A stretch of DNA of 36,561 nucleotides from Planctomycetota bacterium (GTDB lineage Bacteria > Planctomycetota > Phycisphaerae > UBA1845), in NCBI GenBank assembly GCA_024278695.1, contig JAJRSR010000052.1, positions 1 to 36,561 on the forward strand, read 5' to 3'. The number at the start of each line of letters is the position of its first letter. Position 1 is the first letter of the stretch. The notes below the pieces were generated by a model. It was not told the origin of the DNA and made no database searches. It was given only the letters and a program-made list of their open reading frames with translations. The position numbers and the translations under genes are program-made. This document shows, piece after piece, positions 1 through 36,561 of the stretch.

Positions 1-35
1 CAGACGAATAGGAGAACGATCCGAATCAAGTCCAT
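1..35 (-). CDS. 5' end of a small hydrophobic (membrane) protein, cut by the window edge
   Basis: Only the first 11 codons lie in the window. They read MDLIRIVLLFV and run off the left edge. The ATG at 35-33 is preceded by a perfect GGAGG (complement of 43-47) with a 7-nt spacer, which is why I accept so short a fragment. The very hydrophobic beginning indicates a membrane segment or signal anchor. The opening MDLIRI resembles small membrane proteins such as the Pmp3/YqaE type, but 11 residues cannot decide this. It is divergent from gatB, so both genes would share the 36-301 control region. Confidence 0.5.
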   Translation of the reverse strand, partial: MDLIRIVLLFV

Positions 36-223
36 TTCATAGCCTCCGAGAGCCCCGATGACCTCCCGGAGACGATAGCCCTCGCCTCGAACTCGTCAAA
101 CTGTAAGTACTTTGCTGGCAAGGCGTACGGAGTATTTGCGAGGGACAGGGGAAGAAAAAGCGGGAACAGTCTCCGTGGATACCGCACCCACATGAATGTA
201 CTCATGCCCCGATCGCGGTAGGA

Positions 224-257
224 TGTTACGGTGTTTGGGGTGTTACAGTTTTGGCGG
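224..257. repeat. two tandem imperfect 17-nt repeats upstream of gatB
   Basis: TGTTACGGTGTTTGGGG (224-240) is followed directly by TGTTACAGTTTTGGCGG (241-257), identical at 13 of 17 positions. The pair ends about 45 nt before the gatB start codon, between the two divergent genes. Tandem near-repeats in this position could be a regulator binding site, but no family consensus is recognised. The rest of 36-301 shows no convincing sigma-70 promoter. Confidence 0.4.
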
Positions 258-301
258 CGGCTCGTTGTGGAGCGTCGCACCGTAGGTAGTTTGGACCGCT
301 T

Positions 302-1768
302 ATGAAGACCCGAACGATCATCGGCTTGGAGATCCACGTTCAGCTTAAGACGCAGAGCAAGATGTTTTGCGGCTGCCGCGTGGCGTTTGAGGCTCCGTCG
401 AATGGTTGCGTTTGTCCGGTTTGCCTTGGGCATCCCGGCGCGTTGCCGGTCATCAACCGCCGTGCGTTCGAGCTATCCGTTTTGGTTGGCTTGGCACTGA
501 ACTGTAAGATTGCGCCGTTTACGAAATGGGACAGAAAAAGCTATTTCTACCCGGACATGCCCAAAAACTATCAGATCAGCCAATATGATTTTCCGCTGGC
601 TTCGGAGGGTTCTTTCGACGTAGTCGTGGCCGGCGCGGCGCGGCCGGTTCGGATTCGCAGAGCCCACCTGGAGGAAGACGCCGGCAAGAATGTTCACGAT
701 GCGGGAGCGGGTACGCACGTCGATCTCAACCGGGCCGGTACGCCACTGTTGGAGATTGTGACAGAGCCGGACTTGGTCTCGGGGGATCACGCATACGCGT
801 TCTGCGTGGAGTTGCACCGGCTCGTGACCTATCTCGGTGTGTCCGAGGGGAACATGAAAAAGGGGCAGATGCGTTTCGAGCCGAACATTAACGTGGCCAT
901 CGAGGCGGATGGGGTTGAATATCGTACCCCTATTGCGGAGATCAAAAACCTCAACAGCTTTCGGGCGGTGCGTGACGCGATCGCTTTTGAGTCCCAACGT
1001 CAGATCGCGGCATGGACCGACGACCACGGCTATGTCTTCGGCAAAGCGCCGAATGAAAACCGTGGTTGGAATGCGGATCGCGGCGTCACGGAGTTCCAAC
1101 GTGAAAAAGAGGCGGCCCACGATTACCGCTACTTTCCCGATCCCGATCTTCTTCCCATACGGGTCACGCCGGAGGCACTGGCAAACTTTCGCGATCAACT
1201 ACCCGAGCTACCGCAGGCGCGGCGGTCGCGGCTTCAGTCGCAATATGGTTTGTTGGAGGATGCGGCGAATACGATTGTCTCGGACCGGGCTACGGCGGAC
1301 CTGTTTGATGCGATGGTTGTTGCCGGCGCGTCGCCCGAGCTTGGAGCTAAGCAGTTCGTGAATACCTGGCAAGCGTTGGCTAAGGATCAGGGGCTGACGA
1401 TCGTGGCGTTGGGTGTGTCTGGAGAACGCATGGCGAAGCTTGCGATACTTGTCGAGAAGGGCGGGGTCAACAAAACGGCGGCGACGACTCTGGCCGAGGT
1501 GATGCTGACGCGGCCGGAAGATCCGGAATCGCTCGCGAAAGAGCTCGGTTTGGGGTTGGAGCGGGATGCCGGTGCCACGGAAGCCTGGGTCGATGAGGTT
1601 CTGGCCGCAAACGAAAAAGCCGTTGCTGACGCCGTGGCCAACCCCAAGAAAGCCAAAGCGGCCCTTGGTTTCCTACGGGGGCAGGTGATGAAGCTTTCCG
1701 GCGGCAAGGCCGACCCGAAGCTGGTGGGTGAGCTGCTGACACGCCGGCTGGAGCAGCTATTGCAATAG
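302..1768 (+). CDS. gatB: Asp-tRNA(Asn)/Glu-tRNA(Gln) amidotransferase subunit B
   Basis: GatB is the kinase-like subunit of the GatCAB enzyme. It phosphorylates misacylated Glu-tRNA(Gln) or Asp-tRNA(Asn) and transfers ammonia supplied by GatA, giving Gln- or Asn-tRNA. The 488-residue length is typical. The N-terminus has the family signature IGLEIHVQL, then paired zinc-type cysteines C23/C25 and C38/C41 (MFCGC ... CPVCLG). The catalytic half contains YFYPDMPKNYQISQYD and the C-terminal ~150 residues form the helical tRNA-binding GatB/YqeY-like tail. The start fits the family even though the SD is weak. gatA and gatC are not in the window, so the operon is split. The next gene begins 144 nt downstream. 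Confidence 0.96.
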   Translation: MKTRTIIGLEIHVQLKTQSKMFCGCRVAFEAPSNGCVCPVCLGHPGALPVINRRAFELSVLVGLALNCKIAPFTKWDRKSYFYPDMPKNYQISQYDFPLASEGSFDVVVAGAARPVRIRRAHLEEDAGKNVHDAGAGTHVDLNRAGTPLLEIVTEPDLVSGDHAYAFCVELHRLVTYLGVSEGNMKKGQMRFEPNINVAIEADGVEYRTPIAEIKNLNSFRAVRDAIAFESQRQIAAWTDDHGYVFGKAPNENRGWNADRGVTEFQREKEAAHDYRYFPDPDLLPIRVTPEALANFRDQLPELPQARRSRLQSQYGLLEDAANTIVSDRATADLFDAMVVAGASPELGAKQFVNTWQALAKDQGLTIVALGVSGERMAKLAILVEKGGVNKTAATTLAEVMLTRPEDPESLAKELGLGLERDAGATEAWVDEVLAANEKAVADAVANPKKAKAALGFLRGQVMKLSGGKADPKLVGELLTRRLEQLLQ

Positions 1769-1912
1769 CCGCGCCCGGTTTTGCACTGATTACCCTCACG
1801 CCGGCGAAAGCGACATTCGGCTATTAGCGGGCTACACTAATCGTGGTTATACGGAACCGGGCGTAGGATATGTGAACCGGAACGCTCCGCTTGCTGATTG
1901 AGGGGATCTCGC

Positions 1913-2239
1913 GTGCAGGTTGTTTTTTGTGTGTCACTCCTGGCGGTCGGGTTGATCCTGGCACGGCTCTACCTTTGGCCACGGGGCTGCCCCAACGCCA
2001 TAATCGAAGAGCGACCATGGCGGCGACTTGGAGCGGGAATCTGCCTGATATTGTCTGTCATGTTCACGGCGGGTGTGTATGTGCTTGGCGATCACCGCTC
2101 GCCGAAGGTGTACGCGTGGTATTGGTCTGTTATCATGCTCCTCGTTCTGTGGCTGCTTGTGCTGGCCGTTCGCGACATGAGCTACACCCGGCGGGTTTTG
2201 CTCGAACGACGGCGGGCTTCTCGCCAGCGGAACAGTTGA
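1913..2239 (+). CDS. small hypothetical membrane protein, about three TM segments
   Basis: I do not recognise the family. The GTG at 1913 is chosen because GAGGGG (1900-1905) lies 7 nt upstream; an in-frame TTG at 1898 lacks this support. The product is 108 residues. It has a hydrophobic N-terminal segment (about residues 2-17), a second around 'AGICLILSVMFTAGVYVL' and a third around 'WSVIMLLVLWLLVLAV', then a strongly basic tail (RRVLLERRRASRQR) that probably stays in the cytoplasm. It sits between gatB and the DUF192 lipoprotein gene on the same strand. The spacer to the next gene is 54 nt, so co-transcription is possible. No function can be assigned. Confidence 0.6.
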   Translation: MQVVFCVSLLAVGLILARLYLWPRGCPNAIIEERPWRRLGAGICLILSVMFTAGVYVLGDHRSPKVYAWYWSVIMLLVLWLLVLAVRDMSYTRRVLLERRRASRQRNS

Positions 2240-2293
2240 AACACCCGATAGCCGGTATGTGTGAAAACCGGTGCGTGAGAAGGGGTCTGATCG

Positions 2294-2764
2294 ATGAAGT
2301 TCATGTTGCTTGGTTTGTCATTGGGACTTATCTCTTCTCTGCTTGCTAGCTGCGCACCGTCGGAGCCGAACGTTTTGGACGAACTTGGAACGGTTGACAT
2401 CACCATCAAGGGGCAGTTGTTTCGGCTATGGATCGCAGATGATTCCAATGAGCAGCAGCGCGGTCTGATGTTCATTACGGCCGAGCAGATGGTGCCGTAC
2501 AACGACGGCGCGGAGCGCGGCATGTTATTTAAGTTTGACCGCGAACGCGAGATGAGCTTCTGGATGAAGAATACGATCATCCCGCTCGACATCGTTTATC
2601 TTGACGCAAATGGTGTAGCCCTATCCCTTTATACGATGGCACCGCTCGACACTAGCGCCAACCGCTACCCTTCGCTCGGACCGGCTCAGTTCGCCATTGA
2701 GGTCAACGCCGATGTATTTTCGGACCTCGGGCTGCAGCCGGGCGACCTGATTGAGATCCCCTAG
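2294..2764 (+). CDS. DUF192-family lipoprotein
   Basis: The 156-residue protein begins with a lipoprotein signal peptide whose lipobox is L17-A18-S19-C20, so the mature protein should be lipid-anchored. The remainder matches the DUF192 fold: 'QRGLMF' near the start of the domain, then 'MLFKFDRE', 'SFWMKNTIIPLDIVYLD' and a C-terminal 'FAIEVNAD...GLQPGD'. These are the conserved positions of this family of small beta-barrel proteins, whose biochemical role is unknown. An AAGGGG-like SD precedes the ATG by about 8 nt. It is followed by a 104-nt spacer before the phosphatase gene. Confidence 0.88.
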   Translation: MKFMLLGLSLGLISSLLASCAPSEPNVLDELGTVDITIKGQLFRLWIADDSNEQQRGLMFITAEQMVPYNDGAERGMLFKFDREREMSFWMKNTIIPLDIVYLDANGVALSLYTMAPLDTSANRYPSLGPAQFAIEVNADVFSDLGLQPGDLIEIP

Positions 2765-2868
2765 CTTCCGCTAAAGCGCGACCACCCACACGCCGACGCA
2801 CTCGCATCGGTCCCCTTTCGGCAACCGCTTGCCGGGCATGGGCCGAGGCATCCGGATGGCGCGGCTTC

Positions 2869-4149
2869 ATGGATCAGGGCAGCCTTCAGACGCTTCACAA
2901 TACGACGGGTTTCACGCGGACTGCCGCCAACGGCGCTGGTGGCGTGTGCGCGCTCGTTGTGTCAGATGGGTGCGAGCGAGACGATCTGGCGTCGGTGTTG
3001 GACGGGCTTGGCTGGGATACCCGGCATGCTTCGAACGCAGACTCGGCGGCCACCTCGATCCGACGCGCCCGCGTTGACGTGCTCGTGATGGCAGGGACGG
3101 CTGGCAGGGTGATGCAGCCGCACGGGGAAGAACTTCTCGCGTTGGCCAAGAAGCGGCACCTGCCCACGATCATTATTGGGGATGGTGCTGGCCTGGTGGT
3201 GGAAGGCATGTCGCCCTTGGTGACGCGCATCCCTGAGCGTACCTCACCCGATGAATTACGCGGGCGGCTCGCGATGGTGCAGCAATACCACGGCATGCTT
3301 CGCAGCGTCGAGCGCGAACTCAATCAAATGCAGAAACTCTCCGAACGATTGAGCGACCATTTTCGTGAGGTTGACGAGGGTATGAAGTTGGCCGGTCGGC
3401 TACAGCGAGATTTCCTGCCTGATCTCAGCGAGCCGTTCTGTGGTGTGCGTTTTGCATTCATCTTTCAACCAGCCACCTGGGTTTCAGGTGACATGTTTGA
3501 TGTATTTCGCATTGACGACCATCGTACCGGCGTCTATCTGGCGGACGCTGTCGGTCACGGGATGTCGGCCAGTTTGTTGACGATGTTCATCAAGCGGGCG
3601 ATTGTGCCTATGCGTGACACCTCCAAAGGCATTGAGGCGGTTTCCCCGTCCGAGGTGCTCGCGGTGTTGAACGACGCACTTGCGGAGCAAGAGCTGCCCA
3701 ACTGCCAGTTCATCACCGCGTGCTACGGCATCATCGATCATCAGGCACAGACGTTTACGTTTGCTCGCGGCGGTCATCCCTACCCGGTAAAGCTATCGCG
3801 CGGCGGCGGGCCGGAGGGAATCAAGCCGGAGGGAATCAAGGCCGAGGAGATCAAGGTCGTCGGCGGTTTGCTCGGGCTGTTTGTGGGGGCCGAGTTCCCG
3901 TCGACAACGGTTCAGCTTGCACCCGGTGACAAGGTTGTGCTCTATACGGACGGCATCGAGCACATCGTTCCGCGAGTGAAAAGCGATACTTCGGACGTGA
4001 CCGAGGCCATCGGTGAGCTGTTTGGTGCGCTGGCGTGTGGCTCGCTAGTTGACGGCATGAAACAGCTAGAATCACGACTCCAGGAAGACATCGACGAGTC
4101 ACTCCCGCAAGACGACCTTACGATACTAGCGTTCGAGATGCCGAGTTAG
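2869..4149 (+). CDS. PP2C-type (SpoIIE/RsbU) serine phosphatase with degenerate receiver domain
   Basis: The protein has 426 residues. Residues ~25-135 look like a response-regulator receiver, but the position matching the phospho-acceptor Asp (after 'VDVLVM') is Ala75, and the usual K-P pair is R120-I121, so phosphorylation is unlikely. Residues ~140-180 form a helical, probably coiled-coil linker containing 'AGRLQRDFLP'. Residues ~180-426 are the SpoIIE phosphatase: metal-ligand motifs SGD208-MFD211 and D226AVGHG, then 'LYTDGIEHI' and terminal 'QDDLTILAFE'. A short repeat in the catalytic domain reads PEGIK-PEGIK-AEEIK (about 3809-3855). Such enzymes usually dephosphorylate anti-sigma-factor antagonists, but no anti-sigma kinase or STAS gene lies nearby. 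The SD is weak, so the exact start is less certain. Confidence 0.9.
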   Translation: MDQGSLQTLHNTTGFTRTAANGAGGVCALVVSDGCERDDLASVLDGLGWDTRHASNADSAATSIRRARVDVLVMAGTAGRVMQPHGEELLALAKKRHLPTIIIGDGAGLVVEGMSPLVTRIPERTSPDELRGRLAMVQQYHGMLRSVERELNQMQKLSERLSDHFREVDEGMKLAGRLQRDFLPDLSEPFCGVRFAFIFQPATWVSGDMFDVFRIDDHRTGVYLADAVGHGMSASLLTMFIKRAIVPMRDTSKGIEAVSPSEVLAVLNDALAEQELPNCQFITACYGIIDHQAQTFTFARGGHPYPVKLSRGGGPEGIKPEGIKAEEIKVVGGLLGLFVGAEFPSTTVQLAPGDKVVLYTDGIEHIVPRVKSDTSDVTEAIGELFGALACGSLVDGMKQLESRLQEDIDESLPQDDLTILAFEMPS

Positions 4150-4174
4150 CAAATCCACGGTCATCGCCCAGCGA

Positions 4175-6172
4175 CTACTCGTCGTTGGGTTCATCTGCTG
4201 CTTCGTCCGCGCCGTCGTTGGCCCCGTCAACCTTTTCCGGCTTCGGCTGCTGTGCGATTTTTTGCACGATGAGCCGTCGCTGAAGGTTCGCCCCTTCGTC
4301 CGTGGGGCGAAGGCGCAGCGCTTCGTCGCAAGCCCTCAAAGACGCCTCAAGACGGTCCGATTTTGCGAACGCGATGGAAATTCCCTGATGGGCCTCAAAG
4401 TAGTTGGGGTTGGCCGTGATCGCTTGATCGTATGATGTGATGGCCGCTTCGGTCTTGTCGTCAAGCATCATCGCTTCAGCCTGATGGTAATACGCCTCGG
4501 CAAATCCCGGCTGAGCGGCCAGCGCCTGGTTATAGAAATCCACCGCAACATCGTAACGCCCGAGTGCGGAGGAACTACCGCCGAGACGCATGTATGCGGT
4601 CGCATCCGACATGCCCAGCTCGACGGCACGAGTGATTTCATCGAAAGCCTCGCGGTGACGTAGTTGGTCGTAGAGCAGATCTCCCAGTTGAAAGTGAGCG
4701 TCGGGTGCGTCGTCAGCGAGCGCTACAGCAAACCGAAGGGCTGCCTCCGCATCCACAAACTCTCCGAGGGACTTGAGCGCCATCCCCACACCGAGCGGTC
4801 CACGGTAATTGCCCGGGCGTTTTTCGACGACGTCGTTCCACATCGTCAGGTCATCCTTGTAGTCCTGGTTTCGCACGATCGTGCCGTAGGCAAGGGGTGG
4901 TGTTGCTAGCAACAGTAGTAGGCCCGCCGTGGCATAACGTGAGCCGGAGGCTTTGCCAAAAAACTCCATCAGCAGCGTATGAACCATGAGCACTGTGAGC
5001 ACGACGATAGCCGCCAACGGCAGGTACATACGGTGCTCGGATAGGGGATCCCAATGCGGCAAGACGCTCGAGGTCGGCGCGAGCGTGAGGAAAAAACAGG
5101 CGGCCACGAAGCCGATGGCGGGACGTCGCAGGAGTGTCACCAACGTCCAAACCGCCAATGCCAATGCGATCAAGATCGGAATCGCACCGGCCCCGAATGG
5201 TGACCGGACCGGGTTCCAGTGATAATCAACGCACAGCGATTGAGGCCAATAGGAGAGCTTGAGGTATTGGAGTATCACGCCGGCCTGTGTCATGGCGTAT
5301 TCTGCCGGAGTGAAGCCGGTGGCGGTGGGGACGGACGGTGATGCGCTCGATTCGAACATGCTTGGGATGAGCCCGTTGACGAACAACACGCCCCAAGTGC
5401 CAAAGAGCCCGGCGTACAGCCAGCCGCGTCGTTTGAACAGGCTGGACAGGGAGCGTGCCAGGTAGATCCGATCGAACATCAGAATGACGATCGGCGCGGT
5501 GACCATTGTGCCCTTGCTGCCCATGCCCAGCGCACTCGCGACGATCGCGGCCACGAGCCAGCCGGTGCCGCGCAGGCTCGCCGTGCCGCGTATCACGCAG
5601 TACCACGTGAGCAGGTAGAACAGCGTCACCAACGCTTCCGCGCGATTCGCGCTGTAGCTTACGACTTCGGTCTGTAGCGGGTGAATCAGCCAGATCAACG
5701 CGCAGGCGAAGGCGATCCAAACGGCACCCGCGCCGAACCGCTCTCTCAAGCGAGCTGTGTTGAGCGTCCGCCGGATGATGCCGTAAAGGGTCAGACCCGC
5801 CAGCACATGAATCAGCAGGTTGACGGCATGATAGCCGGATGGGGCCAGCGCCCCGAAGCCGTAGTTGATCGCAAGCGTGAGATTGGCGATCGGCTGGGTA
5901 CCGTAGAACGATGTCCCTAACTCGTGCAGGCGGTCGTTGTTCACGATCTCGGCCGTATCGCGCATGACGAATGGGTTTTCGAGCATGTTTGCGTAGACCG
6001 CAGCGCCGGCCAGTGCTAGTGTGATCAAGAGCAAGACGTGCCATCCGGGTGGCGGCGCTGCGACATCCTCGACCTGCGCGGATTGTATATAGTCGGAAAT
6101 CTTGATCGTCATTTGTGCTCGCCGTCTGTTAGGAAATACCTCGACAACCGAAGCACCATAGCGCTCCCGCAC
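4175..6172 (-). CDS. multi-spanning membrane protein with C-terminal TPR repeats (TMTC-like), copy 1
   Basis: The N-terminal ~430 residues contain roughly ten hydrophobic segments with the layout of a GT-C type glycosyltransferase, as in TMTC/DUF1736 proteins. The ~200 C-terminal residues are TPR repeats (for example 'DAHFQLGDLLYDQLRHREAF' and 'AYYHQAEAMMLDDKTEAAI') ending in an acidic tail. The first loop reads FVMRDTAEIVNNDRLH, where the neighbouring paralogue has FVFDDRPHIFANDRI, so the first Asp of the DD pair is Arg here. 'GYHAVNLLIHVLAGLTLYG' is shared with the paralogue. The GTG at 6172 has AAAGGGG about 10 nt upstream; an ATG at 6112 (645 aa) is an alternative. The TMTC assignment rests on layout and short motifs, so substrate and activity are unknown. 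Confidence 0.8.
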   Translation of the reverse strand: MRERYGASVVEVFPNRRRAQMTIKISDYIQSAQVEDVAAPPPGWHVLLLITLALAGAAVYANMLENPFVMRDTAEIVNNDRLHELGTSFYGTQPIANLTLAINYGFGALAPSGYHAVNLLIHVLAGLTLYGIIRRTLNTARLRERFGAGAVWIAFACALIWLIHPLQTEVVSYSANRAEALVTLFYLLTWYCVIRGTASLRGTGWLVAAIVASALGMGSKGTMVTAPIVILMFDRIYLARSLSSLFKRRGWLYAGLFGTWGVLFVNGLIPSMFESSASPSVPTATGFTPAEYAMTQAGVILQYLKLSYWPQSLCVDYHWNPVRSPFGAGAIPILIALALAVWTLVTLLRRPAIGFVAACFFLTLAPTSSVLPHWDPLSEHRMYLPLAAIVVLTVLMVHTLLMEFFGKASGSRYATAGLLLLLATPPLAYGTIVRNQDYKDDLTMWNDVVEKRPGNYRGPLGVGMALKSLGEFVDAEAALRFAVALADDAPDAHFQLGDLLYDQLRHREAFDEITRAVELGMSDATAYMRLGGSSSALGRYDVAVDFYNQALAAQPGFAEAYYHQAEAMMLDDKTEAAITSYDQAITANPNYFEAHQGISIAFAKSDRLEASLRACDEALRLRPTDEGANLQRRLIVQKIAQQPKPEKVDGANDGADEAADEPNDE

Positions 6173-6287
6173 CCGTCATCGACCCCTTTCTAGTATCGTT
6201 ATCGTACGTGCCCGAGGCAAGTAACCAGCCCAAACCCGGCTACGTCCGCATATCAGCCTAGATCCACGCGGCGGTGCCAGCCTCTGC

Positions 6288-8024
6288 TCAATCGGCCGCG
6301 GCCGCCAGGGCATCGGCGAGTGCTTTTTTGGCCTGGGGATGGTTCGCGTCCAGCTCCAGTGTACGGCGAAACGCATCGGCCGCTTCCCCGTACTTTCCGA
6401 TCATACCCAGTCCCCAGCCCAGCTCGAACGAAGCCTCGACATGGTTCGGTTTCAGGGCGACCGCCTTGCGGAACGCTGCAATGGCCTCGGTGGCCTTCTC
6501 CCGGCGGATCAGGCCCCAGCCGATGTGGTAGTACGCCTCGGCCAAGACGTCACGGCGCGTTCGATCCGTGCTGACTTCTATGGTGCGGCGAAACGAACGC
6601 TGTGACTCATCAAACCGCTTGGCACGCCCCAGGGCGACGGCCAAACTGTAGTGAGCCCGGGGATTCTGCGGACGCACGATCGTCGCTTGCTTCCAGAGTT
6701 TGACCTCATTCTGGTAATCCGCGTTGCGTTGAAACGTGCGTATGCCAAGGACTGTCGCCAGAACGGCCACGGCTACGATGCACGTTCGATACACTCCGGT
6801 AGAACTCTTGCCTGCGCGTCGCCGGGACCATCGCACCAGGTAAACGCTTCCTGCAATGAGCAGTGCAAGCACGGCCGCCAGCGGAAGGTACATACGGTGT
6901 TCGAATAGCGGGTCTCGAATCGGAATGACGCTTGACGTCGGTGCGAGAATCACGAAAAAACTGAGCCACGCAAAACCGGCGAGCGGATGGCGTCGGCACA
7001 TCCAGATAGCCAGCCCCAGCAATACGAGGATGATGGTTCCGGGAAGTATGGCTTGAGATAGTGACGTGACGATAGGCCAGCCGTAATCAATGCAGAGTGG
7101 GCTTGGCCAAAGCGTGAGTCGGAGGTAGTGCAACAAGACGCCCGGCTGAGTGAGCAGGTATTCCCAGGGTGTCACGCCTGTCACGGCGAAGCCCACGTTG
7201 GCGTTTGGGCGACCGACCGTGACAAGCACGCCGGACGTGACGCCGCAGATCGCCAGGATAGAGAGCGTGCTGGTTAGCGCAACATAAAAAAACCATCGCG
7301 CACGCAGCGACGCCCGGAGCGATCTGGTCACGACGATCCAATCGTAGAGCAGTACCGTAAGTGGGGCGGTGAGCATGACCGCTTTGGTGGCCATGCCGAG
7401 TGCACAGGTAGCCACGCAGGCCACCAGCCACGCTCGGCGTCCCTTCGAGCCATCCATGCCGCGTACCGCCGCATAGAGCGTGAACAGGTAGAAAAGCCCC
7501 ATCGTAGACTCGCCGCGCTGGATCACGTACGTCACGCTCTGCGTTTGCAGGGGGTGAAGCAACCATAGCATGGCGACGGCGAATGGAAATGCGATCGGTG
7601 TACGATTGGTTGTCGCCTTGCGGTTGGCGGCACCCGCGCCAACCCGCCTCAGCAACGCAAACAGTGTTAGCCCCGCTAGGATGTGAACGACGACGTTGAA
7701 CAGGTGGTAGCCTGTCGGGTCAAAGCCGCCAACGGCATGGTTTAGTGCGAGGGTGAGATCGACCATCGGCCTGCGCCCGGACAATGTTGTGGTAAGCGGG
7801 AATACGGAGGTGATCCGATCGTTTGCGAAGATGTGCGGTCGATCGTCGAAGACGAACGCGGCGGACAGGCTGTTGCTATAGACCGCCGCCGTGGCCAGGG
7901 TGAGCACGGTCATCGCAAGGGCCGCCATTTCTCGATCGCCCACGATCCACGCCGTCCGGGAAGCGCGGCTTGTTGTGGTGTCGGTGCGCGAGGCAGTTTT
8001 TCTCTTATGATCTGATCTTGACAC
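6288..8024 (-). CDS. multi-spanning membrane protein with C-terminal TPR repeats (TMTC-like), copy 2
   Basis: This is the paralogue of the following gene (4175-6172), 115 nt upstream of it on the same strand, so a tandem duplication is likely. After a basic cytoplasmic N-terminus it has many TM segments, and its first periplasmic loop retains the paired acidic motif FVFDD expected of GT-C glycosyltransferases. Other conserved stretches are 'GYHLFNVVVHILAGLTLF', 'WLLHPLQTQSVTYVIQR' and 'LAPTSSVIPIRDPLFEHRMY'. The C-terminal ~140 residues are TPR repeats ('AYYHIGWGLIRREKATEAIA', 'ASFELGWGLGMIGKYGEAAD'). The GTG at 8024 has GAGGG 6 nt upstream; an in-frame ATG at 8072 (594 aa) lacks an SD. It may glycosylate or modify exported proteins, which is inference only. 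Confidence 0.8.
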   Translation of the reverse strand: MSRSDHKRKTASRTDTTTSRASRTAWIVGDREMAALAMTVLTLATAAVYSNSLSAAFVFDDRPHIFANDRITSVFPLTTTLSGRRPMVDLTLALNHAVGGFDPTGYHLFNVVVHILAGLTLFALLRRVGAGAANRKATTNRTPIAFPFAVAMLWLLHPLQTQSVTYVIQRGESTMGLFYLFTLYAAVRGMDGSKGRRAWLVACVATCALGMATKAVMLTAPLTVLLYDWIVVTRSLRASLRARWFFYVALTSTLSILAICGVTSGVLVTVGRPNANVGFAVTGVTPWEYLLTQPGVLLHYLRLTLWPSPLCIDYGWPIVTSLSQAILPGTIILVLLGLAIWMCRRHPLAGFAWLSFFVILAPTSSVIPIRDPLFEHRMYLPLAAVLALLIAGSVYLVRWSRRRAGKSSTGVYRTCIVAVAVLATVLGIRTFQRNADYQNEVKLWKQATIVRPQNPRAHYSLAVALGRAKRFDESQRSFRRTIEVSTDRTRRDVLAEAYYHIGWGLIRREKATEAIAAFRKAVALKPNHVEASFELGWGLGMIGKYGEAADAFRRTLELDANHPQAKKALADALAAAAD

Positions 8025-8212
8025 AACCCGCCCTCTTGCCACCGTTCGGCGTGATTCGCGGCTCAGCGCCATCGTCGGCTCGGACCGATAGCGTAAGACG
8101 GGAAGCCTATGGTTTCAAACATGGTATTCATTGCGGGCCGGAGCAGCTTCGGCTATGGTTCCCGTTACGCGTTTCGCGGGATCTTGGGGTTTGACAGCAC
8201 GGAGGTCTGACG

Positions 8213-8680
8213 ATGCATAAGTTTTTGACAGTACTCGTACTCAGTAGCACGCTCGCACTAGCCGGTTGCGATGCGCTCTCGTTTCTCTTGCCGAACACCG
8301 TGACGGTTTCGCTTGTCAATGCGGGCTCGCTGGATGTGGACGGTCAGATTTTCTACGATGACGATGAATCCGCCCTCAATCTGCTTGATAGTATCAGCAG
8401 CCTGGACAACTTTCTTCGCGAGTTTGGCCAAGAACTCAATTTCACGCTAGCCCCGGGTGAGACCATGAACTTCACCCGCAGTTGCAGCGCCCTTCAGGCG
8501 ATCTTCATCGACGACGCCAACGTCAGGGTTCTCGGGGTGGTTACGTCCGACGACGAGACCAATGTGATTCGTGAGGGCAACGACTTCACCTGTGGGTCTA
8601 CGATCACCTACACGTTCGAATACAGCGATTTGGGGCTGGGTCTCGCCATCAGGACGGGCGTTGGCCTCGGCAGTTTGTAA
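8213..8680 (+). CDS. hypothetical lipoprotein
   Basis: A 155-residue protein with a lipoprotein signal peptide: basic H2-K3, hydrophobic core, lipobox L16-A17-G18-C19. The mature part is acidic and rich in beta-type sequence, with a few cysteines that may pair (in 'RSCSAL' and 'DFTCGS'). No family is recognised. The start is well supported by GGAGG (8201-8205) 7 nt before the ATG. It is transcribed divergently from the TPR membrane protein genes. A short hairpin lies about 35 nt after the stop codon. Confidence 0.75.
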   Translation: MHKFLTVLVLSSTLALAGCDALSFLLPNTVTVSLVNAGSLDVDGQIFYDDDESALNLLDSISSLDNFLREFGQELNFTLAPGETMNFTRSCSALQAIFIDDANVRVLGVVTSDDETNVIREGNDFTCGSTITYTFEYSDLGLGLAIRTGVGLGSL

Positions 8681-8714
8681 AACGCTCTCGGTGGCGGTAT
8701 TAGCCCCGTGCGAG

Positions 8715-8729
8715 GGGTGCATTGCACCC
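8715..8729 (+). terminator. short hairpin after the lipoprotein gene
   Basis: GGGTGC-ATT-GCACCC is a perfect 6-bp stem with a 3-nt loop, 35 nt after the lipoprotein stop. No T-run follows, so it is a weak terminator candidate and may have another role. Confidence 0.25.
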
Positions 8730-8785
8730 TGTGCGGACCTTGCCTATCTTATAGGTCTCTGCTGGCTACGAATCTCGGACCTGCG

Positions 8786-8817
8786 TTGGCGCGGCGACTG
8801 CTTCGCTGAGCTATAAT
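8786..8817 (+). promoter_or_regulatory. candidate promoter for the GT2-DUF2304 gene pair
   Basis: A perfect TATAAT (8812-8817) lies in an A/T-rich patch in otherwise GC-rich sequence, about 77 nt before the glycosyltransferase start. The best -35 is TTGGCG (8786-8791), but the 20-nt spacing is too long. The -10 is convincing; the -35 is not. Confidence 0.3.
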
Positions 8818-8893
8818 TATTATACAGATAGGGTGATCTGGGTGCAGTGTCCCCGCTGGCATGCGCGATCCAGGCAACTGGCCCGAGGGAAAG

Positions 8894-9571
8894 ATGGCGG
8901 AAGGCGTATTTGTAGTCATCCCGGCGTATAACGAGTCGGCCTGCATCGCGCAGGTCGCACGGGAGGTGCGCGAGGCTTACCCGAATGTCGTGGTCGTGGA
9001 CGACGGCTCCAGTGACAACACGGCTGAGGCTGCCAAGGCTGGGGCTACCTATGTGTTGCGGCATCCGATCAACCGTGGGCAGGGCGCTGCCCTACAAACC
9101 GGCATCACCTTCGCACTGCAGCGTGGGGCCAGTCATGTCGTGACGTTTGACGCGGACGGCCAGCATCGCGTTGAGGATATCGCGGCGCTGCTCGCGCCGC
9201 TTCGCGCGGGTGAGGCCGAAATTGCGCTTGGGTCGCGGTTTCTTGGCGACGCGGTGGACATGCCTGCGGCGCGTCGGCGTGTGCTCAAGTTGGCCGTACT
9301 GTTTACGCGCGTCGTCAATCGTGTTGAACTGACTGATGCGCATAACGGTTTGCGAGCGTTTACCAGGCGCGCCGCCGAGCGAATCGACATCACACTCGAC
9401 CGTATGGCCCATGCCAGTGAGCTGATCGACCAGGTTCGGCGCAGCGGACTCGCCTATACGGAAATCCCTGTTCAGATACGGTATACGGAGTATTCGCTCG
9501 CCAAGGGGCAGACGTCGCGCGGCGCGTTTCGGATTGTGCTGCACTACATTCTCGGCAGGGTGTTTCAATGA
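8894..9571 (+). CDS. family 2 glycosyltransferase (dolichyl-phosphate mannose synthase-like)
   Basis: A 225-residue GT-A fold enzyme. The N-terminus has 'VVIPAYNESACI', followed by 'VVVVDDGSSDNTAE' (nucleotide-sugar binding), 'NRGQGAALQTGI' and the metal-binding 'FDADGQH'. It then has 'ALGSRFL', a loop with the 'HNGLRAF' acceptor motif and 'EIPVQIRYTEYS' near the end. This is the DPM1/undecaprenyl-phosphate glycosyltransferase type, which transfers a sugar to a polyprenyl phosphate on the cytoplasmic face of the membrane. It lacks its own membrane anchor. The ATG at 8894 is preferred because the protein fold begins right there and GAGGGA is close by; an upstream in-frame ATG at 8861 adds 11 residues. 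It overlaps the next gene by 4 nt. Confidence 0.9.
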   Translation: MAEGVFVVIPAYNESACIAQVAREVREAYPNVVVVDDGSSDNTAEAAKAGATYVLRHPINRGQGAALQTGITFALQRGASHVVTFDADGQHRVEDIAALLAPLRAGEAEIALGSRFLGDAVDMPAARRRVLKLAVLFTRVVNRVELTDAHNGLRAFTRRAAERIDITLDRMAHASELIDQVRRSGLAYTEIPVQIRYTEYSLAKGQTSRGAFRIVLHYILGRVFQ

Positions 9572-9939
9572 GCCTCAACGTTTTTCAGATCATCGCGCTG
9601 GGTGTATTACTTGCGCTTTTCGCTACGACGATCTTCGGTGCGGTGCGTCATTGGCTTGGACGCGGCGAGGCGATCTTGGCGTCGATGGTGTGGATCGCGG
9701 GAATCGTGGCGGTTCTTTGGCCAGAAGCCACGACGAACCTCGCCAGAGCCGTTGGCATTCGTCGTGGGGCGGACTTGCTGCTGTATTGTGGCAGCGTCGT
9801 TGCGATGGTCGGGTTCCTGATGACGTACATTCGCCTACGCCGCCTGCGCCGCGATGTCACATTGCTCACGCGCAACATGGCCATTCGTGACGCGCACATT
9901 AGCGAGCCTACAGCCTCTGGCGACGTGCATACCGACTAA
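9568..9939 (+). CDS. DUF2304 family membrane protein
   Basis: The start codon overlaps the glycosyltransferase stop (ATGA), so the two are translationally coupled. The 123-residue protein has an N-terminal TM helix (about residues 6-25), a second one including 'ASMVWIAGIVAVLWP' and a third at 'DLLLYCGSVVAMVGFLMTYI'. A basic cytoplasmic helix (RLRRLRRDVTLLTR) follows. The 'IRRGADLLLY' stretch is the conserved core of DUF2304 proteins, which commonly accompany polyprenyl-phosphate glycosyltransferases and probably anchor or regulate them. Its stop codon overlaps by 3 nt the stop of the convergent acetyltransferase gene. Confidence 0.85.
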   Translation: MSLNVFQIIALGVLLALFATTIFGAVRHWLGRGEAILASMVWIAGIVAVLWPEATTNLARAVGIRRGADLLLYCGSVVAMVGFLMTYIRLRRLRRDVTLLTRNMAIRDAHISEPTASGDVHTD

Positions 9940-10406
9940 TCACGGTCGCCAAACGCTTCTTCGCATAAGTGGTACTGCGTGACGATCATGCCGAGCCTCT
10001 GATAGGTTTCGATCGCGCGTTCGTTGTCGTGGTGGACATAGAGCCGCAGCCCACAGACGTCCGGGGCACGACGCGCCTCCCTGCGAATGTGCGTATGAAG
10101 CGTCCGGAAAACACCGCACCGGCGAAACTCCGCGTGGACGTACACGCTTTGAATCCACCAGAACCAACCGTCACGCCAGTCGCTCCATTCGCGCGTGATC
10201 ATGGTCTGGCCAGTCACACGCCCGGCAATCTCGGCGAGGTAGTATTGGCAGCGCGACGGGTCACGCAACGCACGATCCACGCCGCGCCCTACGACTCCGG
10301 CATCAAGCAACTTACCCTCGGTCTCTTTTGCCAGCGATAGGTTGAAGGTGACGATGTCCGGCGCATCGTCGATCACGGCCTGTCGAATCACAACGTTGGT
10401 GGGCAC
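9936..10406 (-). CDS. GNAT family N-acetyltransferase
   Basis: A 156-residue acetyl-CoA-dependent acyltransferase. It begins '[18 protein letters not shown]', the usual first strand and helix of the GNAT fold. Motif A is '[20 protein letters not shown]' (R-R-x-G-x-F pyrophosphate loop) and motif B is '[23 protein letters not shown]'. The GTG at 10406 is chosen because AAGGAG lies 6 nt upstream; an in-frame ATG at 10454 has no SD. The substrate is unknown. It is convergent with the DUF2304 gene and divergent from the chaperone cluster, with about 390 nt between the two starts. Confidence 0.88.
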
Positions 10407-10513
10407 TTCGAGCTCCTTGGTTCCGTTGGGGCGGTGCGGCTCCAAAACACGCATCCTATAGCCCGCGAGCCCGGCGCTCCAACCGGGTTGTCGGATTGGC
10501 CGGCGCTGTCAAA

Positions 10514-10540
10514 TTGGCATAGCGATGAGGATTGTATGAT
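10514..10540 (+). promoter_or_regulatory. candidate sigma-70-type promoter of the chaperone cluster
   Basis: TTGGCA (10514-10519) and TATGAT (10535-10540) each match the sigma-70 consensus at five of six positions. The 15-nt spacer is shorter than ideal. If used, transcription would start near 10547 and leave a leader of about 250 nt before groEL(A). No CIRCE element (TTAGCACTC-N9-GAGTGCTAA) is present anywhere in 10407-10796. Confidence 0.35.
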
Positions 10541-10545
10541 CGTGG

Positions 10546-10560
10546 CTGCCAGGGTGGCAG
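10546..10560. promoter_or_regulatory. palindrome over the predicted transcription start, possible operator
   Basis: CTGCCA-GGG-TGGCAG is a perfect 6-bp inverted repeat beginning 6 nt after the candidate -10 box, where a repressor could block transcription initiation. The regulator is unknown. The same sequence could instead form a hairpin at the very 5' end of the transcript. Confidence 0.3.
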
Positions 10561-10689
10561 GGCATGAACGTCGTCGCAGCATTAGCTGGCGAACGGTAAG
10601 TTGTTGTGTTGGCTTTAGTTATGTCTCGCGAACTTTTCGGCACTTGGTGGACCGGGGATTGCAACAAGGCCAGCCAGCATCCGGTCTGG

Positions 10690-10710
10690 GTTTGCGCCGT
10701 GGGCGCAAGC
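10690..10710 (+). promoter_or_regulatory. hairpin in the groEL(A) leader
   Basis: GTTTGCGCC-GTG-GGCGCAAGC forms a 9-bp stem (one G-U pair) with a 3-nt loop, 86 nt before the groEL(A) ATG. It could be a leader structure affecting mRNA stability or translation. It does not cover the SD, so it does not look like a simple RNA thermometer. No gene is seen in the rest of the 10407-10796 spacer. Confidence 0.3.
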
Positions 10711-10796
10711 GGGTGGCGGGTGATGATACAACAGTGGCTGAACTGGACGAGCCGAACTACGGGCGAACCGTTTTCGCGTACAGAGGAGACGATCAT

Positions 10797-12425
10797 ATGG
10801 CGGTCAAGCAATTGACCTACGACCAGGAGGCTCGACAGAGTTTGCTGGCGGGTGTCGAAAAACTGGCGAGCGCAGTGAAGACCACCCTCGGGCCGCGCGG
10901 GCGAAACGCCGTGCTGGATAAGGGATGGGGCGGACCCACGATCACGAAGGACGGTGCGAGCGTCGCCGAAGAGATTGACCTGGTTGATAAAACCGAGAAC
11001 ATGGGGGCTCAGCTCGCGAAGGAGGCGGCCAGCAAAACCAGCGATGCCGCCGGCGACGGTACCACGACGGCCACCGTGCTCACCGAGGCGATGTTCAAGA
11101 ACGGATTGAAGAACATTGCGGCCGGTGCCGATCCGTTCGCGTTGACGCGTGGTATGGAAGCGGCTGTCTGCAAAGTCGTGGACAAGCTGGAGACGTTGTC
11201 CCGTCCGGTTCGGGTTGGCAAGCGTGACGAGATCGTCAACGTCGCTAAGATTTCGGCTAACAACGACGGCGTCATCGGCAAGCTGCTGGCCGACGCTTTT
11301 GACAAGGTCGGTAAGGACGGCGTGATTACCGTGGAAGAGGGCAAGACCTCCGAGACCGTGATCGATGTCGTCGAGGGGATGCAGTTCGACCGTGGTTTCC
11401 TCTCCCCCCATTTCGTGACAGACCAAAACAACATCACTTGCTACCTGAGCAAGGCGTTTGTGCTGATCCACGAAGAGAAAATCAGCAGCGTGCCTAAGCT
11501 TGTGCCGTTGTTGGAGAAAGTCGCAAAGGCGAAGCGACCGCTTCTCATCATCGCTGAAGATATCGAGGGCGAGGCGTTGGCGACACTGGTTGTCAACAAG
11601 CTTCGCGGCATTATCAACGTCTGTGCCGTGAAGGCACCGGGCTATGGCGATCGCCGCAAGGCGATGCTCGAGGATATCGCGGCGTTGACCGGTGCGACGC
11701 CCATCTTCAAAGACCTTGGTACTGATCTGGAGAAGGCGTCCATCGCCGACCTTGGTCAAGCCAAGAAGATCCACGTAGACGCGAACAACACGACCATCGT
11801 TGAGGGTGCCGGTTCGTCCGATGCCATCAAGTCGCGGATCGCGCAGATCACGATGGAGATCGAAAACTCGACGTCAGATTATGACACCGAAAAACTTCAG
11901 GAGCGCAAAGCCAAGCTCGTGGGCGGTGTGGCTCAGATCAACGTGGGCGCGGCTACCGAGACCGAACTGAAAGAAAAGAAGGCCCGTATCGAAGATGCGC
12001 TGCATGCCACGCGTGCGGCTATCGAAGAGGGCATCGTAGTCGGCGGCGGCGTGGCGTTGGTTCGCTGCATCGAGGCGCTCGACGGTATCAAGCTCAAGGG
12101 CGACGAGAAAACCGGTGCGGCCATCGTGCGTGATTCGCTCTCGGCCCCGCTTCGTCAGATTGCGGATAACGCCGGCTACAACCCCGGTGTTGTGCTGCAC
12201 AAGGTGATGGAAAAGACCGGGTCGTTCGGGTTCAATGCGGATTCCGGTGAGTACGTCGATCTCATGAAGGACGGTGTGATTGACCCGACTAAGGTGACGC
12301 GTTGTGCACTTCAAAACGCCGGCAGTGTCGCTCGAATCCTATTGAGCACGAACGTCTGCATCTCAGATAAGCCGGAAGAAGACGCCGGCGGCGATGAGGG
12401 CATGGGCGAGGATATGGACTACTAA
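10797..12425 (+). CDS. groEL: chaperonin GroEL, copy A
   Basis: A 542-residue 60-kDa chaperonin subunit that folds proteins in an ATP-driven double ring with GroES. The start is set by AGAGGAGA (10782-10789) before the ATG. The open frame extends 121 codons upstream but has no chaperonin sequence there. ATP-site motifs are '[13 protein letters not shown]', '[13 protein letters not shown]' and '[10 protein letters not shown]'. The apical domain has '[15 protein letters not shown]' and '[14 protein letters not shown]', and the C-terminal equatorial part has '[12 protein letters not shown]'. The tail is short, acidic and glycine-rich ([12 protein letters not shown]), not a run of GGM repeats. 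It starts the chaperone cluster, 44 nt ahead of groES. Confidence 0.96.
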
Positions 12426-12469
12426 GGCGCGATACCGATTCGCACCCTTTGATGGAGATACGAACCAAG

Positions 12470-14492
<2,023 letters not shown>

Positions 14493-14558
14493 GTATCGGT
14501 GTACAGTTGGTTGATCGTTAAGACGCGGTGGGAATGCCGTGGATAAGATGTCGCGGAA

Positions 14559-14586
14559 AGAGGGCGGGCCAACGTGCCCGCCTTCT
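14559..14586 (+). terminator. GC-rich hairpin between groEL(B) and dnaJ
   Basis: GGCGGGC (14563-14569) pairs with GCCCGCC (14576-14582) across a 6-nt loop, and AGAG/TTCT extends it to 11 bp with one G-U pair. It lies 70 nt after groEL(B) in the 176-nt spacer. The following bases are TTCTGTCC, not a true T-run. It may be an attenuating terminator or an mRNA processing site separating the groEL part from dnaJ-grpE. Confidence 0.35.
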
Positions 14587-14668
14587 GTCCATTGTAGCTT
14601 GGGCGGCGGTGTTGCGCATCCAACAATGAGGCGTCCAGCGGTACGCGATGTTTGGTTGAGGATTCAAC

Positions 14669-15796
14669 GTGAGCGGCGCGAAGCGAGATTATTACGAAGT
14701 GCTCGGTGTTGCGAGAGACGCTACGTCGGAGCAAATCAAGAAGGCCTACCGCCGGCTTGCGCACAAGTACCACCCCGATCGTAATAATGACGCCGACGCC
14801 GAGGTGAATTTCAAATCCGCGGCCGAGGCGTACGAGGTGCTCGCGGATTCTACGAAGCGCCAACGCTACGATCAGTTTGGTCACGCCGGGCTAAGCGGTG
14901 CGGGCGTTCATGATTTCTCGCACATGGGCACCGATGATATCTTCTCGATGTTCACGGATATTTTCGGTGGTGGCGGTGGCGGTGGGCGACGGCGCACGCG
15001 TGGTGCCGACTTGCAGACGCAGGTTGAGATATCCATGTATGAGGTGCTCACCGGTGCGGAGCGGTCGATCGAGTTTGCCCGGGAAGACCTCTGCGACGGT
15101 TGCCGGGGAAGCGGGGCCGCGCCTGGGTCACAGCAGAAAACCTGTTCTACATGCGGCGGGTACGGGCAGGTGGAGCAGACCGGCGGGTTGGGCTCGCTGT
15201 TTGGTCGCGTGATAACGGCTTGCCCGCATTGTAAGGGGCGCGGCTCGACAGTTGTGACGCCGTGCCACGGCTGTCGCGGCACGGGACGCGTGATGAAGGA
15301 GCGGATCGTGACCGCTCAAATCCCCGCAGGTATTCACGACGGGCAGGCGATTCGCGTGCAGGGTGAGGGCGAGCCGAACGCCGACGGCACGTCGCGCGGG
15401 GATCTTCACTGCTATGTTCGCGTCAAGGAGCATACGTTCCTCAAGCGTCACAACAACGATCTGGTCTGCGAGATGCCCATCAGCTTCACGCAGGCGGCGC
15501 TCGGTGCCACGGTCGAGGCACCGACGCTCGAAGGCAAGGCCGAGCTGAAAATCCCACCCGGCACGCAGCATGGGCAGGTGTTTCGGCTAAGCGGGATGGG
15601 CATGCCGGACCTTCGCACGCGGCGGCGCGGGCATGAGTTGGTTCAGGTGCTCATCGAGATTCCTAGGAAACTCAACAAGAATCAAAAGACGCTCCTGCGA
15701 GAGTTCGCCAACACGGAGGACAAGTCTGTGCTTCCGGAGTCGACGGGGTTCTTCGACAAGCTGGTCAACTACATCAGCGGTGCGGCAGAGCGGTAG
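14669..15796 (+). CDS. dnaJ: co-chaperone DnaJ (Hsp40)
   Basis: A full type-I DnaJ of 375 residues that stimulates the DnaK ATPase and delivers substrates. The J domain has H35-P36-D37. The G/F-like linker is a run of glycines around residues 100-106. The zinc-binding domain has four CxxCxGxG repeats: C142/C145, C159/C162, C185/C188 and C199/C202. The C-terminal substrate-binding beta-domains follow, with 'VQGEGEPNADGTSRGDLHC' and 'FRLSGMGMPDLR'. It starts at GTG 14669 with GAGGA 6 nt upstream. The order dnaJ-grpE without dnaK is unusual; the partner Hsp70 must be encoded elsewhere. Confidence 0.96.
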   Translation: MSGAKRDYYEVLGVARDATSEQIKKAYRRLAHKYHPDRNNDADAEVNFKSAAEAYEVLADSTKRQRYDQFGHAGLSGAGVHDFSHMGTDDIFSMFTDIFGGGGGGGRRRTRGADLQTQVEISMYEVLTGAERSIEFAREDLCDGCRGSGAAPGSQQKTCSTCGGYGQVEQTGGLGSLFGRVITACPHCKGRGSTVVTPCHGCRGTGRVMKERIVTAQIPAGIHDGQAIRVQGEGEPNADGTSRGDLHCYVRVKEHTFLKRHNNDLVCEMPISFTQAALGATVEAPTLEGKAELKIPPGTQHGQVFRLSGMGMPDLRTRRRGHELVQVLIEIPRKLNKNQKTLLREFANTEDKSVLPESTGFFDKLVNYISGAAER

Positions 15797-15819
15797 TGTG
15801 GGGAGGGTGTTGAGACGTC

Positions 15820-16443
15820 ATGAAGAAAACCAAGGTGAAAAAGAATCAATCGCGGGATGACGTCATCGACGCGGAACCGGCGGTGGCTGATTCCAGCTCA
15901 TCGGATCAGGTGATGGCGGGGCAGGTGACGGAGTCGTCTTCAGAGGAAGCAACAGGGCCGGTGGATCCGCTCGTGGCCCTTCAGGAACGCGTGGCCTCGC
16001 TCGAGGACGCGTTGGTTCGCGCCAAGGCTGATTATCAAAACCTTCAGCGCCGGTCGGCCACGCAGCAGGCTGACGCGGTTCGTTACGCCAACGCTGACAT
16101 GATGAAGTCGCTCATTGTGGTGGCCGATGATTTCGACCGGGCGCTGGCTGCCAACGAAATCGCTGAAGACTCCGCCGCGCTGGCGGCCGGCATGAAGCTC
16201 GTTCATGATAACTTAATCAAAGCGCTTCGTGATCACGGGCTGGAGTATGTGCCGGCCTTGCACCAGCCGTTTGACCCCGCGCAGCATGAGGCGCTGTTGC
16301 AACAGCCGACCGACGCGCACGAGCCGGGTACCGTGGTTGAGGAGGTGGCCAAGGGCTACCGGCTGCGTGACCGTGTCATTCGCCCGGCGAAGGTAGTGGT
16401 GTCCAAGGCGAAGGACGTTGATCCTGAGGCGGGCGACGCGTAG
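15820..16443 (+). CDS. grpE: nucleotide exchange factor GrpE
   Basis: A 207-residue GrpE, which releases ADP from DnaK. The first ~45 residues are a charged, low-complexity leader (many D/E/S). A long helical, coiled-coil region follows ('ALQERVASLEDALVRAKADY' then 'NLQRRSATQQADAVRYAN'). The C-terminal beta-domain has the family signature 'HQPFDPAQHEAL' and 'GTVVEEVAKGYRLRDRVIRPAKVVVS'. The ATG is 23 nt after the dnaJ stop, so the pair is almost certainly co-transcribed. Confidence 0.95.
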   Translation: MKKTKVKKNQSRDDVIDAEPAVADSSSSDQVMAGQVTESSSEEATGPVDPLVALQERVASLEDALVRAKADYQNLQRRSATQQADAVRYANADMMKSLIVVADDFDRALAANEIAEDSAALAAGMKLVHDNLIKALRDHGLEYVPALHQPFDPAQHEALLQQPTDAHEPGTVVEEVAKGYRLRDRVIRPAKVVVSKAKDVDPEAGDA

Positions 16444-16507
16444 ATGAATTGACCGCAGGCCGGGACCAAACCGGCTGCGCGAAACGCTGAATCGGAGGAT
16501 GTTGGCG

Positions 16508-16876
16508 ATGCCGACGTATGAATATGAATGCGTAGTGTGTGAGGCGGTCGTTGAGATCGTTCAACCCATTACGGCAAGCGCGTTGCGGCGGCTACGCAAG
16601 AACGATCCGAAACCGTGCGATTGCAACGCCGGTGTGCGACGGCGCATCGGAACCGGTGCGGGCGTGATCTTCAAGGGCTCGGGCTTTTACGAGACCGACT
16701 ACCGCAGCGAATCCTACAAGAAGGAAGCGAAAGCCGACAAAGAGGCCGCGACCAAGAGCACGGAATCTTCTGACAAAACATCATCTTCGGATAAGGCCGC
16801 CAAGAGCGACAAGAAGGAAACCAAAACCGCAGCCAAGACAGAACCCAAGACGACTGCGAAGAAGAAGTCGAAGTAG
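16508..16876 (+). CDS. FmdB-like zinc-ribbon protein with Lys-rich tail
   Basis: A 122-residue protein opening with MPTYEYEC, the classical FmdB/putative regulatory zinc-ribbon start. The first zinc pair is C8/C11. The second pair is C37/C39 (PCDC), one residue closer than the usual CxxC. The conserved 'GAGVIFKGSGFYETDYR' follows. From about residue 75 the chain is a Lys/Ser/Thr/Ala low-complexity tail, probably disordered and nucleic-acid or ribosome attracted. GGAGG (16494-16498) lies 9 nt before ATG 16508, which decides against the in-frame ATG at 16499. The role is unknown. It sits 64 nt after grpE. Confidence 0.85.
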   Translation: MPTYEYECVVCEAVVEIVQPITASALRRLRKNDPKPCDCNAGVRRRIGTGAGVIFKGSGFYETDYRSESYKKEAKADKEAATKSTESSDKTSSSDKAAKSDKKETKTAAKTEPKTTAKKKSK

Positions 16877-17046
16877 GTTGAAATATCGAGTAGGAAGAAG
16901 GTTGACATAGCGAAACCCGGTGCGGGAGATGCGCTGAATCGGATCTACGGTCGGATCATTGACCCGGCATGACCAGCTTCTTCAAACCGGGCACGTTCCC
17001 ATGTTGCAGGACGTGGCCTTCAATCATCCAAGCACCCGAACCGACC

Positions 17047-17244
17047 ATGCCCACCTTTGAATGCCCAACCTGCGACAAAACCCACACCGTCGCCAAACGC
17101 GAGGACGCGCCGCACCGCCCGTTCTGCTGCAAACGCTGTAAGATGATCGACCTGGGCAAATGGTTGGACGGCAGCTACGTCGTTAGTGAACCCATAGATC
17201 CGGAAACGCTGGAAAACCTGGACGAGCAAGCCGATACGCCGTAG
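17047..17244 (+). CDS. yacG: DNA gyrase inhibitor YacG-type zinc protein
   Basis: A 65-residue zinc-finger protein with C6-x2-C9 and C27-x3-C31 and the family signature '[20 protein letters not shown]'. YacG binds GyrB and inhibits gyrase in E. coli; that activity is presumed here by homology only. The acidic C-terminal tail is normal for the family. The open frame extends to 16969, but the zinc fold starts at MPTFECPTC, so ATG 17047 is preferred although no SD precedes it. The 170-nt upstream spacer has an isolated TTGACA (16902-16907) with no good -10. Confidence 0.88.
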
Positions 17245-17423
17245 TTCATGCCGGTAGATTCGCCGTAGCCATCACGCCCCGCAGGCCGTTACCCGGTAGC
17301 GGGTACATTGCTGATGTCTTCATCGGCCACCGCTAGGCAGAAGACGCTCTGCACGGTCACGCGAGTGTGAGCCATGCCACCCCGACCGGTTTCGGTCGTC
17401 GCACGAGCTTCGTAACACGGTCC

Positions 17424-17461
17424 GTGCCCCACCCTTCGGGAGTACCCGAAGAGTGGGGCAC
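17424..17461. repeat. 17-bp near-perfect hairpin, REP/MITE-like
   Basis: GTGCCCCACCCTTCGGG (17424-17440) and its complement CCCGAAGAGTGGGGCAC (17445-17461) form a stem with one mismatch (C17433 against A17452) and an AGTA loop. No T-run follows on either strand. Its length and near-perfect symmetry suggest a dispersed palindromic repeat or a bidirectional terminator. Confidence 0.6.
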
Positions 17462-17475
17462 CCGCGTAAGAGGGT

Positions 17476-17527
17476 GATCGCCTGACAACGTGAGCGTAGC
17501 AGTCGTTTCAGATGGTGTCAGGCGATC
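17476..17527. repeat. 12-bp perfect inverted repeat with 28-nt spacer
   Basis: GATCGCCTGACA (17476-17487) is repeated in inverse as TGTCAGGCGATC (17516-17527). It lies 14 nt beyond the 17-bp hairpin. The two together could be parts of one small element. Confidence 0.5.
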
Positions 17528-17621
17528 AAGAAAAACGGCGGGCAATGTCCTCCCTACATGATGTTGCGCTCCATCAGGGAATGCTGGTAGGGTCTGAGGA
17601 TGGCGGGGCCGCCGTGTGATG

Positions 17622-19112
17622 CTACCGACCGTCCACCTTGCGGACTAACGCTGCGCAGAACTCGTCCTGGATCTTGCGGTAGGGGGTGCTGGGGCCGGTG
17701 TAGCCGTTGAACATGATTGAGAACGCGAAGCGGGGTCGTGCGGCGTCCATGATATATCCGGTGAGCACGCAGATGCCGCGCATCGTTCCCGTCTTGGCAA
17801 AAACCCGATTCGGATAGCGCTTGAGGCGTTTTCGTAACTTGCCGTCGATGCCGCCGATAGATAGGTTTTCACGAAATTGCGTGGACCATCGCTGGTTGTT
17901 TATCCATGCAAGTGTGGCCACCTGTTGCCGGGCGGTGCAGCGGTTGTCCCGGCTTAGCCCGGAGCCATCGGCCAGGTGAAAACCATCCAGGTTTGTGCCA
18001 ACGCGTGGCATCATGGCGGTCACCGCGAGCGCTCCGCTCGGCCATGTTCCGACGGGTGCGGTTTGCCCCGTCCGCCGCGACCAAGCGTAGCCGGCGCGTT
18101 TCAGCAGCGCCTCGGCGAAGACGTTTTGGCTGTCCTTGCCGCACCGGTTGAGCACGTCGTTAAGGGGGGTGCGGCGTGTGGCCAGCGGGACGATGTGCTG
18201 CGGTACGGAGCCGTCATCCTGACGTACGCGTTGGCGCTGGGTGGTGCCGCTAAACGTGACGCCTTGCCTGGTGAAGATGGAACGCAGCGTATCGGCGAAA
18301 AGCAGGCCGGGATCCGGAAAAGAGACCGGTCCGAACGGCCAACGCTTGGGGCAGTTGCCGCTCACACGGTAAGTGTGGCTATCAAACACATGATGCAGCA
18401 CCGGGTTCCCGGAGCCGCCGGACTTTGCCTTGTTGATGACGCGAATGGCCGGTGCGACCGGCGTGACTTCTACGAGGGGCGGTGTGCCGCGCACCTGGGG
18501 GACGAGGGTGATGTCTACGCAATTGTCGTTGAAGTTTAGCGCGCCCACCGGTGCGGCGTACCACTTGCCGAGGTCGCCCGCTTCCCACGATGGGTGCAGA
18601 AACTCACCGTCGAAGATGGATTCGTCGATAATCAGGTTGCCGGGGATGTTGGATGTGCCGCTTTCTCGAAGGATCGCGGCCCACCGCTCGAACACGGTAT
18701 AGACGGACGCTCCCCGGCGGCTGGTTAGCTTTTCGTCGCCGATGGCGGGATCGCCGTCACCGAAAACGAAGAGGTCGATGCCGTCCGTGCCGAGGATCGT
18801 TTCAAACGCAAAACCTGAGCCCAGTTCTTCGATAGCGATGGCCATCGCGAAGATCTTCATCGTGCTCGCGGGGATTAGCGGGTTGTTTTCGTTGAGAGAA
18901 AACACCGTCTCGCCGGACGCCAGATCAACAACACATGCGCTGACTGAAGTCCTGCTGTGCGGTACTTGGGCGAGGACATTACGAAGCCGCTGGGGCAGAC
19001 CGGCGTGAAGCGAAGCCGCAGAAGACAAGAGGAAAAGAACCATAACGCCGAGCAGCTCGCGACGTCGTGACTGCGCGAGCGCGAGCGACTGCCATGCCAT
19101 CAGTGCCTTCAT
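17622..19112 (-). CDS. dacB: D-alanyl-D-alanine carboxypeptidase/endopeptidase, PBP4 (S13) family
   Basis: A 496-residue penicillin-binding protein that trims or cleaves peptidoglycan peptide cross-links in the periplasm. A signal peptide covers about residues 20-37 (hydrophobic 'LLGVMVLFLLSSAASLHA'). The three active-site motifs are S83-T-M-K86 (SxxK), S328-Q-N330 (SxN) and K440-T-G442 (KTG). The long insertion between the first and second motifs is characteristic of the S13 family. ATG 19112 is reported; ATG 19100, with AAGG 5 nt upstream, is an equally good start four residues later. Presence of PBP4 implies peptidoglycan in this organism. Its 3' end faces yacG. Confidence 0.92.
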   Translation of the reverse strand: MKALMAWQSLALAQSRRRELLGVMVLFLLSSAASLHAGLPQRLRNVLAQVPHSRTSVSACVVDLASGETVFSLNENNPLIPASTMKIFAMAIAIEELGSGFAFETILGTDGIDLFVFGDGDPAIGDEKLTSRRGASVYTVFERWAAILRESGTSNIPGNLIIDESIFDGEFLHPSWEAGDLGKWYAAPVGALNFNDNCVDITLVPQVRGTPPLVEVTPVAPAIRVINKAKSGGSGNPVLHHVFDSHTYRVSGNCPKRWPFGPVSFPDPGLLFADTLRSIFTRQGVTFSGTTQRQRVRQDDGSVPQHIVPLATRRTPLNDVLNRCGKDSQNVFAEALLKRAGYAWSRRTGQTAPVGTWPSGALAVTAMMPRVGTNLDGFHLADGSGLSRDNRCTARQQVATLAWINNQRWSTQFRENLSIGGIDGKLRKRLKRYPNRVFAKTGTMRGICVLTGYIMDAARPRFAFSIMFNGYTGPSTPYRKIQDEFCAALVRKVDGR

Positions 19113-19166
19113 CGAGAGCGATCATACGCAAGACTGGTTGCTTTTCCAATAGCCAACGCACTTGGA

Positions 19167-20192
19167 TCAAGGCTGCGAGGCCGTTTCCTTGGCATGCTCC
19201 GCCAGCACGAGTTGTAGGAAATCCGTGACAACATCGAGAAAGCGTAGTGGTTCCTCGTAGTGCGGGTTGTGCCCGCTGTGGTCGAAGATGACGAGTCTCG
19301 CGTTGGAGAGGGCGGCGCTGATCTCAAGCTGGTTGATTGGCGGGCAGACCCGGTCGTAGCGACCGCCCATGATGAGCGCCGGTCCGGTGAAGTTATTGAG
19401 TTCCGGCAACAGTTCCACGCCCGCGAGTGAGCCGGTAAGCGTCCAATCGGGATCATCGCCGACCATCTGCCGGTAGACCTCGGGGTTCCACTGTTTCGAT
19501 CTTGGCTGGCTTCGGTAATCAAACTGAGAAAAGGTTCGCTGTTCGTTGGATTGGTCGTAGAAGTAGAAGAACTCGTTGTCGATCCCGAATAGCTCGGCCA
19601 GCTCATCCTCGCTCGCACGAACGCCGGTCTTGCGCAGCGCCAAGATCCGCTGCCAACGCAAGGGGGCGTGGGTTTTGATATGCTGCTTGATCGCGTCGAT
19701 GTTACGTTCTTGGAACGCCTTGGCACCGTGAACGCCGCCCGATGTTATCAACGCGATCGTGCGCTCCGGGTGACGCGCGGCGTAGGCCATGGCGACCATA
19801 CTGCCGTACGAATGACCGAACACAATGACTTTTTCGGCACCGAGTGCGTGACGCACGGCCTCCACATCGAGGACGTCTTTGTCGAGCGTGAAGCTACCCG
19901 GCTTGTTGCCCGGATTATCAGAGAGCCCGCGTCCGCGATTGTCCATCAGGACGATCTTCCCGAGCGAGCGGAGTAGCATGTGCGTTTGCCGAAAGCGACC
20001 GCAGCTTCCGCCGGGGCCGCCGGGGATCAAGATGATCGGAACCCCTGTCCCGTACGTTTCGAACCAGATGCGCAGGCCGTCCGACGTGACGGAAAAAGAG
20101 CCCTGAGCGCGGGCGGGCGGCGCACAGCCAGCCCATGCGGTAAGACCGACAAGGCAATACAACCCGACGTGAAATGGAATCGTTCGCTTCAT
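19167..20192 (-). CDS. exported alpha/beta hydrolase, proline iminopeptidase-like (S33)
   Basis: A 341-residue hydrolase. The N-terminus is a signal peptide, either processed after 'PPARA' (about residue 29) or a lipoprotein with Cys23 in the atypical 'AWAGC' box. The oxyanion-hole region is 'IPGGPGGS', close to the HGGPG of proline iminopeptidases. The nucleophile is Ser128 in GHSYGS, the acid lies in 'GGRYDRVCPP' and the base is a His in 'FDHSGHNPHYEEP'. Peptidase activity on N-terminal proline is plausible but unproven. It lies upstream of the carboxypeptidase gene on the same strand with a 54-nt gap. Confidence 0.88.
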   Translation of the reverse strand: MKRTIPFHVGLYCLVGLTAWAGCAPPARAQGSFSVTSDGLRIWFETYGTGVPIILIPGGPGGSCGRFRQTHMLLRSLGKIVLMDNRGRGLSDNPGNKPGSFTLDKDVLDVEAVRHALGAEKVIVFGHSYGSMVAMAYAARHPERTIALITSGGVHGAKAFQERNIDAIKQHIKTHAPLRWQRILALRKTGVRASEDELAELFGIDNEFFYFYDQSNEQRTFSQFDYRSQPRSKQWNPEVYRQMVGDDPDWTLTGSLAGVELLPELNNFTGPALIMGGRYDRVCPPINQLEISAALSNARLVIFDHSGHNPHYEEPLRFLDVVTDFLQLVLAEHAKETASQP

Positions 20193-20257
20193 TCAGACAA
20201 CTGTGGTTCGGCAGCTTTGGGGTTGTTCATAGGGGAAAACAAGTGGGGACGGCGCGT

Positions 20258-20653
20258 TTACTTCCTCGGATCCAAGGCCCGCTTTTGAATCTCTCGTGCC
20301 CGCGAGACGAGCGCGTCGGTGTCTGTCGGGCTGGTCGGTGATAGTTCAAAGTGGCGCGATCGCTCGTCGTGAAGCTTCCCCGGCCAAAGCACCTCGGTGA
20401 AGAAGTCGATCGGGATCAACTGATACCACGGCGGGTCCAGTTGCCAGTTCGTGTGAAGCGTTTCGTATCCCTCCTTGCGGATTACGACGTCATAGTCACC
20501 GTACCAAGTGAAATCAGTTTGAACCCGGCTGATGCCGACTTCATGGTCGTTTAGAAACACGCGGGCATGGGGCGGTTCGGTCGTGATCGTCATCGTTCGG
20601 CGAACACAACCAAACGAACCAAGAGCGACCGCGCAGGCTAGGGCGCAAGTCAT
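20258..20653 (-). CDS. PEGA-like lipoprotein
   Basis: About 131 residues from ATG 20653. The hydrophobic 'MTCALACAVALGSFGC' is a lipoprotein-type signal with a slightly atypical lipobox (S-F-G-C). The mature part begins with the beta-sandwich pattern of PEGA domains: 'TITTEPPHARVFLNDHEVG', a Tyr/Asp turn and 'YDVVIRKEGYETL'. It ends with 'PPWYQLIPIDFFTEVLWPG'. The frame is open as far as 20794, where it would overlap the upstream CBS gene. The signal sequence makes the later start more likely, but there is no SD. Function unknown; envelope location inferred. Confidence 0.75.
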   Translation of the reverse strand: MTCALACAVALGSFGCVRRTMTITTEPPHARVFLNDHEVGISRVQTDFTWYGDYDVVIRKEGYETLHTNWQLDPPWYQLIPIDFFTEVLWPGKLHDERSRHFELSPTSPTDTDALVSRAREIQKRALDPRK

Positions 20654-20729
20654 GAGTCGGCGGCTTGGTGTGCAAGACCATCCAATGCCGGCTTCAGGGT
20701 TTAGCAATGTCACTCGGGCCTGTCTCCGC

Positions 20730-21164
20730 CTACCGATGACCATGTAGATACTCGTGCATGTATTCGATCGTCGCTTGCCGTTCCTCGACTTCACTCGCGA
20801 GGATGTCTCCGGAGGAGATCATGCCGTAGAGCTTGCCGTCCTCGACGACCGGCAAGTGCCGAATCCGTTTCGAGGTCATCACGCTACGACATTCAGAAAT
20901 TTTCGTGTCGCGGCATGCGCAGGCCATCGGCGCGGTCATCACGTCGCCGACTTTGGTGGCTTCCGGAGCTTTGCCGGCCGCCACGATGCGGTTGAGGATG
21001 TCGCGCTCTGTGAAAATGCCGACGACCCGATCTCCGCTGGTCACCACCAAGGCACCGATGTGGCGCGTGTTCATCAGTTTGGCGGCATCCAACACGGTCG
21101 AATCACGTTCCACCGTGGCGACTTCATTCCCTTTTCGATCCAAAATTGTCTGTGCTGTGGGCAT
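20730..21164 (-). CDS. CBS-domain pair protein
   Basis: A 144-residue stand-alone protein made of two CBS motifs, which usually sense adenine nucleotides. The first is 'TVLDAAKLMNTRHIGALVVT' with 'RVVGIFTERDILNRIV'. The second is 'KISECRSVMTSKRIRHLPVV' with 'KLYGMISSGDILA'. It ends in a His/Tyr-rich tail (EYMHEYLHGHR). ATG 21164 is chosen because GGAGG is 5 nt upstream; an in-frame start at 21221 would add 19 residues. The partner is unknown. It is divergent from the large beta-helix gene across 854 nt of non-coding DNA. Confidence 0.9.
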   Translation of the reverse strand: MPTAQTILDRKGNEVATVERDSTVLDAAKLMNTRHIGALVVTSGDRVVGIFTERDILNRIVAAGKAPEATKVGDVMTAPMACACRDTKISECRSVMTSKRIRHLPVVEDGKLYGMISSGDILASEVEERQATIEYMHEYLHGHR

Positions 21165-21256
21165 AGCGGCCTCCGTTCCTTGAGCTCTCCGAAGCGACGT
21201 CTGCCACCATTGTGCGTCCACGCGGGCTGATCCGCAAGGAGTTTTCGCCTGCCAGA

Positions 21257-21450
21257 TTGTCGAACAGAGGGGCGGGGTGTGATATCATAGGTGTTGCGGG
21301 GTTTTCAAAGGGGAATGCCAGGAAAGGAGGGTGGCACCGGTCGAAGAGATAGGGGGTATCCTTCGACCGGTGCCATGATGCCGGTGCGTCAGACCGGCGT
21401 AGGTTGTTTGCCAATGCCGACGCACAGTCGAGCCGGCACCAGCATTTTTC
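21257..21450 (+). ncRNA. candidate small structured RNA
   Basis: A weak promoter-like pair, TTGTCG (21257-21262) and TGATAT (21280-21285) with 17-nt spacing, precedes an AGGAAAGGAGGG stretch and an 18-bp hairpin. A second nested structure follows. Its outer stem is TGCCGGT (from 21377) with GCCGGCA (about 21432-21438). Its inner stem is TGCGTC with GACGCA. The region ends in TTTTT (21445-21449), as an intrinsic terminator would. No known RNA family is recognised. It could also be a leader of the downstream gene, but the T-run argues for a separate transcript. Confidence 0.3.
21333..21374. repeat. 18-bp hairpin
   Basis: GGCACCGGTCGAAG (21333-21346) pairs perfectly with CTTCGACCGGTGCC (21361-21374). 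Inside it, GATA and TATC add 4 bp, leaving one bulged A and a GGGGG loop. This is one of the two strongest stems in the window and lies just downstream of an SD-like AAAGGAGGG. Confidence 0.65.
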
Positions 21451-21558
21451 AATATCGAAAATCGACGATGGCGGGCAGGGCTGATCGGGAGCTCCAACTG
21501 CCTCCGTCCGTCATCAACCAATTGGATGCACGAAGGCCGCGGATCGTTCGCTGAAAAT

Positions 21559-21589
21559 TGTAAGAGTTTGTCGGGCGGCTCCAGCCGTC
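21559..21589 (+). promoter_or_regulatory. TGTAAGA-N2-TTGTCGG box, copy 1
   Basis: TGTAAGAGTTTGTCGG (21559-21574) is followed after 11 nt by CGTC (21586-21589). A second CGTCTTA sits at 21604. CGTC is a frequent -10 element of ECF sigma factors, and an A-rich tract precedes the box. The same arrangement recurs 143 nt downstream, so it may be a promoter for an alternative sigma factor, though spacing is not standard. Confidence 0.3.
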
Positions 21590-21701
21590 GTTTTCGCTGC
21601 ACGCGTCTTATTGAAACCAATTCTTAGAGTATTCTCCGGTCGCCCATAAGGCAGGGCTACATCTGTAAAGCGATCAGGTTATTCCGAGTTGGGCGAAAAA
21701 A

Positions 21702-21737
21702 TGTAAGAAATTGTCGGCGAATTTCCTTTGCGTCTAA
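21702..21737 (+). promoter_or_regulatory. TGTAAGA-N2-TTGTCGG box, copy 2
   Basis: TGTAAGAAATTGTCGG (21702-21717) matches copy 1 at 14 of 16 positions, again after an A-run, and is followed after 13 nt by CGTCTAA (21731-21737). It points towards the beta-helix gene, whose start is about 280 nt downstream. Confidence 0.35.
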
Positions 21738-22018
21738 AAGAGTGGGAGGTATCATCTCTGACTGGGGTGGTGGGTTTGCTGCCCAGCACTTTCGATAGTT
21801 TGCCGATGCTGCGTTCAGTGGTCGAGCGGCGACCGTTAGGAGCGGATGCAAAATAGCTTCCCGGTTTTCCTACGGGTGGGTTGCGGTGTCACTACACTCA
21901 GAACGGGCTAGGCTTTCGATCAAAAGGCAGCACCCAAGCATTCGCGCGGTGCCCCAATCGGGAAGTTATTTCGGCTCCGTTCCTTAGTGATCCATTCTGC
22001 GTCGGAAGGCGGTATAGC

Positions 22019-25000
22019 ATGGTTCGTTTTCTTACGGCTCGTGGAACTCCGATACTTTGCTTTGTTGCGCTTCTCGCGGGTCCGACCCAAGCGCAGATCA
22101 CTTGGCATGTGGATCGCAACCAGTGCGTCGCGCCGGGTTCCGGTAGCCAGATAGATCCCTTTTGCGTGATTCAGGACGCTATTAGTGCGGCATCCGATGC
22201 GGACCAGGTCCATGTTGCCCAAGGCACCTATGACGAGGTGATCGATTTCCAAGGAAAGGCGATCACGGTGCGCAGCACCGGCGGTGCCTCAGTAACAACG
22301 ATCAACGGGGCAGGTTTTAACGATAGCGTTGTCAAGTGCGTCCACAGCGCGGGTGTTGCAGCCGTATTCGAGGGGTTTACTGTGACGGGCGGGACGGGGG
22401 CGGTATGCCCGTCGGATCCGGAGAAAACGTGTGGCGGCGGCATCCAGATCATCGGCGGCGCCATTACCGTATCCGCCTGCGTTTTTCAAGGAAATTCTGC
22501 ATCCTACGGCGGCGGTGTATATAGCGAACTCGGTTGCCCAAAGTTGTTGAATAACTCTTTCGTGGGCAACAGTGCGGAATATGGCGGCGGTTTGTACGAT
22601 CTTTCCGAGGAGTGCAGCCCGTACTTGAGCTCGATCTCAGTAATCAACTGCACGTTTGCAACCAATAATGCATCAGTGGTTGGAGGCGGTATGTACGGGC
22701 GTTCGGACTCTGCCGAACTCGTGGGTTCGATTCTTTGGGGGAACACTATTGCCGGATCTGCTCCAAATCAAATTGCCGTCGATGACCAGGGTCGCGTGTT
22801 TGCGACAAGTTGCGATATGGAAGGTGGATTTCCAGGGAGCGGCATTCTGGATGCGGATCCTCTCTTCGTTCGTGCGCCGGACCCACATGGCAACGGGTGG
22901 GATGGTCTTGACGATGATTTTGGCGACCTGCGTTTGCAGGCAGGCTCTCCTTGTGTTGATAGCGGCGGCGGAGCATTCTTGCCTGATGAAACGGCTGTCG
23001 ATCTAGGTGGCGCCTCACGTTTTGTTGATGTGATGTGTGTGGCTCCCAACGCCGTGCCAGGGGTTCGGGGGCCTGTGGATATTGGAGCGTTCGAGTTTCA
23101 GGTGCTTCCGGGATGCGACGACGGTGTCTGTGACGCGGTTGAAAGCTGCACGTTGTGTGCCTGCGATTGTTGCTGCGGTGACGGTATGTGTGGTGTATGG
23201 GAAACATGTGCATCCTGTCCGAGCGACTGTGTGGCCGATGGGCCTGTGACGTACTTCGTCGATCAGGCGGCCAGTGGCGGCGTGGGGGATGGCTCGTCTT
23301 GGGAAGACGCGTTTCTTAGTCTTTCTATCGCGCTGGATTCCGCACTATGCGGCACGGAGATTCGAGTGGCGCAAGGAGTGTATACGCCCAACGCGTCAGA
23401 GCTGCTCGACCCGCAGACGGCAACCTTTCAGATTCCTGATGGCGTTACGTTGCTCGGCGGTTTTGCTGGTTTGGGCGCTGCGAATCCCGATGAGCGAGAT
23501 TCCGACATGTTTGAGACCATCCTTAGTGGTGATTTGGCTGGCGACGATAGTACGGCCCTCAGTCCCACGAGCAATTGTTGCGCCGAAAACAAGTCGGGTG
23601 GGTGCGATGACGCGGCCTGTATGGAATTGGTTTGCAGTCGTTACGCGTTTTGTTGCACAAAAACATGGGACGCGACATGTGCATCGCGGGCGCGGGGCGT
23701 ATGCTGCGATGCCTGTGGCGAGCAGATGTTCTGTGAAAACGCATACCACGTGGTCACTATCAACGGCGATCGTTCGATGGATGTGACACTCGATGGATTC
23801 ACGATCAGTGCCGGTCGAGCTACCCGCGCAGAAACCCGAGTGACCCCTTCGCGCAACTACGGAGGTGGTCTATTGGCGTTGGGCGTATATGCTGAGGCTA
23901 CCCTAAACGTTCGCGACTGTCGGTTCGTAGAAAACGCTGCCGTTACCGGGGCGGCCGTGACTGTCAGCGATCCTTGGTTGACGCCCCCCACTTTCACGCA
24001 GTGCGAGTTCGTCGGGAACTCCGGAAGCGCGTTTTTTGTGGATCTTTCGTACGCCAACTTGATTGGCTGCCGGTTTATCGGCAACCGCGGCTTAGGCGGC
24101 GATAACTCGTGTGCCTTTTTGTTGTACTCGGGCTTTGCGCACATCGAGAGCAGTCTTTTTTCTGGGAACGAGGGGGTTGGCATTTGTGGTCCCGGAAGTT
24201 GGTGGCGCACCGACATCGTCAACAGCACGATTGTCCACAATCAATCTACAGAGGCGGTCGCTGGAATCTGGGGCGGGCAGGGCACCTTTTGTACCAACTG
24301 CATCGTATGGGGCAACGTTGGCATCGATGGAGATGACGACTTTGCTCAGGTCGGACTCACGCGCATGAGTCAAAGTATTGTGCAAGGCTGGACGGGCAAC
24401 TTCATCGGTACGGGAATCAGCCGAGACGATCCCCATTTCGTTGATCCCGTCGGTCCTGACGGCACCGTTGGTACGGGCGATGAGGATTACCGAATCCTCC
24501 ACGGATGGTCTTCCACGGAAACCGGAGACAATAGCGAGGTCGTCTATTCATTTGATGCGGACGGTGCTCTTCGTATCGTCGATGGTGATGACGACGGCGA
24601 AGCCGTTGTCGATCTCGGTGCGTTTGAGAGCCAGTTGGTGTGCGCGCCGGCATCACCATTCCCCGCCGAGCCGGATCTGGTCGCGAAGAATCGTTATGTT
24701 TCCTTTGTGCCACTACACGACGGAGCAAGCGCGGCCATAGAAATCACCCTGCAATCGGGGTCGAACTTTCCGGAGGCCGTAACCAAGAGTTGGTGGGCAG
24801 GACCACCGCAAGAGCGTCCAGAGGAGGATGCTGACGATCCGGGGAGAATGTTTTTCGCGGCAAGTCTTCAGTGCGAGCCCTACTTCACGAACTGGAACGC
24901 CATTGACACCTTACATGTCCACGGTGCTGAGATCGTTCCGTCCGCAACGTACCGCATTCGATCGGTAAGCGCTGATTGCGGCGCTGGATTGCCGTTGGAC

Positions 25001-25375
25001 GTTGACACAGGAGCCTGGGGCGACGTGGTTGCTCCGTTCAATACCAACGGCGACGAGTTCCAGCCGGATTTCCGGGACATTGATGCTGTCGTCAGTAAGT
25101 TCCTCGGCACGTCTGATGCACCGATGAAGGCGGCCGCACAACTACAGCCAAACGTGGCTCTTTCACCCCGACCGATCGACTTCAAAGACGTCGCGGTTGA
25201 TGTCCAAGCGTTCCTAGGTACGTTGTATACGGATATGCCCTTTGCAACCGGACCGTGCGACTGTCCATCTGCCGTTGTGTGTGGCGTGGCCGATTGCACG
25301 ACCGACACACAATGCACGCTTGGTTTTTGCATCGGCGGATTTTGTACAGACTCGTGTGGCCGCTGCTCCCCGTAA
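22019..25375 (+). CDS. large secreted double right-handed beta-helix protein with Cys-rich modules
   Basis: An 1118-residue exported protein. ATG 22019 follows GGAAGG by 9 nt and begins a clean signal peptide (cleavage after Ala25). Residues ~27-360 form a pectate-lyase-like right-handed beta-helix with 'IQDAISAASDADQVHVAQGT', 'GGGIQIIGG' and 'NNSFVGNSAEYGGGLYD', closed by a 'VDIGAFEF' end motif. Residues ~365-405 hold cysteine repeats of the 'CGDGMC...ETCASCPSDC' type. A second beta-helix (~410-870) starts 'YFVDQAASGGVGDGSSWEDA' and is interrupted at ~519-572 by a module with CC...C...C...CC...WD...C. A dockerin-like 'FNTNGDEFQPDFRDIDAVV' follows (~1007), and the last 40 residues carry nine cysteines. 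Such proteins are extracellular polysaccharide-binding or adhesive by analogy; no catalytic residues were identified. Confidence 0.88.
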   Translation: MVRFLTARGTPILCFVALLAGPTQAQITWHVDRNQCVAPGSGSQIDPFCVIQDAISAASDADQVHVAQGTYDEVIDFQGKAITVRSTGGASVTTINGAGFNDSVVKCVHSAGVAAVFEGFTVTGGTGAVCPSDPEKTCGGGIQIIGGAITVSACVFQGNSASYGGGVYSELGCPKLLNNSFVGNSAEYGGGLYDLSEECSPYLSSISVINCTFATNNASVVGGGMYGRSDSAELVGSILWGNTIAGSAPNQIAVDDQGRVFATSCDMEGGFPGSGILDADPLFVRAPDPHGNGWDGLDDDFGDLRLQAGSPCVDSGGGAFLPDETAVDLGGASRFVDVMCVAPNAVPGVRGPVDIGAFEFQVLPGCDDGVCDAVESCTLCACDCCCGDGMCGVWETCASCPSDCVADGPVTYFVDQAASGGVGDGSSWEDAFLSLSIALDSALCGTEIRVAQGVYTPNASELLDPQTATFQIPDGVTLLGGFAGLGAANPDERDSDMFETILSGDLAGDDSTALSPTSNCCAENKSGGCDDAACMELVCSRYAFCCTKTWDATCASRARGVCCDACGEQMFCENAYHVVTINGDRSMDVTLDGFTISAGRATRAETRVTPSRNYGGGLLALGVYAEATLNVRDCRFVENAAVTGAAVTVSDPWLTPPTFTQCEFVGNSGSAFFVDLSYANLIGCRFIGNRGLGGDNSCAFLLYSGFAHIESSLFSGNEGVGICGPGSWWRTDIVNSTIVHNQSTEAVAGIWGGQGTFCTNCIVWGNVGIDGDDDFAQVGLTRMSQSIVQGWTGNFIGTGISRDDPHFVDPVGPDGTVGTGDEDYRILHGWSSTETGDNSEVVYSFDADGALRIVDGDDDGEAVVDLGAFESQLVCAPASPFPAEPDLVAKNRYVSFVPLHDGASAAIEITLQSGSNFPEAVTKSWWAGPPQERPEEDADDPGRMFFAASLQCEPYFTNWNAIDTLHVHGAEIVPSATYRIRSVSADCGAGLPLDVDTGAWGDVVAPFNTNGDEFQPDFRDIDAVVSKFLGTSDAPMKAAAQLQPNVALSPRPIDFKDVAVDVQAFLGTLYTDMPFATGPCDCPSAVVCGVADCTTDTQCTLGFCIGGFCTDSCGRCSP

Positions 25376-25413
25376 GCAAGCTCTAACCGTGGCCGGTGTC
25401 TCGCCGTTAGGCA

Positions 25414-26094
25414 TCACGGTACAAATCGGTAACCGATGCTGTGGACCGTAAGGATGTGGCGCGGTTTTTTGGGGTCTGGCTCTAGCTTTCGCCGCAGGCT
25501 CACGATGTGGTTATCGACGGTGCGTGTGGCCGGGAATCCTTCCAGCCCCCAGATGACGTCAAGGATCTTGTTACGCTCGACCGGTTGCTCGGCGTTTTCC
25601 ACGAGCATCTTCAGAATCTGTAGCTCGAAATGCCCGAGGTGGAAGGTTTCTTCGCCTCGAACGACCTCGCCCTTGACGAGATCAACGCTTGACGCGCCGA
25701 TGGTGAGCTGGCGCGAAAGCCCGCGACCAGCATCCGTCCGGCGCAGCGCCGCCTTGACCCGCGCGGTTAGCTCTTTGACGCTAAAGGGCTTGGTAATGTA
25801 GTCATCCGCGCCGACTTCGAGCCCGCGGATCACGTCCTCTTCCTGGCTCTTTGCGGTGAGCATCAGAATCGGGATGGTGTACCCGGCTTGGCGGATTCGC
25901 AGGCAGGCCGCGAGACCGTCGAGCTTGGGCATCATGATGTCCATCAGGACAAGGTCCGGGCTGTTGTTGGCGACGGCCTCGACGGCTGCCTCGCCGTCTC
26001 CCACCACGTCTACGTCGAAACCCTCAAACTGAAGGTTGTCCCGCAAGCCCATGGCCATAGCTGCTTCGTCTTCCGCAATCAGAATTCTTGACAT
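25414..26094 (-). CDS. OmpR/PhoB-family response regulator
   Basis: A 226-residue two-component regulator. The receiver domain has the acidic pocket E8-D9-E10, phospho-acceptor D52 ('LVLMDIMMPKLDG'), Thr in 'LMLTAK' and Lys in 'YITKPFS'. The C-terminal half is a winged-helix DNA-binding domain ('FELQILKMLVENAEQPVERN' ... 'TRTVDNHIVSLRRKLEP' ... 'HSIGYRFVP'). The ATG is 12 nt after the kinase stop codon, and its AGGAG SD overlaps that stop (TAGGAG), so translation is probably coupled. It is the last gene of a three-gene minus-strand operon and is presumed to be phosphorylated by the kinase encoded at 26107-27675. Confidence 0.95.
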   Translation of the reverse strand: MSRILIAEDEAAMAMGLRDNLQFEGFDVDVVGDGEAAVEAVANNSPDLVLMDIMMPKLDGLAACLRIRQAGYTIPILMLTAKSQEEDVIRGLEVGADDYITKPFSVKELTARVKAALRRTDAGRGLSRQLTIGASSVDLVKGEVVRGEETFHLGHFELQILKMLVENAEQPVERNKILDVIWGLEGFPATRTVDNHIVSLRRKLEPDPKKPRHILTVHSIGYRFVP

Positions 26095-26106
26095 CGTAGC
26101 GATCTC

Positions 26107-27675
26107 CTATTCGGCGCTCGTGTGAGAATCATCAACCGCAATCGACGCCGACTCCGGTAAGAATATCCGAAAAGTACTACCTTTGACTAGTCGTGACTCA
26201 ACATTTAGGAAACCCCCGTGGGCCTGGACGATATGTCGGACAAGGCTCAGCCCGAGCCCGGTGCCCGCACGCTCACGAACGCGGTCATCGCTGGCCCGGA
26301 AAAACCCCTCGACCAGGCGGGCCCGATCATCCGGGGAAATCCCGATTCCACGGTCATGGACGGATATGACCACGCCGCGATGCCCCCGCCGGGTGTCAGC
26401 GGCCACGTCAATCACGATGTGGCGTTCCTCGTCGGAGTATTTTTGGGCGTTGTTGATTAGGTTGAGCACAGCCTGTGATATCGCGTCGCCGTCCGCATCG
26501 ACGAGCGGCAGGTCTTCGGCGACGGAAAGAAAATGTTCGAACCCGGCACCTTCCAGTTGAGATGAATAGGTGTGGTACGTTTGCCGCACGACGCCGCCGA
26601 TATCGACCGGGGCCAGGGTGTATTGTCTCTTGCCGGCCTCGATGCTCGCGAAATCAAGAATGTTGTTGATCAGGTTGGTCAGCCGCGTGGCCTCTCGCGT
26701 GATGATTTCGTAGTACTCCTGGCGTTTTTCCTCCGACGCGATGCGTCCGGCTTGTAGCGTCTCGCCGAACATGCGAATCAACGCCAACGGTGTCTTGAGT
26801 TCATGGGAAACGTCGGCGACGAAATTGGCCTTGAGCTTTGCCAACGCCACTTCTTGCCTCGCGAGACGTACCAAGAACCACATCGCAACCAGAAGCGTCG
26901 CCAGCGATAACACCGTTAATCCGAGATAGGTGAGCGTTTGTCGAAAGACCGCGTCGCGCTGTTCCGCGATGAGGGCTTCCGTCGGGCGAATGGCCCAGTA
27001 CTTAAGAGCCCCCGTGAGCGGTATGGTCCAGGCTGTTTCGTACGGGTCTACCTGGACCACCTGCAAGCCGAGCCCTGCGGGAAGCAGCGGCTCAATCACC
27101 TCTGGCTTTTGAGCGGCGGTGTTGATTCGGACGACGGCAGTAATGGTAGGACCATCGTCTCGCGTCATCACGCGGTAGGTCAGGGAGAACGGCTCGCCTG
27201 CAATCTGTCCGTACAACATCTCCGATCCATTAGCATGGGGGGGGGGCGAACCATCGAGCGGCACGGTACGCATCCGTTGTCGAATGAGGTCAGTCAGGTT
27301 TGCTAGAGGCGTACCCGTTTCTGAGGGGGGCGCGAGCGCGACGAGCGACGTCCCATCCCAAGAAAATATGCCATCCACCCAGCCGGGCAGGTTTGACATT
27401 TCGGTGCCAATGGTCGTTTCTTTGTGTGCGATCTGCGCGGTCACGCGATCCAGGACGTCGCTCAGTTGTTGATCGAACTGGTTGCGTGCGTCGTGTGCGA
27501 CGCGAGCGGCCTGGACTTCCAACTGTTCGCGTACCCGGCTCGAAAAAGACTTGGCCTGTAGCAGCGCAAAGAAGATACCAATGACTGCGATCCCGAGCGC
27601 CAGCACCACCAGCCACAACCGGGCGATGCGCCAGATGGTTTCGCGGTTTTTCCAGATGTGCGGTGAGTCGGCCAT
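26107..27675 (-). CDS. membrane sensor histidine kinase
   Basis: A 522-residue HK. TM1 spans about residues 17-39 and TM2 about 248-269, leaving a ~205-residue periplasmic sensor region rich in acidic and helical sequence. The H-box is 'FVADVSHELKTPLALI' with His291. The ATPase domain has the N-box 'LNLINNAQKYS', the G1 box 'HDRGIGISPDD' (D441), an F-box 'FFRASDDR' and the G2 box G471-TGLG475. The signal is unknown. It lies between a LolA-like gene (63 nt upstream) and its response regulator, so all three are probably one transcription unit. Confidence 0.95.
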   Translation of the reverse strand: MADSPHIWKNRETIWRIARLWLVVLALGIAVIGIFFALLQAKSFSSRVREQLEVQAARVAHDARNQFDQQLSDVLDRVTAQIAHKETTIGTEMSNLPGWVDGIFSWDGTSLVALAPPSETGTPLANLTDLIRQRMRTVPLDGSPPPHANGSEMLYGQIAGEPFSLTYRVMTRDDGPTITAVVRINTAAQKPEVIEPLLPAGLGLQVVQVDPYETAWTIPLTGALKYWAIRPTEALIAEQRDAVFRQTLTYLGLTVLSLATLLVAMWFLVRLARQEVALAKLKANFVADVSHELKTPLALIRMFGETLQAGRIASEEKRQEYYEIITREATRLTNLINNILDFASIEAGKRQYTLAPVDIGGVVRQTYHTYSSQLEGAGFEHFLSVAEDLPLVDADGDAISQAVLNLINNAQKYSDEERHIVIDVAADTRRGHRGVVISVHDRGIGISPDDRARLVEGFFRASDDRVRERAGTGLGLSLVRHIVQAHGGFLNVESRLVKGSTFRIFLPESASIAVDDSHTSAE

Positions 27676-27738
27676 CGAATCAACAGATCAATCCGGCGCG
27701 CGTCGCCTTGTGAACGAATGGGCCGTTCCCGACCATAC

Positions 27739-28467
27739 CTACGGGGAAGGTTGGGGCGCACCGAGCGCGCTGGTGTCGAGTATGGTTGCGCCTTCCGGCG
27801 GCTCATAGGTGAAGTTGGCTCCGGATAGCGGTTCGTTGACTTTGAGTGCGATCGTGGTCATGACGGATACGGAGCCGTCGCGCATCATCGTATGGCTCTT
27901 GAGAATGAGGCCGTAGGATTCGGATATCCAATAGGTGTTCGTTTGTTCGCCGCTGCGGTTCATGGTGGTGGTTTCCACTACGGTACAGCGCTCGCCGTCG
28001 GTCTCCTCTCGGCCTTTGATCTTTGACTGTCCGGCTTTCAGCAAGTCGGTCAGGCTGCTTGAGTCTGAGTTTGCCTTACTCTTGATGACCATGATGGTGT
28101 CGCCGCGCGCGACCTCGCGCCATGTGGTTTTTCCGTCGGATACGGTATGGGAAACTACAGGTTTCGCTTTTGCGTCACCCGCAGCCACTGCGGTGGTTGT
28201 GGTGCGGAACTGTCGGGCGTCTTTGTCGCGGTTCTCCCAGGTTTCCAGCGTGACCGAGCGTACCGGCTGTTTGTCTTTCCCGGTTACGACGGTCTTGGTT
28301 TTGTGGTAGAGCGTGCGTACGCGATCGCGGCGTTCTTCCAGGCGGGGCAGCACATCGCGTGCTTTCCCCGGTCCGGGTGCGGCCCACGATGCTGATGTGC
28401 CGGCCAGCACAAAGGCGATGAGCGCTCGACTTGCGAGCGCATTACTTTGTTGTTGCCAGATGCTCAC
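27739..28467 (-). CDS. exported LolA-like protein
   Basis: About 242 residues. The GTG at 28467 has GGGAG 8 nt upstream and starts a signal peptide ('ASRALIAFVLAGTSASWA', cleavage near residue 29). An in-frame ATG at 28482 and TTG at 28485 have no SD. The mature protein has the half-barrel pattern of LolA/LolB-type lipoprotein carriers: 'RTLYHKTKTVVTG', 'TLETWENRDKDARQFRT', 'VVSHTVSDGKTTWREVA' and 'YWISESYGLILKSHTM'. Sequence similarity is loose, so 'LolA-like' refers to fold, not proven function. It heads the operon with the histidine kinase and may supply or modulate its periplasmic signal. Confidence 0.75.
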   Translation of the reverse strand: MSIWQQQSNALASRALIAFVLAGTSASWAAPGPGKARDVLPRLEERRDRVRTLYHKTKTVVTGKDKQPVRSVTLETWENRDKDARQFRTTTTAVAAGDAKAKPVVSHTVSDGKTTWREVARGDTIMVIKSKANSDSSSLTDLLKAGQSKIKGREETDGERCTVVETTTMNRSGEQTNTYWISESYGLILKSHTMMRDGSVSVMTTIALKVNEPLSGANFTYEPPEGATILDTSALGAPQPSP

Positions 28468-28714
28468 GGTATCAACTCCCATCAATCAGGTCCAAATCAA
28501 ACGAAGGCCACGGAATCAACAAGCCAGCCGGACTACAAAGCCAGCCAGCAGTCCATGCTTGCCCTGGTGGCCATATGTGGTCTTCAGCACTATATTCGGG
28601 TCAGGCGTACTCGTCGACTCGTGTCGGCGAGGCCAGCGGTTTGCGGTGCTTACGGAAACGCACACCGTGCTGGCCACACAGCCCCACAAAGCCCAAAATA
28701 TCCGGAGCCACGCA

Positions 28715-29797
28715 TTGCCGCAAATTACGAACGAGCAGGTGATCGAGCGTCTGCGAACTGTCGATGATCCCGAGCTTCACAAAGACCTTGTGACGCTCGG
28801 GATGGTTAAGGAGGTCGTGATCGACGGCGGGACGGTTCGCGTCCATGTGGAGTTGACGACGCCGGCTTGCCCCCTCAAAGACAAGATTGCGGCCGACGTT
28901 ACGGCTGCGGTGAAGCAGATTTCGGGCGTCGCGTCGGTGACGCTCGAGTGGAGTGCGCAGGTGCGGTCGTCACGGTCTGGCGGCCAAACCCTTCCGGGGG
29001 TCAAGAACGTGGTCGCCGTGGGCGCGGGCAAGGGCGGCGTCGGCAAGAGCACGGCCGCTGTCCTGCTGGCGTATGGGCTGCACCGTGCGGGTGCCAAGGT
29101 TGGGCTCATGGATGCGGATGTCTATGGTCCGTCGCTGCCGACGATGACCGGGGTCGAAGGTGCCAAGCCGGAGGTTCGCGGTGAGATGATCGTGCCGCCG
29201 GATGCCGGCGGCGTGAAGATCATGAGCATCGGTTTCATGGTGGACCGCAACAAGGCGTTGATTTGGCGCGGCCCCATGACCCACGGCGTTGTGAAGCAGT
29301 TCTTGGAGCAGGTGGATTGGGGCGAATTGGATTATCTGATTGTGGATTTGCCGCCGGGAACGGGTGATGTGCCTCTGAGCTTGGCGCAGTCCATACCGAT
29401 GACCGGTGCGGTTGTGATCTGTACGCCGCAGGATATTGCCTTGCTCGATGCGCGTCGCGCCGTCCGGATGTATGAGCAGCTCAACGTGCCATGCCTTGGC
29501 ATCATTGAAAACATGAGCTACTACCTCTGCCCGAAGTGCGGTCACCGTGACGAGCTGTTCGACCACGGCGGGGCCGCCGCAGAGGCTGAGACCCTGGGCG
29601 TGCCGTTTCTCGGAGAGATTCCGCTGAACACCAAGGTGCGCATGTACGGAGATGGCGGCGTTCCGGAAAAACTTTTTACCGATACGGACGACTACGTCCG
29701 AGCCGCGATCGACAAGGTGGTGGCCAACACGGCCGGGCAGATCAGCGTGCGAAGCCAGCTTCAGGTGCTCGCGCCGACTTTGTCTGTGGAAGAATAG
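28715..29797 (+). CDS. mrp: Mrp/NBP35-family Fe-S cluster carrier ATPase (ApbC)
   Basis: A 360-residue P-loop ATPase that assembles or transfers Fe-S clusters. The start is TTG 28715 with GGAG (28704-28707) 7 nt upstream; the open frame continues 134 codons further upstream but has no related sequence there. Residues 1-80 are the MIP18/DUF59 domain ('VIERLRTVDDPELHKDLVTL', 'VELTTPACPLKDKI'). The deviant Walker A motif is G105-KGGVGKST, then 'LMDADVYGPSLPTM' and 'DYLIVDLPPGTGD'. The cluster-binding CPKC motif is in 'YYLCPKCGH'. It is divergent from the LolA-like gene. It may be co-transcribed with the DinB, moaD, moaE and nth genes downstream. Confidence 0.94.
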   Translation: MPQITNEQVIERLRTVDDPELHKDLVTLGMVKEVVIDGGTVRVHVELTTPACPLKDKIAADVTAAVKQISGVASVTLEWSAQVRSSRSGGQTLPGVKNVVAVGAGKGGVGKSTAAVLLAYGLHRAGAKVGLMDADVYGPSLPTMTGVEGAKPEVRGEMIVPPDAGGVKIMSIGFMVDRNKALIWRGPMTHGVVKQFLEQVDWGELDYLIVDLPPGTGDVPLSLAQSIPMTGAVVICTPQDIALLDARRAVRMYEQLNVPCLGIIENMSYYLCPKCGHRDELFDHGGAAAEAETLGVPFLGEIPLNTKVRMYGDGGVPEKLFTDTDDYVRAAIDKVVANTAGQISVRSQLQVLAPTLSVEE

Positions 29798-29859
29798 TGC
29801 CAAGTCCGTAACACCCCCGCGGGCTGAATGCGATGGAAGCTGAAAGAGAGCCAACAATC

Positions 29860-30366
29860 ATGACGGCGGCCGAACTGCTAGCCCAGCAAATTGAAGACAC
29901 GCGAGATTGGACGCTCAAGATCATTGCGGATTTTGAGGGCGATGATTGGTCGTTTCAACCGGCACCGGGGGTGGGGCATGCGCTCTGGCTCTGCGGGCAT
30001 CTTGTGTGTGCTCAGTACCTGTTAGTCCACCAGAGATGCCTCAAACGGCTGGACGTGCTCGATGCGGTGTTCTTGGAGCGGTTTCCGATTGGCAGCGCGG
30101 TTAAGGCGGTGGGGGCGTTTGACTATCCTTCAGCGGACAACATCCGGCAAGAAATGGGCCGCGTTCATCAGGAAACCATAGCTGCGGTGCGGGGCATGAG
30201 CGACGCGTTGCTGGCGGAGCCGTGCTTCGGCGCGGACGGCAAGACGCCACATCCGCACTACAAGGACAAGGCCGGGGCCGTGTCGCACTGTAGCCGTCAC
30301 GAGGCGTTTCACGTGGGGCAGCTCGCAACGATCAGACGGTTGCTCGGCAAATCATTCTTGCGGTAG
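29860..30366 (+). CDS. DinB-like (four-helix bundle, metal site) protein
   Basis: A 168-residue protein of the DinB_2/DUF664 type. The metal-binding histidines expected for the fold are visible: one in 'WLCGHLVCAQY' and two in 'CSRHEAFHVGQLATIRRLLG'. Members include thiol transferases and damage-inducible proteins, and substrates are mostly unknown. ATG 29860 has an AGAGAG stretch 9 nt upstream; ATG 29833 would add nine residues without an SD. It sits between mrp and moaD on the same strand, with gaps of 62 and 11 nt. Confidence 0.85.
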   Translation: MTAAELLAQQIEDTRDWTLKIIADFEGDDWSFQPAPGVGHALWLCGHLVCAQYLLVHQRCLKRLDVLDAVFLERFPIGSAVKAVGAFDYPSADNIRQEMGRVHQETIAAVRGMSDALLAEPCFGADGKTPHPHYKDKAGAVSHCSRHEAFHVGQLATIRRLLGKSFLR

Positions 30367-30377
30367 GGCCTTCACTG

Positions 30378-30623
30378 ATGAACGTACAAGTCTTGTTCCT
30401 TGGTCCGGCCCGTGATTTTGCCCATGCGGATAGCGCGAGTTTGACGTTGGGAGAAGGTGCCACGGTGGCGCAGGCTCGTGACGTCCTTGCAGAAGGATAT
30501 CCCGGTTTGAGGGCCGCTATGCCCACGATTCGATTCGCTGTCAATGAAACCTTTGTTGAAGATGCCGCCGCGTTGACCGAAGGTGATGAACTCGCCCTGA
30601 TTCCGCCGGTGTCGGGTGGCTAG
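30378..30623 (+). CDS. moaD: molybdopterin synthase small subunit MoaD
   Basis: An 81-residue ubiquitin-like protein ending in the required 'IPPVSGG' di-glycine, whose C-terminus is thiocarboxylated to donate sulfur for molybdopterin. 'VQVLFLGPARDFAHADS' and 'IRFAVNETFVEDAAALTEGD' fit the family. It is immediately upstream of moaE; other molybdenum cofactor genes are absent from the window. Confidence 0.93.
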   Translation: MNVQVLFLGPARDFAHADSASLTLGEGATVAQARDVLAEGYPGLRAAMPTIRFAVNETFVEDAAALTEGDELALIPPVSGG

Positions 30624-30639
30624 CCCCGAGGAGCTTCCC

Positions 30640-31110
30640 GTGTCACGCGCCGTCATCCACATCGATGTTGTGGCTACACCGATCAATGCCGAGGACGTGC
30701 GTGCGTTTGTTCTTGGCGACCCGGCGCTTGGCGGGATTTGCACGTTCGAGGGTGCGACTCGGGCAGACACCGATGCGACACACGGTGCCATTGCTCGGCT
30801 GGATTACGAGGCCTATGACGGCATGGCCCGGCGGCAGATGCAGCGGCTGGCCGAGGAAGCGCTCGAGCAATGGGGGCCGGGTAGGGTGGCTATGGTCCAT
30901 CGAACCGGTGCTGTTTTGCCGGGCGAGATTTCTGTCATGATCGCAGTCGCGTGCGGTCATCGAGACGGGGCATTCGCCGCGTGCCGCTGGCTTATTGATA
31001 CGCTGAAACGAGACGTACCCATCTGGAAACGCGACATCTATGAAGACGGCTCTAAGCGTTGGGTTGATCCGACGATTGGCATTAGCGGTAGCAAACGCGA
31101 CGAGGCGTAG
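30640..31110 (+). CDS. moaE: molybdopterin synthase catalytic subunit MoaE
   Basis: A 156-residue subunit that converts precursor Z (cPMP) to molybdopterin with sulfur from MoaD. Family stretches include 'GGICTFEGATRADT', 'LDYEAYDGMARRQM', 'RVAMVHRTGAVLPGE', 'CGHRDGAFAACRWLIDTLKR' and 'VPIWKRDIYEDGSKRWV', whose lysines form the active site. GTG 30640 has GAGGAG (30628-30633) 6 nt upstream and is preferred over an in-frame GTG at 30616 that overlaps the moaD stop. Confidence 0.94.
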   Translation: MSRAVIHIDVVATPINAEDVRAFVLGDPALGGICTFEGATRADTDATHGAIARLDYEAYDGMARRQMQRLAEEALEQWGPGRVAMVHRTGAVLPGEISVMIAVACGHRDGAFAACRWLIDTLKRDVPIWKRDIYEDGSKRWVDPTIGISGSKRDEA

Positions 31111-31118
31111 TAGTAAAC

Positions 31119-31844
31119 ATGGCCAAGAAACCCACAAGGGCCGCCAAAGGTCAAAAGACACCGGACACCGTACCGGCCATCGAAGAGTCCATCCAAGAGA
31201 AGAAGAAACGTGTTCGCCGCATTTTGACCAAGCTCAAGAAGTGCTACCCGCAGGCCGAATGTGCCCTGACGCACCGGAGCCCGTACCAGCTTTTGATCGC
31301 GACGATACTGTCGGCTCAATCCACGGATGAAACGGTCAACAAGGTGACTCCGGTTCTCTTCAAGACGTACAAGACGCCGCGAGCACTGGCCGACGCCCCG
31401 CGCGAGGAGGTCGAGACAATCATCCATTCGACCGGGTTCTTTCGTCAGAAGGCCAAGAGCATCCAGGGGGCCGCCAAGAGAATCGCCGACGATTTCTCGG
31501 GGAAAGTCCCGCAGGACATGGACGATCTGACGTCGCTCCCCGGTGTCGCAAGAAAGACGGCCAACGTCGTGCTCGGCACGGGGTTCGGTATCAATGAGGG
31601 CGTCGTCGTTGACACGCACATCGGTCGTCTCGCCACGCGGTTGGCCATGACCTGGACGAGCAAGAACGCCAAGGATGCCGTCAAGATTGAGCGTGACCTC
31701 ATGGAGATTGTGCCACGAAAGGAATGGACCCCTATGGGCCACACTTTGATCTGGCACGGTCGGAAGATCTGTAGTGCCCGCAAGCCTGAGTGCGAGGCAT
31801 GTGCACTGGCGAAGCTCTGTCCGTCAGCCTCTTCGTTTGGCTAG
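31119..31844 (+). CDS. nth: endonuclease III (DNA glycosylase/AP lyase)
   Basis: A 241-residue base-excision repair enzyme that removes oxidised pyrimidines and cuts the AP site. A ~30-residue Lys-rich N-terminal extension precedes the fold. The helix-hairpin-helix is 'LPGVARKTANVVL' with catalytic K146; the catalytic Asp is D165 in 'VVVDTHIGRLATRL'. The [4Fe-4S] loop is complete: C218-x6-C225-x2-C228-x5-C234. It starts 8 nt after moaE and is the last gene of the mrp-nth group. Confidence 0.96.
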   Translation: MAKKPTRAAKGQKTPDTVPAIEESIQEKKKRVRRILTKLKKCYPQAECALTHRSPYQLLIATILSAQSTDETVNKVTPVLFKTYKTPRALADAPREEVETIIHSTGFFRQKAKSIQGAAKRIADDFSGKVPQDMDDLTSLPGVARKTANVVLGTGFGINEGVVVDTHIGRLATRLAMTWTSKNAKDAVKIERDLMEIVPRKEWTPMGHTLIWHGRKICSARKPECEACALAKLCPSASSFG

Positions 31845-31931
31845 CGGGATGAACCGCCCGTGCTGGCTTCGCTTCCCCACGTCCAATAGGCGGTACGTCG
31901 TCCTGTGTTACCGCCCCAAGGAGTTCAAAAC

Positions 31932-32045
31932 ATGAGCGTGGTTATGCCAGAAGCCTCTCGATGCGTTGGTATTATCAGACTGTATCGGATTCGTGCGGCC
32001 TTTTCGGCGATGCTTGACTTTTGTTGCCCGTTACGCGTAGACTGA
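31932..32045 (+). CDS. possible 37-residue small protein or leader peptide
   Basis: An ATG preceded by AAGGAG (31918-31923) at 8 nt opens a 37-codon frame beginning MSVVMPEASRC and ending DFCCPLRVD. It has three cysteines and five arginines. It is the only SD-backed frame in the spacer before the radical SAM gene. Against it, its 3' end overlaps the best promoter candidate. No homologue is recognised. It could be a leader peptide, a precursor peptide or chance. Confidence 0.2.
   Translation: MSVVMPEASRCVGIIRLYRIRAAFSAMLDFCCPLRVD
32014..32043 (+). promoter_or_regulatory. candidate promoter of the radical SAM-acyltransferase pair
   Basis: TTGACT (32014-32019) and TAGACT (32038-32043) with 18-nt spacing match sigma-70 at five and four positions. 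Transcription would start about 140 nt before the radical SAM start, leaving a leader that contains two copies of TATAGCT. Confidence 0.4.
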
Positions 32046-32192
32046 ACATCGATATAGCTATGGCTGTATAGCTCACTCGTGTTGTTTCCGATTCGTGCTG
32101 AGGACGGCTCATTGATTCAGTGGGTTGTTGGTCTGTTTGGGGCCGGCGCGACGGATGTTTTCAGAACTACATAGAAGCGGAGGTGGTGGCGT

Positions 32193-33125
32193 ATGCCAAA
32201 GGGGAAATTGGTTATTAAGCCTGAGCTCGGGGGGATCGTTAGAACACTCAATACGTTATCGTTCCCCACACGGTTTGCGGTGGAAATCTGTGCGGATTGC
32301 AATTTATCTTGCACGATGTGTCATCACGGTTCGATGCGTCGTCCCAAAGGTAATATGCCGTTGGCGTTGTTTAAGAAATGCGCGGACGAAATCGCAGCGA
32401 TTTCTCCAAGCACTCAGGTCTGGTTTTCATTCTGTGGTGAGCCGCTGCTCGATCCAGAGCGGCTGTTGCAGATGCTCGCTTACGGCAGGTCCGTGGGACT
32501 GCGTTCGTTGAACATCAACACCAATGGCATGCTTTTGGTGCCTGAACTTGCGGAGCCAATCTTGGAGTCGGCTCCAAATCTTATCGTTTTTGGCGTGGAT
32601 GGTTTGACCGGTCCCACGTACGAAAAAATTCGAGTCGGGGGTGATCGGGATATTTTGTATGCCAACATCGAGCACCTATTGGCTGTCCGAGACAAGCGTG
32701 GTGGTGGACCGGAAATCCAGGTGCAGTTCATTGAGATGGATGAGAACGAGCACGAACTGGAGGAATACAAGGCTTATTGGCTGGATCGAGGCGCGACCGT
32801 CAAGGTGCGCAACAAATTGAGTTGGGGTGGAAAGTTTTCAACGCCTTTGTGTGCTCCCGAATCCGGTCGTATCGCGTGCCCCTGGGCTTTGACCATGATG
32901 CACGTGTTTTGGGATGGCCGGGTACCGCGGTGCCCCGGCGACACAGAGGGCGTAGAGGGTGCGGGGAATGCTTGGGATGAGTCCCTTCAGGATCTTTGGA
33001 ATCGTCTCAGTCCCAATAGGGAGCACCACCTCAACGGTGATTTCGATCTGCTTCCAGAGCGATGCGCCACATGTACAGATTGGATGACAGGCGCTGCGGA
33101 GAGAATTCGCCCGCAGTGCAACTGA
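32193..33125 (+). CDS. radical SAM protein with partial SPASM-type C-terminus
   Basis: A 310-residue enzyme. The radical SAM [4Fe-4S] motif is C36-x3-C40-x2-C43 ('CADCNLSCTMCHHG'), followed by 'FSFCGEPLLD' (the GGEP-like SAM-binding strand) and 'LNINTNGMLL'. The C-terminal part has extra cysteines C229, C247, C291, C294 and C309 in a SPASM/twitch-like pattern ('ACPWALTMMHVFWDGRVPRC', 'ERCATCTDW'), suggesting an auxiliary cluster. GGAGG lies 8 nt before the ATG. Similar proteins occur in surface-polysaccharide and peptide-modification loci; the substrate here is unknown. The next gene, an acyltransferase-carrier fusion, begins 47 nt downstream, so the two probably act in one pathway. Confidence 0.9.
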   Translation: MPKGKLVIKPELGGIVRTLNTLSFPTRFAVEICADCNLSCTMCHHGSMRRPKGNMPLALFKKCADEIAAISPSTQVWFSFCGEPLLDPERLLQMLAYGRSVGLRSLNINTNGMLLVPELAEPILESAPNLIVFGVDGLTGPTYEKIRVGGDRDILYANIEHLLAVRDKRGGGPEIQVQFIEMDENEHELEEYKAYWLDRGATVKVRNKLSWGGKFSTPLCAPESGRIACPWALTMMHVFWDGRVPRCPGDTEGVEGAGNAWDESLQDLWNRLSPNREHHLNGDFDLLPERCATCTDWMTGAAERIRPQCN

Positions 33126-33172
33126 AAAGAATTGGAACGTGGGACTGCTTGTTCGGCTTCGGGGATGCGGCG

Positions 33173-34171
33173 ATGAAAACCTTATACTTGTGCGGCGCGG
33201 GGAATTCGGAGGGCGTGCGGCTTGCGAGCCATATCAACCGAGACTATGCGTTTTGGAATCGAATCGTTCTCTTGGATGATGATAAGTCCAAGCACGGCGG
33301 TACACTGATCGACGTCGATATCGAGGGGACGATCGATTGGCTGGCAAGTGTGGATCCTCTGAGTTCGGCTGTGGTCAACCTGGTGGCGAGGACCACCGCT
33401 AAGAGGCAGTCGGTTCGTGCGCGGCTTCTCGCATTCGGCATTCCGTTCGCATCGCTCATTCATCCGGGGGTGGACACCGAGGGGGCCGAGGTCGCCACGG
33501 ACGCTGTGGTCTACCACAACGCCACCATAGGCCCAGAAGTATCCATCGGTGACGGATCGGTCATATTCATGGGGGCGATTGTTGGGCACGAATGTGAGGT
33601 GGGTCAGTGTTGCGTTGTCGCGGCAAATGCAGTGCTCAACGCGCGGGTAAGACTTGGCGAGGGCGTCTATGTGGGGGCCAATGCTACGGTGTTGCCGGAG
33701 ATTAGCATCGGCAAAGGTGCTACGATCGGCGCGGGGTCGGTCGTGATTCAAGACGTACCGGATGGTGCCACGGTCATGGGCGTTCCAGCGCAGATCATTG
33801 CAGGGGTGAATCAGCAAGACTTGCCGGATGCCGCGAATCGTTCAGGGCGGCGTGAAGGATCCATCATCAGTAGCGCTGCCGCGGAGTCAGCCATCAGGGC
33901 CATCTGGGAGGTGGCGCTTAAAAAGACAGGGTTTGGTGCCAGCGAGAACTTTTTTGATTTGGGAGGGACTTCGCTTCTAGCGATTCAGGTCCACGGTGAG
34001 ATTCAGCGGTCGATTCATAGGGAGTTTCCCGTTGTTGATCTCTTCAGGTTTCCGACGCTTCAATCATTGGCGTCTCATCTTGGAATGCAGCCTGGGCGTG
34101 ACCAGCCGAGTTCGAAACGTATTAGTCGAACGGAGATTCGCAAGGCACGCATCGCTCGGAGGGCTTCTTGA
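33173..34171 (+). CDS. NeuD-type acyltransferase fused to a phosphopantetheine carrier domain
   Basis: A 332-residue two-domain protein. Residues 1-~210 are a NeuD/PglD-like sugar O/N-acyltransferase: a Rossmann-like start ('LYLCGAGNSEG') and a left-handed beta-helix of hexapeptides ('ATIGPEVSIGDGSV', 'ANAVLNARVRLGEGVYVGAN'). Its catalytic His is probably H139 in 'IVGHECEVG', and it closes with 'VMGVPAQIIAG'. Residues ~235-305 are an acyl/peptidyl carrier domain with 'ENFFDLGGTSLLA', where Ser267 would carry the phosphopantetheine arm. A basic tail ends the protein. ATG 33173 has GGGGA 8 nt upstream; the frame is open to 33062 but would overlap the previous gene. The fusion suggests that the acyl donor is tethered to the enzyme's own carrier domain. 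Confidence 0.87.
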   Translation: MKTLYLCGAGNSEGVRLASHINRDYAFWNRIVLLDDDKSKHGGTLIDVDIEGTIDWLASVDPLSSAVVNLVARTTAKRQSVRARLLAFGIPFASLIHPGVDTEGAEVATDAVVYHNATIGPEVSIGDGSVIFMGAIVGHECEVGQCCVVAANAVLNARVRLGEGVYVGANATVLPEISIGKGATIGAGSVVIQDVPDGATVMGVPAQIIAGVNQQDLPDAANRSGRREGSIISSAAAESAIRAIWEVALKKTGFGASENFFDLGGTSLLAIQVHGEIQRSIHREFPVVDLFRFPTLQSLASHLGMQPGRDQPSSKRISRTEIRKARIARRAS

Positions 34172-34210
34172 GTTCATGCACGCTCACGTTGCCGTGCGGC
34201 ACAAAAGATG

Positions 34211-34729
34211 CTAACGGGCGCGGCGCGTGGCATGCTTTTTCTTAGGGGGAGCGATCTTTGTTTTCCGGGTGGTTTTGGAACGCTGCGTCAGTTGATGTTT
34301 CTTTGTCAGGTCTCGGACCGTGGTTCCATAAGCGAAATCATGGAACGAGGCGCGAACAATTTTCCATTTGTCGTGGCCGGCGCACGGATCGTCATCGCTA
34401 CAGGTCGTGTTGCCGAACGGACAGGGGCGTCGGTCCGCCAACACCACCTCGAACGGCTGAAGGATCTCGCCAAGGCAGATTTTTTCCGGCGGAAGCGCTA
34501 GGGAAAATCCGCCACCTTTACCTGGAGATGCGGTCAACACCCCGAACCGAACGAGCGTGGCCAGCACAGCCGAGAGGTACTTTTGTGGCACATCTGTAGC
34601 CGTCGCGATCTTAGGGCCGGAGATTGGCCATGCGTCGGGATTGTTCGCGATGTAGAGGGTCGCTTGCAGTGCGTATTCCCCGGTTCGTGTGAGCATTGGC
34701 GCGTTGTCATCCTTGGGCATGAAAGTCAT
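34211..34729 (-). CDS. Rrf2-family transcriptional regulator with Fe-S-type cysteines
   Basis: A 172-residue regulator. The winged helix is 'LTRTGEYALQATLYIA' ... 'DVPQKYLSAVLATLVRFGVL', followed by the Rrf2 wing 'SPGKGGGFSLALPPEKI'. C103, C110, C116 and H119 lie in 'CPFGNTTCSDDDPCAGH', the layout used by IscR/NsrR-type members to hold an Fe-S cluster. Unusually, the last ~25 residues are an added Lys/Arg-rich tail. ATG 34729 has AGGG 7 nt upstream; ATG 34696 (MLTRTGEYA) would match the usual family start. It is convergent with the acyltransferase-carrier gene, leaving 39 nt between the stops. Targets are unknown. Confidence 0.9.
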   Translation of the reverse strand: MTFMPKDDNAPMLTRTGEYALQATLYIANNPDAWPISGPKIATATDVPQKYLSAVLATLVRFGVLTASPGKGGGFSLALPPEKICLGEILQPFEVVLADRRPCPFGNTTCSDDDPCAGHDKWKIVRASFHDFAYGTTVRDLTKKHQLTQRSKTTRKTKIAPPKKKHATRRAR

Positions 34730-35254
34730 CGGTTACCCTGATACCAGCCAGTGTGATCGTAGGCGAAGGAACGCATGGCGTCGATACCGCCGCGTATGAT
34801 TCGTTGCCAAGCGGGCGTGGCCACGGCTTGTGGCGATAAGGTGTGCGGGGCCACCAGGCAACATCCCATCGCTCGGATTTTCGGCAAGCGACAAGGTTCA
34901 TGCTGGCGACGATGTACGGGCCGCCCCTTTCTGGACGACCTCAGCCATCATGCGGGTTCTTGTGTGCGGTTTTTGTTGGTCCGAGCCAATGTTGAAGATT
35001 CGGAGTTACTACCATGTTTCACAATTGGTATGACTATGGCATCTCATCCCGAGCCGCAAGATTCAGATTGCGCGGCGCTGGAATGCCGACCCTTGCACGA
35101 ACCCGAGAAACCGTGCTGACTGAAGCCTGCGGCTCAGATAGCCGTGGAACTTGTGAAACGCGGTACTACGTATGGCGATGAATCGCTTCGGTAGTGTCCG
35201 TCAAGTTACGGACCGGAGTGGTCGCCGCGATCCATACACGAAATCAAGTCCAGC
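34730..35254. other. intergenic region, no convincing gene
   Basis: These 525 nt separate the Rrf2 gene (-) from the 3' end of the SUMF1-type gene (-). A cysteine-rich 114-codon frame on the plus strand (34775-35119) is the only candidate. Near the SUMF1 stop, GTCCGT...ACGGAC (35198-35215) makes a 6-bp stem but no T-run. Confidence 0.5.
34775..35119 (+). CDS. doubtful cysteine-rich small protein
   Basis: A 114-codon frame divergent from the Rrf2 gene, with GAAGGA (34765-34770) only 4 nt before its ATG. The translation is rich in Cys and Arg and ends in 'EPQDSDCAALECRP'. No family is recognised and the composition looks partly random. It is listed because a Cys-rich product next to an Fe-S-sensing regulator would make sense, but it may well be non-coding. 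Confidence 0.15.
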   Translation: MASIPPRMIRCQAGVATACGDKVCGATRQHPIARIFGKRQGSCWRRCTGRPFLDDLSHHAGSCVRFLLVRANVEDSELLPCFTIGMTMASHPEPQDSDCAALECRPLHEPEKPC

Positions 35255-36457
35255 CTATGGTGAACCCAGGACCAAGCGGAAGCCGTAGCTCGCGCCGCGG
35301 CGATCGGCGGGGCGATCGTATCGGACCGCGCAGCGAAGAAACGCAGCGTCCCCGAGCCAAGAACCACCGCGTATCGCACGAGAACCGCCGGTTGCTGGTC
35401 CGCGCGGGTTGTCATATTCGCTCGTCTCGTAGTATGACGGACTGAACCAGTCGTTGCACCATTCCCACGCGTTACCGCTTATATCATACAATCCGTAACC
35501 ATTGAGCATGGAGGGGCCGGTAGGTGTCTGTCCGCCATCGAAGTACCCTGCGGGCGTGGTCCATGGTTGGGCATTCACTTCGTATGGATCCGCGGAGTTC
35601 CAATAGTTGGCATTTGCTCCGTTGATACTATCCCCCCAGGGGTATCGGCGGTATGGCGCTCGCTCGCCTCCACGGGCTGCGTATTCCCATTCCGCTTCAG
35701 TTGGAAGGCGGAACCCGTTCGCATCAAAGTCGCAGTCCCAGGTTGTTAGGTCGTAGCAGGGTGACCGTCCGTCCTGTTCACTCCTCCAGTTAGCATAAGC
35801 GGCGGCCCCGTACCAACTCACTTCTAGCATCGGGTGAAGCTCTTTTCCAGGGATGACGCTGAAGTGGCCATGGCTGAGGCGTATGCGGCTGTCAGCGTCA
35901 ACATCGCTTATCTCACAGTAAACTTCGGTTCCACCAGCAGGGTATATGAGACCGTCAACCACCTCGATCGAGCCTTGAGATAACGCCGCGCTGAGAAAAT
36001 CTGCGTACTGTTGGTTGTGGATTTCGTGAATGTCCATGTAAAACGAGTCGACGAAGATAGCGTGAACGGGTAGTGCGTCTGCCATCGCATCATGGTGGTC
36101 GCCCATGGCGATTTCGCCACCGGGAATGAGCGTCATCCCGCAGGGTGAACCAATCAGGCCCACAGATCTACCATAGAGTACCGCATAGTCCGATAGCTCG
36201 ATTTCTCCGTTCGCGTTGCAGTCGAACGGGGCGAGACATGATGGTTCGGGCGTAGGGCCGAAGCAGTTCTGAAATACCGAGACATCGGCCAGAACACTTC
36301 CGAATACACTCTGCGTGGACCCGGTTGGCCGTCCGGATGTTTCGACCACCGTTTCGATGATCCCGCGTCGGAAATCCCAATCGACCGCATCTGAAGGAAG
36401 TACGTTGACGAGCCATACCGCTGATGCCACTAGTAGAAGGAAGTTTCTCTGTTTCAT
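35255..36457 (-). CDS. secreted SUMF1/FGE-sulfatase-fold protein with dockerin-like segment
   Basis: A 400-residue exported protein. ATG 36457 has GAGGAG 9 nt upstream and begins a signal peptide (cleavage near Ala24). Residues ~55-100 are a planctomycete-type dockerin-like segment ('LADVSVFQNCFG', 'FDCNANGEIELSDYAVLYG'). Residues ~107-400 are the SUMF1 fold: 'IPGGEIAMGD', 'EVSWYGAAAYANWRSEQDGR', 'RLPTEAEWEYAARGG', 'YPWGD' and 'GLYDISGNAWEWCNDWF'. At the formylglycine-enzyme copper site, which normally reads GGSxxC...C, this protein has G369 and L374, so it lacks the two catalytic cysteines and is not an active FGE of that type. Its role is unknown; sugar- or protein-binding outside the cell is a guess. 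Confidence 0.88.
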   Translation of the reverse strand: MKQRNFLLLVASAVWLVNVLPSDAVDWDFRRGIIETVVETSGRPTGSTQSVFGSVLADVSVFQNCFGPTPEPSCLAPFDCNANGEIELSDYAVLYGRSVGLIGSPCGMTLIPGGEIAMGDHHDAMADALPVHAIFVDSFYMDIHEIHNQQYADFLSAALSQGSIEVVDGLIYPAGGTEVYCEISDVDADSRIRLSHGHFSVIPGKELHPMLEVSWYGAAAYANWRSEQDGRSPCYDLTTWDCDFDANGFRLPTEAEWEYAARGGERAPYRRYPWGDSINGANANYWNSADPYEVNAQPWTTPAGYFDGGQTPTGPSMLNGYGLYDISGNAWEWCNDWFSPSYYETSEYDNPRGPATGGSRAIRGGSWLGDAAFLRCAVRYDRPADRRGASYGFRLVLGSP

Positions 36458-36561
36458 GTTTCGATGCTCCTCTGTTGGATGCCGCAGCCTTGTCGCAGTC
36501 GAGCGAGACGACGGCATGATCCGCGTATGTCAATGTCCCTGGCGGGAGTCCTTCGTCAGCG

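Follow-up and report, generated by a model that had tools for sequence, protein, structure and literature searches.

A gene for a radical SAM enzyme, followed closely by a gene for a NeuD-like acyltransferase that ends in a phosphopantetheine carrier domain, raises the question of whether the two proteins form a functional unit and which reactions they may catalyze. The two genes are located near the right end of the window, the whole stretch of DNA that was analysed, which comprises 36,561 nucleotides (G000:C320:1-36561) of a planctomycete genome assembled in 331 contigs (G000). In our preferred reading, to which we assign a probability of about 0.45, the genes constitute a unit that would oxidize a sugar or cyclitol in the manner of BtrN and transfer an acyl group from an in-built carrier that is loaded in trans. 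A second copy of the pair is present in G433, a genome from another class of the same phylum, and is used for comparison throughout. The locus contains the following features:

31119-31844, plus strand: nth, the upstream flank, 348 nt from the radical SAM gene.
32193-33125, plus strand: radical SAM protein with a twitch domain, BtrN-like; an open reading frame of 310 aa identified by Pfam and by profile and fold matches in the PDB, 68% identical to its G433 counterpart.
33126-33172, plus strand: gap of 47 nt between the two genes of the pair; the corresponding G433 genes overlap by ATGA.
33173-34171, plus strand: acyltransferase derived from NeuD, with a fused phosphopantetheine carrier domain; an open reading frame of 332 aa identified by Pfam, 49% identical to the G433 fusion over residues 1-303.
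34211-34729, minus strand: Rrf2 regulator, the downstream flank, convergent to the pair.

The two reading frames and their spacing, described earlier from the DNA letters, were confirmed, and the flanking genes had been correctly assigned to nth and Rrf2 according to both their positions and Pfam matches. The pair ends 2.4 kb before the right end of the window. Its genes have GC3 values of 0.59 and 0.62, compared with approximately 0.70 for most genes of the window. Neither in the window genome nor in G433 is the pair flanked by an aminotransferase, sugar-nucleotide, or loading gene.

Several other features of the window are of separate interest. Two different GroEL genes are positioned in close proximity on the plus strand (10434-12425 and 12876-14492). 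Adjacent paralogous membrane proteins, both with C-terminal TPR-like repeats, are encoded on the minus strand at 4175-8072. A formylglycine-generating-enzyme-like protein (FGE-sulfatase) with a low GC3 of 0.60 is encoded near the contig end, at 35255-36517.

Across 392 genomes of the phylum, one further fusion was found, on contig C102 of G433, where the radical SAM gene again precedes the fusion gene. The two fusion proteins share 47-49% overall identity. The neighbors of the G433 pair, a PD40/PKD protein and a DUF7133/cytochrome c protein, are unlike the nth and Rrf2 flanks of the window. The window genome is the only one of the 114 genomes of its order to encode a fusion, no other fusion is present among the 29 genomes of the class of G433, and searches of viral, phage, and plasmid sequences yielded no additional one. 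A contig scan with poorly conserved patterns derived from the single fusion protein of the window (P0001) returned nothing useful. Shared by two bacteria that are distant relatives within one phylum, the radical SAM and fusion genes have the appearance of a rare and portable unit of two genes that may make an unusual acylated, sugar-like molecule. The rarity of the pair, its differing flanks, and its composition are compatible with horizontal spread, in agreement with the earlier impression of a small insert, which is borne out by the rarity, the GC3 that is low for the window, and the unrelated flanks in G433.

The isolation of the pair, without further pathway genes, might be taken to indicate that two unrelated genes became adjacent by chance and that the carrier domain is degenerate. 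This explanation is hardly credible, since G433, a member of another class with other flanks, has the same gene order, a gene overlap, and intact motifs. The G433 pair contradicts both parts of the explanation, which was rejected. The earlier note had proposed that the pair be judged by whether the two genes are ever found together elsewhere and whether the carrier serine is conserved; in one further genome, G433, the genes are adjacent and the serine is retained.

The radical SAM protein belongs to the radical SAM superfamily according to its match to the Pfam Radical_SAM model (2e-11, 44.8 bits, cut-off 29.5), and it also matches the SPASM model (9e-5, 23.1 bits, cut-off 21.5). It contains two cysteine motifs:

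32298-32321, plus strand: C36-x3-C40-x2-C43, the motif of the SAM-binding 4Fe-4S cluster; its three cysteines are unchanged across an alignment of 25 family members.
32877-33074, plus strand: twitch domain with C229-x17-C247-x43-C291-x2-C294, the presumed ligands of a single auxiliary Fe-S cluster; all four cysteines are invariant in 25 relatives and aligned to the C-terminal cysteines of BtrN.

The first motif had been recognized correctly in the earlier note, whereas its count of five further C-terminal cysteines has to be corrected to six after residue 200 (220, 229, 247, 291, 294, and 309), of which only 229, 247, 291, and 294 are conserved in the 25 relatives. A complete SPASM domain contains seven cysteines in the pattern CX9-15GX4C - CX2CX5CX3C - C, which bind two clusters. 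Despite the match to the Pfam SPASM model, the CX5CX3C part is missing from the window protein. Its four cysteines match those of BtrN, and a hairpin is predicted at residues 235-245, as expected for a twitch domain, which is a truncated SPASM domain with one cluster. Because the CX5CX3C part is missing and only four cysteines are conserved, the C-terminal domain is assigned as a one-cluster twitch domain. Cysteines 33, 63, 81, and 220 are common to the window and G433 proteins only, and Cys81 immediately precedes the GE motif.

A search of PDB sequences with a profile of 23 family members identified BtrN with an E-value of 2.6e-32, followed by SkfB with 5.8e-15. The structure of the radical SAM protein was predicted with a pLDDT of 88, and in the fold comparison BtrN with 2-DOIA ranks first, ahead of DesII (a sugar enzyme), SuiB, and BlsE. 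Thus, by both profile and fold, the closest solved relative is BtrN, an aminocyclitol dehydrogenase; the earlier identification as a radical SAM enzyme stands, and its type, previously left unnamed, can be specified as BtrN-like. BtrN, the 2-deoxy-scyllo-inosamine dehydrogenase of butirosin biosynthesis, converts a cyclitol hydroxyl to a ketone, and its auxiliary cluster probably takes the second electron (PMC9012708, PMC6231123). The two proteins share the CX3CX2C motif and a twitch domain whose four cysteines occur in the same order. Unlike BtrN, the window protein is longer (310 versus about 250 residues, with 17% identity in the fold alignment), contains extra conserved cysteines, and has an acyltransferase-carrier fusion as its partner. 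The BtrN-like fold is no proof of dehydrogenation, because the sequence space of SPASM and twitch enzymes does not cluster by function (PMC6231123).

Two other functions of the radical SAM protein were considered and rejected. Curated RiPP maturase models gave no match above their cut-offs; precursor genes were viewed among the listed open reading frames only. A role in defense was dismissed as the similarity to viperin is weak and confined to residues 31-147, the radical SAM core, and a full-length viperin (pVip) match was not found.

The nearest relatives of the radical SAM protein form one clade with the proteins of the two pairs (support 100/98). The genes of the sister clade adjoin AsnB and WbqC genes, and some also formyltransferase, DegT aminotransferase, and glycosyltransferase genes; a carrier match is absent from these glycan-type neighborhoods. 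More distant relatives on Lawsonia and Smac51 plasmids adjoin DegT and AsnB. The Lawsonia intracellularis plasmid cluster resembles the window in that a NeuD-family gene adjoins a radical SAM gene of the same family. It differs in that the NeuD gene, which encodes no carrier, is directly upstream of the twitch-type radical SAM gene, the product of which is 28% identical to the window protein, and in that DegT, methyltransferase, WbmS-like deacetylase, and AsnB genes follow to form a full glycan-type cluster. As separate observations, a neighborhood of a sister-clade radical SAM gene with asparagine-synthase-like (amidotransferase) and WbqC-like genes, partly also with formyltransferase or DegT, recurs at three loci (L132, L055, and L056 in G134, G043, and G015), and a close radical SAM relative at 8282-9181 of L133 (G194:C196) is positioned beside apparent molybdopterin-oxidoreductase and ferredoxin-type subunit genes, not glycan genes.

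The fusion protein can be divided into an N-terminal Rossmann-like domain, a left-handed beta-helix, a linker, and a carrier domain with a C-terminal tail:

33173-33436, plus strand: N-terminal Rossmann-like domain, diverged, with GAGN-x-EGVRLA in place of GAGGHGR (PglD_N result, alignment, and predicted fold).
33455-33793, plus strand: left-handed beta-helix catalytic domain (Hexapep match, predicted beta coils; the best PDB fold match is the PglB acetyltransferase domain).
33587-33589, plus strand: His139, the presumed general base, invariant in 19 relatives.
33800-33871, plus strand: flexible linker from the beta-helix to the carrier (pLDDT below 50 for residues 210-227).
33890-34081, plus strand: PCP-type carrier domain (PF00550; PDB fold matches to PCP domains).
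33971-33973, plus strand: Ser267, the presumed phosphopantetheine attachment site, in LGGTSL(LA) in the window and LGGDSL in G433.
34082-34168, plus strand: Arg-rich C-terminal tail with a predicted helix at residues 319-331, as on chain-terminal NRPS PCPs (similar tails are present in NRPSs of both genomes and in one Nostoc NRPS).

The beta-helix with its presumed catalytic histidine is evident from the Hexapep match (7e-17, 60.7 bits, above the gathering score) and from the retention of His139 in 19 of 19 relatives. The likeness to NeuD described earlier is real, but it does not extend to membership of the curated NeuD family: the window and G433 fusions score 148.2 and 134.1 bits, respectively, against TIGR03570 (NeuD_NnaD), below the cut-off of 160.8, which is passed by the related protein of genome G011 (185.9) and by the Lawsonia NeuD (190.1). 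The nucleotide-sugar domain PglD_N matches 17 of the 19 relatives and neither of the fusions. Judged from the sequences, the acceptor site of the fusions has probably changed, because both proteins fail the NeuD cut-off and the PglD_N match. The loss of the PglD_N match means that the acceptor is possibly not a nucleotide sugar. It is decidedly unlikely that the N-terminal domain has been re-purposed for an acceptor that is not a sugar at all, such as a peptide, lipid, or small amine. In favor of this alternative, a PglD_N match is missing from the two fusions alone among the 19 relatives, and both score below the NeuD cut-off. Nevertheless, a Rossmann-like fold is still predicted, Asp35 and Gly52 are invariant in the alignment of relatives, and the radical SAM partner resembles sugar and cyclitol enzymes.

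In the phylogenetic tree, which contains long branches and has to be read with some caution, the NeuD parts of the window and G433 fusions group with the free-standing protein from G011 with a support of 97/94. The G011 gene (L054, G011:C46, 9233-10150, minus strand) is followed, after a TAG and a short gap, by an open reading frame in the same frame for a carrier protein of 78 aa (PF00550, 37.5 bits). Therefore, all three known members of the clade are carrier-linked, two by fusion and one by an adjacent gene.

The fused carrier domain matches PP-binding (PF00550) with an E-value of 3.5e-12 and scores of 46.8 bits in the window and 56.2 bits in G433, well above the cut-off of 20.8; the carrier reported in the earlier note, with Ser267 in LGGTSLLA, is thus intact. 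In the predicted structure, the N-terminal domain and beta-helix are followed by a disordered linker (residues about 210-230) and the carrier, in which Ser267 is positioned at the start of a helix; with a pTM of 0.44, the relative placement of the domains is not reliable. Most members of the large family of left-handed beta-helix acyltransferases use soluble acyl-CoA or a general ACP. The earlier suggestion that the fusion holds the acyl donor on its own carrier gains support, since in G011 the gene of the nearest free NeuD relative is directly followed by a separate carrier gene. The term self-loading was not upheld: neither copy of the pair has a gene for a loading enzyme beside it, and the carrier would therefore need to be loaded in trans.

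The absence of a loading gene nearby is also compatible with the carrier being a late structural, regulatory, or docking add-on to an enzyme that, like PglD and PerB, continues to use soluble acyl-CoA, and the PglB acetyltransferase domain with acetyl-CoA is indeed the best fold match of the beta-helix. We consider this rather unlikely, as the serine motif has been retained in proteins with 47-49% overall identity and the closest non-fused relative has a carrier gene directly downstream. A weak additional indication comes from the GxPA(R/K) end motif, in which 14 of the 17 free relatives have Arg or Lys where both fusions have Gln207.

Enzymes that may activate and load the carrier are encoded elsewhere in the genomes. 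Phosphopantetheinyl transferase matches are present in G000 (two), G011, and G433, as are AMP-binding proteins (ten matches in G000). The window genome also encodes a 1569-aa single-module NRPS (L077, G000:C201, 3471-8180) that consists of a formyltransferase, an adenylation domain with an embedded MupA-type flavin monooxygenase, and a PCP. A 1519-aa relative in G433 (L181, G433:C412, 3726-8285), in which a condensation domain replaces the formyltransferase, is 51% identical to it over 1011 columns. No such split adenylation match was found in G011, which lacks the pair. The A-monooxygenase-PCP NRPS, present in both genomes with the pair, could be the partner or missing third gene. Another candidate loader, the stand-alone adenylation enzyme P0005, was rejected because it apparently has its own carrier and has no close G433 match in a limited search with three candidates scored per genome. 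It is encoded on a 3120-bp contig (L091, G000:C303) that contains in a row a carrier-protein-like end, the amino-acid adenylation enzyme, and an acyl-CoA dehydrogenase; the enzyme seems to have its own carrier because the end of the sequence just upstream resembles that of an acyl carrier protein and the acyl-CoA dehydrogenase follows. A special kinship of the fused PCP to one same-genome NRPS PCP was also discarded, as the identities of 35-47% are no closer than those of PCPs generally.

A more specific proposal, which we regard as unlikely, is that the pair is a mobile pathway in which the BtrN-like enzyme and the fusion make an (amino)acylated amino-sugar or aminocyclitol, with the carrier loaded in trans by the A-monooxygenase-PCP NRPS of both hosts. 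If true, NRPS chemistry would feed directly into glycan-type tailoring. Also improbable is that the radical SAM enzyme modifies an (amino)acyl group tethered to Ser267, and that the NeuD domain then passes the modified group to an acceptor. The radical SAM protein is paired with a carrier-bearing protein in both known cases, the carrier is of the NRPS type in genomes where the A-monooxygenase-PCP NRPS makes tailoring of a PCP-bound amino acid likely, and the pair-specific cysteines include Cys81 directly before the GE motif. However, the closest relative of known structure, BtrN, has a free aminocyclitol as its substrate, the radical SAM sister clade occurs in glycan-type neighborhoods that lack a carrier match, and the Lawsonia NeuD beside a related radical SAM enzyme has no carrier domain.

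According to the preferred reading of oxidation coupled to carrier-based acyl transfer, the radical SAM enzyme would generate a 5'-deoxyadenosyl radical that removes a hydrogen from the carbinol carbon of a sugar- or cyclitol-like substrate. The second electron would pass to the single auxiliary Fe-S cluster, converting the hydroxyl to a ketone. The ketone may then be converted to an amine by a DegT-type aminotransferase encoded elsewhere, of the kind found beside the radical SAM relatives. The NeuD-derived enzyme, with His139 as the base, would create an amide bond to an acyl or aminoacyl group, supplied as a thioester on the C-terminal carrier of the fusion swinging on its flexible linker. 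A phosphopantetheinyl transferase encoded in the genome would convert the carrier to the holo form, and an AMP-forming enzyme or an NRPS adenylation enzyme would load it in trans. This explanation is weakened by the lack of an aminotransferase, sugar-nucleotide, or loading gene beside the pair and by the pair being known from two genomes. The pair-specific Cys33, Cys63, Cys81, and Cys220 hint at a distinct chemistry, which also counts against it.

The window proteins combine properties of several known systems. Like the NeuD, PglD, PerB, and VioB sugar N-acyltransferases (TIGR03570), the fusion has a Rossmann-like N-terminal domain, a left-handed beta-helix, and an invariant histidine; unlike them, it is under the curated cut-off, lacks a PglD_N match, and has a C-terminal carrier. 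LpxA and LpxD are left-handed beta-helix acyltransferases with a carrier-bound acyl donor, which they share with the proposed function of the fusion, but they use the general ACP, have no fused carrier, and transfer fatty acyl groups. The viosamine island of P. syringae contains vioB with its own acp and with KAS III and reductase genes (vioS and vioR), and thus combines a NeuD-family enzyme with its own ACP for a non-acetyl N-acyl group (PMC3927599). There, in contrast to the window, the carrier is separate, the loading genes are of the fatty-acid type, and a radical SAM enzyme is absent. A carrier-linked donor is therefore not without precedent in the NeuD family. Overall, the two-gene unit, the conserved serine, and the insert-like appearance of the first interpretation hold, whereas self-loading lacks support. 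No report of a NeuD protein fused to a carrier was found in the open-access literature (subscription journals not covered). What appears to be new here is that an NRPS-type carrier is covalently attached, that the partner is a BtrN-like radical SAM enzyme, and that the N-terminal domain has changed. The fusion is not a member of NeuD_NnaD, as it is under the cut-off, nor is the radical SAM protein a proven dehydrogenase.

The pair represents a small, defined system for studying the combination of carrier-bound donors with radical oxidation on sugar-like molecules, and its size permits direct expression and assay. The carrier-linked NeuD subclade, with two fused members and one with a separate carrier, and the altered acceptor domain of the fusions predict novel acceptors and acyl groups.
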